From Mactromeris polynyma (Eukaryota > Mollusca > Bivalvia > Venerida > Mactridae), in NCBI GenBank assembly GCA_032209605.1, contig JASFXZ010000040.1, forward strand, positions 558,001-622,000: 64,000 nucleotides of DNA, in the 5' to 3' direction. Position numbers and translations under genes: made by a program. The number at the start of each line of letters is the position of its first letter. Position 1 is the stretch's first letter. The notes beneath the pieces were generated by a model. That model saw only the letters and a program-made list of their open reading frames with translations, was not told where the DNA came from and did no database searches. Positions 1 through 64,000 of the stretch are shown in pieces.

Positions 1-897
1 AAATGGCATAGATTGGCTTGAAATGTTGAAATAACATCACATCTACTTAGTGAATAGACTAAGACTTCCGAAAACGACGAGAGATGAAGATGCACAGGAA
101 ATGCCACACACAAAAGGCACGCCATCAGACATTTAAAAGGGGAGTATATTTCCTTTACAAGACATTTCTTTTATTTCTTGGAAAGTAAAGCTATTTTAAC
201 GTCTGAACACTAAAGATCATTGTTCGCATAAAGATATATTTTTAGATAACCAGCGTGACCTGTCGTCTTCTTACAAAAGGCACTTTACCGTAAGGCCATT
301 ATCCGTATCCATGGTTACGATAATACCAGAACTATTATCTTCTTATTACATACGTGTGTTACTTGACGCAAACGCTCATTAATGAAATATAAATACTTTA
401 GTATATCAACGTCATTCGCCTCTCACGAGTGTATGTTACCGTTGCTACCGCGCAAATGTATTAAAAAAGACTGACAATAAGTGAAAAAGAGCAGCACAAG
501 GAAAGCAACGTTGAAAAATAAAATTATAACATAACATGCTGAGTAGAGTGGTAATAACACCCATGGGTTATTTTTGATGATTCATTTGTGAAATAACAAC
601 TCACATTCGTGCGAGATAAACAAAACAAGCGTCCCTGCATATTTTGTGTATCCCTCAGGAGGTAAAGTGTCGTGTGTCATTTACTGTCCGAGATATGTAG
701 AAAAAGGGGGAGGGAATGTCTGGAAAAGACCCCCCCCCTAATTACCCCGTTTAACTTGTGAATAAAAGATGGAAATAAGCTCGTAAAAAAGGTTCGCATT
801 TTCATTAAACCGCGCCATTGTGACACTTGAATAATAAAAACAAAAACAATTAGAATTACGTTTTCATATTTATTTTAGTTTACATCGTTTGAAGTTC

Positions 898-1499
898 CTA
901 ACGAATTTCCATAAGAATCAATCCAAATTTATTGAGTCCTTTCCATTTCGAAACATCAGTACAGCGCATGTATGATACTTCAAACAGGATGTTTGGATCA
1001 AACATAGACATACCAACTCCCCATATCTTATCATTCGGACATGCTTCTACGAGAATCCTGTCCTCGGTAGCTAACAAGATTTCTTTCAGTACTCGATGTT
1101 GCATGTACTTCATTCGATTTCCCGAAGCAGGTCTACTGACGCGACATCTCAGTCAGTTTTGTCGAAATGCTTGATTTTCGTTCTACCCAGTTGCTTCATC
1201 ATGTACGGGATTTTGGTCCTCATCATTTCGGAGGCAATGTTATTTTCGCCGTATCGTGACATCTTTTTGAACTGGAATTACTGTTCACAACAGCTGTAAG
1301 ACGTGCCGTCAACGTCAATAGTCGCTTCGTACATATTACTGAATGGATTTTCTTTCCCAAAGAAAAACACGAAGTCGTCAGTCACTTTAACTTTCGAGTG
1401 TTGTCCCAACAAGTTTTCAAGACGCGAAGGAGTGTGTATCGATGTTGACATTGTTAAATATTTATTTTGTACGAAGAATGACATTTTATTGAAAATCAA
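898..1499 (-). pseudogene. NADAR-domain (YbiA-like) pseudogene
   Basis: Read on the minus strand, this resembles the NADAR family. Characterised members such as bacterial YbiA are N-glycosidases acting on riboflavin-pathway intermediates; animal paralogues are poorly characterised. The N-terminal part (1499-1278) has FFGKENPFSNMYEATIDVDG followed by SYSCCEQ, which matches the family's 'F..SNfy...f..dG..Y...Eq' start. The C-terminal part (1113-898) has LLATEDRILVEACPNDKIWG and ends GLILMEIR, matching 'LL.T....LvE....D.iWG.G' and 'LG..LMe.R'. Between them the frame carries an in-frame TAA just after the EQ motif, a TGA about 50 codons later, and a frameshift shortly before 1113. The block has no intron and is missing from duplicon copy 2. 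The family call is fairly firm; loss of function is inferred from the three lesions. Confidence 0.72.
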
Positions 1500-2039
1500 T
1501 GTCTTGTTGATCTGAATATGATACGTATTATAATCTATTGAACTCGTATCGTGTAGCTGAAAAATAAAAAAATGTCGAAACTGTTTTTGATGTGTCAGCT
1601 TTTGTTTACAAATACCAAATTATGCACGTCATACTTTGCTTGCATATAAAGTTTGGCGAACATTAGCTGTTTCTGCTGTTATGTCATAAACAGAATCTTA
1701 TATTCGTGTTCATGTTCAATTGAATTTATTAAACCCGTCATCTGAAACCGATAAAACTCGACCAAACCTCGTTTTTATCGTTTTTAGAAGGCTCGTTTAA
1801 TTAATTCAATAAATAATGACTACTCATGTAAGATCCTCTATATCCACGTGCTACGAAATGAAATAAAAATGAGGAGATGGGCACAAATGCAAAACCTTTA
1901 ACACAGTGCGCTCACCGCCTCGAAACTGTCAGTATTATCTCTTAAAGACATACTGGCCTCGTTTTTCCTCGACATTGAGGCTAGTGTATACAAATACACT
2001 GTACAATATTCCTGTATTAACAAACTTGACTTGTACTGT

Positions 2040-2290
2040 GATATTTTCCATTCATTAATTTCCCCCTTCACTGTTTGTCCTCTTTGATTCTCCTAGTGTA
2101 TTCCTTATGGTCTGCCAGGCCATTCCTTGCGCTTCTGTTCCCTAACGTGTGTACCTTTTACTCTCATTAAGTGCCTTATGTTTTATGGATTGTTGTTTTC
2201 CCGATGGTCTGTGTGGGGAGGCACTGTCTTATGTATGTGGCGCTCCCTGTACCAACTTATTCCTTCTCATTGCGTGCTATCATTTGGTAC
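2040..2290 (-). repeat. Interspersed repeat family A, copy 1
   Basis: On the minus strand it begins near 2290 with GGAATAAGTTGGTACAGGGA and continues through CCACATACATAAGACAGTG, AATCCATAAAACATAAGGCA and CAAGGAATGGCCTGGCAGAC. The same string of motifs occurs at 56,320-56,735 and 58,245-58,440 (plus), 17,387-17,852 (minus) and, more diverged, 48,785-49,150 (plus). No coding capacity or tRNA-like head was recognised. Its size fits a short non-autonomous element. Confidence 0.7.
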
Positions 2291-2612
2291 TTAGATAATA
2301 TGTTGTTATTATAACAGCATAATGGGTGACTGATTCGTAGTAGAGGTCATTAATTTATATAAACATAATTTAGAATTGTATAAGATTATTCAAATGACAA
2401 CTACATTTCGTCATTTGGGATTTGTACGGCTGTCGCTGAACTGTGCAATAAGTTTAATTTTACAAATTTACAGACAAACTGCGGTTTCCACATATGTATC
2501 AGATAAATTGTGAATTACGATATATGCACTGTAGTTATATCCCTGTAGGATGATTGTGAAATATCGCTTTTCTGTTCAAGTATCTAGCATTGTAGACATT
2601 GCAATTTATATA

Positions 2613-2878
2613 AGGCATTTTGTATGTGGCATTTTGTATATGGCATTTTGTATATGGCATTTTGTATATGGCATTTTGTATGTGGCATTTTGTATATGGC
2701 ATTTTGTATGTGGCATTTTGTATGTGGCATTTTGTATGTGGCATTTACATTGTGGCATTTTGTATATGGCATTTTGTATGTGGCATTTTGTATGTGGCTT
2801 TTACATTGTGGCATTTTGTATATGACATGTTGTATGTGGCATTTTGTAATGTGGCATTTTGTATATGATATTCTGTAT
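2613..2878. repeat. 14-bp minisatellite
   Basis: Tandem array of a 14-bp unit, GGCATTTTGTATRT, about 18 units with a few variants (GGCTTTTACATTGT and similar). Because 14 is not a multiple of 3, all frames stay open on both strands and produce spurious low-complexity reading frames. The matching place in copy 2 (14,270-14,300) has only one or two units, so the array grew after the duplication or shrank in copy 2. Confidence 0.9.
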
Positions 2879-3139
2879 GCCGGACTATTTCATTGAATTG
2901 TTTTCGTCACACAAAACAGTAATAAGATACAGTGAAAATCATCCTCGGCCTCTGGTAAATAGTTGCATCCAGATACGGTATACTTGTGTATGTAACATCA
3001 TACATATTACCGAGTGTTGTGGTCACGACATTAAGGTTATTAGATATGGAAATTGTACGTATACTTCTCCGACTACTTCCTCTTACTGTATTCAATATGC
3101 AATGACCATGAACAAAGGCAGACAGGTCAGTGAAATGTA

Positions 3140-4680
3140 GTGCTGATTACATAAAAATATAATAAATCACCAACATGATTTCATCTCATGATAATTATAA
3201 AAATAACTTATGATTTTGGTGCATATAGAACATTATGAATCCAATAATTAAAAAGGGTTAATGACTTAAAAACGTGCAATAAGTTAAGTCCATTTCAGCA
3301 AATATACATATTATATGTTACAAGCATAACATGACCAGGACGGTACACAGAAACATGTTGTACGCCCTGACAAACCGAGAAACGCGGTATATTGTCCTAT
3401 TTCACGCACCTTGTTTTATTCTAAACAGTCGAACAATAATTGACACTTATTTGTGCTTGTTATACTCAAACGGTGCTTGATATAAAAAATGGGAAACAAA
3501 ATTAACTTTGTTCGTTATTTTGCAGTATAAAACGTGACTGGAAATCAACACCACAGATGTGCATAATTTCAACGAACTTTGAGGAAAACACCTTTGTCAA
3601 GGACTCCCTTTTAATGTAGTTATAATTTTGAGGAAGTGAATTGGCCTATCTTGGATTATATTTCACAATTTTAAATGTCTGAACAAAAATTCTAAGGAAA
3701 TGGATGGTCTTGAAGCGAACTCAATTTCTTTAAATCCCTGTGAGAAAATTTAAAATTATAGAAATGGATGTGATGCTTCCAGATTTTAAGAATATGTCAC
3801 CCGGCTAGAATTATCACTAAATAGAGAACATAACTTCCTCAATTGTTGTAAATTGTATTTGCTATCAAGCAATAGCACTTCATTTGCGTCAAATTGTTGC
3901 AACATTACTATTTAGTTGGAAGAGTAATTAAGTTTATTTCTGCACGTGTTGCCATGTTGTGAAGTCATATTTCAACTACATTGAACATTTTATATATCTG
4001 TTGTTCATTTTAAGCCCATAATTGATAAACGCTAACATTTTAACACTGTTAACACTGGTTATATGTACATTAAGTGTGCATACAAACGGGGAGAGGAATA
4101 CATGTATATCCATTGGAACATGGAACACGTTGATCATAACTAAGGCAAGTACACAGATGATTATTTGAAACACGTATGTGTTTATAAAAAATGACGGAGT
4201 ATGCGATGTGATGCTTCCTGGTGTATGCAATGGATAGTGTTTACTAACGTTTGTAATATTGAAACTCTAACTTTGACTTTTAACTTCCAAAAGTTAAACA
4301 TTGTGTTTTAATTAAGTCCTAACGAATGCAATTTTGTCCGAATAACTGTTTTTACCCGATTAAAACGTTTGCCATTTTCATTTAAGTTTATAACTTTAAT
4401 ATTTTCAGTCGTAAAATGTGTGTAAATAATACCCCAGTATAGCTTTCGGTCATATTTTATGAATGCATATGACATTGAACTCACAGAAATTGAAAAACGA
4501 CGTCTAGTGCAATGCTTAAATACTGATAGTGAGTTGTGCTTTTGAATTTCTAAATAAAATATGACTCATATAATAATCATAATAATAATACTACATTATT
4601 ATATGCGTTGTATATGTATGATTGGTAAGAAAACTTACACTCCGTACAAAACAACATATTACTGTACTTATACATACATA
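3140..4680. other. No gene seen, duplicated AT-rich sequence
   Basis: No plausible coding region in either strand. From 3,540 onward it aligns with 14,590-15,800 of copy 2. Reading frames here are short and are not conserved between the two copies. Confidence 0.6.
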
Positions 4681-4684
4681 TGCA

Positions 4685-4870
4685 CTAAAACCTTAATAAT
4701 AAGTCCACATTTCGTCTCTTGAAAAGTGGTCTTAATATAGAGGTGTTCTCAATATTGAGGCTGAATAAAGAGCAAGACAATGAAAATAGACTTGAGAATT
4801 GTGTTTTTAATTTTGAAGTGGTATTATTATTGAGATGGTCTTTAAATGAGGTTTCATGTACATTTAGTCA
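4685..4870. mobile_element. Pogo-like MITE, family P (old copy)
   Basis: A degenerate copy of a ~165-bp element whose best copies start AGTAAAACCTCAATA and end near GAGGATTTACTGTA, giving short inverted termini of the CAGTAAAACCTC type typical of pogo/Tigger elements. Internal landmarks are GAGGCTGAATAAAGAGCAAG and GAGATGGTCTTTAAATGAGG. The partner copy at 15,970-16,137 sits at the matching position of the second duplicon, so this insertion predates the duplication. Confidence 0.6.
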
Positions 4871-7800
4871 GGGGTCCATAAAACTTTGGTACAAGTTTGC
4901 AGACTTTGCAGTCAAACTAAAGATTATTTAAGGACCGAAGTGGATCAATGCGGTTCTGTAGGTATCCCAAATCTCTAAGACTGTTGGTTTTATGTCAACC
5001 ATAAACGGATCAGGACGTTTTTATCAATCAGAAAACAATGTTGCCGTTCCACTAAACTACGATGGTATCCTAATAATGTTATACCACAGAGTCTCGTACG
5101 TCATTTAATTCTCGGAGGATTTCATATGTTAATGTGTCAAACATTGTGTGCTTGTCATAATTATAATGCTATTCCGTTCATAAAACATTTTAACATAGCG
5201 TCGATGATATAGATAAAGCGATTACGAATACTCATCACAGTTACACAATTAAATACCCATAATTACGGCTTAAAGCTTTTCGTTCCTAATATGTTTATAG
5301 CCAAATCGATAATACTTCTGATACCATAATGAAACATCTTTCCGTTTTCTTAAATACTCAAGAGTATGAAAGGCGTCATATACACACGTACCGTGTAGTT
5401 AACCATTTTGTTTTGCAATACTAACGCCTACTAGCTTAATACAGCACCAATCTGGAATTAATTAGGTTAGCAGACAGTCGGTAAAATGGCTTCACTTTTC
5501 TTCTCTATTGATATTCACACCTCCGCGTCTTTAGAATCAAACATGCTAAAATATAGTCGAACAGTATAATAAAACCCTTGTCTGCTTAATATTTTATTTC
5601 GCAGCGCCAAATATGGATATCAAGCAAAAGTGTTGTCGCTCCGACAAACGAATTCAATACTTGTGCGGGTATTACGTAATAAAGAATATACTTGGTCAGT
5701 TAGTTGAAGTATTCTAAATTGAGTTTTAGCTCGCCTTTGAAGATTTTCGGACACCCACTGTTTTACATAATACAGCACGCTGTCGACCAAGTAATTCTTA
5801 TATAACTATACGTCACGTATTTAAAGATGGTAAACTGTGCAGAGCACATTGAACATATTGAATATTTCCAGTACTTGTCGACCTTGCAAAGTTGAGATAA
5901 TGAACTCCTCGAATTCATATAATTGCCTGTCCTTCTCAGACGTGACACACTTAACAAAGACACCAGGTTTATGTCCAGTTAATGAAGGACACCATTTTCT
6001 AAACAGAAGATACGTGAATGGTCTTAACGCAAAATAGTATAATATGTTTTAAATGAAATATTAACCTATGAAACGACATTGCCATTCCACAACAATATTT
6101 CATTTTATGTCTTTCATTTTTCCCTCGTTGTTGGTTTTAATAACGATACATGAGGAACCACCACTGCTAATTGCAACAAGGTTTTGCGTATTGGAACCAC
6201 AACCGGCACAAAATAAATTCTAGTGCATCCTAACGTGAACAAATACTTCTAAACTGTATTTACAGACAACCTTGTGTCAATATAAAGCTACACACATGTG
6301 CCGTTGAAGTAGTAAACTACAGAGAGCGATACCACTTTTCATAAAAAACAAGATTTCGCTGATGTCAACAATGTCAGCAAGCTCTAAACGATCGGGTTTA
6401 TGTTTCACGTTTAACACAAGACATAAGCAATCCTATGAGAACTACATTCCCCGATTTTTGAATTTTACACGTATTAACCACTTTAAGGGAAAAAATACCA
6501 CACGCATCGTTCACGTCCAATTTTGACTCATTGGCGCGACAATTAACGATAGAATCATTTGAACATTTTTAACGCATACAAAATGTTGTTGTTACAATGA
6601 GACGCAGGCGTGAATAGTGTTATACATAAACAATACAGTACAATTTACAAACTAAAAACATTAAAATGTTTTATGCCCCGCCAAACGTGGCTTACTAGAC
6701 ACTGAATAATTAACACAATATCACAGAATATCTGAAATGCAATGTTGTTTATATTTCAACATCGTTTAACAGCATCATATATGGAACTAAAACACATGAA
6801 ATCGATTTCAAATTCCTCATATAGTTTAAAGCATGTTTGATATGAAACTTGTCATGTGGTTTAAGACTAGGCGACTAAAATACATGTGCCCAGATAATCC
6901 ACTAGAAAGATACAGAAAGGCACAATGGAAGTTTACATTTCTCCATCATCACTGGAATGCAATTACTTGATTAGATTATGTGAACATGATTCGTTGGAGT
7001 CAACTTAACTCCGCATAGACAACCCATCCAAAACGAGGCTTCTCATTCAAAACGAGGCTGTTCATTGGTATTCGTAACACGATGCCAATGTTCGTACGCT
7101 CTGGCACGTCAATAAATAGCAACATAATAGTATAGCATATCTAAATAAAATCGTAATATCTCCTTTTAGCAAACCTCTTGACAAATTACAAAAGTTCGTA
7201 AATTAATATTGAGACTGTATTCAAAAATGTTGCAAAGAAAAACGTAGATTGCAAGCACCAAACGAGAATATGCGGGAATTCCCGTAACTTTGAAAGAAAA
7301 CATCATATGGAATCAAATTATTTGCCTCAGACAAGATATTATAAAATTCAATTTCAAAGGTAAATAGTTTATTGTACTGACTACAACTTCCCTACATTCT
7401 TAACTTATAAGTTACAAATGATATGTACATATGACTCACTCGTATGAGAAACACAACATGCCTCTTCACTATATGTATATATACAAAAGTACTTTCGGAA
7501 GCGACCAAATATTCCAAAATGTATTGAATTATTAACCCATGAAAACAGTAATATCATCAAACAAAGTTGGCCGTGTATGTTTTTAAAAGCTTTCAATTAA
7601 GAGACCTTACACTTTATATGTAAAGCTTTTTCTCGGTATTCTCTTCTTGTACTTGTGAATGTATTCCATTTATGTTTCAGAAACAAATTACGTGGTATTA
7701 AACAACATACTGCCATTACATATAGATTCATATACAGTTGCATGTACTAGTAGAACTACATATTGTTTATTGTATATCATGTGTAAACTGTTAGGCATCA

Positions 7801-8840
7801 CACCTTATGTTGAATACAAATATCTATACAATAAAGTAAACGCATTTATATACGTTGAATTAATTACATTATTTATAATTAATTATTTTTTTAAAAGTGT
7901 TTATCCATCCTACTTTGAAATATCAAGATGCGTATACTAAGTCACTAAAATATGAAACTATAGCGTCTGAATGTCAAATATGGTCCAATCTTTTGCAAGT
8001 TGATTTCATCAGGTAATATGTTTAACCTCAAAATGTTAGAATTACACAAATGCTACACAATTGTTGAATAATCAAACCATATGTATACATAAATATTGTC
8101 CAGAGACAATTACAATGGTTATGTTCGCCATTGCTTTGTGTAATATAATACATGTATTCTATGTACACAAATGACGAATTGCCGTAAGAAAATAAACACA
8201 TCTGTTAAATGCGTACTTTCACAATGGAAGTTACAAGTTGATTTCTATTCCAATGCTTATCATGCAAGAAATGTTCGTTCTGTGTGTACATGGGCACGAA
8301 CTATTAAGTTTGTTTACATCTAGAGTTGTGTTTTATGCTTCACGCACCGGGAATACTTCTTACTCTATGTCATCCGCGGAAATATTACTTCAATTTTAAT
8401 ATTTTGTTATTATTGTACATAAATACTGATGACCCTGACAAAGCAAAACTACTCCATCCAATGGCAATTTTTTCATGGAAGGTAATTGTTTAAAAAATAT
8501 GTTAAATTTCTATTTTAATGCTCATGTTCATTGAAACACAGATTATTAATTTCAAAATGCTAGAATTTAAGCACGTCCATACTTCAAAGACAATCCTTTC
8601 GAATATCTCGACTTTAAATTCAAAATACGACATCGAACTACACCTTCGATAACATATAGATGTTGAATAACGATGTGCGTTATAATAGAACGTCATGACA
8701 TTTACCCGAATCAGTGTTCAGTTCTCAATTTCTTTCGCAGTAGTCTCCCTTTCAAAGTACAGATACCTCTTTCACTACACAGTTTTAACAAGATTCTTTT
8801 TTTTGTTTTAAAATATGACCAATCATATTTTCACACAAGA
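4870..8840. other. No gene seen, duplicated AT-rich sequence
   Basis: Collinear with 16,140-20,940 of copy 2. An exon-like block at 5,600-5,716 follows a good acceptor (TTTATTTCGCAG) and stays open in both copies, but most differences there would change the amino acid, so no gene is called. The rest holds only short non-conserved reading frames. Confidence 0.55.
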
Positions 8841-8982
8841 CGCACAAACGGGATTTGCCTTCACCCAAAAGGCACCAAACGTGGTTTTCCTTCACATAAG
8901 AGGCACCAAACGGGGTTTTCCTTTACCTAAGAGGCACCAAACGGGGTTTTCCTTCACCTAAGAGGCACCAAACGGGGTTTTC
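8841..8982. repeat. 31-bp minisatellite
   Basis: About 4.5 tandem copies of a 31-bp unit containing GGCACCAAACGGGGTTTTCC followed by TTCACCTAAGA. The first unit is the most diverged. Copy 2 of the duplication lacks this array at the matching place. Confidence 0.85.
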
Positions 8983-9764
8983 GAAAGATGTGCGTTCGTA
9001 TAGTGTATATAGATCCGAGTTAATTTTTGGTAAGAATCTATTTTTCAACATGTTGCAAAAAACATTATTTCATGTAACATACCAGAAGACATTATTCTAT
9101 CTGCGCCGTTTATCTTTTTTTAAAGATATTTCTTTTTCTTATTTAATTGTATATATTTGATATTAATACAATGTTGGTCATACTGCAGGGAGATACGACG
9201 AGTATTATATATTAAATAAAAAATCACACAACAAATTAGACTATGTATATATATAAGTGAGAGAATATGTAGTAATTTCCATGGGAATAAGTAATCTATG
9301 GGAACGCATCCGACTACGCTTCAACCTACTCTAAATAGTTAATGAAACGTGTTCTTTTAAATATGTATCGTTTTTTTAATTAATACAAATCGAATAAATG
9401 AGTCTTTCGATTATCATAAAGTATAAGAACAGCAGTAAATTAATCATGCGCGCCTGTTCGTGATATTGGTAAATTGTTAATAATGTGAAACAATTCGCCT
9501 TAAAATATCCCACACTGAATTATTTATCGTGCAAGTGATATTTTAGGTCTGAAATATATGACTTTGTGACAAATGTGAACTCAAAGAACATCATGTTAGG
9601 ACTGTCGGATAGGTTTTCTCAAAACGGTGTTCATTATTTTACTTCTAACCTCGTGACAATCACTTTCAGGTATATTCACTTGAAAAGACAGAAACAGTGT
9701 AATTAAGACAAACCTTGAACATGTTTTCCCTTTACTCACTATAATATTTCCTCTCCACCATAAT

Positions 9765-10035
9765 CACTTCTGGCTATGCATTTTCGAATAAACATCTGAA
9801 CTAACAACTTACAGCTGTGAATTCGGTAACGAGCATTTGAACTAACAACTGATAGCTGTGCATTCGCTACATCATCCGAACTCACATCTAACTTCTTGCT
9901 ATGCATTTTCGAATTAACATATGAACTAACAACTAATAGCTGTGAATTCGCTCCATCATATCCGAATAAACATCTGAAATAACAACTAACAGATCTGAAT
10001 TCGGGAACGAGCATTTTAATTAACAACCAACTTCT
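9765..10035. repeat. Complex tandem repeat with alternating subunits
   Basis: Repeats of ATCTGAACTAACAACT, then TAGCTGTGAATTCG, then either GGTAACGAGCATTT or CTCCATCATCCGAA, with larger units also containing CTTCTTGCTATGCATTTTCG. This is a higher-order array of about 5 short subunits. It begins where homology to copy 2 (24,060-24,110) stops, so it sits at or close to the right edge of the duplicated segment. Confidence 0.8.
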
Positions 10036-10039
10036 TAGA

Positions 10040-11800
10040 CATTTAGAAAATGTCGAAACAAAAAGTGTGAGCGAGTAAAGACGGTGTATTTTGTTAAATT
10101 TGTCACTAGCGTAACAAACCGACGGAAAGGATTCTGAACGCTAAACCCACACTTGATATTTGACCGTGCTTAGGAGGAAATCATAACGTCATAATCTACC
10201 GCATACTGAATGTTATTAGTCGTGTTATTTCTGAATGAAGTAATGCAATAAGGTAAACAGAGCTGAGTATTGCAATTCATAAGGGTTTTTTAATAAGCCG
10301 AAGGTCGTTCATTATATTTGTTCGTTGAGATTCTTTAATAGAATTGCATCATGCGATATAAACTTTAAAGAAGTCCTAGGGAATATATTGTTGCGTGGTA
10401 AGAGACCTGGTAAGTCTGTATTATCTACAGGTATTTGTGTCCGTCCCTAAGTCATACGTTCACAAAGTACTCACAAGCACAGTCTTCCAAACACCGACAC
10501 CCGATGATGACATCGTGGAATTAAGATATTGCGGTTATTAACTACAAAATGAAAAAAAACATGACGTTCAAGATATTGTTAGGAACGCTCCTTGTTTTGC
10601 GACATGTAAATGTTCATATTAATGAAACGAACAGCAAACAATCACCAGGTCTGAACATGTTTCATACACATTTTTGTCGGTAAGATGAAACAACATTGTG
10701 GTGTTTAAGTTACTTCGTCCAAACATTTTAAGCGTTATTACTTATTCAATTCCAATGGAAGTTAATATGGATGAAAAAGGCACGCGCATACATAATGTCT
10801 GGTTACAGAATGATATGGGAATTTAATTGTCTCTATCCGTGTTAATATAGATATCTATAGTGTTAAAAATGTACCATGATTTCTTATTGTAACTGGCATA
10901 AGCCTAATTAATCATTTCAGATCTGTCGATGAATAAATATCAAAGTAATGAACAAAAAATTACGATCGAATGTAAGACTAAACTTATGTGTTATGTACGT
11001 GTAATTACCACAAATCCCTTAAATAAATGATGTGTCACGACTCAGTACATGGAGGTATTTATAGGCAATGTCGGTTAATTTAAACATGTTCCTTTTTTTC
11101 AATTTGTTTGGCTGTCTACAAAAACTACGTAGCATTTTATATTTGCGCTTCTGATGTTGGCTGTCATTACAGTAAAAGGCAAACAAAAAAGCCAAAAAAG
11201 ATGTTTATGAATACTTTACACACAGACATTAAACAATATTGTACCAACTATCCTCCTTTTGGCGTGCTTAGAACCATTTAACATTTTTCAGTAAACTGCA
11301 ATGATAAATGATTTAGCCTGTGTAAGAGGTCCTGCTAGCCAATTTTGTTCATTTCCAGTCAGTGAAATGTGCATTAAAATACAAGGTCATATTGTCCTTT
11401 ACAATTGTTTATTTATAAACATCAAATATACTTAAAAGATACAGAACATCGCAAACTGAATAAAGACATTTAGTGTTTTATAAAGACTCGACATTCTCTG
11501 GGAAATGGAAGATCTGACGAACTGTCACTATTTGGACAATGAAAAATTCAGTATTGTTTTCCAAAATTCTGAAATGTGTGTTTAACTGTCACTCTCTGAT
11601 AAATATAAATCACTGCGCGAATCTTTAGCAGAAGATAATATTCGATTCAGGCGGTTATCCTATATACATGTATTGTTATGCAACTAGTTGCGATGAATGT
11701 ATTGGTGTGTAAACCAATAAATATTATATGGAACTAATATAATATGCTTCTTGACGAGACGATATACAGTAATTTATGCTAATAAATGTTAAAAATAGTC
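10040..11800. other. Spacer between duplicons, no gene seen
   Basis: AT-rich sequence without a recognisable coding region, RNA gene or mobile element. It lies between the last clear homology of copy 1 and the start of copy 2 and therefore must contain, or lie next to, the duplication junction. I found no match to it elsewhere in the window. Confidence 0.5.
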
Positions 11801-12979
11801 ATTGGATGGCAAATATTGACTTAAAACGTTGAAATAACATCACATCCTCTTAGTGAATATGATAAGACTTTCAAAAACGACGAATGATGATGAAGCACAT
11901 GAAATGCCACACATCAGACATTAAAAAGGAGAGTATATTTACTTTACAAGACATTTCTTTTATTCCTTGGAAAGTAAAGCTATTTTAACGTCAGAAGACA
12001 AAATATCATTGTTCGCATAAAGGTATATTTTTAGATAGCCAGCGTCACCTGTCGTCTATTTCCAAATGCACTGTACCGTAAGACCATTATCCGTATCCAT
12101 GGTTACAAATAATCCAAGAAAAAGTATCTTCTTATTACATACGTGTGTTACTTGTCAACATTGCTTATTTATGAAAAATAATTACTAGTATATCAACGTC
12201 ATTCGCCTCTCATGAGCGTCTGTTACCGTTGCTGCCACGCACATGTAATGACGAAATTAATTCATGTTTTGAGGAACGCGAAAAATCGGTCAATGGTGCT
12301 ACCGGGATTAGAACCCAGACTGACGATAAGTGAGAAAGAGCAGCACAGGGAAAGCATCGTTGACAACATCCATTTTTTACATACCATGCTGAGTAAGGTA
12401 GTACTAATACCCGTGTATTATATTCGATAATTCACTGGTCAAATAACGTGTGCGACGTAACAAGAAAACAATGGTAACGTAGACGCACTCAAATGATGTT
12501 GACATTATTAAATATGTATTTTGTACGAATAATTACATTATAATTTATTAAAAAGTAATGTATTGTTAATTTGAATCTTTTATGCGATATATCCAATTGA
12601 ACTCGTACCTTTTAGCTGAAAAATAAAAAGTATAAAATTGTCGAAACTATTTTTGATGTGTCAGCTTATGTTTACAAATACCAAATTACGCACGTCATAC
12701 TTCGCTTGTATATATGGTTGGGCGAAAATGAGTCGTTTCTGCTGTTGTGTCATAAGTAGAATCTTACATTCGTATTAATATTTTATTGCAGTTATTAAAC
12801 CCATCATCTAAAACCGATAAAACTCGTTTTATAAATTCAATGAATAATGACCACTCATGTAAGATCCTCTATATCCACGTGTTATGAAATGAAATAAAAA
12901 TGAGGTGATGGGCACACATGCAAAACCTTTTACACCGTGAGCTCACCGTCTCGGAACTGTCAGTACTACCTCTTAACGA

Positions 12980-14250
12980 TGTATTAATGTTAATGATAGT
13001 TTTTTATCCAAAATGGTGTTAACACTTTGTTCGTCGAATACGTGATTAATTGCAAGAATTCTTAACATCTTTTCCGCAATCGTTTTAGTCGGTATAGCTG
13101 TTCATTAAAATAGAAATGAAGGTTTCATGAATAAACTGTTTAAGGTTTGATACATTTGATTAGAAATAATAAAATGCGTTCATGTATTCATGTCACAATG
13201 TTATGATACATTATAATATAGTGTGTATCTGAAATTTTATTCAATATTTCGAGTGTTGTTGGCGTTTATTTTTTGCTCTAATTACAATGCGATTGACATT
13301 TTCGGTAAAACTAGTATTCCTTACATTTTCGAAAAGATTATAATTTAGATCAAATACGTATTTAATAAACAAACTATCGCTATAAGTAACTACATTGTTA
13401 TACATCAATGACTCAACCTAATATATTATAATAAGTTTCAATGTTATAAATAAATATCTAACACATGTATTACGTTAAAATATCCTTTCATATTATCATA
13501 TGTGTTAAGAAAATGTCATCAATGTTCTAAACGCAAAAGGGGGTTGTATAAAGTTCAATGTGATTTAAACAATGCATTTTAAATCCGTATAAGCAGGATA
13601 TTCATTATTCATTTAAAATTTAGAACAAAAATAGCATCAAAAACATTGTTTGAATTCTTCGGTGCCTACTTTATAAATAAAATACTTATTTGATTACCCA
13701 TGATACCGCAATTATATCAATCATTAGACCTTGAAAACTACTTCTACAAGGACCGTTAGCTACTCCAGTGAGTCAGTATGAGTCTTCACTTGACTGACAC
13801 TAACTCGACCTTCAATCCATCTTACACTCGAGCGTCACTTAGGTGAGTGTGAGTGGAGTAAGAGTGGAGTGAAGGTTTCAAAATACGGGCCTTATTCCTT
13901 CTGTTTGCGTACTAGTTATCATGTGGTAGCTGTGTTAGATAATCTGTTGACAGTCAGCCACTTGGTTATTATAGCAACATTCTGGGTGAATGATTTTTCG
14001 TAGAGGTCATTCATAGTCATTTATGTACAACATAATTTAGAAATGCATAAGATTATTCAAATGACAACTACAAATCGTCATTTGAGATTTGTGAGGCTGT
14101 CGCTGTATTGTGCAATAGGTTTAACTTAACACAATTGCAGATAACTTGTGGTTTCCACATATGTATCAGATAAATTGTGAATTACGAGCCATGCACTGTA
14201 TTGATATATCTATATGATGATTGTGTTATATCGCTTTCCCGTTCAAATAT
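12980..14250. other. Copy-2-specific sequence, no gene seen
   Basis: Between 12,980 and about 13,880 there is no match to copy 1. A low-complexity GAGTGNGAGTGGAGT tract is at 13,840-13,875. From about 13,890 the sequence again follows copy 1 (2,262 onward). No coding region was recognised. Confidence 0.5.
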
Positions 14251-14590
14251 CTATCATTGCATACATTGCATTTTATCTGTGGCATTAATTTTTGTATGCT
14301 GGACTATTTCATTTACTTTGTCATCACACAAAACAGTACTAAGATACAGTGAAATTTATCCTCGGCCTCTTGTATATATTTGCAACCAGATAGAAACCAT
14401 TGCAGACATTGCATTTTGTAGTTGGCATTTTGTATGCTGGACTATTTCATTAACTTTGTCATCATACAAAAGAGTACTTAAATACAGTAAAAACATCCTC
14501 GGCGTCTGGTATATAGTTGCAACCAGAGAGAATCCATTGCAGACATTGGATTTTGTATGTGGCATTTTGTATTGCAGAATAAAATGTGCC
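14250..14590. repeat. 138-bp tandem repeat in copy 2
   Basis: GTATGCTGGACTATTTCATT begins at 14,294 and again at 14,432, a period of 138 bp, with a third partial unit ending near 14,580. Each unit runs through CAGTACTAAGATACAGTGAA-type sequence, a CCTCGGC motif and TTGCAACCAGA. Copy 1 has this unit once (2,875-2,990), beside the 14-bp array, so the same locus was expanded differently in each duplicon. Confidence 0.8.
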
Positions 14591-15965
14591 TGGAACTTAA
14601 CACCACAGATGTGCATGATTTCAACGAACTTTGAGAAAAACACCTTTGTCAAGGACTTCAATTTAATATAGTTATCATTTTGAGGAAGTAAATTGGCTGA
14701 TCTTGGATTATAATTCACAATTTAAAATGTCTGAAAATTAGTTTCTAAGGAAAATGGATGGTCTTGAAGCGAACTCAATTTCTTTAAATTAGAGTGAGAA
14801 AATTTAAAATTACAGAAATGGATGTGATGCTTCCAGATTTTAAGAATATGTCACCAAACAAGAATTATCACTAAGTAGAGAAATTAACTTGTACAAATGT
14901 TGTTAATTGTGTTTGCTCTTACGCAATTGCACTTCAATTGCGCCAAATTGTTGCATGATCATTATTTAGTTGGAAGAGAAATTTAGTTTATTTCTGTACG
15001 TGTTGCTAAGTCATATTTCTTTGAACATTTTATACATGTATAGCTTTTGTTCATTTTAAGCCAATTATTGATAAACACAAACATTTTAACACTGCTATTA
15101 CTGGTTATATGTACATGAATTGTGAGAGGGGAGAGGAATATATTCATTTAAAAATTATATCCATTGGAAAAAGGAGCACGTGGATCATAACTAAATCAAA
15201 TACACAGATGACTATTTGAAAAACGTATTTGTATATAAAAAATAAGGATGAATTAGATGGTATTTGTGCTTCCAGGCGAATGCAATGAATATTGTTTACT
15301 AACGTATGTGATATTTGTTACCTGTAAAAAAATTAATTAAAATTAGACTAGGTTATACGAGCCTGTTTCTTTGGTAAAGATAGTATTTCTATGGGTCACA
15401 AGAACACTTAGTTACCAATCCGTTTTGGTTAAGGATACAATGGAACGAGGAACAGACCTGTGACCTTTTTCACAATCATTTTATGAATGACTCTCTTACT
15501 TCGATTATAAACTTGCAAAAGTCATTTTTAAAAGCATTATGTTTAAATTAAGCACAAACGAATACAATTTTGTCCGAATAAAAATTGTTACCCGATGAAC
15601 ACGGCTGTCGTTTATATTTAAATTCATACCTTCAGAGCAAAACGAACATTTTATATTTTCAGTCGTAAAATGTGTGTATATAAGACCCCAGTATAGCCTT
15701 CGGTCATCCATATTTTATGCATAAATATGCCATGGAATTCAAAGAAATTGAAATAACGACGTCTAAAGCAATACTTAAATTTATACTGATAGTGATATGT
15801 GCTTTTGAATTTCGAAGTAAAATATGACTCTAATAATAATCATAAAAAACAATAATACATTATTATATGAGTTGTTAATGTATGATTGATAAGAAAATGT
15901 CGCATGTATGGATGCGCTTGATTTGCTACACTCCGTATAAAACAACATATTACTGTACTTACATA
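14590..15965. other. No gene seen, duplicated AT-rich sequence
   Basis: Aligns with 3,540-4,680 of copy 1. It has a copy-2-specific stretch at about 15,310-15,490 and no supported coding region. Confidence 0.5.
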
Positions 15966-15969
15966 CATA

Positions 15970-16137
15970 TGCAGTAAAACCTCAATAATAAGACCACCCT
16001 TGGACTCTTTAAAACTGGTTTTAATATCGAGGTTGAATAAAGAGCAAAAAAATGAAATTGGACTTGAAAACTGTGTTCTTCATTTTGAGGTGGTAATAAT
16101 ATTCAGTTGGTCTTTAAGTGAGAGTTTACTGTACATT
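15970..16137. mobile_element. Pogo-like MITE, family P (copy in duplicon 2)
   Basis: Starts AGTAAAACCTCAATAATAAG and ends GAGAGTTTACTGTA. It has the shared internal motifs GAGGTTGAATAAAGAGCAAA and TTCATTTTGAGGTGG. It is the counterpart of the copy at 4,685-4,870. Confidence 0.7.
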
Positions 16138-16139
16138 TG

Positions 16140-17370
16140 ATCAGGGGTCAATAAAACACTTATACAAGTTTTCAGACATTGCACTCTAATCAAAGATTAT
16201 TTAAGGACCGAAGTGGATCAATGCGGTCCTGTTGGTACCCCGAATCTTTAAGACTGTTGGTATTATGTCTACCATACTCTAAACGGGCAAAGACGTTTTT
16301 GTCAATGAGAACACAGTGTTGCTGTCCCAATAAACTACGATGGTATCCTAATAATGTTATACCACAGCAGAGTCTCGTACGTCATTAAATTCTCGGCGGA
16401 TTTCATATCTCAATGTGTCATTTTGTGCGTCTCTTAATTATAATGTTATTCCGTCCATAAAACATTTTCACATTGATATAAATAAAGCGATTACGATTAA
16501 TAATCAGAGTTACACAATTAAATAATCATAATAACGGCTTAAAGCTTTTCGTTCTTATGTTTATAGACAAATAGATAATACTTCTATTATCATAATGAAA
16601 CTTCTTTCCGTTTTCTTCAATACTCAAGAGTATAAAAGGCGTTTGTATACACAAGTACAATGAAGTTAACCATTTTGTTTCGCAATACTAGCGCCTACTA
16701 GCTTAATACAGCAGCAGTCTGGAACTAATTACGTTAGCAGACAGTCGGCTAACGGGCTACACTTTTCTTCTCTATTGAAATGCACACCTCCGCGTTTTTA
16801 GAATCAAACATGATAGTCGAACTGTATTATAAAAACCTCGTCAGCTTAATATTTTATTTCGCAGCGACAAATATGGATATCAAGCAAAAGTGTTGTCGCT
16901 CCGGCAAACGTATTCTTTACTTGTACGGGTATTACGTAATAAAGAATATACTTGGTCAGTTAGTTGAAGTATTCTTAAGTTAGTTGTCGAGTGGCTTAGC
17001 TCGCCTTTGCAGGTTTTCTGACACCCATCTTTCAACCTAATACCAAGTAATTCTTAAACTGTGCAAAGCACATTGAAAATATTGAATATTTCCAGTACTT
17101 TTCGACCTTCCAAAGTTCAGATAATTAACTCCTCGATAATTGCATGTCCTTCACAGACGTGACACGCTTAAGGAAGATACCAGCTTTAAGCCAAATAACT
17201 GAAGGACAACATCTTCGAAACAGCAGATATGTGAATGCTCTAAATAAATTCAACGCAAAATAGTATAATATGTTTTGAAAGAAAATAATGAAATATTCAC
17301 CTATGAAACGTCATTGCCATTCCACAACAACATTTTATTTTATGTATTTTAACTACTTAAATTACCTGCT
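16140..17370. other. No gene seen, duplicated AT-rich sequence
   Basis: Aligns with 4,870-6,125 of copy 1. The exon-like block after GCAG at 16,865 is the counterpart of 5,605-5,716 and is not accepted as a gene. Confidence 0.5.
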
Positions 17371-17386
17371 TGTTGGTTTTAGTTAC

Positions 17387-17852
17387 TGGATTAGTTACTG
17401 TTGTATGTTGATATGTACGTGATGGTTGGTTGTTTTTAATGATTAGTTACTGCCTACTTAGTCAATTTATGTATATATGTTGGAAATCAATGATCATATA
17501 GCGATAAGGTGTTAGGTTAGCTAGCTGTTAAATCGATTTAAACCCCCATCATTTAATGCTGACAGTTCCAAGGCTGTAATTCGCTATATGATTGTTGTTT
17601 CTGTTTATATTATGAATATGTTTTGTATTTCCCTTTCCCCTATGCAATTCTGTCACTTTATACAGTGTTCAGATTGTTTCCTGCCCATTTTTGGCCTATT
17701 AAGGCCAGTTGTCTTGACTTGTCCTGTGATCTTTTCCATCCATTAATTCCCACCTCCCCTTCCCTTACTGTCCACTTTGATTCTCCTAGTTATTCCTTGT
17801 GGTCTGCTGGGCCATTCTTTGCGCTACCGTTTGACCTCCTTTATTCTCTCTC
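17387..17852 (-). mobile_element. Interspersed repeat family A, insertion in copy 2 with target duplication
   Basis: The flanks align directly with copy 1 at about 6,135-6,150, where the sequence runs TTGGTTTTAATAACGAT without interruption. In copy 2 the body is bracketed by TTTTAGTTAC (17,377-17,386) and TTTTAGTAAC (17,853-17,862), which looks like a ~10-bp target-site duplication with one change. On the minus strand the element starts GAGAGAGAATAAAGGAGG and shares GCGCAAAGAATGGCC, TAGGAGAATCAAAGTGGACA and CAATCATATAGCGAATTACA with the copy at 56,320-56,735. It is internally deleted relative to that copy. Confidence 0.78.
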
Positions 17853-17869
17853 TTTTAGTAACGATTCAT

Positions 17870-19460
17870 GAGGAACCACCACTGCTTCGATTCTAGTGCA
17901 TCCTTACGTGAACACGTGTTTCTAAACTTTATATACAGACAACCTTTTGTCAATATAAAGCTACACACATGTGCCGTTGAAGTAGTAAAATACAGAGAGC
18001 GATACCACTTTTCATAAAAAAAAAGATTTCGCCGATGTCAACAATAAGATTTGGAAAGTTATGCAAGTTCTAAACGATCGGGTTTTTGTATTTGTTCCCA
18101 ACATTTACATTTAACACAAGACATTTAAGCAATCCTATGTGGAACTACATTCCCCTACTTTTGAATTTTACACGTTTTAACCCCTATAAGGGAAAACATA
18201 AGGTCCTACTCACCGTTCACGTCCATTTTGGTGCGACAGTTAACGGTAGAATCATTGGAACATTTTTAACGCATAAAAAAATGTTGTTGTTCCAATGAGA
18301 CGCAGGCATGAATAGTGTTATACATAAAATATTACAATACAATTTACAAACCTAAAACATTGAACTGTTTTATGCCCCGCCAAATGTGGCTTACTATACA
18401 ATGACTAATTAACACAATATCACAGAATATCTGAAAGGCAATGTTGTTTGTATTTCATCATTGTTAAAAAGCACCATATATGGAACTAAAACACATGAAA
18501 TCGATTTCAAATTCCTCATATAGTTTAAAACATGTTTGATATGAAACTTGTCATGTGGTTTAAGACTAGGCGTCTAAAATACATGTGCCCAGATAATCCA
18601 CTAGAAATATACAGAAAGGCACAATGGATGTTTACATTTCTCCATCATCACTGGAATGTAATTACTTGATTAGATTATGTGAAAATGATTCGTTGGAGTC
18701 AACTTAACTCCGCATAGACAACCCATCCAAAACGAGGCTTCTCATTCAAAACGAGGCTGTTCATTGGTATTCATACCATGATGCCAATGCTCGTACGCTC
18801 TGGCACGTCAATAAATAGCAGCATATCTAAATAAAATCTTAATATCTCGTTTTGGCAGTCTCCAAAATGTATTGAATTATTAACCCATGAAACCAGTAAT
18901 ATTATAAAACAAAGTTGGCCGTGTTTGTTTTTAAAGGCTTCAATTAAGGGACCTTACACATTTTATGTAAAGGTTATTTCTCGCTTTTCTCTTCTTGTAC
19001 TTTTGAATCTTTTGCAAGTTGATTTCATCAGGTATGTTTAACCTCAAAATGTAAGAATTAAACAAATGCTACACAATTGTTAAAAAATCTTACCATATGT
19101 ATACATTAATATTTTCCAGAGAAGTCAAAACATTGGCTACAAATGTAATAATTACCATGGTTATATTCGACATTGCTTTGTGCTATAATATAATACATTT
19201 ATATTCTATGTAGACAAATTACGAATTGCCGTAAGACAATAAACCCATTTGTTAGATGCGTGCTTTCACACTGGAAGTTACAAGTGTATTTTATATTCCA
19301 AAGCTAATTATGTTTCCTCCAATACTGACAGCAACAATGCAATAATATTTTCTATTGATACATCTAAGTAAATGAACGTATACAAATCTCCATAATAATC
19401 TATGAAATGCCATCACCCGCCCGAAGGATCATCCTTGTTATTTCACAAAAATTGAGAAAG
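17870..19460. other. No gene seen, duplicated AT-rich sequence
   Basis: Aligns with 6,150-8,270 of copy 1 with deletions (copy 1 positions 7,170-7,500 and 7,640-7,990 are missing here). No supported coding region. Confidence 0.5.
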
Positions 19461-19465
19461 ATCTT

Positions 19466-20135
19466 GCATAGAACGAACATATTTGCCTAGAATGAACCTA
19501 TTTGCATAGAATGAACCTATTTGCATAGAATGAGCATATTTTCATAGAACGAACATATTTGCATAGAACGAACATATATGCATAGAATGAACATACATGC
19601 ATTGAATTAACATATTTGCATTGAATGAATCTATTTGCATAGAATGAACCTATTTGCATAGAATGAACATATTGGCATAGAACAAATACATTTGCATAGA
19701 ATGACCACAGATAGATATAATGAACCTATTTGCATAGAATGAACATACATGCATTAAACGAACATATTTGCATAGAATCAACAGTTTTGCATAGAATGAA
19801 CAGGTTTGCATAAACTGAACAGATTTGTATAGAATGACCACAATTGGATAGAATGAACTTATTTGCATAGAATAAAACTGTTTGCAAAGAATGAATATAT
19901 TTGCATAGAATGAACCTATTTGCATAGAATGAAACTATTAGCATAGAATGGATATATTTGCATAAAACAAACATATTTTCATAGAATTATCATTATAAGT
20001 TGCACAGAATGAACCTATTTGCAAAGAATGACCATATTTGCATAGAATGAACCTGTTTGCATAGAATGAAACTATTTGCATTGAATGAAGCTATTTGCTC
20101 AGAATGAACCTATTTGTATATAATGAACCTATTGT
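19466..20135. repeat. 19-bp minisatellite, about 35 units
   Basis: Tandem array of a 19-bp unit, TATTTGCATAGAATGAACC, with common variants ACATATTTGCATAGAACGA and ACATACATGCATTGAAT. It lies inside copy 2 at the point matching about 8,270 of copy 1, where no such array exists. The minus strand reads as long low-complexity frames rich in 'FYANMFILCK', which I regard as a repeat artefact. Confidence 0.92.
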
Positions 20136-20944
20136 CGACCTGACTTGTATACCAATTTGGCCTATTATACTCCATTTCTTTTCGTTAAGATATAGGCTCG
20201 GTGAGTAACAGATTTGGCAGTAGGAGTTAATTAATTTAATAAATTCATAGATCACAAGCATTTTGTATCTCCAGCTATTTTAAATTCATATTTACTTAAC
20301 ATGTATTTCTTAGGGATCCTATCGCTTAGATATATCCATATTTACTGCTATGTGTCTGTCAGATCGAAATCTTAAATATAATAGCCTGGCATCTAAACAA
20401 AATCAGCATATTTATTTTAACAGTTAGTTGATTCTGTAATAAAATAATTTCTTAGGAAAGAAACTCAGAATAGCTTATCTCAAAAGATGTACGGATCGTT
20501 CAATATATAAGTAAATCATTGTTCGTTCTGTGTGTACAAGGGCACGAACTATTAAGTTTCTTTACAAATATTAATGACACCGACAAAGCCAAACTACTCA
20601 ATCTATATGTAATTATTTCATGAAAGGTATTCGTTTAAAGAAATCTGGCCCATGTTCATTGAAACACATATACATATCAAAATGCTAGAATTTAAGCAGG
20701 TTCATGCTTCAAAGTCAATCCGTTCAAACATTTCGAATATAAATTCAAAGTGCTACATCGAATTTCACAGGATCTTCGATAACATGTATATGTTGAATAA
20801 CGATGTGCGTTATAAAAAACGTCATGCCATTTACATGAACCAGTGTAAAAATCTCATTCGCTTACTTAGTAGTCTCCATTTCAAAGTACAGATACTTCTG
20901 CCACCACGAACACTTTTAACAGGATTCTGTTATTTTCTTATTTG

Positions 20945-23385
20945 ATTGTATACAAGAAAATCATTGATGCAAAGCATCAAAGGTCGCCGCTAAATAATTT
21001 AATGATATTTTGTTATTTACATTTTTTTGTACAAAAAACATGTAACTAAAGCATTACACACCATTTAAGTATCAAACACGTAAACAAAAAATATTAATCT
21101 GTTTACAGACCCAGTTCCAACTTCTCTGTATATAGCAAGGTCTTTGTTCACAAAAATAATAATATTTAAAATTACATTCTTTGAATCTTTTACATAAATT
21201 CTCATTAAGTTTCTAAATAATTATCTCAGACTATCATGACACTCAAAATTTATCACCGGGACACATTTTCTTTTTTGATCCATACGTACGTAAACAATAA
21301 GCTTAGAATAAGCACTACTTTTATCTAAATATTTATTTCATACAGTTAACGCATCACTTCTATATGTTATAATTTGTTATGTAAAAGATTCAAAAAATGT
21401 AATTTTAAATAGTATTAGGCCACACCAAATTATTTGTTTGTTCTTCGGATTTCCCCCCCCCCCCCAAAAAAAAAATGGGGCGAGCGAGTCATTTATTAAA
21501 GCGAGCGAGCGAAAAAAAAGAGTATATTATGGTATCAGTATGAAGCTGAAAACTGTAGTTGCTGGCACCACCCTAAACTATGAATAAACAGCGTGTCACC
21601 GTAACAAATTCCTTCTTACTGCAGTTTCTTCTCCGTTAGTACATGCAAGGAGAAATTATCAGCGATGACTTTATCATATAATATTATAATTATGAACTGC
21701 CCACTTCAAGACAATTTCAATAGCACTTTGAAATACAGGTAAAACAGTCAACGCGAATACTTTTTCTCCTTCACAGGACATAACGACAGGCAAAGACACA
21801 TTTTTTACCTGTCTGTCGCAACAATGTTTTACCTGTTGCAACAATGTTTTACCTGTCACAACAATTTCTTACCTGTCGCAATGTTTTGAACAGAATTAAC
21901 AACTTAAAATCCTTATTTTAAATGTTGTTTTATTACATGTATAACCATTATAATTAAGCAAGATTTCTCAGTTTTATTGTTCAAGTAAAGGTCATGACTA
22001 TCTCATCATCATTAAATACTAGCCATGGCCTACCTTCTTCCACGAACTAATCAACTTCCGATCTACTGGAAGTCTCGTCTTTTGCTCACTAGATGAATTT
22101 GGCAATATGGGCTTGCGCTGGCTTTTTTTATTGAGCCAATTTTGGAACCAGTCGGTTTCAGTCATTCGGGGGCTACATTACAGCACGCAATCAACAAATA
22201 TTTAGTGCAGTTTGTCCCCTCAATCCCCAATATTCTATAGCATAGGACTTTGTTATTTCAATGTAATCCTTTTTAGTGTTTCTTTGAAATTGCTTTTAAT
22301 AGTCTACAAATCATTCCTAATTGAGCTTGTGGGATGATTCAATGTAGCACTGTTATCTTATTTCTTGTCTATTTTATTCTTGTTATTCAAGTTTAAACAA
22401 ACATCTCACTATCAATTATTAATTATTCAAATTGAAAGATGAAGACAATGTATACTCCCAAACACAAGTCAATCAAGTGAAAATAGCAATACATGTTTCA
22501 AACAGTCGACTGTACATACAAACTGGGTCACAAATGAAACATAAACTAAACATACAGTGAGGTAAATTGTATGTGAATAGTCATAGCAAAGACTATGAGA
22601 CATAAACCATCAGTATATACTTGCGAAAATAATAGTATTCTGAATTTACTATAATAATTTGCATTCCTCGTAAAATACGGAGCGGGCGGCATTACGGACC
22701 GTACGGTACGGATTTTATCGTATAATATACCCGAAAACGAAAGTGATTGCATGGTTATCACATACATTGATCTCAGCCGCTTTTAACCGCATTTATCATC
22801 CAAATTGAGTGGAATAAAACATTCGCAAATGGTAAATTTTTCGCCCAAATTAGAAAGTCATACTTTTCGACGGGACCGCTTTTCGACTATTTGATTTTTC
22901 TTGAGCAATTTCCGAAAATAAGCGGTGCTAACTGAACATTTTCACCTGACAATGTGTCCGACAAAAAAGATATTTCATCGGTCTGCTACAGGTCTGCAAG
23001 ACAGTCTAGCGACATGATAACGCGGTAGACGTCGCTGGGAACATGTTCTGCCATTTGCGGATGATAATAACAAAAAATAACTTTCCGTAGACTGGTTTCA
23101 AATATTTTATGAGTCAAAATAGACCTTGACCATTTGAAATCGTGCACCACATGAGGGAATAAATTAAAAGATTTTAAAATGAAATAAAATAATAAAAAAA
23201 TATTACTAACACTTTTTCTGTAAAACTTTATTGTCAGTGGGTAAACTTATCTTGAATCGAATAATCTTGGAAAACAAATTAAGTCACGTGCCACTCCAAG
23301 TACAAAAAAAGTCACGTGCCCCTCCATGTACAAACAAATATCCCATTCCATACAGTACGCCGCACTTCAGTGCGGCGACAATAAT
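20945..23385. mobile_element. 2.4-kb insertion in copy 2 bounded by short hairpins
   Basis: Copy 1 runs straight across this point (about 9,135-9,158); copy 2 has 2.4 kb extra. Just inside the left edge is a perfect hairpin, TTGATGC-AAA-GCATCAA (20,964-20,980), followed by GTCGCCGC (20,983-20,990). Just inside the right edge is CGCCGCACT-TC-AGTGCGGCG (23,358-23,377), which contains GCGGCGAC (23,372-23,379), the reverse complement of the left 8-mer. The body has no recognised gene. It has a C/A homopolymer run and GCGAGCGAGCGA at 21,450-21,515 and a short tandem repeat at 21,795-21,890. The transposon class is not known to me; a cut-and-paste or Helitron-like origin is only a guess. Confidence 0.55.
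21795..21890. repeat. Short tandem repeat, ~22 bp unit
   Basis: Four imperfect units of TACCTGTYGCAACAATGTTT. It lies inside the 2.4-kb insertion. Confidence 0.75.
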
Positions 23386-24497
23386 AGATATTAACACAAT
23401 GCTGGTTATACTGGTGAGAGATACGACTAGTATACTTGGTTAAATGAAAAACAATTAAACTTCATTTTCAAGTTGAAACGTTCGTTTTATTTAAATATTT
23501 ATCGTCACATTCGTGAAGGCAGCAAGTTTATCCGAAAAGCATGCACGCGGCATTAATTTTAAACGCATTATGTACAGCTTTCAAATTCGAAAGAAATGTG
23601 TAAATTCTCTGAATACATAAGTGAGAGAAAGTCCATGGGAATAAGTTATCTATGTAGCGTATCCGACTACGCTTTGAACAAATTACTCTAAATAGTTAAT
23701 GACACGTCTTTTTATCAAATTTGTATCGTTTCTTCAATTAATACAAATCGAATAAACGAGTCGTTCGATTATCATAAAGTATATGAAAAGCAGTAAATTA
23801 CGCATGCTCGCCTTTTCGTGATATTGGCAAGTTGTTAATGATGTGACAGATTTCGCCTTAAAATATCCCGCAATGAACTATTTATCGTGCAAGTAATATT
23901 ATAGGTCTGAGATTTATTGCTTTGTGACAAATGAGAACTCAAAGAACATCATGTAAAGACTGTCTGATAGGTCTTAAAACGGTGTTCATTATTTTACTTC
24001 TAACCTCGCGACAATCACTTGAAGGACAGGAACAATTCAATTACGAAAGACATTGAACATGTTTTCCCTCCAATTACAGCAATATTTAATCCCCACCATA
24101 ATCATCAGTTCATGTGACTGATATGATTATCAGTGTATAACTACATACTTATGCAAAGCGAACACATTTAGGAACAATATTACGTCTTTTCACATCTAGA
24201 AATCAATTAACTCACGAGGAATTTCATTATGAGAGAGAAGTATAATCAGGAAAGCATATGACATGTAGTAGAATTAAAGCGTTGTAATGCCACGAGGAAG
24301 AGAGTGATTAAGCTTGTTCGTACGTGTATAAACATGTGATCTGGACCAGTATGTATTACGCTCATAATAGTTTCCAAAATTCCTTATCTTTATACAATCT
24401 CCTTAGGGAAGATATTCGTTAAATTCTACATTTATAAAACACCTACAAGTATTTCCTTAAGGAAAATATTGTCCTTGTGCGATAATAATGTATAATG

Positions 24498-24663
24498 AAG
24501 TAAAACCTCAATACTAAGACCGCCTTTGGGACACTTTGAAAACTGGTCTTTTTATTTGAGGTTGAATAAAGAGCGACACAGTGCAAATGGACTTGAAAAT
24601 TGTTTTCTTAATTTTGAGATGATCATATTATTGAGATGGTCTTTAAGTGAGGATTTACTGTAG
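24498..24663. mobile_element. Pogo-like MITE, family P
   Basis: One of the clearer copies: it starts AGTAAAACCTCAATACTAAG and ends GTGAGGATTTACTGTA, giving near-complementary termini. It has the internal motifs GAGGTTGAATAAAGAGCGAC and TGAGATGGTCTTTAAGTGAG. No coding capacity. It lies just outside the right end of duplicon copy 2. Confidence 0.75.
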
Positions 24664-25004
24664 AATACGTCATAAGGTAACAACTGATTAACATTAATGA
24701 TTAAATGAGTACATTTACCAAACGTGACAGTGTATCCTTTATTGTATTATAATTTTTAACAAATGCTTATAATTATATTCATTCGTTATATCTATTAACA
24801 CTGGGTCCATTTGCCACAAACAAGGGTCCATTTGCCATGAACAATACATGCTTACATTCCTTTGTTTATACATTTTGGCACAAAGCATCTCTCAGTGCAA
24901 ATTGCGCGTGTTTCAGCAAACATATTTAACCCAGAATAGTATGACACAGTATCATTATAATGCAATACAAGATATTGTTGAGCCATACAATTCCTGTGCA
25001 TATA

Positions 25005-25764
25005 TCGTCTTCGTTGAAGTCTCCTTATGGCGGTTTTTGTCCGCCCAGTGTTGTCTTTTGGGAACAACTTATTAGCAAAATTATCTTCGCATTTTGTTTG
25101 GTTATGTTTTTATGGCATTTAAAAAATAAATGCCCGTTATCAACTCATAACCTGTTTTCTGTTGTTCCTTATTCCTATCAAGTTCGCCCAGTGTTTGTGA
25201 CTTCCACTTTTACACCACTTAAACAATACATAAATAAAATTTTATGGGCCCATAAAATCATTTATGTCATTGGAAAGTTTTTCTCTCCGGACCGAATGGT
25301 ACGGTTGTTACGGCTTTTAACTATGATAGCGTCCTTTATGTTGTTCAGCCAATGGCTGCTCTGTATTATAATCACGTGGGATAATCATCCAATCGTAAGC
25401 GTTACAGCCATTACTTTGTGATTATTGACGAAGGTAGCCACCTCGTCATTTTCTAATTTAACTCGTACCACCTCCACCCTTGCCTCCTCCACAATTATAT
25501 TTCAGATTTAGATTTTTCGTTATTTCAAATAAGTTTTTGTTATTAACCATATTTCGTTTTTGTCATTTTGTATTAGCAGATATTTTCAATATTATTCTAG
25601 TTATACATATATATGCATGTAATTCTTGTTATACATATATAGGTAAGGCGGTTTTTGTCCGCCCAGTGTTGTCTTTTGGGAACAACTTATTAGCAAAATT
25701 ATCTTCGCATTTTGTTTGGTTATGTTTTTATGGCATTTAAAAAATAAATGCCCGTTATCAACTC
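25005..25764. repeat. 760-bp repeat block, unit A (R-ITR-R)
   Basis: Nearly identical to 26,374-27,134 (offset 1,369-1,370). Order: CGTCTTCGTTGAAGTCTCC, 118-bp repeat R, about 500 bp holding the terminal repeat, then R again. R starts GGCGGTTTTTGTCCGCCCAG, with a small GGCGG/CCGCC hairpin, and ends CCCGTTATCAACTC. Reading frames across this block are repeat-derived and appear in duplicate. Confidence 0.88.
25234..25467 (+). repeat. DIRS-like element, extra terminal repeat (outer copy)
   Basis: Second copy of the same terminal repeat, one base shorter (GTCATTTTC instead of GTCAATTTTC near its inner end). It has the palindrome at 25,239-25,258 and again lies between 118-bp direct repeats (25,029-25,146 and 25,647-25,764). 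Confidence 0.8.
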
Positions 25765-26373
25765 ATTGATATTTAAGATCGAACCAACGGTCCAGGCAAC
25801 ATTTCAATCCTGGTGGACTATGTGCACAAGCCAAACAATATTAAGTACAAACACCCATACTGGTGTTTTTATTTTTATCACCAGGCAGAATTTTATGATG
25901 ATTGTCTTATGACAAAATGGTTGAAATTATAATGTTATCAGCGTTTCACATAATGGTTCATTCTATTTTTATGCACAAGGACAAACAAGTCACCTGGCGG
26001 TCAAGGCAGCCGGGTGCACTATTGTTCTGCATATATGCTGTACATAGATAGAGATGCTGATTTATTTTCCAAGGAAAAGTTTCAGATATATATGAATTAT
26101 AAGAAGTCACTTGTTGTACATATCGGTTTTGTGCATGTTTTGTTAAAATGTATGTATATTCTTTTATAAATGTATTTACAAGAGTTTGATATTACCCACT
26201 GTGTTATAAAGGTCAAGTATTTTTGGGGCCAATTGTCTTTAAGATGTTTTCATACTTTCATCACTATAGGTTAGTTCATATATCCATATCCAAAGTAATT
26301 AACAAGTAATTCCCTAGATCTTTTTTAAGTGAGGTAATATGGGTTATCGTACAAACGGGCTCTCTGGGCGGTG
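25765..26373. other. 600-bp spacer between the two repeat blocks
   Basis: Single-copy within the window. Neither strand gives a plausible reading frame; in particular I do not find the missing recombinase C-terminus (no RHRY-type 'HxLR' pattern). It could be host flank caught between two insertion events or element tail. Confidence 0.5.
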
Positions 26374-27134
26374 TCGTCTTCGTTGAAGTCTCCTTATGGC
26401 GGTTTTTGTCCGCCCAGTGTTGTCTTTTGGGAACAACTTATTAGCAAAATTATCTTCGCATTTTGTTTGGTTATGTTTTTATGGCATTTAAAAAATAAAT
26501 GCCCGTTATCAACTCATAACCTGTTTTCTGTTGTTCCTTATTCCTATCAAGTTCGCCCAGTGTTTGTGACTTCCACTTTTACACCACTTAAACAATACAT
26601 AAATAAAATTTTATGGGCCCATAAAATCATTTATGTCATTGGAAAGTTTTTCTCTCCGGACCGAATGGTACGGTTGTTACGGCTTTTAACTATGATAGCG
26701 TCCTTTATGTTGTTCAGCCAATGGCTGCTCTGTATTATAATCACGTGGGATAATCATCCAATCGTAAGCGTTACAGCCATTACTTTGTGATTATTGACGA
26801 AGGTAGCCACCTCGTCAATTTTCTAATTTAACTCGTACCACCTCCACCCTTGCCTCCTCCACAATTATATTTCAGATTTAGATTTTTCGTTATTTCACAT
26901 AAGTTTTTGTTATTAACCGTATTTCGTTTTTGTCATTTTGTATTAGCAGATATTTTCAATATTATTCTAGTTATACATATATATGCATGTAATTCTTGTT
27001 ATACATATATAGGTAAGGCGGTTTTTGTCCGCCCAGTGTTGTCTTTTGGGAACAACTTATTAGCAAAATTATCTTCGCATTTTGTTTGGTTATGTTTTTA
27101 TGGCATTTAAAAAATAAATGCCCGTTATCAACTC
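26374..27134. repeat. 760-bp repeat block, unit B (R-ITR-R), joined to the recombinase ORF
   Basis: Its last base is the breakpoint inside the recombinase gene. Here CCCGTTATCAACTC is followed by TTGTCTAATG, while the other three R copies continue with A (ATAACCTG twice, ATTGATAT once). A change of partner sequence at the same edge four times points to a recombination or insertion boundary at ATCAACTC. Confidence 0.85.
26603..26837 (+). repeat. DIRS-like element, 3'-side terminal inverted repeat (inner copy)
   Basis: Inverted relative to 32,101-32,335 and identical in length. It has the terminal palindrome at 26,608-26,627. It is embedded between two 118-bp direct repeats (26,398-26,515 and 27,017-27,134), so on this side the terminal repeat is not at the edge of the repeated block. 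Confidence 0.8.
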
Positions 27135-27475
27135 TTGTCTAATGTAAAAGGCTGACGTTTATCCGATTGCTTGTTCTTACGAAGGCTGTGCAACAATTTT
27201 GTAATCATGAAATTGTTTGAAGGGTTCTCCAGGCCCTGCACCTTATGAATGTATGCAATAGCAGATATATAAGATGTGATAGTTGAACATTGGAGATGGC
27301 GGTAATGACATACTGCAATAAATTGAGCCAGTTGATTAACCGATATGGGAATTGTACTGGTTCCTGGATAATGGGTGTCATGAAATGTCTGATAATGCTT
27401 CAGGGCATTTTTGTAACTAGCTTTTGTAGCTGGTGCTAAACCTGCATCTAGCAAACTGAGAACAGTCTTGTTCAT
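27128..27475 (-). pseudogene. Tyrosine recombinase, N-terminal fragment only
   Basis: The first 112 or so residues match the SAM-like core-binding domain of DIRS-type tyrosine recombinases: LLDAGLAPATKASYKNALKH, then VNQLAQFIAVCHYRHL, TITSYISAIAYIHKVQG and ITKLLHSLRKNKQSDKRQPF. The catalytic domain with its R-H-R-Y residues is entirely missing: after 'FTLDK' the frame runs into the 118-bp repeat at 27,134 and stops two codons on. The ATG at 27,475 overlaps the RT stop codon (ATGA), which suggests translation by termination-reinitiation in the intact element. The fragment cannot catalyse recombination, so this copy would need an enzyme from elsewhere. Confidence 0.85.
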
Positions 27476-29241
27476 TGAAGCGTGAGTAACTCCTCCGGAA
27501 CTGGTGTGGGGAGCTCGTCCATGAGTGGAGCCAGTGCTCGAAATTTGTCGATCTGAAATCGAGATAGGAGATCGGGTAGGACATTGTATTTTCCCATCAC
27601 GTGTTCGGCCCTAATAAGAATGTTGTTTCTCATGGTAGCTAACACCAAACGCCTAACTAGGGCCATAATGATGGGTACTTTGGATGTTTGCTTGTTAACA
27701 ATATGGACAACAGCTTCATTGTCAGTATGTAAGATAATGCATTGATTTTGTAATTGGTATCCCCAAATCTCAAGAGACAGAACAATTGGTAAAAGTTCTT
27801 TGAATGTTATGTTGTACTGTAACCAGACAGATGACCATTTACCAAAGAACCATTGATGTTTGAGGATTGCCCCATATCCAATAGAACCTGACGCATCTGT
27901 ATGGAGATGAAAAATGTCTGTTGAAAACCATCTTTTATGCAATAGCAACTGCTTACCATTGAAATGTTCAGTAAAAATTTGCCAGGCCTTGATGTCTTTT
28001 CTGCTCTCTTTATTTAAAGTTATACGGTGGTGCTGTTTAGTAACTTTCTTAGTTAGATCAGTTAAGCGTCTTAAAAAGCACCGGCCTGGGACCACAACCT
28101 GACAGCAGAAATTCAACAAACCCAATAAAGATTGTAAGTCTTTGAGAGTAATTTTTCTTGAAGAAGAAAATGATAAAAGCTGTGATCTCAGCTTCATCAA
28201 CTTGTCCCTGGGAAGTCTAGCTTCCATGTTGTCTGAATCTAACTCAAGACCCAAGAAAGTGATAACCGTTGTTGCATTTTCTGTTTTCTCTTTTTTAATT
28301 GGAATCCCTACCTGTTTACATAGACACAAGAATTTATCTAGATTATCTTGGCAAACTGAAGAATTAGGAGGACCCAATATTAGAAAATCGTCAAGTATAT
28401 GGACCATGTGCTTGATGTGAAGGCGTGTTTCTGAAATATGTTGTAACGCACAACTGAAACGTTCAAAAATTGCACATGATGAAGAAGCCCCCATTGGAAG
28501 ACATGTATCATAGTAGTATTTCCCCTCAAATGTGAAACCTAAAAGGTGATGATCATACGGGTGAATTGGAATTAACCTAAATGCTGAGTCTATGTCTGTT
28601 TTGCTAAACAGAGTCCCTCTGCCTAATTCCAACAACAATTTGATTGCGTCATCAAAAGATGAATATGAAACTGTGGACAGATCTTCAGCAATAAAATCAT
28701 TTACTGAATGACCATGTGGATAACTTAGATGGTGAATTAACCTAAATTGGCCCTGCGTTTTTTTGGGGACCAGGCCTATGGGACTGATTCGTAAATGTTC
28801 CAAAGGTGGGGTATCAAATGGACCTTTTAATCTACCGATATCAAGCTCAACTTGGATCTTGCGGTTAACCTCTGTAGGATTTTCCATACAAGACTTTAAG
28901 TTTGATGATGAAGTTGCTACTCTAGGGCCAATATAACCTAGTTTAAAACCCTCCTGGAAACCCTTGATTAGATAATCATCAAAGATATAACCTTTCACAT
29001 AGTTTGCAAAAATGTCTACTTTGACTGGTGTAACTACTTTATCCTTATTTTGCCGTTTTACTGGGATATGCTGCCGTTGTTGACCTAGGGGCTGATACTG
29101 ATTTCCCAGCTTGTTCTTTGCTGGAATGACTACAGTTGTAGGCTGCATGGGTACCTCTGCAGAACCCACAGACATGGGGGTGAGGACATTTGGATGCATG
29201 ACATTGTGATCGTTTGTTGAAATTCCAGCATGTTTGGTCAA
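27472..29241 (-). CDS. Reverse transcriptase / RNase H of the DIRS-like element
   Basis: 589-aa intact ORF. The RT palm lies at about residues 130-340: ISPIGLVPKKTQGQFRLIHH (153-171), FSKTDIDSAFRLIPIHP (212-228) with catalytic Asp216, LPMGASSSCAIFERF (248-262) and the active-site box HILDDFLILG with Asp284-Asp285, in place of the usual YxDD. Then FLGLELDSD (329-337) and the connection. RNase H follows with HTDASGSIGYGA (Asp449), FKELLP (Glu482), LHTDNEAVVHIVN (Asp507) and NVLPDLLSRF (Asp557), a DIRS-like ending. All catalytic residues are present. No methyltransferase or integrase domain follows. The likely true N-terminus is uncertain because the first ~70 codons overlap Gag in a different frame. 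The stop overlaps the next ORF's start as ATGA. Confidence 0.93.
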   Translation of the reverse strand: MTKHAGISTNDHNVMHPNVLTPMSVGSAEVPMQPTTVVIPAKNKLGNQYQPLGQQRQHIPVKRQNKDKVVTPVKVDIFANYVKGYIFDDYLIKGFQEGFKLGYIGPRVATSSSNLKSCMENPTEVNRKIQVELDIGRLKGPFDTPPLEHLRISPIGLVPKKTQGQFRLIHHLSYPHGHSVNDFIAEDLSTVSYSSFDDAIKLLLELGRGTLFSKTDIDSAFRLIPIHPYDHHLLGFTFEGKYYYDTCLPMGASSSCAIFERFSCALQHISETRLHIKHMVHILDDFLILGPPNSSVCQDNLDKFLCLCKQVGIPIKKEKTENATTVITFLGLELDSDNMEARLPRDKLMKLRSQLLSFSSSRKITLKDLQSLLGLLNFCCQVVVPGRCFLRRLTDLTKKVTKQHHRITLNKESRKDIKAWQIFTEHFNGKQLLLHKRWFSTDIFHLHTDASGSIGYGAILKHQWFFGKWSSVWLQYNITFKELLPIVLSLEIWGYQLQNQCIILHTDNEAVVHIVNKQTSKVPIIMALVRRLVLATMRNNILIRAEHVMGKYNVLPDLLSRFQIDKFRALAPLMDELPTPVPEELLTLQ

Positions 29242-30355
29242 GAAACCGTTTTGGTTTGTCTTGGCGAAACTGACTGTTGAATTGTTTGGGTTGACGAAAG
29301 GACTGAGTTGGCTGAAAGGACTGAAAAGATTGACTGGGTTGAAAATTGGTACATGCCATCAGCCAGAATTCTGTGTGGAGTCTATCCCAAGGTATCAAAA
29401 CGGACTCCCTTAACATTCTAAATTGCGTGTCGTAAAACTGGAAAGCTAGACCAGTACGACGGTTGGCAATGTCGCGAACAATTTCCGCATACTTCATCAG
29501 CTGAGCAGTTTCAGTAGGGTATTGGACACAATAAACTGCTGTGAACCTTAAAAAGGCAGATGTCCACATATCGATGTTGGTAATTTTCTTAGTGTAAGAA
29601 TTGGGCATGATAGAAAGGTTTGCATGTTTATCCATTTGTAACGTAAATTTAGGTTTGTTTGCCATAGCATTGTTGGAAGTGGGCAATAGAATTGCCAAAT
29701 CTATAAATTTGTTATTCCAAATATCTTTACGGACTGATTTTTTAATTTGATTAACTATAGGGGTACTGATTGGTTCAGCATATTGAGTGCCATTACCTGC
29801 TATAAGGCTTTTTGCATGACCCGAAACCGCCTGATTTACTGATGTAATAGTTTCCTGTTCATCATCAGTGTCCGACTCATAAGCATTTAGGGCATAGTTC
29901 TGGCTCTGTAAATTGACACCACCTTGCAAAGTTCTTTGCTGCCTAGCAGCACCCATCATCACATGTGCTTGTAAATCACCGGACTGTGGTGTTCTCTGCT
30001 CCCTGTTATTAGCTGCTGGTGCATGATCTTGAAATGTCACATTGTCACTTACATAAGCTTGCTGTGGCGTGTCACTAATATTGTCATTATTGGTTGACAG
30101 GTCACGCCCCGCACTAACTGAAATGGTTGGTTCATGTCCCACACTGACAGAATGTGTTGGCTGATCCGGTCCCACACTAACCGAAACAGTGTCTCTTTGT
30201 GGCACTGCTGTAATATTTGCACTCTGTGAATGGGTGTGAGTGTCATTGCCCGTGTCTGTGGTATTTGGGCGTTTACTCTGACTAGTTCCACAACAAGAAC
30301 ACGTAGAAATGGTTTGGTTAGTGGCCTTCCTCTTTGACTTTCTTGTTGGTCTCAT
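29045..30355 (-). CDS. Gag-like nucleocapsid protein of the DIRS-like element
   Basis: 436-aa intact ORF. The N-terminus is basic with a CSCCGTSQSKRPN cysteine cluster (residues ~19-31). A long polar region rich in Gln/Thr/Asp with repeated SVSVG/ISVSAG motifs runs to about residue 200, and a folded-looking middle (about 205-340) contains WNNKFIDLAILL and MWTSAFLRFTAVY. The C-terminus carries two zinc motifs: a Cys/His cluster CWNFNKRSQCHASKCPHPH (C-x8-C-x4-C-x3-H) and a knuckle CGFCRGTHAAYNC (C-x2-C-x3-H-x4-C). This fits a DIRS-type Gag that coats element RNA. The last ~200 bp overlap the RT ORF in another frame, so RT would need frameshifting or re-initiation. The start at 30,355 is the first Met of the frame; the upstream 90 bp are AT-rich. 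Confidence 0.82.
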   Translation of the reverse strand: MRPTRKSKRKATNQTISTCSCCGTSQSKRPNTTDTGNDTHTHSQSANITAVPQRDTVSVSVGPDQPTHSVSVGHEPTISVSAGRDLSTNNDNISDTPQQAYVSDNVTFQDHAPAANNREQRTPQSGDLQAHVMMGAARQQRTLQGGVNLQSQNYALNAYESDTDDEQETITSVNQAVSGHAKSLIAGNGTQYAEPISTPIVNQIKKSVRKDIWNNKFIDLAILLPTSNNAMANKPKFTLQMDKHANLSIMPNSYTKKITNIDMWTSAFLRFTAVYCVQYPTETAQLMKYAEIVRDIANRRTGLAFQFYDTQFRMLRESVLIPWDRLHTEFWLMACTNFQPSQSFQSFQPTQSFRQPKQFNSQFRQDKPKRFLDQTCWNFNKRSQCHASKCPHPHVCGFCRGTHAAYNCSHSSKEQAGKSVSAPRSTTAAYPSKTAK

Positions 30356-30627
30356 CTGAAAATAACAGAAGTATGTGATGTGTGAAAATAGGAATGGACA
30401 GCCAAACCACTACTTCAACATGAACCCATGAACTGGCCACCTTTAATGTAGTGGTGAGCCACTCGCTTGACTTTTTGGCTATTTAATATTATTAACCAAC
30501 AAACCTCGGACATTAATCCTTAACTGGTAAGTATAATTACCATATTTCGATAATGCCACACAAAACTGTAACTCCATGAAACACTAAAATATGTATAACA
30601 TAATGCTGGAAATAATAAATAAATATG

Positions 30628-30917
30628 TGTCGGAACTGGCAACTAAACCGACAAAATATTGTTGTGGCATGAACTGGCAACTAAATCATGCAAATGTGAC
30701 GGGAACTGGCAACTAAATCCCGTAAAATTATATACCCAGACATGCACTGGTAAATAAATCATGTAATAATGTGTGTGGTGGGAACTGGCTACTAAATCCC
30801 ACAAAATACCTAGTTTGGCATGAATTGGCAACTAAATCATGCAAAATATGTTGACGGGAACTGGCAACTAAATCCCGTAAAATTCAATATACTGCATGAA
30901 TTGGCAGATAAACTGAC
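30628..30917 (-). repeat. Array of eight hairpins with a conserved loop and covarying stems
   Basis: Plus-strand loop ACTGGCAACTAAA recurs eight times at 32-41 bp steps, each flanked by a short complementary stem. Units with stem arms: 30,628-30,653 TGTCGG/CCGACA; 30,667-30,691 GCATGA/TCATGC; 30,699-30,723 ACGGGA/TCCCGT; 30,740-30,764 ACATG/CATGT; 30,778-30,802 GTGGGA/TCCCAC; 30,818-30,842 GCATGA/TCATGC; 30,854-30,878 ACGGGA/TCCCGT; 30,894-30,917 GCATGA with a lost right arm. Two stem types alternate (CATGA-like and GGGA-like), giving a dimer of about 76 bp. It lies between the hydrolase ORF and the Gag ORF, so in the element RNA it would form a row of stem-loops with loop UUUAGUUGCCAGU. Confidence 0.88.
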
Positions 30918-31286
30918 ATTGTGACAATAAACCTATTGGTACATATAAATACAATACATGAGACCAGTGAGTCCACAGTCGTCTCAAATGTCACTACAGC
31001 AGAGTGTCTTTGTTGCAAATAAATAGGGATGGTGCATAGACATCTCAAACTGTAAAATATGCAAAGCCATTAGACTATTTAGTATTGAGAAACCGTATAA
31101 TATGGATGTGCCGACATATAATGACAAGCTGAAATAGCACTAGGTTAAAGTCTAGATTGTATATAAAGCAATCCGATTATGAACCCTGCTCTATTTATGA
31201 CATGTCTCAATCGGTCGCTTGCATATAAGTTAACCAAGGGTATAACTCAAAAACAGTAATAAATCATACGTATCTTAAAGACCACC

Positions 31287-31904
31287 TCATATTGACTGTC
31301 TCAGGGCGGCGACCACTGCGGCTCGTATGTTGGAAATCAACCTGAGCTGACCAGAGTTTGATAGGTGGCAACCGTCTTTTGCAAAGTTCTTTTCTTTACT
31401 TTCCGTAGACCAGAATCCTTTCATTCTCCATAGGTAACTTCTCCCATGATCTGACTTATTCAGCATTTCGGATAACAAAATGTTCAGTTCATCCACCCTG
31501 GCATTATACAACTCAGGGTTTACAGGATATCTTGAATGACGCAATGAGTATCCCCGGTGTAACACTTGCATCACCAACACTTTACTAACTCCTACTACAA
31601 ATAGTAACTGTTCCACTAAATCGACAATTTGATGAGCAACCGCTCTGGGTGTAATGTTCACGTCGTAAATGTCATTCGTACCCACGAATAAAACAACTAT
31701 GTCTGGCTGGAAATCGCTGATAACTTCAACATTTCTCATCAAATTTTGTACTTTAGCACCAGGATATCCCGAATATTGTATTAGAGGGTGTCCGTGTAAA
31801 TTCAAATCAAACTTGAAATCGTCCGAATGTCTGACAAACTCCCTCAAACGTTTAACAAAAGAATGTCCGAATAACTGAATTTTCTTTGTCGTGGGCGCCG
31901 CCAT
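31287..31904 (-). CDS. SGNH/GDSL-family hydrolase, first ORF of the DIRS-like element
   Basis: 205-aa intact reading frame. It has the block layout of SGNH hydrolases (serine esterases/lipases): block I at residues 12-16 as FGHSF, with Ser15 in the nucleophile position (GHS instead of GDS); Gly49 in YPGAKV as possible block II; block III GTNDI at 75-79 with the oxyanion Asn77; block V DGCHLS with Asp177 and His180. The substrate is unknown. Esterase domains of this type are known in ORF1 of CR1-like LINEs and, as I recall, in some Ngaro-type tyrosine-recombinase elements, where their role is unresolved. It lies 197 bp inside the 5' terminal repeat, in the same orientation as Gag and RT, so I take it as part of the element and not a host gene. 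The start MAAPTTKKIQLFGHS fits a cytosolic protein; there is no signal peptide. Confidence 0.82.
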   Translation of the reverse strand: MAAPTTKKIQLFGHSFVKRLREFVRHSDDFKFDLNLHGHPLIQYSGYPGAKVQNLMRNVEVISDFQPDIVVLFVGTNDIYDVNITPRAVAHQIVDLVEQLLFVVGVSKVLVMQVLHRGYSLRHSRYPVNPELYNARVDELNILLSEMLNKSDHGRSYLWRMKGFWSTESKEKNFAKDGCHLSNSGQLRLISNIRAAVVAALRQSI

Positions 31905-32100
31905 CTTGGTTCCCGCGCTTTGGTACTCGGTCTCAAATCCCGCGTTATTACGCAGAAGTCAAAGTTAAATCTTGCCACCTAAATTGCACTCTGAAGTGGG
32001 ATCGCCGCCCCAAACAAATAAGTCCAAAAGATACTTTAAACAATACTTAATCACAAGGAATAAATAAATAACCTTCAATTCCTTTCAATACTCCAAATAA

Positions 32101-32335
32101 TACGAGTTAAATTAGAAAATTGACGAGGTGGCTACCTTCGTCAATAATCACAAAGTAATGGCTGTAACGCTTACGATTGGATGATTATCCCACGTGATTA
32201 TAATACAGAGCAGCCATTGGCTGAACAACATAAAGGACGCTATCATAGTTAAAAGCCGTAACAACCGTACCATTCGGTCCGGAGAGAAAAACTTTCCAAT
32301 GACATAAATGATTTTATGGGCCCATAAAATTTTAT
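32101..32335 (-). repeat. DIRS-like element, 5' terminal inverted repeat
   Basis: Reverse complement of 26,603-26,837 with no difference seen by eye, and of 25,234-25,467 with a 1-base indel. Its outer edge carries a perfect 20-bp palindrome, ATTTTATGGGCCCATAAAAT, at 32,311-32,330; homology stops five bases beyond it. The outer flank is a (CA)n/(TA)n tract. A promoter would be expected here, since it is the 5' end of the element, but none was identified. Confidence 0.85.
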
Positions 32336-32344
32336 ATACGTTTA

Positions 32345-32410
32345 TATGCATATACACCTACACACACACACACATACATATACATATAATACATACATGT
32401 ACACACAAAA
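32345..32410. repeat. (CA)n/(TA)n microsatellite next to the element end
   Basis: CACACACACACACATACATA and similar sequence starting about 10 bp outside the outer edge of the 5' terminal repeat. It may be the pre-insertion target or later slippage. Confidence 0.8.
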
Positions 32411-33550
32411 GTAGCACAATCATTTAGGGTATACAAAACAACATTGCATTACAACATCAAACATTATAACAAGGCCAAGTTAGATGCTTTGATGGAAAGT
32501 ATAAAACAACAAAAAGTCATGTTTCTATTATGTTTGGCACGTGTGCAGTCATCAGCATTCATGTAATAGACCTCCACACGTTGCGTTTAAAACTAAAATA
32601 CAAAACTGATGAATTAATTTATTATACCTTACGTTACTTTACACTGCGAATGTTATTTTGTTCGAAAACAGAAACGTAGTTGTCGACACAGCCAACTTCA
32701 TTCATCATTCCATGAAACTTCGACAGGAGAAACTGTCAGACTTTGCTGCTGTTACATTTAATATAGAATATTCATTAATGACATATATATTCTTGCTATT
32801 TCTATAATAAATGTAATAATATATAAGAATTGTATGTTCCAATGCTTGCCTAGGCCATCTTCTTTTCGGATATTGTAAATGGCTAAATGCGTACTTATGT
32901 GCCGATCTGCTATTAATAAATCGTCGCCTTATTTGGAGAACCCTGTAACTCAATTTTTGGCGGTTTTGAGTATTTGGTATCGTTGTAACCGTCTTTCTAT
33001 TGTTCTGGAATGCACATAACCTTTAATAAAATGCAATTCCATAACCCAGTATGTAACAATTATCTCAAGAGGGTAAACTTTAAAGTTGTTTTTTTATCAA
33101 AAATACGAAAAACGAGTTATGGGTTTCTGGAAATAATGCGACAAAATGGTAAACAGGTAATAGTATCACCTGCTATTAAAGAAGGACAATACTGCCGCAT
33201 TATTTTGTAACAATACTTTCCCGATTTATGCACGTGTACTCGGTTTTTAATGTAAAATATAAACGGATCTGGTAACAAAGCTTGAAAGCCGCTATCGATT
33301 ATGATTAGGTCGTAGACTACATATTACATAATAATGAAACATGAGTTCTTTACGATTTTCCACATTCTTGAACGGAAATGATTTTCGACTTTCTTGCACG
33401 GAAATTGTCACCATCTATATAAATTAACGGGATTGTGTTTGGTATGAAACAACACATAGAACAAGACAACGAGGATGATAACACAAACCATCAACACATG
33501 AAATAAATATCCATATCGACTGGTGCCCCGGTCGTTATAATTTTCTCCCT
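32411..33550. other. No gene seen
   Basis: AT-rich, no coding region, RNA gene or repeat structure recognised apart from short (TA)n. Confidence 0.5.
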
Positions 33551-34656
33551 GTTGATAATCAGGTGTGTCATCATCGCTGTCATATATATATATATATAAT
33601 ACTATTTATAATACTGGAAAGAAAAATCCAGTAATTTCATTGGTTAAAGGCTCGCTTATAGGATTCTATATACACGGCGCTGACAGGGTATATGACGTTT
33701 TTCCCTTCATGCGCCTCGTGACAATTTTCGCTGACAGCGCGACTCGAAAACTTTTATCTCTTGATATCCGCAAGTTACTAGAAATTGACAATTGATCTTC
33801 ACACATGATTCAATAAATATTGAACAGAGTACATGTGTGCTAGTATTAATATTCAAAACGATAGATTTTTTAAGGTTTGAGCCAAATTCAGTTCGATAAA
33901 GTCCATGAGATCAGACGCTTGAAAATAAAAATTAGAGTGCAAGCGCGCGCTTAAACATGTGTATTGAGGTACCTTACGGGGTAATGCAATTAATTTTCAG
34001 GCATTATAACGTGTGAGTGAAATAAAAGAAATTTGATCTACAACAAATAATTCCCGATATATTTTTAAAGGAATACGTTTTAATAACTGATATTTTAAAA
34101 TACTCTAAACAATTTTATGAACCAAAAACACCAAAAATACACATATCTAATTATTAGATCTAGAGAGCTAGGCATCGAAGCATTGCTTGTTTAACTAAAT
34201 TCGTATGAAAACATGGAATTGCAGTATTATAAACTCGTTATACAGGTAGTTGACAGGGTATATGGGGGAATATAACCAGTCTGCGATTCATATAACCCTC
34301 GGCTAACGCCTCGGGTTATATGGCACACAAACTGGTTATATTCCCCCATATACCCTGTCAACAACCTGTATAACTAATAATATAGCTCTAGTTGTACGAA
34401 ATACTTTATTATCTTGTGAAAGATAAATGCTTAGTTCAACGACGATTTATTTCAAACTACTTTGTGTAATATATGACTTATTCCTATTGAGGTTTTATTG
34501 TTGTACAATAACACTTACTAATAGTAAGTTACTTACACATTGACAAAATGTACATAAACATGTAATACTCTGTAGACGATGTACATTGTACAAGTCTTAA
34601 TACAATGTATTTTCTTTTATGTTGATAATCAGTTGTGTGATCCTCGCTGTCATATG
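33551..34656. repeat. ~1.1-kb segment with 36-bp direct repeats at its ends
   Basis: GTTGATAATCAGGTGTGTCA at 33,551-33,586 recurs with a few changes at 34,621-34,656 (both continue CGCTGTCATAT). Between them lie a (TA)n run, a GACAGGGTATATGACG block (33,680) and the foldback at 34,237-34,374, whose outer part repeats GACAGGGTATATG. The direct ends could be a duplicated target or leftovers of a mobile element; no ORF inside is convincing. Confidence 0.45.
34237..34374. mobile_element. Foldback element with 44-bp arms
   Basis: Left arm 34,237-34,280 and right arm 34,331-34,374 are reverse complements at 43 of 44 positions (the arms contain GACAGGGTATATGGGGGAAT). The 50-bp centre holds a second, smaller inverted pair (TATAACCC / GGGTTATA). 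No coding capacity. It would form a long cruciform or RNA hairpin. Confidence 0.88.
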
Positions 34657-34659
34657 AAT

Positions 34660-36230
34660 TTTGTATAGTATTAATGTTAGTTCCTGGTCTAATGCACGAT
34701 GATAACCACGGTATTAACGCCCGTAAGCACTGTTTCGGTTAAATTATCTATATATCAATTATCTTCAACGAAATCATCAATATTTAACCCTGAATGCATT
34801 ACGTCGCTGCTTTTAGGCTTATGTAGGATCAAAGAAAGATCACTCCTTAAGGTGAGATCATCGTTATATTTCATGGAAAGTTAATGACAGTGAGCATCTG
34901 CACAGAACACGTGGTTGCACCCAAGGCTCGAATCATTTAATCATGTTAAGTAATGCACCTTTCATAATATCCATCGACCGGGGTTTCTGTGTTATCTTCA
35001 ATTTTAAAAGCATCACGAACTCCGACGGCAAAGCAATTTCAATGCGCTTTTTTATATATACACCACTCATACACTATTTAATGATTTTGTTATTTATTAC
35101 AGTTGTTTATGGCTCACTCACTCATGTACGTTGTCTGTTGGTTTTATGGAGTTTTGAACTCAACAATATGGAGAATGTGGAACGAATGGCGCTACTTAAG
35201 TTTATAGCTAAAATCAGAGTCTGATTTTCATACGAAATCTCCCCTCCTTTTTTCGTTTTGTAATACCGATTTTGTGTCCGGTCATAGATGAGAAAATTCT
35301 CAACGATCTGAGACAATTTTTTAGATAAGATTTAGTTCAAATTGAGATGCTTCGGGAGATCGGTTCTGGTCCTTCCTGCCACTTATGTATCAATAAGATA
35401 TGATTTGTCTAAACGTATATGAAAAACGTTATTTCATTTTGAACGAGCAGCATAATGATAACTAAGGTCTATACAAGATTCTCTGTATCACCGTCCAGTA
35501 CTTTTGCGCATATTATTATATGGTTATCATGAATGCATTCACTCACAGAAAATAATTCTGACGGAACCTGCACCGGTATGTTTCTCTTTTACAAATAGTC
35601 ATAGCTCATGTGAGGTCTAAAACGCAAATATTCAATTCAGAAGAGCATCAGTGAAGAAAGGAAATACAACTGACAAAAGACAAGAAATTATGATAGATAA
35701 ATGGGCTTTCGAAGCTTACATATTCATCTTCGTTTGTTATTGGGTTTGTGTGTCGTAAAGTGTACGTAATATCTCAAACTAGTACATGCGAAATGTGTCT
35801 GGCGGTCGATTTGAACTTAAAACGGCGGACTAATTTGGACCTCTATTGCTATGTTGGTATTGTTGTATTCATGTCTTGTTAGTCCTAACAAACGAAAAAA
35901 AACGTAGCCGCCAGTTTATTATTCTGTTTCAAACAGGTTTTGATACATTAGAGATTAACAGGTTGAGTTGATCAACATAACAAAGTTCTTATCAATACAA
36001 AGCGGAATTATATTAAATTTACAGAACATTCCACAAAATTGAAATACGACGTGAGTATGAAGAAAAACTCCCTTTTCATGAACTACTTCCTGTATTCGTT
36101 ACTTTCAACTGTAAAGATAAACAAAAAAGGTACTTAGGTCACAGAATGGGAAGCATCAAGCCTTATGACATTGTATACTGATATTTCTCAGGAATGACTT
36201 GTCTCAATGTTGGTTTTGTGAAGAAATATA
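34660..36230. other. No gene seen
   Basis: Reading frames up to about 93 codons occur (for example near 34,943-35,224) but lack family resemblance, and their composition matches the AT-rich background. Confidence 0.5.
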
Positions 36231-36237
36231 TATACGC

Positions 36238-36470
36238 TTAACGCCATTAAAAACGCAACTAAAAAGTAGCCACACCAGTGCGGTGATATTATCAAGAAAT
36301 AATTATATTGAAATTCACTAACATTATTTCCCGTACTGAATCAAAAATGAAAAAATAATAGTTGATCCACAGTTTAATTTCTAATTGACTCATTGGTACC
36401 AATACAATGCTATTGAAACACGATACAAAATGAAGCCTAATTCTGACACTTGCTTTTTTAATGGCGTTAA
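36238..36470. mobile_element. MITE-like element with 15-bp inverted ends
   Basis: TTAACGCCATTAAAA at 36,238-36,252 is perfectly inverted as TTTTAATGGCGTTAA at 36,456-36,470. The TATATA flanks on both sides are compatible with a TA-type target. The 233-bp body has no coding capacity. Confidence 0.65.
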
Positions 36471-36474
36471 ATAT

Positions 36475-39245
36475 ATAATTTATTATGTGAACATTTGAAG
36501 TAGGTTCTTGAAACTGTCCGTCTTGATTGAGCATACAGAAACCGGACCTACCGCTTGTAGCTTAATGTACGGGGTGCATATCACTTTCGGGGGGCCGCAT
36601 ACTTCAAACATTTTACATTTAGGATTTTTTTAAATTAATTTCGGACAGGAAAACACCATACAGAGCATCGAGTGGTGAAACTATCTTGTGTTACAGAAGT
36701 CTTTAAATCAAAATCGTGGCATACGTGATGCTCCGCGCACATAAATAAGTCACTCTCACGTAATGGTTATTCATAGATAACGTTGGCTAGATGCTGTCTG
36801 TGACAGACAGTATAAGGGTTGACTCGGATTCTGTATCGTGCAGCAATCGTATAAATTGGGAACATGGTATTGACAGAAACACAATTCGAACCACAATTTC
36901 TCAATGCAACAGATCAGTATCGTGCGTCTTAGATTATGAAACATGTGTTCCTTTGCACTGTGCAACATGTTCTCAAATATTATATGCGAGAATGGACATT
37001 GATTTATCAGAAAGCATATTCTCTTCAAGCTCATTTGTCATCGTGTTTTGCTTTTCATATTATGTCTATACGTGATTTATTGTGTAATAGTCTATCAATC
37101 ACTGACATGATAATGTATCTCCGTCGTTCCATAGACTAAATTGCGCCAAATAATCGACAGCATTCAAAATTGGATCTGAATACTTTCATCACTAGATGAC
37201 GGGTTGCAAACATAGTAATTTAAGTCTAGGGCAATTTCTGTGTTTCAGGAGAATTCAAAAGGAACACTTGTCAATGGATGACACGTTGTAACTATCATTA
37301 TTTTCTTCAATGTTTGTGTGTGAGTTTTATGCAATCTGTGTATTACCTTGTTGTACTACTTTCAAGAATGACTTAAGTTGAATGAAACATTCACATACAG
37401 CTTTTTGATTCAAATGACGTTAAATTCACTTGCTGCCTAATTACCCAGCACATTTTGATAGATCACCTTATTAATCTTTCTGATTTAGTCGTATTCGTAA
37501 CTAAACGGTATCACTGTTCTGTCACACCACACGCCTCATGCGGGTTTCATAAATAACGCAGACTGCTCGTTGGTTCCACACAAATTTAATATACAAGTCT
37601 AAACGATCAACACAAATGTTAAACAAATCAAAGTATAAATACGCCAGCTCTTTAAAACGCCAAAGTCCCTTCTTCAATCCGTAACTACTTATTAGCTCTA
37701 AAATCCCGTCAAATTGAAATACCCCGTTATACAACCCAAGCTGGAAATAAACCTCTGACTTCCAATCAAAATACTTAAGGCAAAAGTCAATTCATTATTA
37801 TGCAGGTGTAAAGTAATTAATGCATTCTGTAAATAATTAGCTTTGTTTCTGCAAACAATAACAAGTGTGTATTAGATAAGTATTAACTAATAAAGATTAC
37901 AAATTTACATCAATGGATCTAGCATAGATGTAATTGCTACCACCCACATTATAAATTAATTAAGAAAATAATTAGCTGTGTGTATATTAGATCAGCATGA
38001 TTATTAATTAACATCAATAGATCTAATCAAGATTATTAATTACCATCAATAGAAAAACTAGCGCTGAAATTGCTACCTTCAATATCATTGTGTTACAGTT
38101 TTACGTGATACTACGTTTCATTGGTCGGTAATGCACGTGAGTACTGAGTATTTTGTGGATTGTTTCGTATTGATTACGATATAAATAATACGACACAATG
38201 CATGCAAGCTTATTCTTTAAATCAAAATAATAATATTTGAAGATGTAAAATAATGACAGCCACATTGTAAAATTTCGAGTGTTCATACGACGAAGAAAAT
38301 AAAGTTATTGAACACATTACGTTTCATGTAGGTTTTGCAATTCTGATTAAGTCATTTGTGTAAATGGTAATAGGTTTGGACAAAACGTATTCAACTTGTA
38401 GTGCAATCGAACTCTGGAGTATAAACCTATCCCATATAATGTCACAGAACACTCAACATTTCAGACTAATGGGGAGTAGGATGATGGAATCGATATCAAA
38501 GTAACTTTGATGCTCCCGAGGCTGTTGCTGTTTCTGTTGATGGTTTTATTATAATATCATATTTAATGCATGTATATTAAATCAAAACATTAAAAAAAAA
38601 CGATACAACAAAATATTGTTGACGGTTTGTGACGGCACACATCTCTGTCATCTGCAAAGGGAGACCAAAACGTAGGCTAGTGATATTGTTCAGGCAGAAA
38701 ATTAAAACATGAAATATGTTCGACCAAACATTTTGCTAAGTCTAATTAGTTTAATTGATTCAAGTTTTCTATATTGCAGTGTTGTTTAAACCCTGCTTTT
38801 GTTGGTAATGATAACAATGATGAATGCGGATTATTTATGAAATTTGATTTTTACGAAGACGTTTTATCCGGTAACGAAATGAAGCTGATCACTATAATAT
38901 GTTCACAACTCACATACGCTTGGTCTTTTCGTAGAGTAATTATAAATACAATTTTTGATAATATTTGGAAGCCGATGAACGCATTATGACTTTTGAATTA
39001 AGACATTTCACTTATTTATATTCCCTATATAACATTTACAATATAACATAACATTTACTAGTCGTACCAATTTCAGAGTGGAATACTTTTTATTACATTG
39101 TAAGAAAGCACTGGTGGAACACATATGGGTTACTATGATTTAGTTATTATGATTTATGACATGTTAAACGAAGCTCATATCTGCGATCTGTAAGATAATG
39201 TCGAAAAGAACAGCGGAGATTCGTCTGAAATGTCCAAATTGTAGT
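36475..39245. other. No gene seen
   Basis: AT-rich sequence. Duplicated short motifs around 37,880-38,070 (ATTAATTAACATCAATAGAT) suggest an old local repeat. No coding region supported. Confidence 0.5.
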
Positions 39246-39249
39246 CATC

Positions 39250-39640
39250 GTAAAAAACGAGAAACCCCATCACATTAAAAAACTGTCACAGACTGACACG
39301 ATTTCAAAAGTAATGTAGATATGTACTCGGACAGGAGCACTTAAAAACAATCCACTTATCATGACCCAATGTCTGAATGTGTGCGAATATTCTCAAAAAC
39401 GAGAAACCCCATAACATAAAAAAAACTGTCACAGACGGACACGATTTCAAAAGTATTATAGATATGTACTGAGACAGGAGCACTTAACAACAATCCACTT
39501 AGTAGGCAAGCAGCCATATAGTTCCCGAGTAGCCTTTGAGTTTCCGACAAACCCTACGCATTTAAGTATGTGTTTTTGTTATTGATGACGTCATAGTGAC
39601 ATAAAATGACCCAATGCCTGAATGTGTGCGAATATTCTCT
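39250..39640. repeat. 141-bp direct repeat plus a third partial unit
   Basis: AAACGAGAAACCCCAT with the following ACTGTCACAGACNGACACGA, ATAGATATGTACT and CAGGAGCACTTAA occurs at 39,256 and 39,397. ATGACCCAATGNCTGAATGT occurs at 39,361 and 39,606. This looks like an incomplete tandem duplication with a 96-bp unique stretch before the last part. Confidence 0.75.
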
Positions 39641-40051
39641 AAAAACGGAGAAGGCTGTAAAAACTCACTTCGATTATAGAAATAGAATGCTGTCTGATTT
39701 ACCAAATTATCTATTAGTTGGAGCCGCCATTTTGCTAAAAACAGCCTTCATAACTTAGCTGATTAAATATTCATCGGGTTATTATCCACTAAGCACATTT
39801 AAAATGGACCAGTTTCTATAAACTTCATTTACAATCAAATATCTTTAAATAATATAAATATATCATCGTCAAACCTTTATCAAGTATGTCAGCTTGTCTA
39901 GTTTCATACCTGATTATTGAGATGCAGCTTACGTCGGACTTGGTAGTATTTGTCTATTCGCATATTGGGACCATAACCTACACATCCATACATAGTGAAA
40001 TAAGTACTATACTGCAGTGTTAAATTCATGGTATTAAATCACGACTCGTAA

Positions 40052-41012
40052 TGCCCCCATCACACTAGGCCACGTTCCCACTACGTCCTCAAAAATCTGG
40101 CAGGACGCAGTCAGAACTTGGTCAACGTAGAAGAAACGCAGTAGACACCGTTAAGGACGTGGTATGGTCTTCATGGACGTGAAGGACGTGAGCGGACTTT
40201 GAACATGTTAAAAAAAACGTAGTGAGGACGTGGTCGAATCAGGACGTAGTAAGAACTTAATAAGAACGTATTAACGACGGCATGGACGTAGTGACGGCGT
40301 AACTTAAACCTAGTACTAACTTGATTGACGTAGTGCAAGCGTGGTATGTACGGGAAATTTTTAATGGCGGTCTCATCGCGTTGTCTTTAGGTTGTCATAG
40401 CGTTCTTGCTACGTTATTGCTACGTCAATGGAGTTCTCACCACAACCTCTCCACGCTTTTACTACGACTATGGTACGTTCGTGCCACGTTGTAGAAGACC
40501 TCATTCGGTTGTTAATACGTTCTTTCGGTGCTTAACACGTCTTAGACACGTTTGTATCAGGTTCTTACCACGTCCTGTCAGGTTCTGAACACTGATCATG
40601 TATAAATACGGGATTTTAAAAATAGGCCAGTTATAAATAGAACACGGTAATTCCATCTCGATCACATTCGCAAATAAATTTAAGACATAAGAACGTAATG
40701 AAGACGTGATAAGCACTTGGTAAGCGCGTGGTGCAATCTTCCTGGTCGTAGTAAGAACGTACAAAGAACGCATTGGACGTGGTGCGCGCGTATTAAGAAC
40801 GCATTGGACGTGATGCGCGCGTGAAGATGCGCGCAGTAGTAGGTATTTGGAATGTGTGAGACGCAGTGAATGCCTGGCAGGGACGCAGTAAGGACGTAGT
40901 ATGAACTTGAGTAAAGCATTTTTTAAGAATTTGACCGCGTCCTCGCTGCGTTCGTCGAAATTGCCAGGACGTAGTGCGGTCTTCATGGTCTTCGTCTAGT
41001 GTGATGGGGGTG
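40052..41012. mobile_element. 961-bp MITE-like element with inverted ends and TAA target duplication
   Basis: Left end TGCCCCCATCACACTAG (40,052-40,068) and right end CTAGTGTGATGGGGGTG (40,996-41,012) form a 17-bp inverted pair with one mismatch. TAA flanks both sides (40,049-40,051 and 41,013-41,015), a 3-bp target duplication of the kind used by PIF/Harbinger elements. The inside is packed with short ACGT-containing motifs: GGACGTAGT-like on the left half and right edge, and the inverse (ACTACGTCC, CTACGTCAATG) in between. Reading frames inside follow the repeats. No transposase domain was recognised, so it would be non-autonomous. Confidence 0.75.
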
Positions 41013-41159
41013 TAAGCGGTTCGACAGTTTTACTTCCAAGTGTGACTTACGACGCGGAATATTCCGGGGTATTTAAGAGATGGATGAAGATGGTACGGAA
41101 TATTCAAACGGAGAATCCGGCAAGTTTTATATATATTAACCAATAAAATGAGGTAATAC

Positions 41160-41625
41160 ATTTTATGCCCCTACTCTGAAAGGGGGTGCATATTGATTTG
41201 CCCTTGTCCGTCTGTGCGTCCGCCGTCCTGAGTCAGCGTCATAAAACTTTGCAGGAAAGTTCACCAGCCTATATACGAGTAGTTGTGCATCTAGGGTTTC
41301 ATGTTTGGCTGTGCCCAGTAAGTGCAGAGTTATGGCCCTTGACTAAGTTAAAATATAGCCTACAGAGTATGCAATCTTGTGTCACGCATATCTCCAACAC
41401 AATATGAGCCAGATTCATAAAACTTTACAGGAATGCTTACCAACATGTGTAGTTGTGTACATAGGGTTTTACGTATAGTTATGCCCAGTAGGTGCATTGC
41501 CCTTGACTTATTACCATAATCAGTACAGTTGTTCACTTTGTAATTTTGATACAGAATAATAGCATTTGCTTTTGTGACAAAGGCTGGAAGTGGGGGGCAT
41601 CTGTGTCCTATGGACACATTTATAG
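41160..41625 (+). repeat. Bivalve-type interspersed repeat (TTATGCCCC ... GGACACAT)
   Basis: Begins TTATGCCCCTACTCTGAAAG, followed by GGGGGTGCATATTGATTTGC and GTCCGTCTGTGCGTCCGCC. It contains CATAAAACTTTGCAGGAAAG twice in related form, with AGTTGTGCATCTAGGGTTT and CCCAGTAAGTGCAGAGTTAT twice, and ends GGGGGGCATCTGTGTCCTAT. I associate this arrangement with a widespread non-coding repeat in bivalve genomes; that is recall, not a search result. The two internal near-copies lie about 165 bp apart. Confidence 0.65.
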
Positions 41626-41629
41626 TTTA

Positions 41630-44600
41630 ACTTAAAACACTCTGAAACCCTTATCAAATGGCAAAAAAACTCGCTCTTAGTCATAAATGAGATATTTTTC
41701 AATTGTATCATCCGATTAGTTACTTATATATGATGTGAAGGTCATGTAGCCGCCTTCGTCATAAATGTGTCACTTTGATATCTGCGGTCCAGTCTCTCTC
41801 ATATATACATCTCCTAATTTTCCTTCACACCCAAAACACTCACCTGTGTATCAATCCATGCTCACTTTGGAAATAACGATTCAAAACGACAAGAAGTGTC
41901 ACAAGACTCAAGGATACAGACAGATATTCTCGAAAATCTTTATCAAGATTGTCAGTTCGGGGACCTTGCATGTTTTATAATTCAAATTCTATCAGCGTTA
42001 AACGAATCTGTACTTCTTACATTTGAATAGTTTTATGTTGTCGATCTCCAATCTAGTCTAATATTACGTTGAGACTAGCTATGCTGCCAGAGTACGTAAA
42101 TCAATTGCCAAATGGGAAAACCTAAGACTTCACTTCCAATTTCCATTTGGTTAAAACTGCCAAATTCAGATACTGGTGTGATTGGAAACAATCTTCAATT
42201 ACAATCCATTGTCATTTACATGTTCAGCTGAATTAGAATATTTGTACTTATTTCATATCAAGTTGGAGTTTTAAATGATATTATTGCGTCCGGGTTTACG
42301 TTCTACCTCTGAAGCAAATTATTACTTAAAGGTACTCATTTATAAAGTAATACGGTTTGTTTGTAAATATATAAGCTCGATTTTAAAGGCTATGTCAAAA
42401 TCTATCTTCTTTGAAAGTCAAACTATGGATGAGATCATGATGAGTAAGGGAGTTTCACTGTATGTTTTACGCTGTGTATTGGCCTGTGTGAGTATAAGTA
42501 TGCGATCATCATTTTACTCATTCACTCTAATATGTAGCTGACCAACGGTATGTGACACTTGTTCAAAACATGCTGGATTCTATGCCGCTTATGCATTAAA
42601 TGGTTCAATAAGAGATGCTCAGCATGCATATGTGTTTGTTTGTATTCTATAATCTACACTATATATAGTCGAACAATCAAGGCGAACGACGTCCTTATAT
42701 TACAATTAATATACGTATATAATCATAATGTATAATACGGAAGACCAGTGGTGTCATTCACGCTCGACTATCACACTCCTCTTCACGATTATTTTATGTT
42801 TTCGTGTTTTGCTTATGAAATTATGTGTAATTTAATTAAAAATATTATGAAAATAAAGAGAGTTTGTAAACCATTCGTACTTTTTCGTCTTCATTTTCAT
42901 TTTTTTTGTGCATTATACACAGTAAAAAAGCCTTAACACAGGGGGTAAAATTGGGAGTAGTGTACGAAGTCCCTTTTTAAAATATAACGAGTTAATTATT
43001 ATATGTATGTGTAAGTACATTTTGTGTACCATTACCGACATTGGAGTGGCTACTTACAAATTATATTAAAAGGTTGATACAATGCGCTACATTATAGTAT
43101 GCATTTAAAATACACGTAGTAATGTTAGTTACTTAACGATATGTCAAACATTGCAAATATTTGTAACAAAAGGATCTTGAAGTTATGTGGCCACTTCAAA
43201 TCGACAATATGGCAAGTGTGACCATGCATGATATGTATTAATTAAGAGTCGCAAGCTGTATCCTCAGCACTTACATGTGTTATGTATGCCAAGTACTACA
43301 TTATAATCAACCAATGTCTGATATATATATAGATACCAACAACATATGAAGAGCTCCTTCTGTATGGATTTCGACATCGAATTAGATTATCAAGGGTTTT
43401 GTAGCCTTGCGCATGATGTTATACTTGTACAAACATTACGTTTATGATTACCAATATAATATTGTAGCGTAGTCAACCGGACAAATACAATTAGCATGAT
43501 ATTATTGTACAGCCAAGAGCAATATAATAACTTCCTATATTTCTGACTTTATCCACACGTTCTCTCCCCTTATTTCAAAGACATATTTGATATAGTAGTA
43601 CATATAAACAAAGTAACACACGGGTGGGAATCTAGGATAGTGTCCACAGTTATCACATGCTACATCAGAATATATTTTCTGTATCCGCATGAATATAGTC
43701 TGTCACCTTGGTCAATACAATATGTCCGTGATACTCTCCGTTATGTGCTTGTATACTGGTGTATTGCACAATTACCATCGGTTCCTGTTTCTTGCATATT
43801 CAATGATAACACAGATGCATGTAATGTTATGAAATATCATTTATAATGTATGAACGTAAAACTTGTCATATCCTTGTGACTATACCACGATATTATGCAT
43901 GTATCATGTTGTGTTTGAGAAATGGCACGATTAATGCTGTGTGAGGAATAACAGACAATGATCTTGTAGTGAACCAACGATCACTGGAATTAATCAAGGA
44001 CATCCAGTTTAGAAGATATCATACTTTTAGTACTTGTATAGGGTCACTGTGACTATAGAAACGCTATAACGTTTTTCAATTTTAATGATTTTGCTGTAGC
44101 CAGTCTAGTTGAAGTACTTCTGGCCGGCGACTAATCACATCTTCATTTCACATAAAATAATATTTTAAAGTGTGTTTATATCACAGTATTAGAAATGATG
44201 TGTGATTCCCAAACGCCATTCCCCAGTTGATAGCCTGATAATTATTTTCCAGCTAAAATGCTTAAATGACAATTATTAACAACATTATTAAACGCAGGAA
44301 CGTTTAAAATATTTACGCAGAGATAATACAATGTAACTGCATCTTGCTTGAAGCAAAGTTAATCAAATGAACACATAAAATTTATCTTGTTACGATAGTT
44401 ATAGGTATTTATTTTTCTTTATTGGAAATATATTTCGTTTGCGATGATACTCCAATGTGGGAACTTCAAGTTAATGAGTTTTGAAGAACAAATAAGCAAT
44501 TTTAAACAGCGTATACAAATGTCAATCTTCCATGGACCAAACAGGACCGATGTTACCAATATAATAGTATGCTAGTTGAACATCATAATTGTAACTTACA

Positions 44601-47600
44601 ATGTCAGGAAAGAACTATTACGATACTGATAACGTTTAAGATTATAAAGTGCTTGTTTATTTTGATGATATTGACAATGGTGCAGTAGGGGTGTTTCATG
44701 CGGACCTTCTGCTGACTGCCTAACATCATATGTGCGTGCCTACTACATTGATTATTTAGCTTTTATGATAGTGTTAGGTACACAGCGGTCCACAAGGTCT
44801 TATACAGCTATTATTAACCAAACGGGGATGCCAACGGTCGAGATATCGTATATTTTTGAAAGCTAAATAATGTTTATATCACCCACGTGTCATGAGAGCC
44901 AAATTGAGAGGACAAAACGTTCAATTAAGAAAACAAAATTCATTGCATCGTCTTCAGAATGATATATTGGTGCGAAATCACTTTGTTTAGATTGGAATTT
45001 GTCTTGGTAACAAGTAGTCTGTCATGAATGATTGTGGTCATAGGTCAGACAAATAACACTTTTTTCTCAAAATCAAATGAAAAAGCATTATGTACACATC
45101 ATAATCAATCATTCGAAGTGTTACGTACAAATCAGGACCGCCGGCAGCTATCTGGAAATTTGGATGCGTGAGAAGAGATCTTTCTTCCTAAAATCCAGTA
45201 GATGATTGAAGATGGATAATATTGTGTGGGGTTTCAGTGCATTCTTGGAGTGTCTTTAACGATAAATGCTTGCAATTGCACACAACGCACCACATTTTTG
45301 CAATATATAGTCATTCGTTTGCTATTAGTTATAGGACTTTAATTCAGGTTTAACGTTTTTGCATACAATTTAATCTGGGGATAATCCTGACTTGTTAAAT
45401 CATTGTCAGTAAGTATGCCGTTAACAACTGAAAAAAGGAACGTAAGGTATACTGACTCGAACAAGTTTGTTATGAACATGATGATTTAAAACACCATTAG
45501 TGGATTATACGAAGTTTTAACATAAAGAAGTAAACCGATAAATAATTAGACAATAGGTCCATATTAGGACGTTTGCATTGTAAATATTTTCATTTTATCA
45601 ATATTAATACTATCTGTATTTTTTTGCAATGCATTCCTGATTTCATATATAAGCAAACGTAGAATCCACTCTTACAGCTAGTTCAAGAAACAAATACATA
45701 AAAAACAGTAATTCACCCAACAATAAATACAATTTATATCAATATTAAATTCAATATGAAACCATGTTTGTTTGACAGAAAGCCAATCGCTTATAATTGA
45801 TAGGAAAATATATCTAATGATATGTTCGATATAAAATGACCACTAGTAACTAACGGTTCAAAACAGCTAGAATAATTCTGTATTCAGCATTAAGAAAAAG
45901 TACCAGATATGTGTTTTGTTGACTGCAATGACTTTGGTTTGTTCAGTTTACGTTTTGTATGTATACATTTTAGCTATATTTAATTTAAAACTTCTCCGCA
46001 TTTTAGTTTTTTTGCTGCCCATGTTTCCTCCCATGCTTCAGTTTTCTTCGTACCATACGTTTCAGTTCGTTTTGTACAAGCTATTATCAAAAATGAGAAA
46101 CTATTATACATGTTCGATAAAAATATAAAACCTGTTAATGATAGTATTACAACGCAAGTATTGATTAACGTCCATTAACCAGACTCAACAAACAGATCGT
46201 AACAAGTCAGATTTAATATTTCGAAAATTACGACGTCTTGCTACAATGATAGAGGTACTTAAAGGCTACAAATAATAAGTTATCTAATTGTATGTCTTCT
46301 GTTAAAAAGTACTGATCGTTTAAAATAAGTGAAGTTCTGATTTATTTGTAATTACATTTCATACATCATTATGATAACCCGTCTGAGACAATTGATTACA
46401 TGACTTCCCACCATTGTCCGTAAACATGTTTGACAGGCATCCTTTCGTTGGTGGATCCTCTGTTTAAATAATACATCACAGTAAACGAAAAACAATTTAA
46501 TCGGTTGTGTATTTGTCGCAATTTTCCACGAATTCTTGTAATTGCGGCTGGATAATTTTCCCTGAAGCGCTGAACACGGTCTTTTGTTGTATAAAACATA
46601 TTTCATTTAAGTCACGCTGGCAAGTTAAGAGAGGAATGCTTTCGACATCACTGAACTAAACTCTGCAATAACATATTTAATGCATATTGTCAATGAACAA
46701 GATGAATGCGAATTGGGAACAGGGTGTTGATTGTATGGGTTTCTCTAATTTTTGAATGTAAGATTTGAAATGATCTGAAACCATTTCAACGCACAACTTT
46801 TTTTTGTTATACGTCTTGTTCGTTGAAGAGAATATTTGTCTTTAATTATTGGGAATCAAACAATGGTTGTATTTATGCATTGCAATAGGCCAATACTGCG
46901 CACCACACGTGCTACGAGAGACTAAACACACGTTTATATGAAAGATACATTAGGAGAAAGAGTTTTTGCTGTCTAGATTTGTTTACTGAAATGTGGAAGG
47001 AGTAAATGTACATCGATCCATTCTGTATTGAATGTAAAACTCTACATTTCATACACTACAATGATTTAATGTTTTCTTTTCTTGTATTACATAAATAAAA
47101 CTTGTAACAATAACAATGCCGAAACATCATCATCGAAAACTCGATTTGAAATCCATTTAAGAAATGAAAATTAAAAAAGGCTTTTATTTATTTTCGGAGT
47201 TCTTGTATTGCTTGATGTCAAAAACAACAGTTTCAAATTGCATTCAGTTCAACGCATTTGAAGAACGTGAACGACTTGTTTTGTTCATAAACACAATTGT
47301 TTAGAATTAGATAGAAAGTCGTATGATCTCAGGATTATATCAAACATGAAAAAGTGACTTGCTCACAACGAAATGCCATAACCGGGCAGTTAAATCAATC
47401 ATTTTACTTTTTTTCATTTCGAACTGAACACGATTTTCAGGCATTACGTAATTACATTAACAGATCGTCTGGACTTTTCTTTCAAAAATGTGACCATTAT
47501 ATTTCTTAATCAAATAAACACAGACAAGCCATTACCGAAATCTCATATATCAATACCCAAACCAATGACATCCTGACATTAAATCTCACTTATATTTGGC

Positions 47601-48780
47601 TGATTTCATACACGTCCATCTTGCATATTGTTGCTCTTCAGAGATAAACCGTTATATTATCATGTCTATTGAAATTTCGATATCTTTCTGCAGTGGTAAT
47701 TGATACTGATGTATTAATACTGTCACTTGTCAGCCACTTTCAATTATAGCACAGGCAGGGTAAGTATTGACAAAATTCCATTTGTAAGAAACACTGTTAT
47801 GCTGTATTCATCATTTCATATTTCAAGATTTATGTCCTTTAATATTTTTTAAAGGATTCATTAACCATACAGTATCATTAACTATGTAAAATTGAACTAT
47901 TCTTTTACAGGCTATTTTCTGCATGAAGATTGCAGATCGTACCACATTCAATCAATGTTGTGGAAACATTATCTGAAGTATGACAAATATACATAAAGTA
48001 TTACAGGTAATATTAGCATTTCGTCCAACTTTAGTGACATTTGAAGGAACCCAATTGAGTATATATCCGACAGAATGTTTGCTTTCCATCCTCACAACTC
48101 GTATTATCCATTTCTTTCTGCAAATCTTCAAGCATAACTTATAACTTTGTCTTTCCACCAACAGCCATTTAAAGATCTATCTGAACTATCTGAACGTAAT
48201 TAATTACAGTACAGGCTACTTCCAGTGTTGTTGCTACACTGGCATATCTTTAATACGATAATTTGCAATAAATTTCTGACCACAACATCTTGGTCTACCA
48301 TTTTACCACAGACAAAACTTGTAGAAACTTCCAATTACATGTATCAAAAAAGGTTTTGTAATTTCAAAATATTTCCAATTGGTGTACCTTTGATAACGTG
48401 CATTTGTGAGTGCATTAACTGTGTGATTTTTTCTACATATTTTATAGGTTAAACATGATAAAAGCTAAGCAAAATATGACTTAAGTATTAGTTAGAAATT
48501 GAAGAAATCTCGAAATAAACTTCATTTTCCAATTTGCCTGAGATAATACTCTTTATATGTTTGCCCACCTAACATTGACCATGTTATGTTAGCGCGACGT
48601 CGAGTGGCGCATGGAATTACCATGCTGGCCATCTTCACACAATTGCCCAATAATTAATAAGTAAATTACCGATATATAGCTTATACAAATATGACTCGAC
48701 AGTATACAGGGAGTAAAATACAAAACCGGATTTGCATGAACATGAACTACTAATCAAGAACTGCTAACCATTTCACCTCT
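41630..48780. other. Long gene-free stretch
   Basis: 7 kb of AT-rich sequence with no recognised domain, splice-linked exon series, RNA gene or clear repeat. Small reading frames (for example 46,396-46,599 minus and 45,916-46,128 plus) have no family resemblance. Distal regulatory sequence cannot be excluded. Confidence 0.5.
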
Positions 48781-48784
48781 TTAT

Positions 48785-49150
48785 GTTAAAAGAGACATAA
48801 CAGAGAACGCTATACACCTAAGACAATACCTCACCATAAATTCACCATGGAAACAACAGCCTAAGAAGAAATAGAGATCGAGAATGTTAACGGACACACA
48901 TCTATCTAAAACAATTATGAATAATTTGATTGGACAACAAGAGGGGAAAAGGGTTGAATGAATGGATTGCACCACAGGACAGCAAACGACCAAGTGCTGA
49001 AAGAGAGGTGAAAGAACGTTGATACCATGTCAAGTGAAGGAACTGTCCATTTGGAGAGGGGAACTTAACTTACCTCTAAATAAATAAATACAATAGACAT
49101 ACAGCGATTTGATTTACATTCTTTGAACTGTCAGTAAAAACACTCAGCGT
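48785..49150 (+). repeat. Interspersed repeat family A, diverged copy
   Basis: GAACGCTATACACCTAAGAC and ATACCTCACCATAAATTCAC correspond to GAACGCCACATACATAAGAC and ATGCCTATCCACACAGACC in the copy at 58,245. The 3' part, ACATACAGCGATTTGATTTA with CTTTGAACTGTCAGTAAAAA, corresponds to CCATACAGCGATATACAGCC with CTTTAAACTGTCAATAAAAA at 56,690-56,725. Confidence 0.6.
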
Positions 49151-51140
49151 AAATCCAAATTCACCGAAATATATTTTTACCAACGCACTTTGTAGCTGAC
49201 ACTTAGGAATCCGATAAATGGCCGATACTACTTGGATTTCTACCTTAGCGTTTAGAGAATTAGATATAAATTGATTTGATGAAAGAACGTTATGGGCTTT
49301 GTTTTGCCATCTCGCATGAATGGGTTGAATGACAACAAAGAAGAAAATAAAAGCAGTAGATTTGTACACATGTCTATTTTAGTTACACGGTTGGGCCACA
49401 ATAGCAAGGCTCGGTAAACGTGTGGATTGTATTGGTCTGTTCATAATAGCAAACCGTTATATTCTTGAACAGTACGTTACGTCGATAAATGCACTAATCG
49501 ATTTACACGTAAATATTACGTACATTCGCTTATAGATATAATAGTGATTTTTACGGTGTGGAGATATTATTAACAAAGGGAACGGAACGTATGGCATCAG
49601 CAATTCGCAACATGTTCTGCTCCCATAGCACTGCTGTCGTGAAACCACGAATGCTTTGATAAATATACATGTATTTTCAACGGAGTAAACTAACTCCTCA
49701 TTAATGTAGGTCAAACTGTATGATCTCCAAAAATTATGTTATGTAAGTCGCTCCGACGGACCAACCACACATGTTTTGATTAGTGTTTTTATAATTGTCA
49801 ACGGAGTAAAGTCATTCCGACGGAGCAACCATGTGTATTTCATGTTTCATGATTTTTACGGGGTTTGTTACATAAACTGCTCTAGTATAAAAGCTCAGGG
49901 TGACTTTGTACTAGGGTGGCAAGTTTTAGTATTGAATAACTGAGGAACATTAAGACTATTTGGTTCGCTATTTGTTTACTTACCATCATTTGGATTTATA
50001 TCAGTTCAATTAAAGTGAGAAATTGTAGTATCTAATATTTATCATTTCTAATCTATTGGAAACAGATTGAAATAGTGAAACGCTTATGACTTGTTGTTTG
50101 GGTTTTATCGGTGAAACATAAATAAAGAAAAAACTCACTTACAAATAAAATGCATTATCATTGTGGCAAAGACAAGGAATCAAGTAAAAATAACAAGTCC
50201 ACCACAACTGCGTCTAAGTATACAAGAGTTTCTTATTTTATCATCTAACCTACCTCTTTTTAAACATCACAAACAGAAGCTATACTTGTCTAAATGGTCT
50301 GACAGCCAAAGTTTGTCTTACTCTGACCATTATATTAAATAAATAAACGTTTATACAAGTATCTCACAAGACGTGATATATGCGTTATATGCGTTATGAG
50401 AATGTCAGTGTCAACACCATTCCTTCCTATCACCTGGAATAATTAGTCATTATGGTTGTCCGAAAAAAACAATGCGAAACATTAAGAGAACTATATACTG
50501 TACGCACCTAAGAAACGAAATATTGTTGGACGGTGCAACCACAATGCCTGACTCTCTTCTAGGACAATGGGTATACAATTAAGTGTTTATCATTGTTTTG
50601 AAGAATTCACTGAACACATACATAGCTTAAACATATTAACAATGTCGTCAAGTAGGGGAATTTAATCTGGTTACAGTCGAAATTCAGTCAGTGTTTTAAA
50701 ATACAGTGATAAAAACATATCGTAATTCTTCAGATTTCACAATACTGCATCAGGTTTCGCTATGTAGTCTATAGTAAGCGAGTAAGTACGTTAAAACTGC
50801 ACATAACCAAGTACTTTAAACAACAATCAGTTGATCGTGTGTATACAATGTTCACACAAAGGAGACATTGTTTTGACTTGAACGACTGGTTAACATATAC
50901 TGGTCGAAAGAGCTAACCCGCCACTTTGTATTTTGTGAACATTCATTACATAATTATACCATTATATGAAAGTTGAACATGCTTTTGACAGGTTAACATG
51001 GACTTTAATTGTTACTTCAATTCATTTGAGTCACATACATATAGGTAACTGCAATCAATCAGTTAATAATATATATGAAGTAGCTTCTATTAACTAAATA
51101 AAATAGTGCAGATGGGTCAGCACTTTTGTCCAGTATACAT
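49151..51140. other. Upstream intergenic region of the esterase gene
   Basis: No gene recognised. A partly duplicated ~80-bp motif (GCTCCGACGGACCAACCACA and CATTCCGACGGAGCAACCAT, with CAACGGAGTAAA) lies at 49,680-49,840. Confidence 0.5.
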
Positions 51141-51143
51141 TCT

Positions 51144-51150
51144 TATAAAA
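51144..51150 (+). promoter_or_regulatory. Probable TATA box of the esterase gene
   Basis: TATAAAA about 35 bp before the first in-frame ATG (51,179) and 71 bp before the ATG at 51,215. With a usual 25-30 bp spacing, transcription would start close to 51,175, which favours the downstream ATG pair (51,215/51,218) as the real start. Confidence 0.45.
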
Positions 51151-51178
51151 TGTTGGAAATGATTAAACATTATCACAT

Positions 51179-51871
51179 ATGCGTGGCTGTCGTAGTGGGT
51201 CATTCAACTTCAGAATGATGTTGCGTAAGCTGTGTTTGTTTGCTCTTGTTGTTGTCAACGATGGAGTAGCGCCGTTTCTTGGAAACAGTAAAGGTAGCTC
51301 CCCCCGACCAGTCGCTGACACAAATTGCGGTAAAGTGAGTGGAATATGGTCGCCAATTAGCGATGCATATTCTTTCCGTGGAATACCTTATGCAAGTCCT
51401 CCAATCGGGGAGTTAAGATGGCGTCCGCCGGAACAAACCAGTAAAGAACACAACAATTGCTGGAGAGGCACATACATTGCAGATAATTTCGGAAGCCCGT
51501 GTGTTCAAAGAAATGCCACTTCAAATGTCATTGGAGATGAAGATTGCCTCTATCTGAACGTGTTTACTCCGACGCTTAATTCAACTGCAAATCTTCCGGT
51601 GATGTTTTGGATTCATGGCGGTTACCTAACATATGGGAATGGAAATATGAATGATCTAGGTTATGCACCAACACCGGAATTGGCCAGGTCTCTGAACGTA
51701 GTATTTGTGAGCATCAACTATAGGCTTCAGGCGTTTGGATTTATGGCTTTGGAATGGTTAAAGATTGGCTCTCCGACTAACACCTCCGGAAACTATGGGT
51801 TTATGGATCAGATTGCAAGCTTGCAGTGGGTTCAAGATAATATCGGCAGTTTTGGCGGGGATCCCACAAAG
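51179..51871 (+). CDS. Esterase exon 1
   Basis: Carries the signal region, the EDCLYLNV signature and the HGG oxyanion hole. It ends ...GGDPTK at the donor AAG|GTTCTT (phase 0). The family usually continues 'VTxFGxSxGG', which is exactly what exon 2 supplies. Confidence 0.9.
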
Positions 51872-54494
51872 GTTCTTGAAATATACTTAATGCTTTTAAA
51901 ACACATTTAGTTAGCATTGTACAAATGTCATCTAATAAGCATACTACTTTTAAATATGCATGAGAAAATGTATCATATCATATGTTCCGCAAAAGCAAGT
52001 TTAACGTTGATGCTATCATGTTGTGATAATTGGTTGATCATAAGTATGAACTTACCTGTTGAAATCTAAATACCGCCAACTGGCTTATTTATAACACACT
52101 TTACATAATGTAATTGCTTACCAATGCCATGGTGTTATTTGTAGAGGACCAATACTTTACCTTGAATACATGGGGAGCTTTATGTTAACTTTCATAATTC
52201 AGGTAACGGTGTTTGGACAGAGTTCTGGTGGTACATCTATATTTGCGTTACTTGCTTCACCCTTGTGCAAAGGTCTCTTCTCGAAAGCTTGGATGGTGAG
52301 TGCTTCCCCAATCATGAACAAAACTGCCCCACAAGCATTTGAGGACAATTTGGTATTCGTGAATAATACAGGGTGTTCTGATGTTGAATGTCTGTATAAG
52401 TTATCCGCATCTGATGTTACGAAAAGTGTCCCTTGGGATGAGTTTCCTTATTGGGGAATGGTTGATCAACTTAGTTTACCAGAGGAAGGTTTATTTGACG
52501 GAGCTTTACCTATAGTAGACGGTAAGAAAGTCTGAATTGTAACTTATTTCGTACTTAATATACTATATACAAGCAATATATTGTCAATCAAACATATTAT
52601 TAATATTCTTAATATAATAAAATATGATATAATAAAAATGTTTAACATCAATGGATTGCTTTGAAGATGAAATGAAAAGAAAAATGTGTTTGTTTCGGTG
52701 GAAGATAAAAAAGAGTTAATTTCGTGCATACCAGACTTACATTGTACTCGTGGCTACACCACTCGTGAACATATTTAATCTGATGTTCAGTCGATGATAT
52801 TCGTTTTGATCAAATCATATACACATAATAATATGCATTAATTCTGGTTCGGTTAACCGTTAAAACAGAGTTGTCGGATAACTGGTTGGCTCTAGTGAGC
52901 TAAACACAACTCTGTATGACGATGATACAACACCTTGTAAGCGTGGTAGCCCATAAGAGAAGAATATGGAATCCAAACGAGAGAAGAGATCAAAAGCAAT
53001 GTTAGTTTTCACTGAATTCTGATCGTAGCCTCATAAGCATTATATGAACGCATACACTGCTCAACGAAGTTTGAATCTCAAATTAGTCGCATCATGTGTA
53101 TTTTTACGAAAAATCAACACACAATAAACGCGCGATGTTCGTTAAATGACAGTTATTAATTCTTGAAGTACTGTTCAATGCTAGAAAACAGCTAATGATA
53201 TTCTCACTCCGAACCCCTATTTTAATAAATACGGTGGTAACATTTTCGATATCTTTTCAAATTTAATCTATTTTTCCGCTAATACTAATTTACATACCAT
53301 ATCTCAGTAGGGACGATACTTTTATGGTTTATATATGTGTTTGTTTCAATGTTACAGGATATGTCCTGCAGGAATCACCATTCGATGCATGGGTAAATGG
53401 ACATGGCAATGATGTTCCAGTGATGATCGGTAATTCATAGTTTTATTATCGTTATAAACTGTTTACTCGTAGAATGCACAAGACACATTTATAACGCATG
53501 GACAGAAATGATACTGCATCTGAATAAGATATTAGAGCAATGCTATATAGACAGAGATGTTTGTCAGTTAAGATTGTAAATTAATAGTGCATGGCGGACC
53601 AGTTCTAAAGAATTACATGTACCTAATATTAAGCTGATTACGTCCGTATCTTAGATACAAAACAAAGCAAGATGTAATAATGCAATGAATCAGTTTGCAG
53701 ATGTGCCGTCACAATGGTACTTAAAATTACTTTATATGCACATAGCATATTCTCAGCATATTATAAGCTGTGTAAAACTGGAAACATGCTGATTAAACCC
53801 TATTTCTGCCTACATCTATTGCTGCATATAATAATATTCGAGATTGATGCGTCATATGCATGAGCGTTTTGCAGGAACTACAGCACAAGAAACTGATTTC
53901 ATTCCTAGACCTTCAGAAGTCACAACCTGGTCATGGAAAGAAGACGTCGACAATTACACAAACCTGGTCAATGATACACTACGTCAATATGGAGACGTGG
54001 TGTTACGATTAGCGTTTGATCTTTATCCAATAAATGTATCAACACCAGAGTTCCAGCTTACAAGTATGGTTTCTGATATGCGTATGAATTGTGGTAATGA
54101 CTATCTATCCATAATATTGGCTGGGTCCTTTCAGTCTCCTGTCTATCGTTACGTGGCAACGTATTATTCATCGACCAAATCGGCATTTCCATTAGGATCT
54201 AAGTTAGCAGTGAGATACGCCTTCCATGGCATAGATATACTTGGGTTTTACAAAACTATGCACACTGCATATCCTGAGGGTGTCGACGAGCGTGATATAG
54301 CATGGGAAAACAACGTGCAGCGTGAAGTAATGTCGTTTGTACGAACAGGACATCCAGAGAGTCCGACATGGTCTACTTACCCGGATGTTACAGCTGAGCT
54401 TGACGTAACAACCACAGTGGCCAGAGGCTACCACCCAGCACAGTGCCAGTTCTGGTTAGCAAATGGCTTTTACTCATACTCATGGATCAATTAA
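51179..54494 (+). CDS. Type-B carboxylesterase / cholinesterase-like serine hydrolase, four exons
   Basis: Exons 51,179-51,871, 52,203-52,521, 53,358-53,429 and 53,875-54,494 join in frame to 567 codons, close to the usual family length. All introns are GT-AG (331, 836 and 445 bp; phases 0, 1 and 1). Family motifs: FRGIPYA.PP (67-75), EDCLYLNVFTP (121-131), oxyanion-hole HGG (146-148), nucleophile GQSSG with Ser238, Glu367 in IGTTAQETDF and His479 in FHGID, so the catalytic triad is complete. Cys108 and Cys123 are at the conserved disulphide positions. A hydrophobic run LCLFALVVV follows Met13-Met14; starting there gives a signal peptide, hence a secreted ester hydrolase. No C-terminal membrane segment is seen. 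The substrate is unknown: xenobiotic, juvenoid-type or cholinesterase-like roles cannot be separated by sequence reading. Confidence 0.9.
52203..52521 (+). CDS. Esterase exon 2 (nucleophile exon)
   Basis: Opens at TTCAG|GTAACG with VTVFGQSSGGTS, containing catalytic Ser238. It ends after ...PIVDG at GACG|GTAAGAAAG (phase 1). Confidence 0.92.
53358..53429 (+). CDS. Esterase exon 3 (72-bp microexon)
   Basis: Between acceptor GTTACAG and donor G|GTAATT; encodes YVLQESPFDAWVNGHGN then DVPVMIG, the strand leading to the acidic catalytic residue. It is too short to be found as a stand-alone reading frame. Both edges have phase 1, so skipping it would keep the frame. Confidence 0.85.
53875..54494 (+). 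CDS. Esterase exon 4 (Glu and His of the triad)
   Basis: Starts after TTTTGCAG with TTAQETDF (Glu367), contains YAFHGIDILGF (His479) and the family's C-terminal 'WP.Y' region as WSTYPDV, and ends ...YSYSWIN with TAA. There is no GPI-type or transmembrane tail. Confidence 0.92.
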
Positions 54495-54557
54495 AATTTG
54501 TCTGAGTCATTCAAGAGCAGCGCCAGTCAGTTTTCCCAAAGTCTGAAATTATAAAAA

Positions 54558-54622
54558 AATAAATGTAATATGTATTCACTTATTCCAAACTTGTGTATTA
54601 TTGTATAAAGTTTATAAATAAA
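54558..54622 (+). terminator. Poly(A) signals of the esterase gene
   Basis: AATAAA at 54,558-54,563, 64 bp after the stop codon, and a second AATAAA at 54,617-54,622. Either could direct 3' end formation. Confidence 0.6.
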
Positions 54623-54765
54623 CACAACCCACTCAGTATATACACGTAAAGCCTCTAATTGTTTATTATAATTGTTTTAATGATGTTTAATATATCAAGT
54701 CGCGTGTGTCGCCCGTCCTGGTTTCGGTTCTCAATCTACAAACATTTACTTCAAACAATTGGTTT

Positions 54766-54944
54766 GATGGATATGCACTAACGTGTGATGGATATGCACC
54801 AACGTGTGATGGATATGCACTAACGTGTGATGGATATGCACTAACGTGTGATGGATATGCACTAACGTGTAATGGATATGCACTAACGTGTGATGGATAT
54901 GCACTAACGTGTGATGGATATGCACTAACGTGTGATGGATATGC
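54766..54944. repeat. 21-bp minisatellite
   Basis: Eight and a half units of GATGGATATGCACTAACGTGT with two single-base variants, 270 bp after the esterase stop. Since 21 is divisible by 3, all frames remain open on both strands, giving repeats such as DGYALTC and AYPSHVS. There is no start context or flanking domain to support translation. Confidence 0.92.
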
Positions 54945-55049
54945 CGCGCGTGGAGTGGTCGGATAAAGACCAAAGCAAACCAATTTGCTCGGTAAAAGGT
55001 ATCACTGGCATTTGCAAAATCGAGGACCACCAATCGAATAAATTGTTCT

Positions 55050-55082
55050 AAAGGAGAGAGAATAAGTTGCTACAGGGAAAAC
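55050..55082 (+). repeat. Interspersed repeat family A, 5' fragment
   Basis: AAGGAGAGAGAATAAGTTGC followed by TACAGGGAAA matches only the first ~30 bp of the family (compare 56,330 and 58,250), then diverges. Confidence 0.5.
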
Positions 55083-56315
55083 CCAGTGGCCGATCAATGA
55101 GAACATGTAAAAGATTTAAAGCTATCTTTTAAAGATTTACAACCACTGATCGTTGGAGGTTGTAAGTAGGCCATGTGACATATACAGTCATGTAGAACTA
55201 GTACGGCACCAACGCTTGGACTAGATAATATAGCATAGCTGTAAGACATGAGAAAGCATGCCAGTGCTATGTTTTGCTGTGGGTTATAATAACTGAAGTT
55301 GTTTGGCATAGTATATATTGTCCATATTCTCAAGGTTAATTAATGCTAGGCCTGTGTGCGCTCGTGCTAGATCCTTGTAATAAGCGAAACATGTCCCGGT
55401 TTATAGGCCGTCAATATGTTATCACAATACTCGACCCTTTACTGTCACTCATACATGTGCTGCAGTCCGTTTACATTAAGCTGACAACGTTTGTAAACAA
55501 ATTGTGAGGTGGTTAGCCAATGAAAGCACGTTTTGTGAAATATTGACCAATTGACATAGCGAACACAATAACGAGATGATTCTCAACTATTTTTCAACAG
55601 TATACTAGTACGATATTATTATCGACGTAACGGTATATGCCGGCTATAAACACATAATAGTGCACATAAATAATATTTGGTAAATGTTATTCATAAACAT
55701 TTAAAAAAATTAATATAATATATTATGCTTGACTGAAAATTTACGGAAACAGCGCCTTTTTATTATACCATAACTTTTGTTATAAAATATCACGCTTTCA
55801 GCATACGGTTTATGTTTAACTTAGCCAAATGTAATTATACTGCCATAAACCTTAAGTTAAGTGAAAGTCGTCTAGCAAACGCATCACCTAATTCTGTACG
55901 ATAGCTCTGCCTCATACACAACTTCACAGATAAGAAGCGCTGATGCCAATCATTATGTAATCAATATAACTGACAATTTGGAGCTGATTGCCAACAGATC
56001 CACCATTATTCAATCAAAAGATAATATAAACGTCAAACCTTTTATATTATTTGTTACAGATTTGCATTTATATGACTAATAATCAAATAACTTTCGGAAT
56101 ATCCATTATCTATTTCTCACACACCCATTCCAATCTGTGAGTGTCTCACAATGCATCTTATTTATAACTAAATGATTTACTAAAACTCCGTCTGGGTATC
56201 GGAACTTGCCGTCCATTGAGAGAAAGACGTTTCATAATCATAGCAATTGTATCCTTGATGTGCGCTTTGTAATTGATCATTTTATATTCGATTGCATCCT
56301 CTTTTAAGTAACAAC
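55083..56315. other. No gene seen
   Basis: AT-rich intergenic sequence without recognised coding or repeat structure. Confidence 0.5.
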
Positions 56316-56319
56316 CTTT

Positions 56320-56735
56320 CGGGAGACACAATAAGTTGCTACAGGGAAAGCCACATACATAAGACAGTGCTTCACCACACTGACCTCCGGGAAAACAACA
56401 ATCCATAAAACATAAGGTATTTGAGGAGGCTGAAGGGTACTTACGTAAGGAAACAGGGGCGCAAGGAATGGCCTAGCCGACCATAAAGGATCAATAGGTG
56501 AATCAAAGAGGACAAACAGGGGGAATTAATGGATGAAAAATATCGCAGGACTAGTCAAGACAGCTGGCAACAATAGGACGAAACTGGAGAGCAAATAAAA
56601 TGAACACAGTCTATATAAAGTGAAATAATTGCACAGGGAGGGGGGGGATTTAACATACATTTACAACATAAAAAAGAAATAATAACCATACAGCGATATA
56701 CAGCCTTTAAACTGTCAATAAAAATACTGGGGTTT
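56320..56735 (+). repeat. Interspersed repeat family A, longest copy
   Basis: Starts near GAGACACAATAAGTTGCTAC, passes through CCACATACATAAGACAGTGC, CCATAAAACATAAGGTATTT, CAAGGAATGGCCTAGCCGAC, GGAGAGCAAATAAAATGAAC and a G9 run, and ends around ACAGCCTTTAAACTGTCAAT. At about 415 bp it is the best reference copy in the window. Confidence 0.72.
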
Positions 56736-57249
56736 AAATCGATAACATACGCAAAATGTGGCTATAGTTGAGAAAATGTGCCCTATACACATAGCATTGA
56801 TAGTAAATTCTTACTACTGAATACGACATCCCCATTTTGGAGAACAAAATGTTGTTTGACTGTTCAACACTGAACTGAATTCCTCAGACAAAATGTTACA
56901 GTATGATGCCCACTGCTGTTTGATTGTTAATTTCAGACCAAACAGAACACGACCATGCGTTTATTTGATAGTTTTGATAAATAAGAGAATATGGCGGTAA
57001 CATTTTAAGCAGTATCAAAATATGTTCAAATGGTACTACAATGTTATTGTCATTAAAAAACCAATAGTCATTACCCAAACGAACAAGCAGTAATCGAGAA
57101 TCCGATAATGCACAACAATGTAAACGGTAGTTACATATCAGTATATTATAAAAACAATATAATAAATGATACTGACATTTAGCCTTACATCATGCTGAAC
57201 GGTTAATATGTCTCTGTTCTTACAAATTAGCCTTAATTAAAACTGATAA

Positions 57250-57424
57250 CAATAAAACCTTAATAATAAGGCCACCATTGGGACCCTAGAGAAGTGGTCC
57301 TGTTATTGAAGAAGTCTTAATATTGAGGTCGAATAACGAGCAGGACGGAGAAAATGGACTTGAAAATTGTGTTCTTAATTTTGAGGTGGTCTTATTATTG
57401 ATGTGGTCTAAGGTTCTTACTGTA
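57250..57424. mobile_element. Pogo-like MITE, family P
   Basis: Starts ATAAAACCTTAATAATAAGG and ends GGTTCTTACTGTA; shares GAGGTCGAATAACGAGCAGG and TTCTTAATTTTGAGGTGGTC with the copies at 15,970 and 24,498. It lies outside the duplicated region. Confidence 0.72.
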
Positions 57425-58244
57425 TATTGTGGTTTCGGATTAAATCAGGGACCATGCCATCATTCTTTGATCACATTACGTATACCACAGAACATGTTTA
57501 GTTAGGTTGCTTCCTACATATACAAAACTTGCAAACTTAACCGCATAACATATACATAAATGTTTAAGTTATGCACTTTCACATACGTAAGTGTTATAAG
57601 TGAGACACATTAACATGACCGACCTAATTTACATCCAAGGGAAGTAATCCAAGTAAAAGTACACTAAAATGTCTGCGATACACTGACAAGGAACTTTCCA
57701 AATTTAATAGTTGATTCGGAAATGAGTTATATAGCTTGTGATAATATATTAACTTGATTGGGCTTATGGTGATAACAAGTATAACTATCCTACACAAAGA
57801 ATTCTAAGCATTGTTTATTGGATATAATATATACGTTGTATATTATCACATAATCAAGCGTAGTATTCCAGTAGGCGACACACATGTCAACTCGTCCATA
57901 CCTACATCGTCCTATTTTCTTAAGGTCACTAAACTGACATATATCAAGCCGTTTACAACCTGTAGAATTATGTGATTGTGTCATCTAGCGAATATATTGT
58001 AGGTAATTAATACGATCGTCATCTGGCATATAAACAGTGCTTACTAACGTTTCAAATATCTTATATCATTCTAAAAATATCACTTCTTAGGTCAAAATAA
58101 TCGCAGATTTGCCAAATTCATGCTTTCCCTGCATGCCTTTCTCCATCAGATTAAAATAATATTTCATTTGTATAAAATAAACTGAATTTCATGGTGGTTT
58201 ATAAACAAACCAAACGAATATATCATGTGCTATATTAAATGAAC

Positions 58245-58440
58245 AAGAGAGATAATAAGTTGCTACAGGCTACAGGGAACGCCACATACATAAGACAATG
58301 CCTATCCACACAGACCACCGGGAAAACATTCCATTAAACATAAGACATTTGAAAAGGTTCAAGGGTACATACGTCAGGGAACAGGGGTGCCTAGCCGACA
58401 ATAAGGGATAACTAGGAGAATCACAGTTTCCGAAAAAACA
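58245..58440 (+). repeat. Interspersed repeat family A, truncated copy
   Basis: GAGAGATAATAAGTTGCTAC then a small internal repeat (AGGCTACAGGGAA), GCCACATACATAAGACAATG, and CCTAGCCGACAATAAGGGAT, stopping near AGGAGAATCACAG where longer copies continue. Confidence 0.7.
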
Positions 58441-58444
58441 AAAT

Positions 58445-61400
58445 ATCCCACTATGTCTTCATTTAGAATACTTATTCAAACTTTCAGTTTGACATAAAAC
58501 GAGTGAAGTCATCATGCGCAGAAGATGCTTTTAATCCCTTGATGTTCCAATAACCTACAATCTGTAACACAATATCCCCCGAGGTCCTATCGCATACGGA
58601 GGCAATCGGCTGTACTGAAAGCGTGCTCAACATTAACTGATATATTTATACTAAGAACACGATGCATTTACTGTTTACTGTTCGGAATACGTATTTCTTC
58701 ATTTTTGAATCATGTTTTCAAGACAATAATACCTGACTTTTTTATCATAGTTAAATATATGCCCGTTTTAATTTTGCGAGTGTTTCAATTGCAGAATAGA
58801 TATATCGAAGTCACTTCCGAAAATATACCAATGTTTCGTTTTAGATGTTCTTCTGTTTGACATGTGAATTTAAGTTACACATGTGACCCGCGAAAGGCTC
58901 ATTGATGTTCACCACAAGCAGGATTTGACCGACAATGATGTGAAAATTAAATATAAGTATGAACGCAATACGTGCATATCTAGTTGAAAAAAATAAAAGT
59001 TAATATAATAAAAATCATAATACCTAATTTTTGGTTGTGTCGAATATTTGACAATGGATGAACAAAACGGAATGCATTTCAATGCTATTGATACTTCCGT
59101 GCGCCTACATTGTAAACTATTTGATATGATTATTCTAACAGAGACATTATGACTCCCTTGGTTGATAAAATAAATGGTTAATCACAACGTCATCAAGTTC
59201 TGTGTGTTTTAATAATTGTTCAGAGAGCTGTAAACTATCAGGAAGTCTATTTTACACGTGATTGTAACAATTATTAAAGTGTTCATAAAAGATAAGAGCA
59301 TTTAACGGTTGTCCCTTTGGCAAGTCTGTTTTAATATTGGGACCAATCAGAGATTTGCCATCTTAATACGAATAATAAGAGGAAATCCCACATAGGAGCA
59401 ACAACCAATGCATAATGAAAGATTCACCATGCAGACAAGACCAAACAAATTATTGTCATGCCAATGGTGGTTGACTTATGTCACGGCGAGATCGTGTCGA
59501 CATTTTATTTTGTATATTACATTTTATTATTGTCGTATCTTTATTGCCATTTCCTTGTGGCATTATATCGCCAACAAAAACAAGAAAATACGAAATTTCA
59601 GGATAAAGCTATCATCGCTGGCAACGCGACAGAACGAAGTAACGACATGTGCTTCGTTCTTTATATCTGTTGTCTCTTCATTTTTCGTTATGTCAATCGA
59701 AATTACAAAAAAATCTAAATTATATTTCATATTTTAATTATTCCCTTGTTTCGCTTCCCGGTATACATGCGTAGAAAATAACCACCAGATCATTCTTGGA
59801 AATGTCTGCATGGTATATTACAAATGTAAGTACAATCTCTTGAAATATGGTGTGTAGTACACTCACAATTATTTCTAATGATACCTCCATGGATAACCAC
59901 ATTTAAGCTAGCCGTGTTTCTTCACAGAAGGCTAATCTGACGGTATCCTAAAGTCGTTAAGACCACAGAGCGGTTGGAAAAGATCTCCACCCACGTACTG
60001 TGGCTGGATGTTGTTGTTATCTCTATAGTCTTTGGAGATTAAGGAGTTTGAAGATCGTCGTATTTAAGTGTCCACTCTTTTCTTCGTTACGGTAGTAAAG
60101 CTGTGTATGTTTAGGCAATCCTAATTGCGTGTTAAACACATATCAAAACTCAATCTATATTAATGAATGAATACATTTACTTAGACTATAAGCTTTTGTT
60201 TCGTGTTACGTTATATTGCCAGTGGTATTAATTACTGAAACGAATGCGAACTGAAAGAAAATGCGTTTGAAGATGACGGAACTATAAAATAAACATTCAG
60301 AGCCTATATTGCATATATCAAATACGCAAAGTCGCAGAATTTTATATTATCACTTCATGCTAGTCTAAGATTAGCTAGGAAAATACTATACTGGTTGAAT
60401 GAATAACTTCATATATTTGCACCATTACGAACTTACGGAAGTTACACGATTTTGCAATCTAATAAAACACCTATATTCGTGTACTTTTATATGCACACTA
60501 GACAGACAAAACTGTCGAAATGCCGAATATTGAATAATATTACCATCCATTAACAATAACGTTAAAACGTTTACTTTTTTACGGCTAGAACAGGCATTAG
60601 CAAAATGAGAATCTCAAAACGCTAGAAGTAATACATCATTGTCATAGACAGATTGATCATATACATATTTTATGTGGAAATGTTGATGTCAATGCCATTA
60701 CACTGCCATAACATTTCATATACTCAAGTTGAAAGAATTGCATGAGTTTTATTTCCTCTATAATGACATAGTCTGTACGTTTCTCACACTAATTTAGATA
60801 CACTGAATTCACTCTGGGAACATCTGTTATGTTTTATGAATTGTTTAAACATTCAAAGCGAAACATAGCACACAGAAGAAAATTTACTACCTTAAAATGA
60901 ACCAAGCTAACATAGAGTGTTTAGCAAAATTGATTTACACTTTCCTGCCAAAACCTTTACTGACTATTTACGTTTATATGTCATTTATGTCAAGTAACGT
61001 GTGTTGTGAATATCCCCTAAGAACAGTATAACATGATAACGGACGTTATACTTTCTATAAACCACAGAATGTGTTTGGACTATGATGCACAATAGACAGA
61101 GTGATCTTACTTGGATATCTCATTTCTTCTCAGGGCTACGCCCCATCGACTACATTAAATACCCTAAATAAACAGACTTTTATCTTTCTAAACAGACATA
61201 AAACCTTTATTTATTGTATAATGTAAATTTTACTTGAACGTGTATTATATTCATGTAATTAATAAATATAATATCACGAGAAATAATGTGTTTTATATCT
61301 TCATATAAACGAGATTAGTATAATTAAGTATTTCTGTATTTTAGAGTACTTGCTTACAAGTTTGTATTATCACAAGCCTCACGTTTGTATAGATTTGTAA

Positions 61401-62450
61401 TTGTCTTTTAATATTTGTAGTTTTTATTATAATGAAATGAAAGAGCAAACATTTGTGGACAGAAAACACAAAACTAATAAGTATTTTATTGTGACTGGAG
61501 ATCATTTGTCAGCTGTAATCTTTAGAGAAAAGTAATTTACCCGCTAAATAATACCAAACCACAGTCGCAATGACGCAAATACGCTCAAGTCTGGTTTAAT
61601 AAAAGCCTTTTTTAATGACAAACTGTCAATTTTGTCTATCATGATTATGTTGTACTTTGTCAATGCGTTTCTTCATAAGAAATATATTACTTCAAAAACC
61701 GAATTAATCAGGGAACAATTGATAGATCTTAACAATATCCTCAATGAAAGCCCTTGATCTGTATACAAAAAGACGTCGTTCTGTTTTTTATATACAGCTT
61801 ATAAAGGGACATTTATTGTCTTTATTACAAGTTCATGTTCACCTGAAACGCTTAAAACCAGCGCTTAAATTAGTATTATTGCTAAGGCACTTACATTAAA
61901 TAGAAAATAAAGCTAGTTAACTACAAAGCGAAACAGCGTGCCTTAATTGTATGATTCCTGTGAGTTAATGGCTTCGCTTTCTGTGTTTTTACAAAAAATA
62001 ACCAATTCACCATTCAAATTGCTGCTTACAAACTGAATAGAGGTGGTACATGCAGGCGTAGAAACAATATCCGAAAAATAATCGAAGTTGTTAATTTACA
62101 ACACACCTTAAATACTCTGTTCTCAAGCCAAGTAAATGATTCCTCCACTATGCGTCGCCAAGTAAGACCAATACCTGGGTTACGATTGATGTTGTCTCAT
62201 CTAGACAAAACGACGGTGCTGATAACAACCACATATGTACAAAGCCGCGAACGGCTGTTGTATTCCAACGATTTGCTGCATTTTACACCATTTGCTTGTG
62301 TGTAAGTAAGTAACATTTATGCTGCCATGACTGACGTTTACTTTGAATACCGTTCACTGGCTTTACAATGCTCTCAATCCTTATAGAGTCTCATGTAATG
62401 TTTGTCCAGATGGGCCAGTTTGAAATTATGAAACATATATATATATAATT
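58445..62450. other. No gene seen
   Basis: AT-rich, without recognised genes. A 109-codon frame at 59,408-59,737 has no family resemblance and overlaps a second open frame, so neither is called. Confidence 0.5.
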
Positions 62451-62451
62451 T

Positions 62452-62650
62452 ATTGTCCCTTACCTATTTCGTTAAAACCTCTCATGTGTTAATCTTTTAG
62501 TTCGTTTCGTATATTTATATCAAATTCACGGGACGTCAATATTCGGGTATATAAATTATATTTGATATAAATAAAAGAAACGGACAAAAACCTCCTAATG
62601 CAAACTCGATTAACACATGAGAGGTTTGAACGAAATAAGTAAGGGACAAT
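62452..62650. mobile_element. 199-bp foldback MITE
   Basis: Arms 62,452-62,493 and 62,609-62,650 are inverted copies matching at about 40 of 42 positions (they contain ATTGTCCCTTACCTATTTCG and AACCTCTCATGTGTTAAT). Inner segments also pair (GTTTCGTATATTTATATCAA against TTTGATATAAATAAAAGAAA), so nearly the whole element folds on itself. Non-coding. Confidence 0.85.
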
Positions 62651-63244
62651 AATTGATTGAAATGAATTATGATCAGTACTTAGCAGAAATAAAACACTCT
62701 CCGAACTAGTACCGACGTCAGAACATAGGTCTAGCCATGGTAAAAATATACACGACCAAATTACGAAACACGTAACGAATGTCATGTCCGGTTAACCGTT
62801 CGGAAGTTCAAACGGTCAACCGGTTAGCAAAATACATTGTGTAAGTGAATATTGACATACCTATCAATATATCACATATTTATTCTAAAAAATCCAACTT
62901 TAACTGTGTATAAAGTAATAATTATTTGTTAAAGAAAAGTAATCCACAATGAATTGGTCCTTGCTGTACGTAAATCGTTTGTATTGCTGTATGTGTGGTG
63001 AACAGCTATTGTCGTAAAGTCATTGACATGTCAGTTGTTTCTTTATGTCCGTGTACTTTAATAACATTGATATAGGAATGCTATAATCTTTATGTTGGCA
63101 TAACTTAGAAATGTGAATATAAGTACATCAAAACACGTATGGAACAACTGAATATCATGCCAAGTTATTCGACGCCGCCAGAAGGAGGCATTGAGTATTT
63201 GGAATGATAATTTTACGAAAGCCTGGTGACGACATTTCGGCTTC

Positions 63245-63365
63245 AAGAATTCTCAAATTCAACGTCATGAATTCACGATTTCAACTTCACGAATTGACAA
63301 TCTTAACATCATGATTTGAATTTCACGAATTCACGAGTTCAACTTCACGAATTCACGATCTCAGA
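63245..63365. repeat. Short imperfect tandem repeat (TTCACGAATTCACGA)
   Basis: About six imperfect units of ~20 bp built from TTCAACTTCACGAATTCACG with variants. No coding relevance seen. Confidence 0.75.
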
Positions 63366-64000
63366 CATGATGTATTTATCCCATAGTACTTTGTTAATAT
63401 TTTGATATATTAATAGACGACGCGATTCTCGCTAGACACATCATCATGTATTTATGTAGTTAAACATATTCAATGTTAGTGTAGACATGTCACAGATAAC
63501 ATTTAAGTGTGTATTTATTCTCTCCAGACTCGTATTTTCAGATATTTTGTTTGTTCTAGCATTTTTGAATTAACAACAAAATATTCATTACTATAAAAAA
63601 AGATTGCAACGAACAAGGAAGACTTATTCCAGGCTAGAATTCCTCTTCTACATGTGTACAATAAAGGTTAATTGATCATGCGCTATGCAGAAATCAACTC
63701 TCAATGGGATCATAGTCTTTATCTTGTAAATAGATTGTACACTGATTTATAATGATCAAACAACATCAGCTTATCACCTATCATTTCCCAATGTATTTCA
63801 TGTATCGTTAAGCATCATTAGAAGGCTGTAAATTGTATCACTACAATTTGTTAAATCTTTGTTGCTACTGTTACATTCTAATAATGAGTAAAAACACCTT
63901 GCCACATTATGTTATCTTCTTGTTTTGTCGATATATTACTTAATTACTTGTTACATATTCCTTAACCATTAGTTATTTTGTTACATATTACTTAACCACT
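63366..64000. other. No gene seen
   Basis: AT-rich sequence to the end of the window, without recognised features beyond a short ATTACTTAACCA-like duplication at the very end. Confidence 0.5.

Follow-up and report, generated by a model that had tools for sequence, protein, structure and literature searches.

In retroviruses the packaging signal psi lies upstream of gag and is recognised by the zinc fingers of nucleocapsid. The constitutive transport element of simple retroviruses is a single element of constant sequence that works through a host export factor. Plant LTR retrotransposons carry fast-changing tandem repeats in their untranslated regions, and we know of no constant-loop hairpin in these repeats. 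To our knowledge there is also no explanation of how tyrosine-recombinase (YR) retrotransposons recognise their own RNA, or of how the many families in one genome are kept separate. Ngaro-like elements are YR retrotransposons with split direct repeats (PMC8547959, PMC9210276), and the hydrolase of amphibian Ngaro elements is located after the YR (PMC9210276), according to the accessible portions of these papers. Searches of open-licence PMC papers for the element or its repeats gave no description of hairpin arrays in YR retrotransposons.

This study was concerned with an array of stem-loops in a retrotransposon of the bivalve Mactromeris polynyma. The stretch of DNA that was analysed, 64,000 nt in length, is called the window.

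The carrier element

The element is read on the minus strand and has the order 5' repeat, SGNH hydrolase, hairpin array, Gag, RT/RNase H and tyrosine recombinase (Table 1). About 270 nt separate the 3' edge of the array from the Gag ATG. In the window copy the recombinase frame is broken off at about 27135 by a rearrangement, and the SAM-like N-terminal domain in the remaining fragment scores above the Pfam cut-off. A recombinase frame of 350 amino acids is found in two other copies. It contains HSFR, which we take to be the recombinase motif, and matches Pfam Phage_integrase with E 3.9e-4, which is below the cut-off (20.7 vs 27.1 bits).

The RT/RNase H frame expected of a Ngaro-like element is present, and so are split direct repeats of the form A1-[ORFs]-B1A2B2, as judged from the 3' stretches of seven other copies. 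Five of these copies have the 5' repeat again at their 3' end in direct orientation, one has it inverted and one gives no match. A YR motif lies upstream in the 3' stretch of four of the five direct-repeat copies, and in one copy the repeat flanks A2 on both sides, as expected for B1-A2-B2. The repeat region of the window is inverted relative to these five and looks like inverted terminal repeats because its 3' end is rearranged. Inverted terminal repeats like those of DIRS1 were thus seen in one other copy and in the window, against direct repeats in five of seven. The element looks Ngaro-like on these features, rather than DIRS-like with inverted repeats. The original prediction had placed the array between the hydrolase and Gag of a DIRS-like element; the position and the assignment to YR retrotransposons stand, and the DIRS-like label probably does not.

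Several other repeats were noted. The C107 copy (L038/L039) has about 3.1 kb inserted in the spacer between hydrolase and array, and its two matching pieces overlap by 7 bases, as a target-site duplication would give. Elsewhere in the window, a 67-nt inverted repeat at 34237-34374 (4 nt between arms, 88% complementary) is foldback or MITE-like. Tandem arrays of 14, 19 and 21 bp at 2614-2879, 19464-20133 and 54765-54944 are unlinked to the element. A 19-bp tandem pair of identical consensus at 7025-7066 and 18724-18765 is probably part of one dispersed repeat, and two carboxylesterase-matching frames at 51179-52535 are probably host-gene exons.

Table 1. Features of the element in the window, and hairpins of related groups (5' arm-loop-3' arm)
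Feature	Position	Strand	Remarks
5' terminal repeat (A1)	32101..32335	-	5' element boundary 32335 within a few bases
SGNH (GDSL-like) hydrolase frame, 5' of array	31287..31904	-	PF13472 E 4.1e-9
Array, eight stem-loop units	30628..30918	-	element sense strand is minus; sense loop UUUAGUUGCCAGU
Unit 1	30628..30653	-	stem TGTCGG/CCGACA, loop 14 nt
Unit 2	30667..30691	-	stem GCATGA/TCATGC
Unit 3	30699..30723	-	stem ACGGGA/TCCCGT
Unit 4	30740..30764	-	stem ACATG/CATGT; mismatch at innermost pair; loop motif 3 mismatches
Unit 5	30778..30802	-	stem GTGGGA/TCCCAC; compensated vs units 3 and 7
Unit 6	30818..30842	-	stem GCATGA/TCATGC
Unit 7	30854..30878	-	stem ACGGGA/TCCCGT
Unit 8	30894..30918	-	broken; arms of two types; loop motif 3 mismatches
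Candidate 3' splice site	30356..30370	-	pyrimidine-rich tract and CAG directly before Gag ATG
Gag-like frame	29045..30355	-	C-terminal CCCH and CCHC zinc-finger patterns
Reverse transcriptase / RNase H frame	27472..29241	-	RVT_1 E 5e-14, RT_RNaseH 6e-7
Tyrosine recombinase frame, N-terminal part only	27128..27610	-	Phage_int_SAM_1 E 9.5e-5
Rearranged 3' repeat region of window copy	25005..27134	.	repeat comparison
L062/63/64/72 hairpin			GGGG-TTTAGTTTACATG-CCCC
L066-69 hairpin			CAGA-CATAGT-TCTG
L073 hairpin			CAGA-CTTTGT-TCTG
L070/71 hairpin			TGCAC-GGGATGGT-GTGCA
L074 hairpins, alternating			CGGA-CATGTA-TCCG; CGGG-CTGGTT-CCCG
L075/78 hairpin			GGTAAG-CCAGGTT-CTTACC
L076 hairpins			CGGG-CTTGTA-CCCG; CAGG-GCTTGTA-CCTG
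L077/84 hairpin			CGGG-CTTAGTA-CCCG
L079-83 hairpin			AGGGT-TTTTC-ACCCT
L085 hairpins, alternating			CGGG-GTAAT-CCCG; CAGACATA/TATGTCTG type
L086/88 hairpin			CGGGC-TTAT-GCCCG
L087 hairpin			CTGCA-TGTATT-TGCAG
L089 hairpin			GTATGT-AAATG-ACATAC
L092 hairpins			ACCA-TGTAAT-TGGT; GCCA-TGTAAT-TGGT; GAGCC-...TGTAAA..-GGCTC

The hairpin array of the window

The eight units are spaced 32-41 nt apart. The original prediction had described an invariant loop and arms that pair perfectly in at least six units. The second statement was confirmed: 6-bp stems are perfect in six units, five of the six pairs form in another, and the last is broken, with one arm TGTCGG-like and the other CATGA-like. The first holds in the weaker form that the loop is nearly constant, as the 14-mer AACTGGCAACTAAA is exact in only four of the eight units, with one mismatch in two and three mismatches in two. 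When the units are aligned with the loop as anchor, identity between them is 0.88 in the loop, 0.50 in the arms and 0.44/0.33 in the flanks.

A search of the host genome (793 Mb, 299 contigs) identified the array in eight near-identical copies, and it is thus not private to one copy, as the original prediction had considered. The eight array loci are the same eight that match the window Gag at 100%; they are too similar to one another to serve as a test of selection or covariation. Rfam gave no match at the gathering score in the window or in 11 related loci, and none up to E 1 in the window spacer.

Covariation was compared with 500 shuffles using the seven distinct units. The proportion of stem cells that pair was 78.6%, against 61.0 +/- 4.2 in shuffles; there were eight cells with a two-sided change, against 2.5; and the covariation score was 0.492, against 0.199. 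None of these three values was reached by any shuffle, even though the unit with the 14-nt loop was counted out of register, which lowers the score. Two-sided changes were found in four of the six stem pairs, a count matched by 26 of the shuffles, and the number of further pair types was ordinary (reached by 246). When the partner column was slid by 1-3 positions, pairing fell to 24-50%. In addition, the 5' and 3' halves of all eight units were re-paired at random, which gave -26.5 +/- 6.5 kcal/mol against the observed -50.1 (P = 0.0004), a mean cost of 23.6 kcal/mol for swapped halves. The units arose by duplication and are not independent, so these P values are strong without being formal probabilities. 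The original claim of covariation, as opposed to plain tandem copying, agrees with these results, which support the view that the loop and the capacity for pairing are under stronger selection than the sequence of the stem.

Arrays in related families of the same genome

With Gag as query the host genome gave 96 scored loci (28-100% identity), and with the hydrolase 136 matches. A hydrolase precedes 70 of the 96 Gag loci on their own strand at a distance of up to 4.5 kb (median 1660 nt before the Gag match). This pairing was computed with 100 of the hydrolase matches; the other 36 were checked by eye against the 26 Gag loci left without a partner, and none was within 4.5 kb.

The stretch upstream of Gag was read in 19 groups, namely the window family and groups at 29-61% Gag identity. 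The grouping of loci, the presence of an array and the Gag start sites are judgements made by eye. An array of hairpins upstream of Gag and downstream of the SGNH-hydrolase frame was seen in 15 of the 19 groups. These are 15 of the 17 groups with a hydrolase in at least one member, and neither of the two groups without it. For example, L070 has no nearby hydrolase and its relative L071 has one. L065 and L090 have the hydrolase and no clear array by eye, and L091 and L093 have neither a nearby hydrolase nor, by eye, a hairpin array. The L091 Gag group comprises about a dozen loci without a nearby hydrolase, and the one locus read has a 51-bp AT-rich tandem repeat upstream of Gag.

Arrays number about 5 to 20 hairpins in a row, and each array-bearing group has stems and loops of its own (Table 1). 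The unusual trait of these elements is that the position of the array is kept and its sequence is different in nearly every family read. In L092, UGUAA[U/A] loops are kept on the unlike stems ACCA/UGGU (with a G-U variant) and GAGCC/GGCUC. By eye, many loops contain GUA or GUU. The arrays of L066, L076, L077 and L079 are regular 20-28 bp tandem repeats with nearly uniform units.

Selection on the hairpins

Compensation was analysed in 13 clean sets of units, picked by array register and loop only; L075 was left out of this rerun. P was below 0.05 in five sets: clearly in the window (P 0.0004) and in L092 (0 of 5000 swaps as good), and weakly in L074 (0.015), L084 (0.034) and L076 (0.049). The other eight (L062, L063, L064, L072, L066, L070, L073 and L085) were not significant, with P of 0.22-1.0. 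In some of these eight the lack of significance reflects nearly uniform units; the pairing of most families is thus preserved through sequence identity, and compensation there is at best putative. Lower P values obtained for L084, L085, L062, L072, L064, L066 and L075 were withdrawn because the unit lists held junk anchors, and uniform hairpins mixed with junk give lower P without any compensation. The original prediction had looked to other copies for stems changed without compensation. Other families do keep hairpins on different stems at this position, which leaves the prediction unrefuted, but compensation was detected in only five of the 13 sets.

Identity within units was compared with that of their flanks. 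Loop identities in this comparison are raised by the anchoring itself, and pairing served as a filter for short-loop units. In L089 identity was 1.00 in the loop and 0.95 in the arms, with flanks at 0.37/0.44 and a spacing of 55-122 nt. The values were 0.97, 0.76 and 0.26/0.30 in L063, and 0.90, 0.96 and 0.41/0.37 in L070. Flanks were nearly as conserved as the hairpins in L085 (0.84/0.71), L074 (0.49/0.69) and L075 (0.55/0.48), and L086 yielded just two units for this comparison.

Between copies of the same group, variable columns were fewer in units than in the rest of the spacer in L070/71 (0 of 90 vs 136 of 886, P 7e-7) and in the L062 group (6 of 117 vs 82 of 657, P 0.011). The difference was not significant in L075/78 (0 of 57 vs 30 of 757, P 0.11). 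These three comparisons are the ones that counted real units only. In a count that had included chance loop matches, hairpin and other spacer columns did not differ when L066 was compared with L073 (109 of 233 vs 141 of 295 variable), and two sets of near-identical copies carry no information. Together, the comparisons support selection on the hairpins.

Gag and a candidate splice acceptor

The window Gag ends in two finger patterns, named by eye: CCCH (C376-x8-C385-x4-C390-x3-H394) and CCHC (C396-x2-C399-x3-H403-x4-C408). This pair is almost invariant across 40 sequences, and the named relatives of the protein are mostly from bivalves (Dreissena, Mya, Ruditapes). Fingers of both types bind single-stranded RNA in many proteins. 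Among 10 families, with a single hand-picked hairpin for each, hairpins are more alike where Gag identity is higher (Mantel r 0.49, P 0.0035), and so are loops (r 0.45, P 0.008). This tracking fits coevolution and also plain vertical inheritance.

In 13 of 14 groups the Gag ATG is preceded by a YAG at a distance of 0-3 nt. With at least 10 pyrimidines in 15 as a further requirement the count is 12 of 14, against 21 of 652 background upstream ATGs, for which an offset of up to 5 was accepted, and the Gag starts were picked by eye. In L075/78 the CAG precedes TTG in place of ATG. A consistent splice donor was not found with a simple weight matrix of donor-site frequencies; by eye, several families share a motif with GTAT beyond the hydrolase stop, but it scores weakly. 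Given the acceptor-like site before Gag, the array may be intronic and present only in unspliced RNA.

Folding energy and strand

As sense RNA, the whole stretch of the window array folds weakly better than shuffled sequence (z -1.35). Folding is stronger as antisense RNA (z -3.67) and as DNA (z -4.87 and -3.84). Among 14 regions the antisense z-score was the lower in 10, and values were modest on both strands. Regional z-scores were dropped as proof because some Gag coding stretches were also negative (to -4.9). The sense strand was G+T-rich in all 13 regions measured (0.53-0.63), so that its shuffles fold better through G-U pairs. Wobble pairs favoured neither strand (13 GU vs 11 AC cells). 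Shuffles of single units on the sense strand gave mostly P 0.005-0.15; the combined Fisher values were not relied on because units of L062, L066 and L073 were mis-cut.

Discussion

The arrangement suggests that the arrays are a rapidly evolving tag for the element's handling of its own RNA. As the main reading, to which we give a probability of about 0.4, it is proposed that the array acts in cis in the unspliced genomic RNA, as a repeated element to which Gag binds for packaging; this is one of the three roles named in the original prediction. Each unit would be a short stem presenting a family-specific loop. Unspliced full-length RNA would retain the array, and the Gag mRNA would lose it by splicing. 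The CCCH and CCHC fingers of several Gag molecules could then contact the loops, and such multivalent binding would single out unspliced RNA of the same family for assembly into particles and for reverse transcription. Observed are the arrays and where they lie, stem compensation in a small number of families, hairpins better conserved than their spacers, and the tracking of Gag; that RNA is the actor, that the sense strand is used, and that splicing, Gag binding and packaging occur is what we infer. As would be expected of a packaging signal, the array lies 5' of gag by its position in the sequence and consists of conserved stem-loops that covary, clearly in the window and L092 and weakly in L074, L084 and L076. 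The packaging reading is weakened by the strand tests, in which sense RNA has no advantage. A stronger version, in which each Ngaro-like family has a private loop code read by the zinc fingers of its own Gag, with mutual exclusion in packaging, is doubtful on present sequence data.

Other explanations keep the array in RNA and give it a different partner or role. Binding by a host protein in place of Gag, with control of the intron-containing RNA through nuclear export of the CTE type, splicing or stability, is unlikely in our estimate. The place of the array upstream of an acceptor-like site would suit this, and so would the GUA or GUU seen by eye in many loops, which resembles short host RNA-binding motifs. 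However, a shared host factor should hold one loop constant, and the stems and loops differ among families in one host and track Gag. A translation element, which would let ribosomes enter or reinitiate at Gag when the RNA begins with the hydrolase frame, could be proposed from the location of the array between two frames, with its 3' edge a short distance before the Gag ATG. We consider it very unlikely, as the acceptor-like site in 13 of 14 groups suggests that Gag is reached by splicing.

A role of the hairpins in single-stranded DNA or in antisense RNA, such as in first-strand cDNA or at circularisation, is also rather improbable. The z-scores of the window (-4.87 and -3.84 as DNA and -3.67 as antisense, against -1.35 as sense RNA) and the lower antisense values in 10 of 14 regions point in this direction, and DIRS-1 makes antisense transcripts and circles, according to the part of the source available (PMC5633606). 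However, the sense strand is G+T-rich in 13 of 13 regions, which lets its shuffles gain stability from G-U pairs, the wobble states do not favour antisense, and the arms vary, unlike recombinase half-sites. An array of tyrosine recombinase sites, which would have conserved arms and a variable core, is a poor match for this reason: the window has the opposite, with arms at 0.50 and loop at 0.88. No more probable is a mutational by-product without function, in which units are duplicated by template switching and stems are perfected by arm-to-arm copying. The regular 20-28 bp repeats with near-uniform units in L066, L076, L077 and L079, the recombinant look of unit 8 and the lack of compensation in most clean sets are all as this process would predict. 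By itself, however, it would not keep loops while stems change (window and L092), would not keep hairpins over drifting, irregular spacers, and would not account for the location of the array, between hydrolase and Gag, in 15 of 17 groups.

If each family does have a private loop code read by its own Gag, array and Gag would form a fast-coevolving lock and key, with many repeats to raise avidity, and the two would change jointly when new families arise. Hairpin arrays in the same place span Gag divergence down to about 30% identity, and more than a dozen families in one genome would be a natural experiment in RNA-protein coevolution. Each family offers a concrete small target, one zinc-finger protein and one 25-nt hairpin. 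The arrays may also explain short hairpin-bearing tandem repeats otherwise filed as satellites.

Comparison with known systems

The Mactromeris element shares Gag, RT/RH, YR, split direct repeats and an SGNH hydrolase with the Ngaro-like elements, as these appear in the accessible portions of the accounts (PMC9210276, PMC8547959). The hydrolase lies before Gag here, unlike in amphibian Ngaro (PMC9210276), and those portions mention no hairpin array (PMC9210276, PMC8547959). The array resembles retroviral psi in having stem-loops just 5' of gag, a zinc-finger Gag and a place that would mark unspliced RNA. It differs in having about 5-20 copies in a row, loops and stems private to each family and another element order, and Gag binding is putative here. 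With the constitutive transport element it would share the retention of a structured element in unspliced RNA, whereas that element is single and constant and is served by a host factor. As in plant LTR retrotransposons, fast-changing tandem repeats occupy a noncoding part, although the order of those elements differs from that of the Mactromeris element. The dispersed packaging signals of MS2 and STNV are alike in that many short hairpins bind coat protein, according to the abstracts (PMC4836477, PMC3593212, PMC3662417). Those signals are spread over a viral genome, whereas the hairpins described here form a single block in a retrotransposon, with Gag as the candidate partner.
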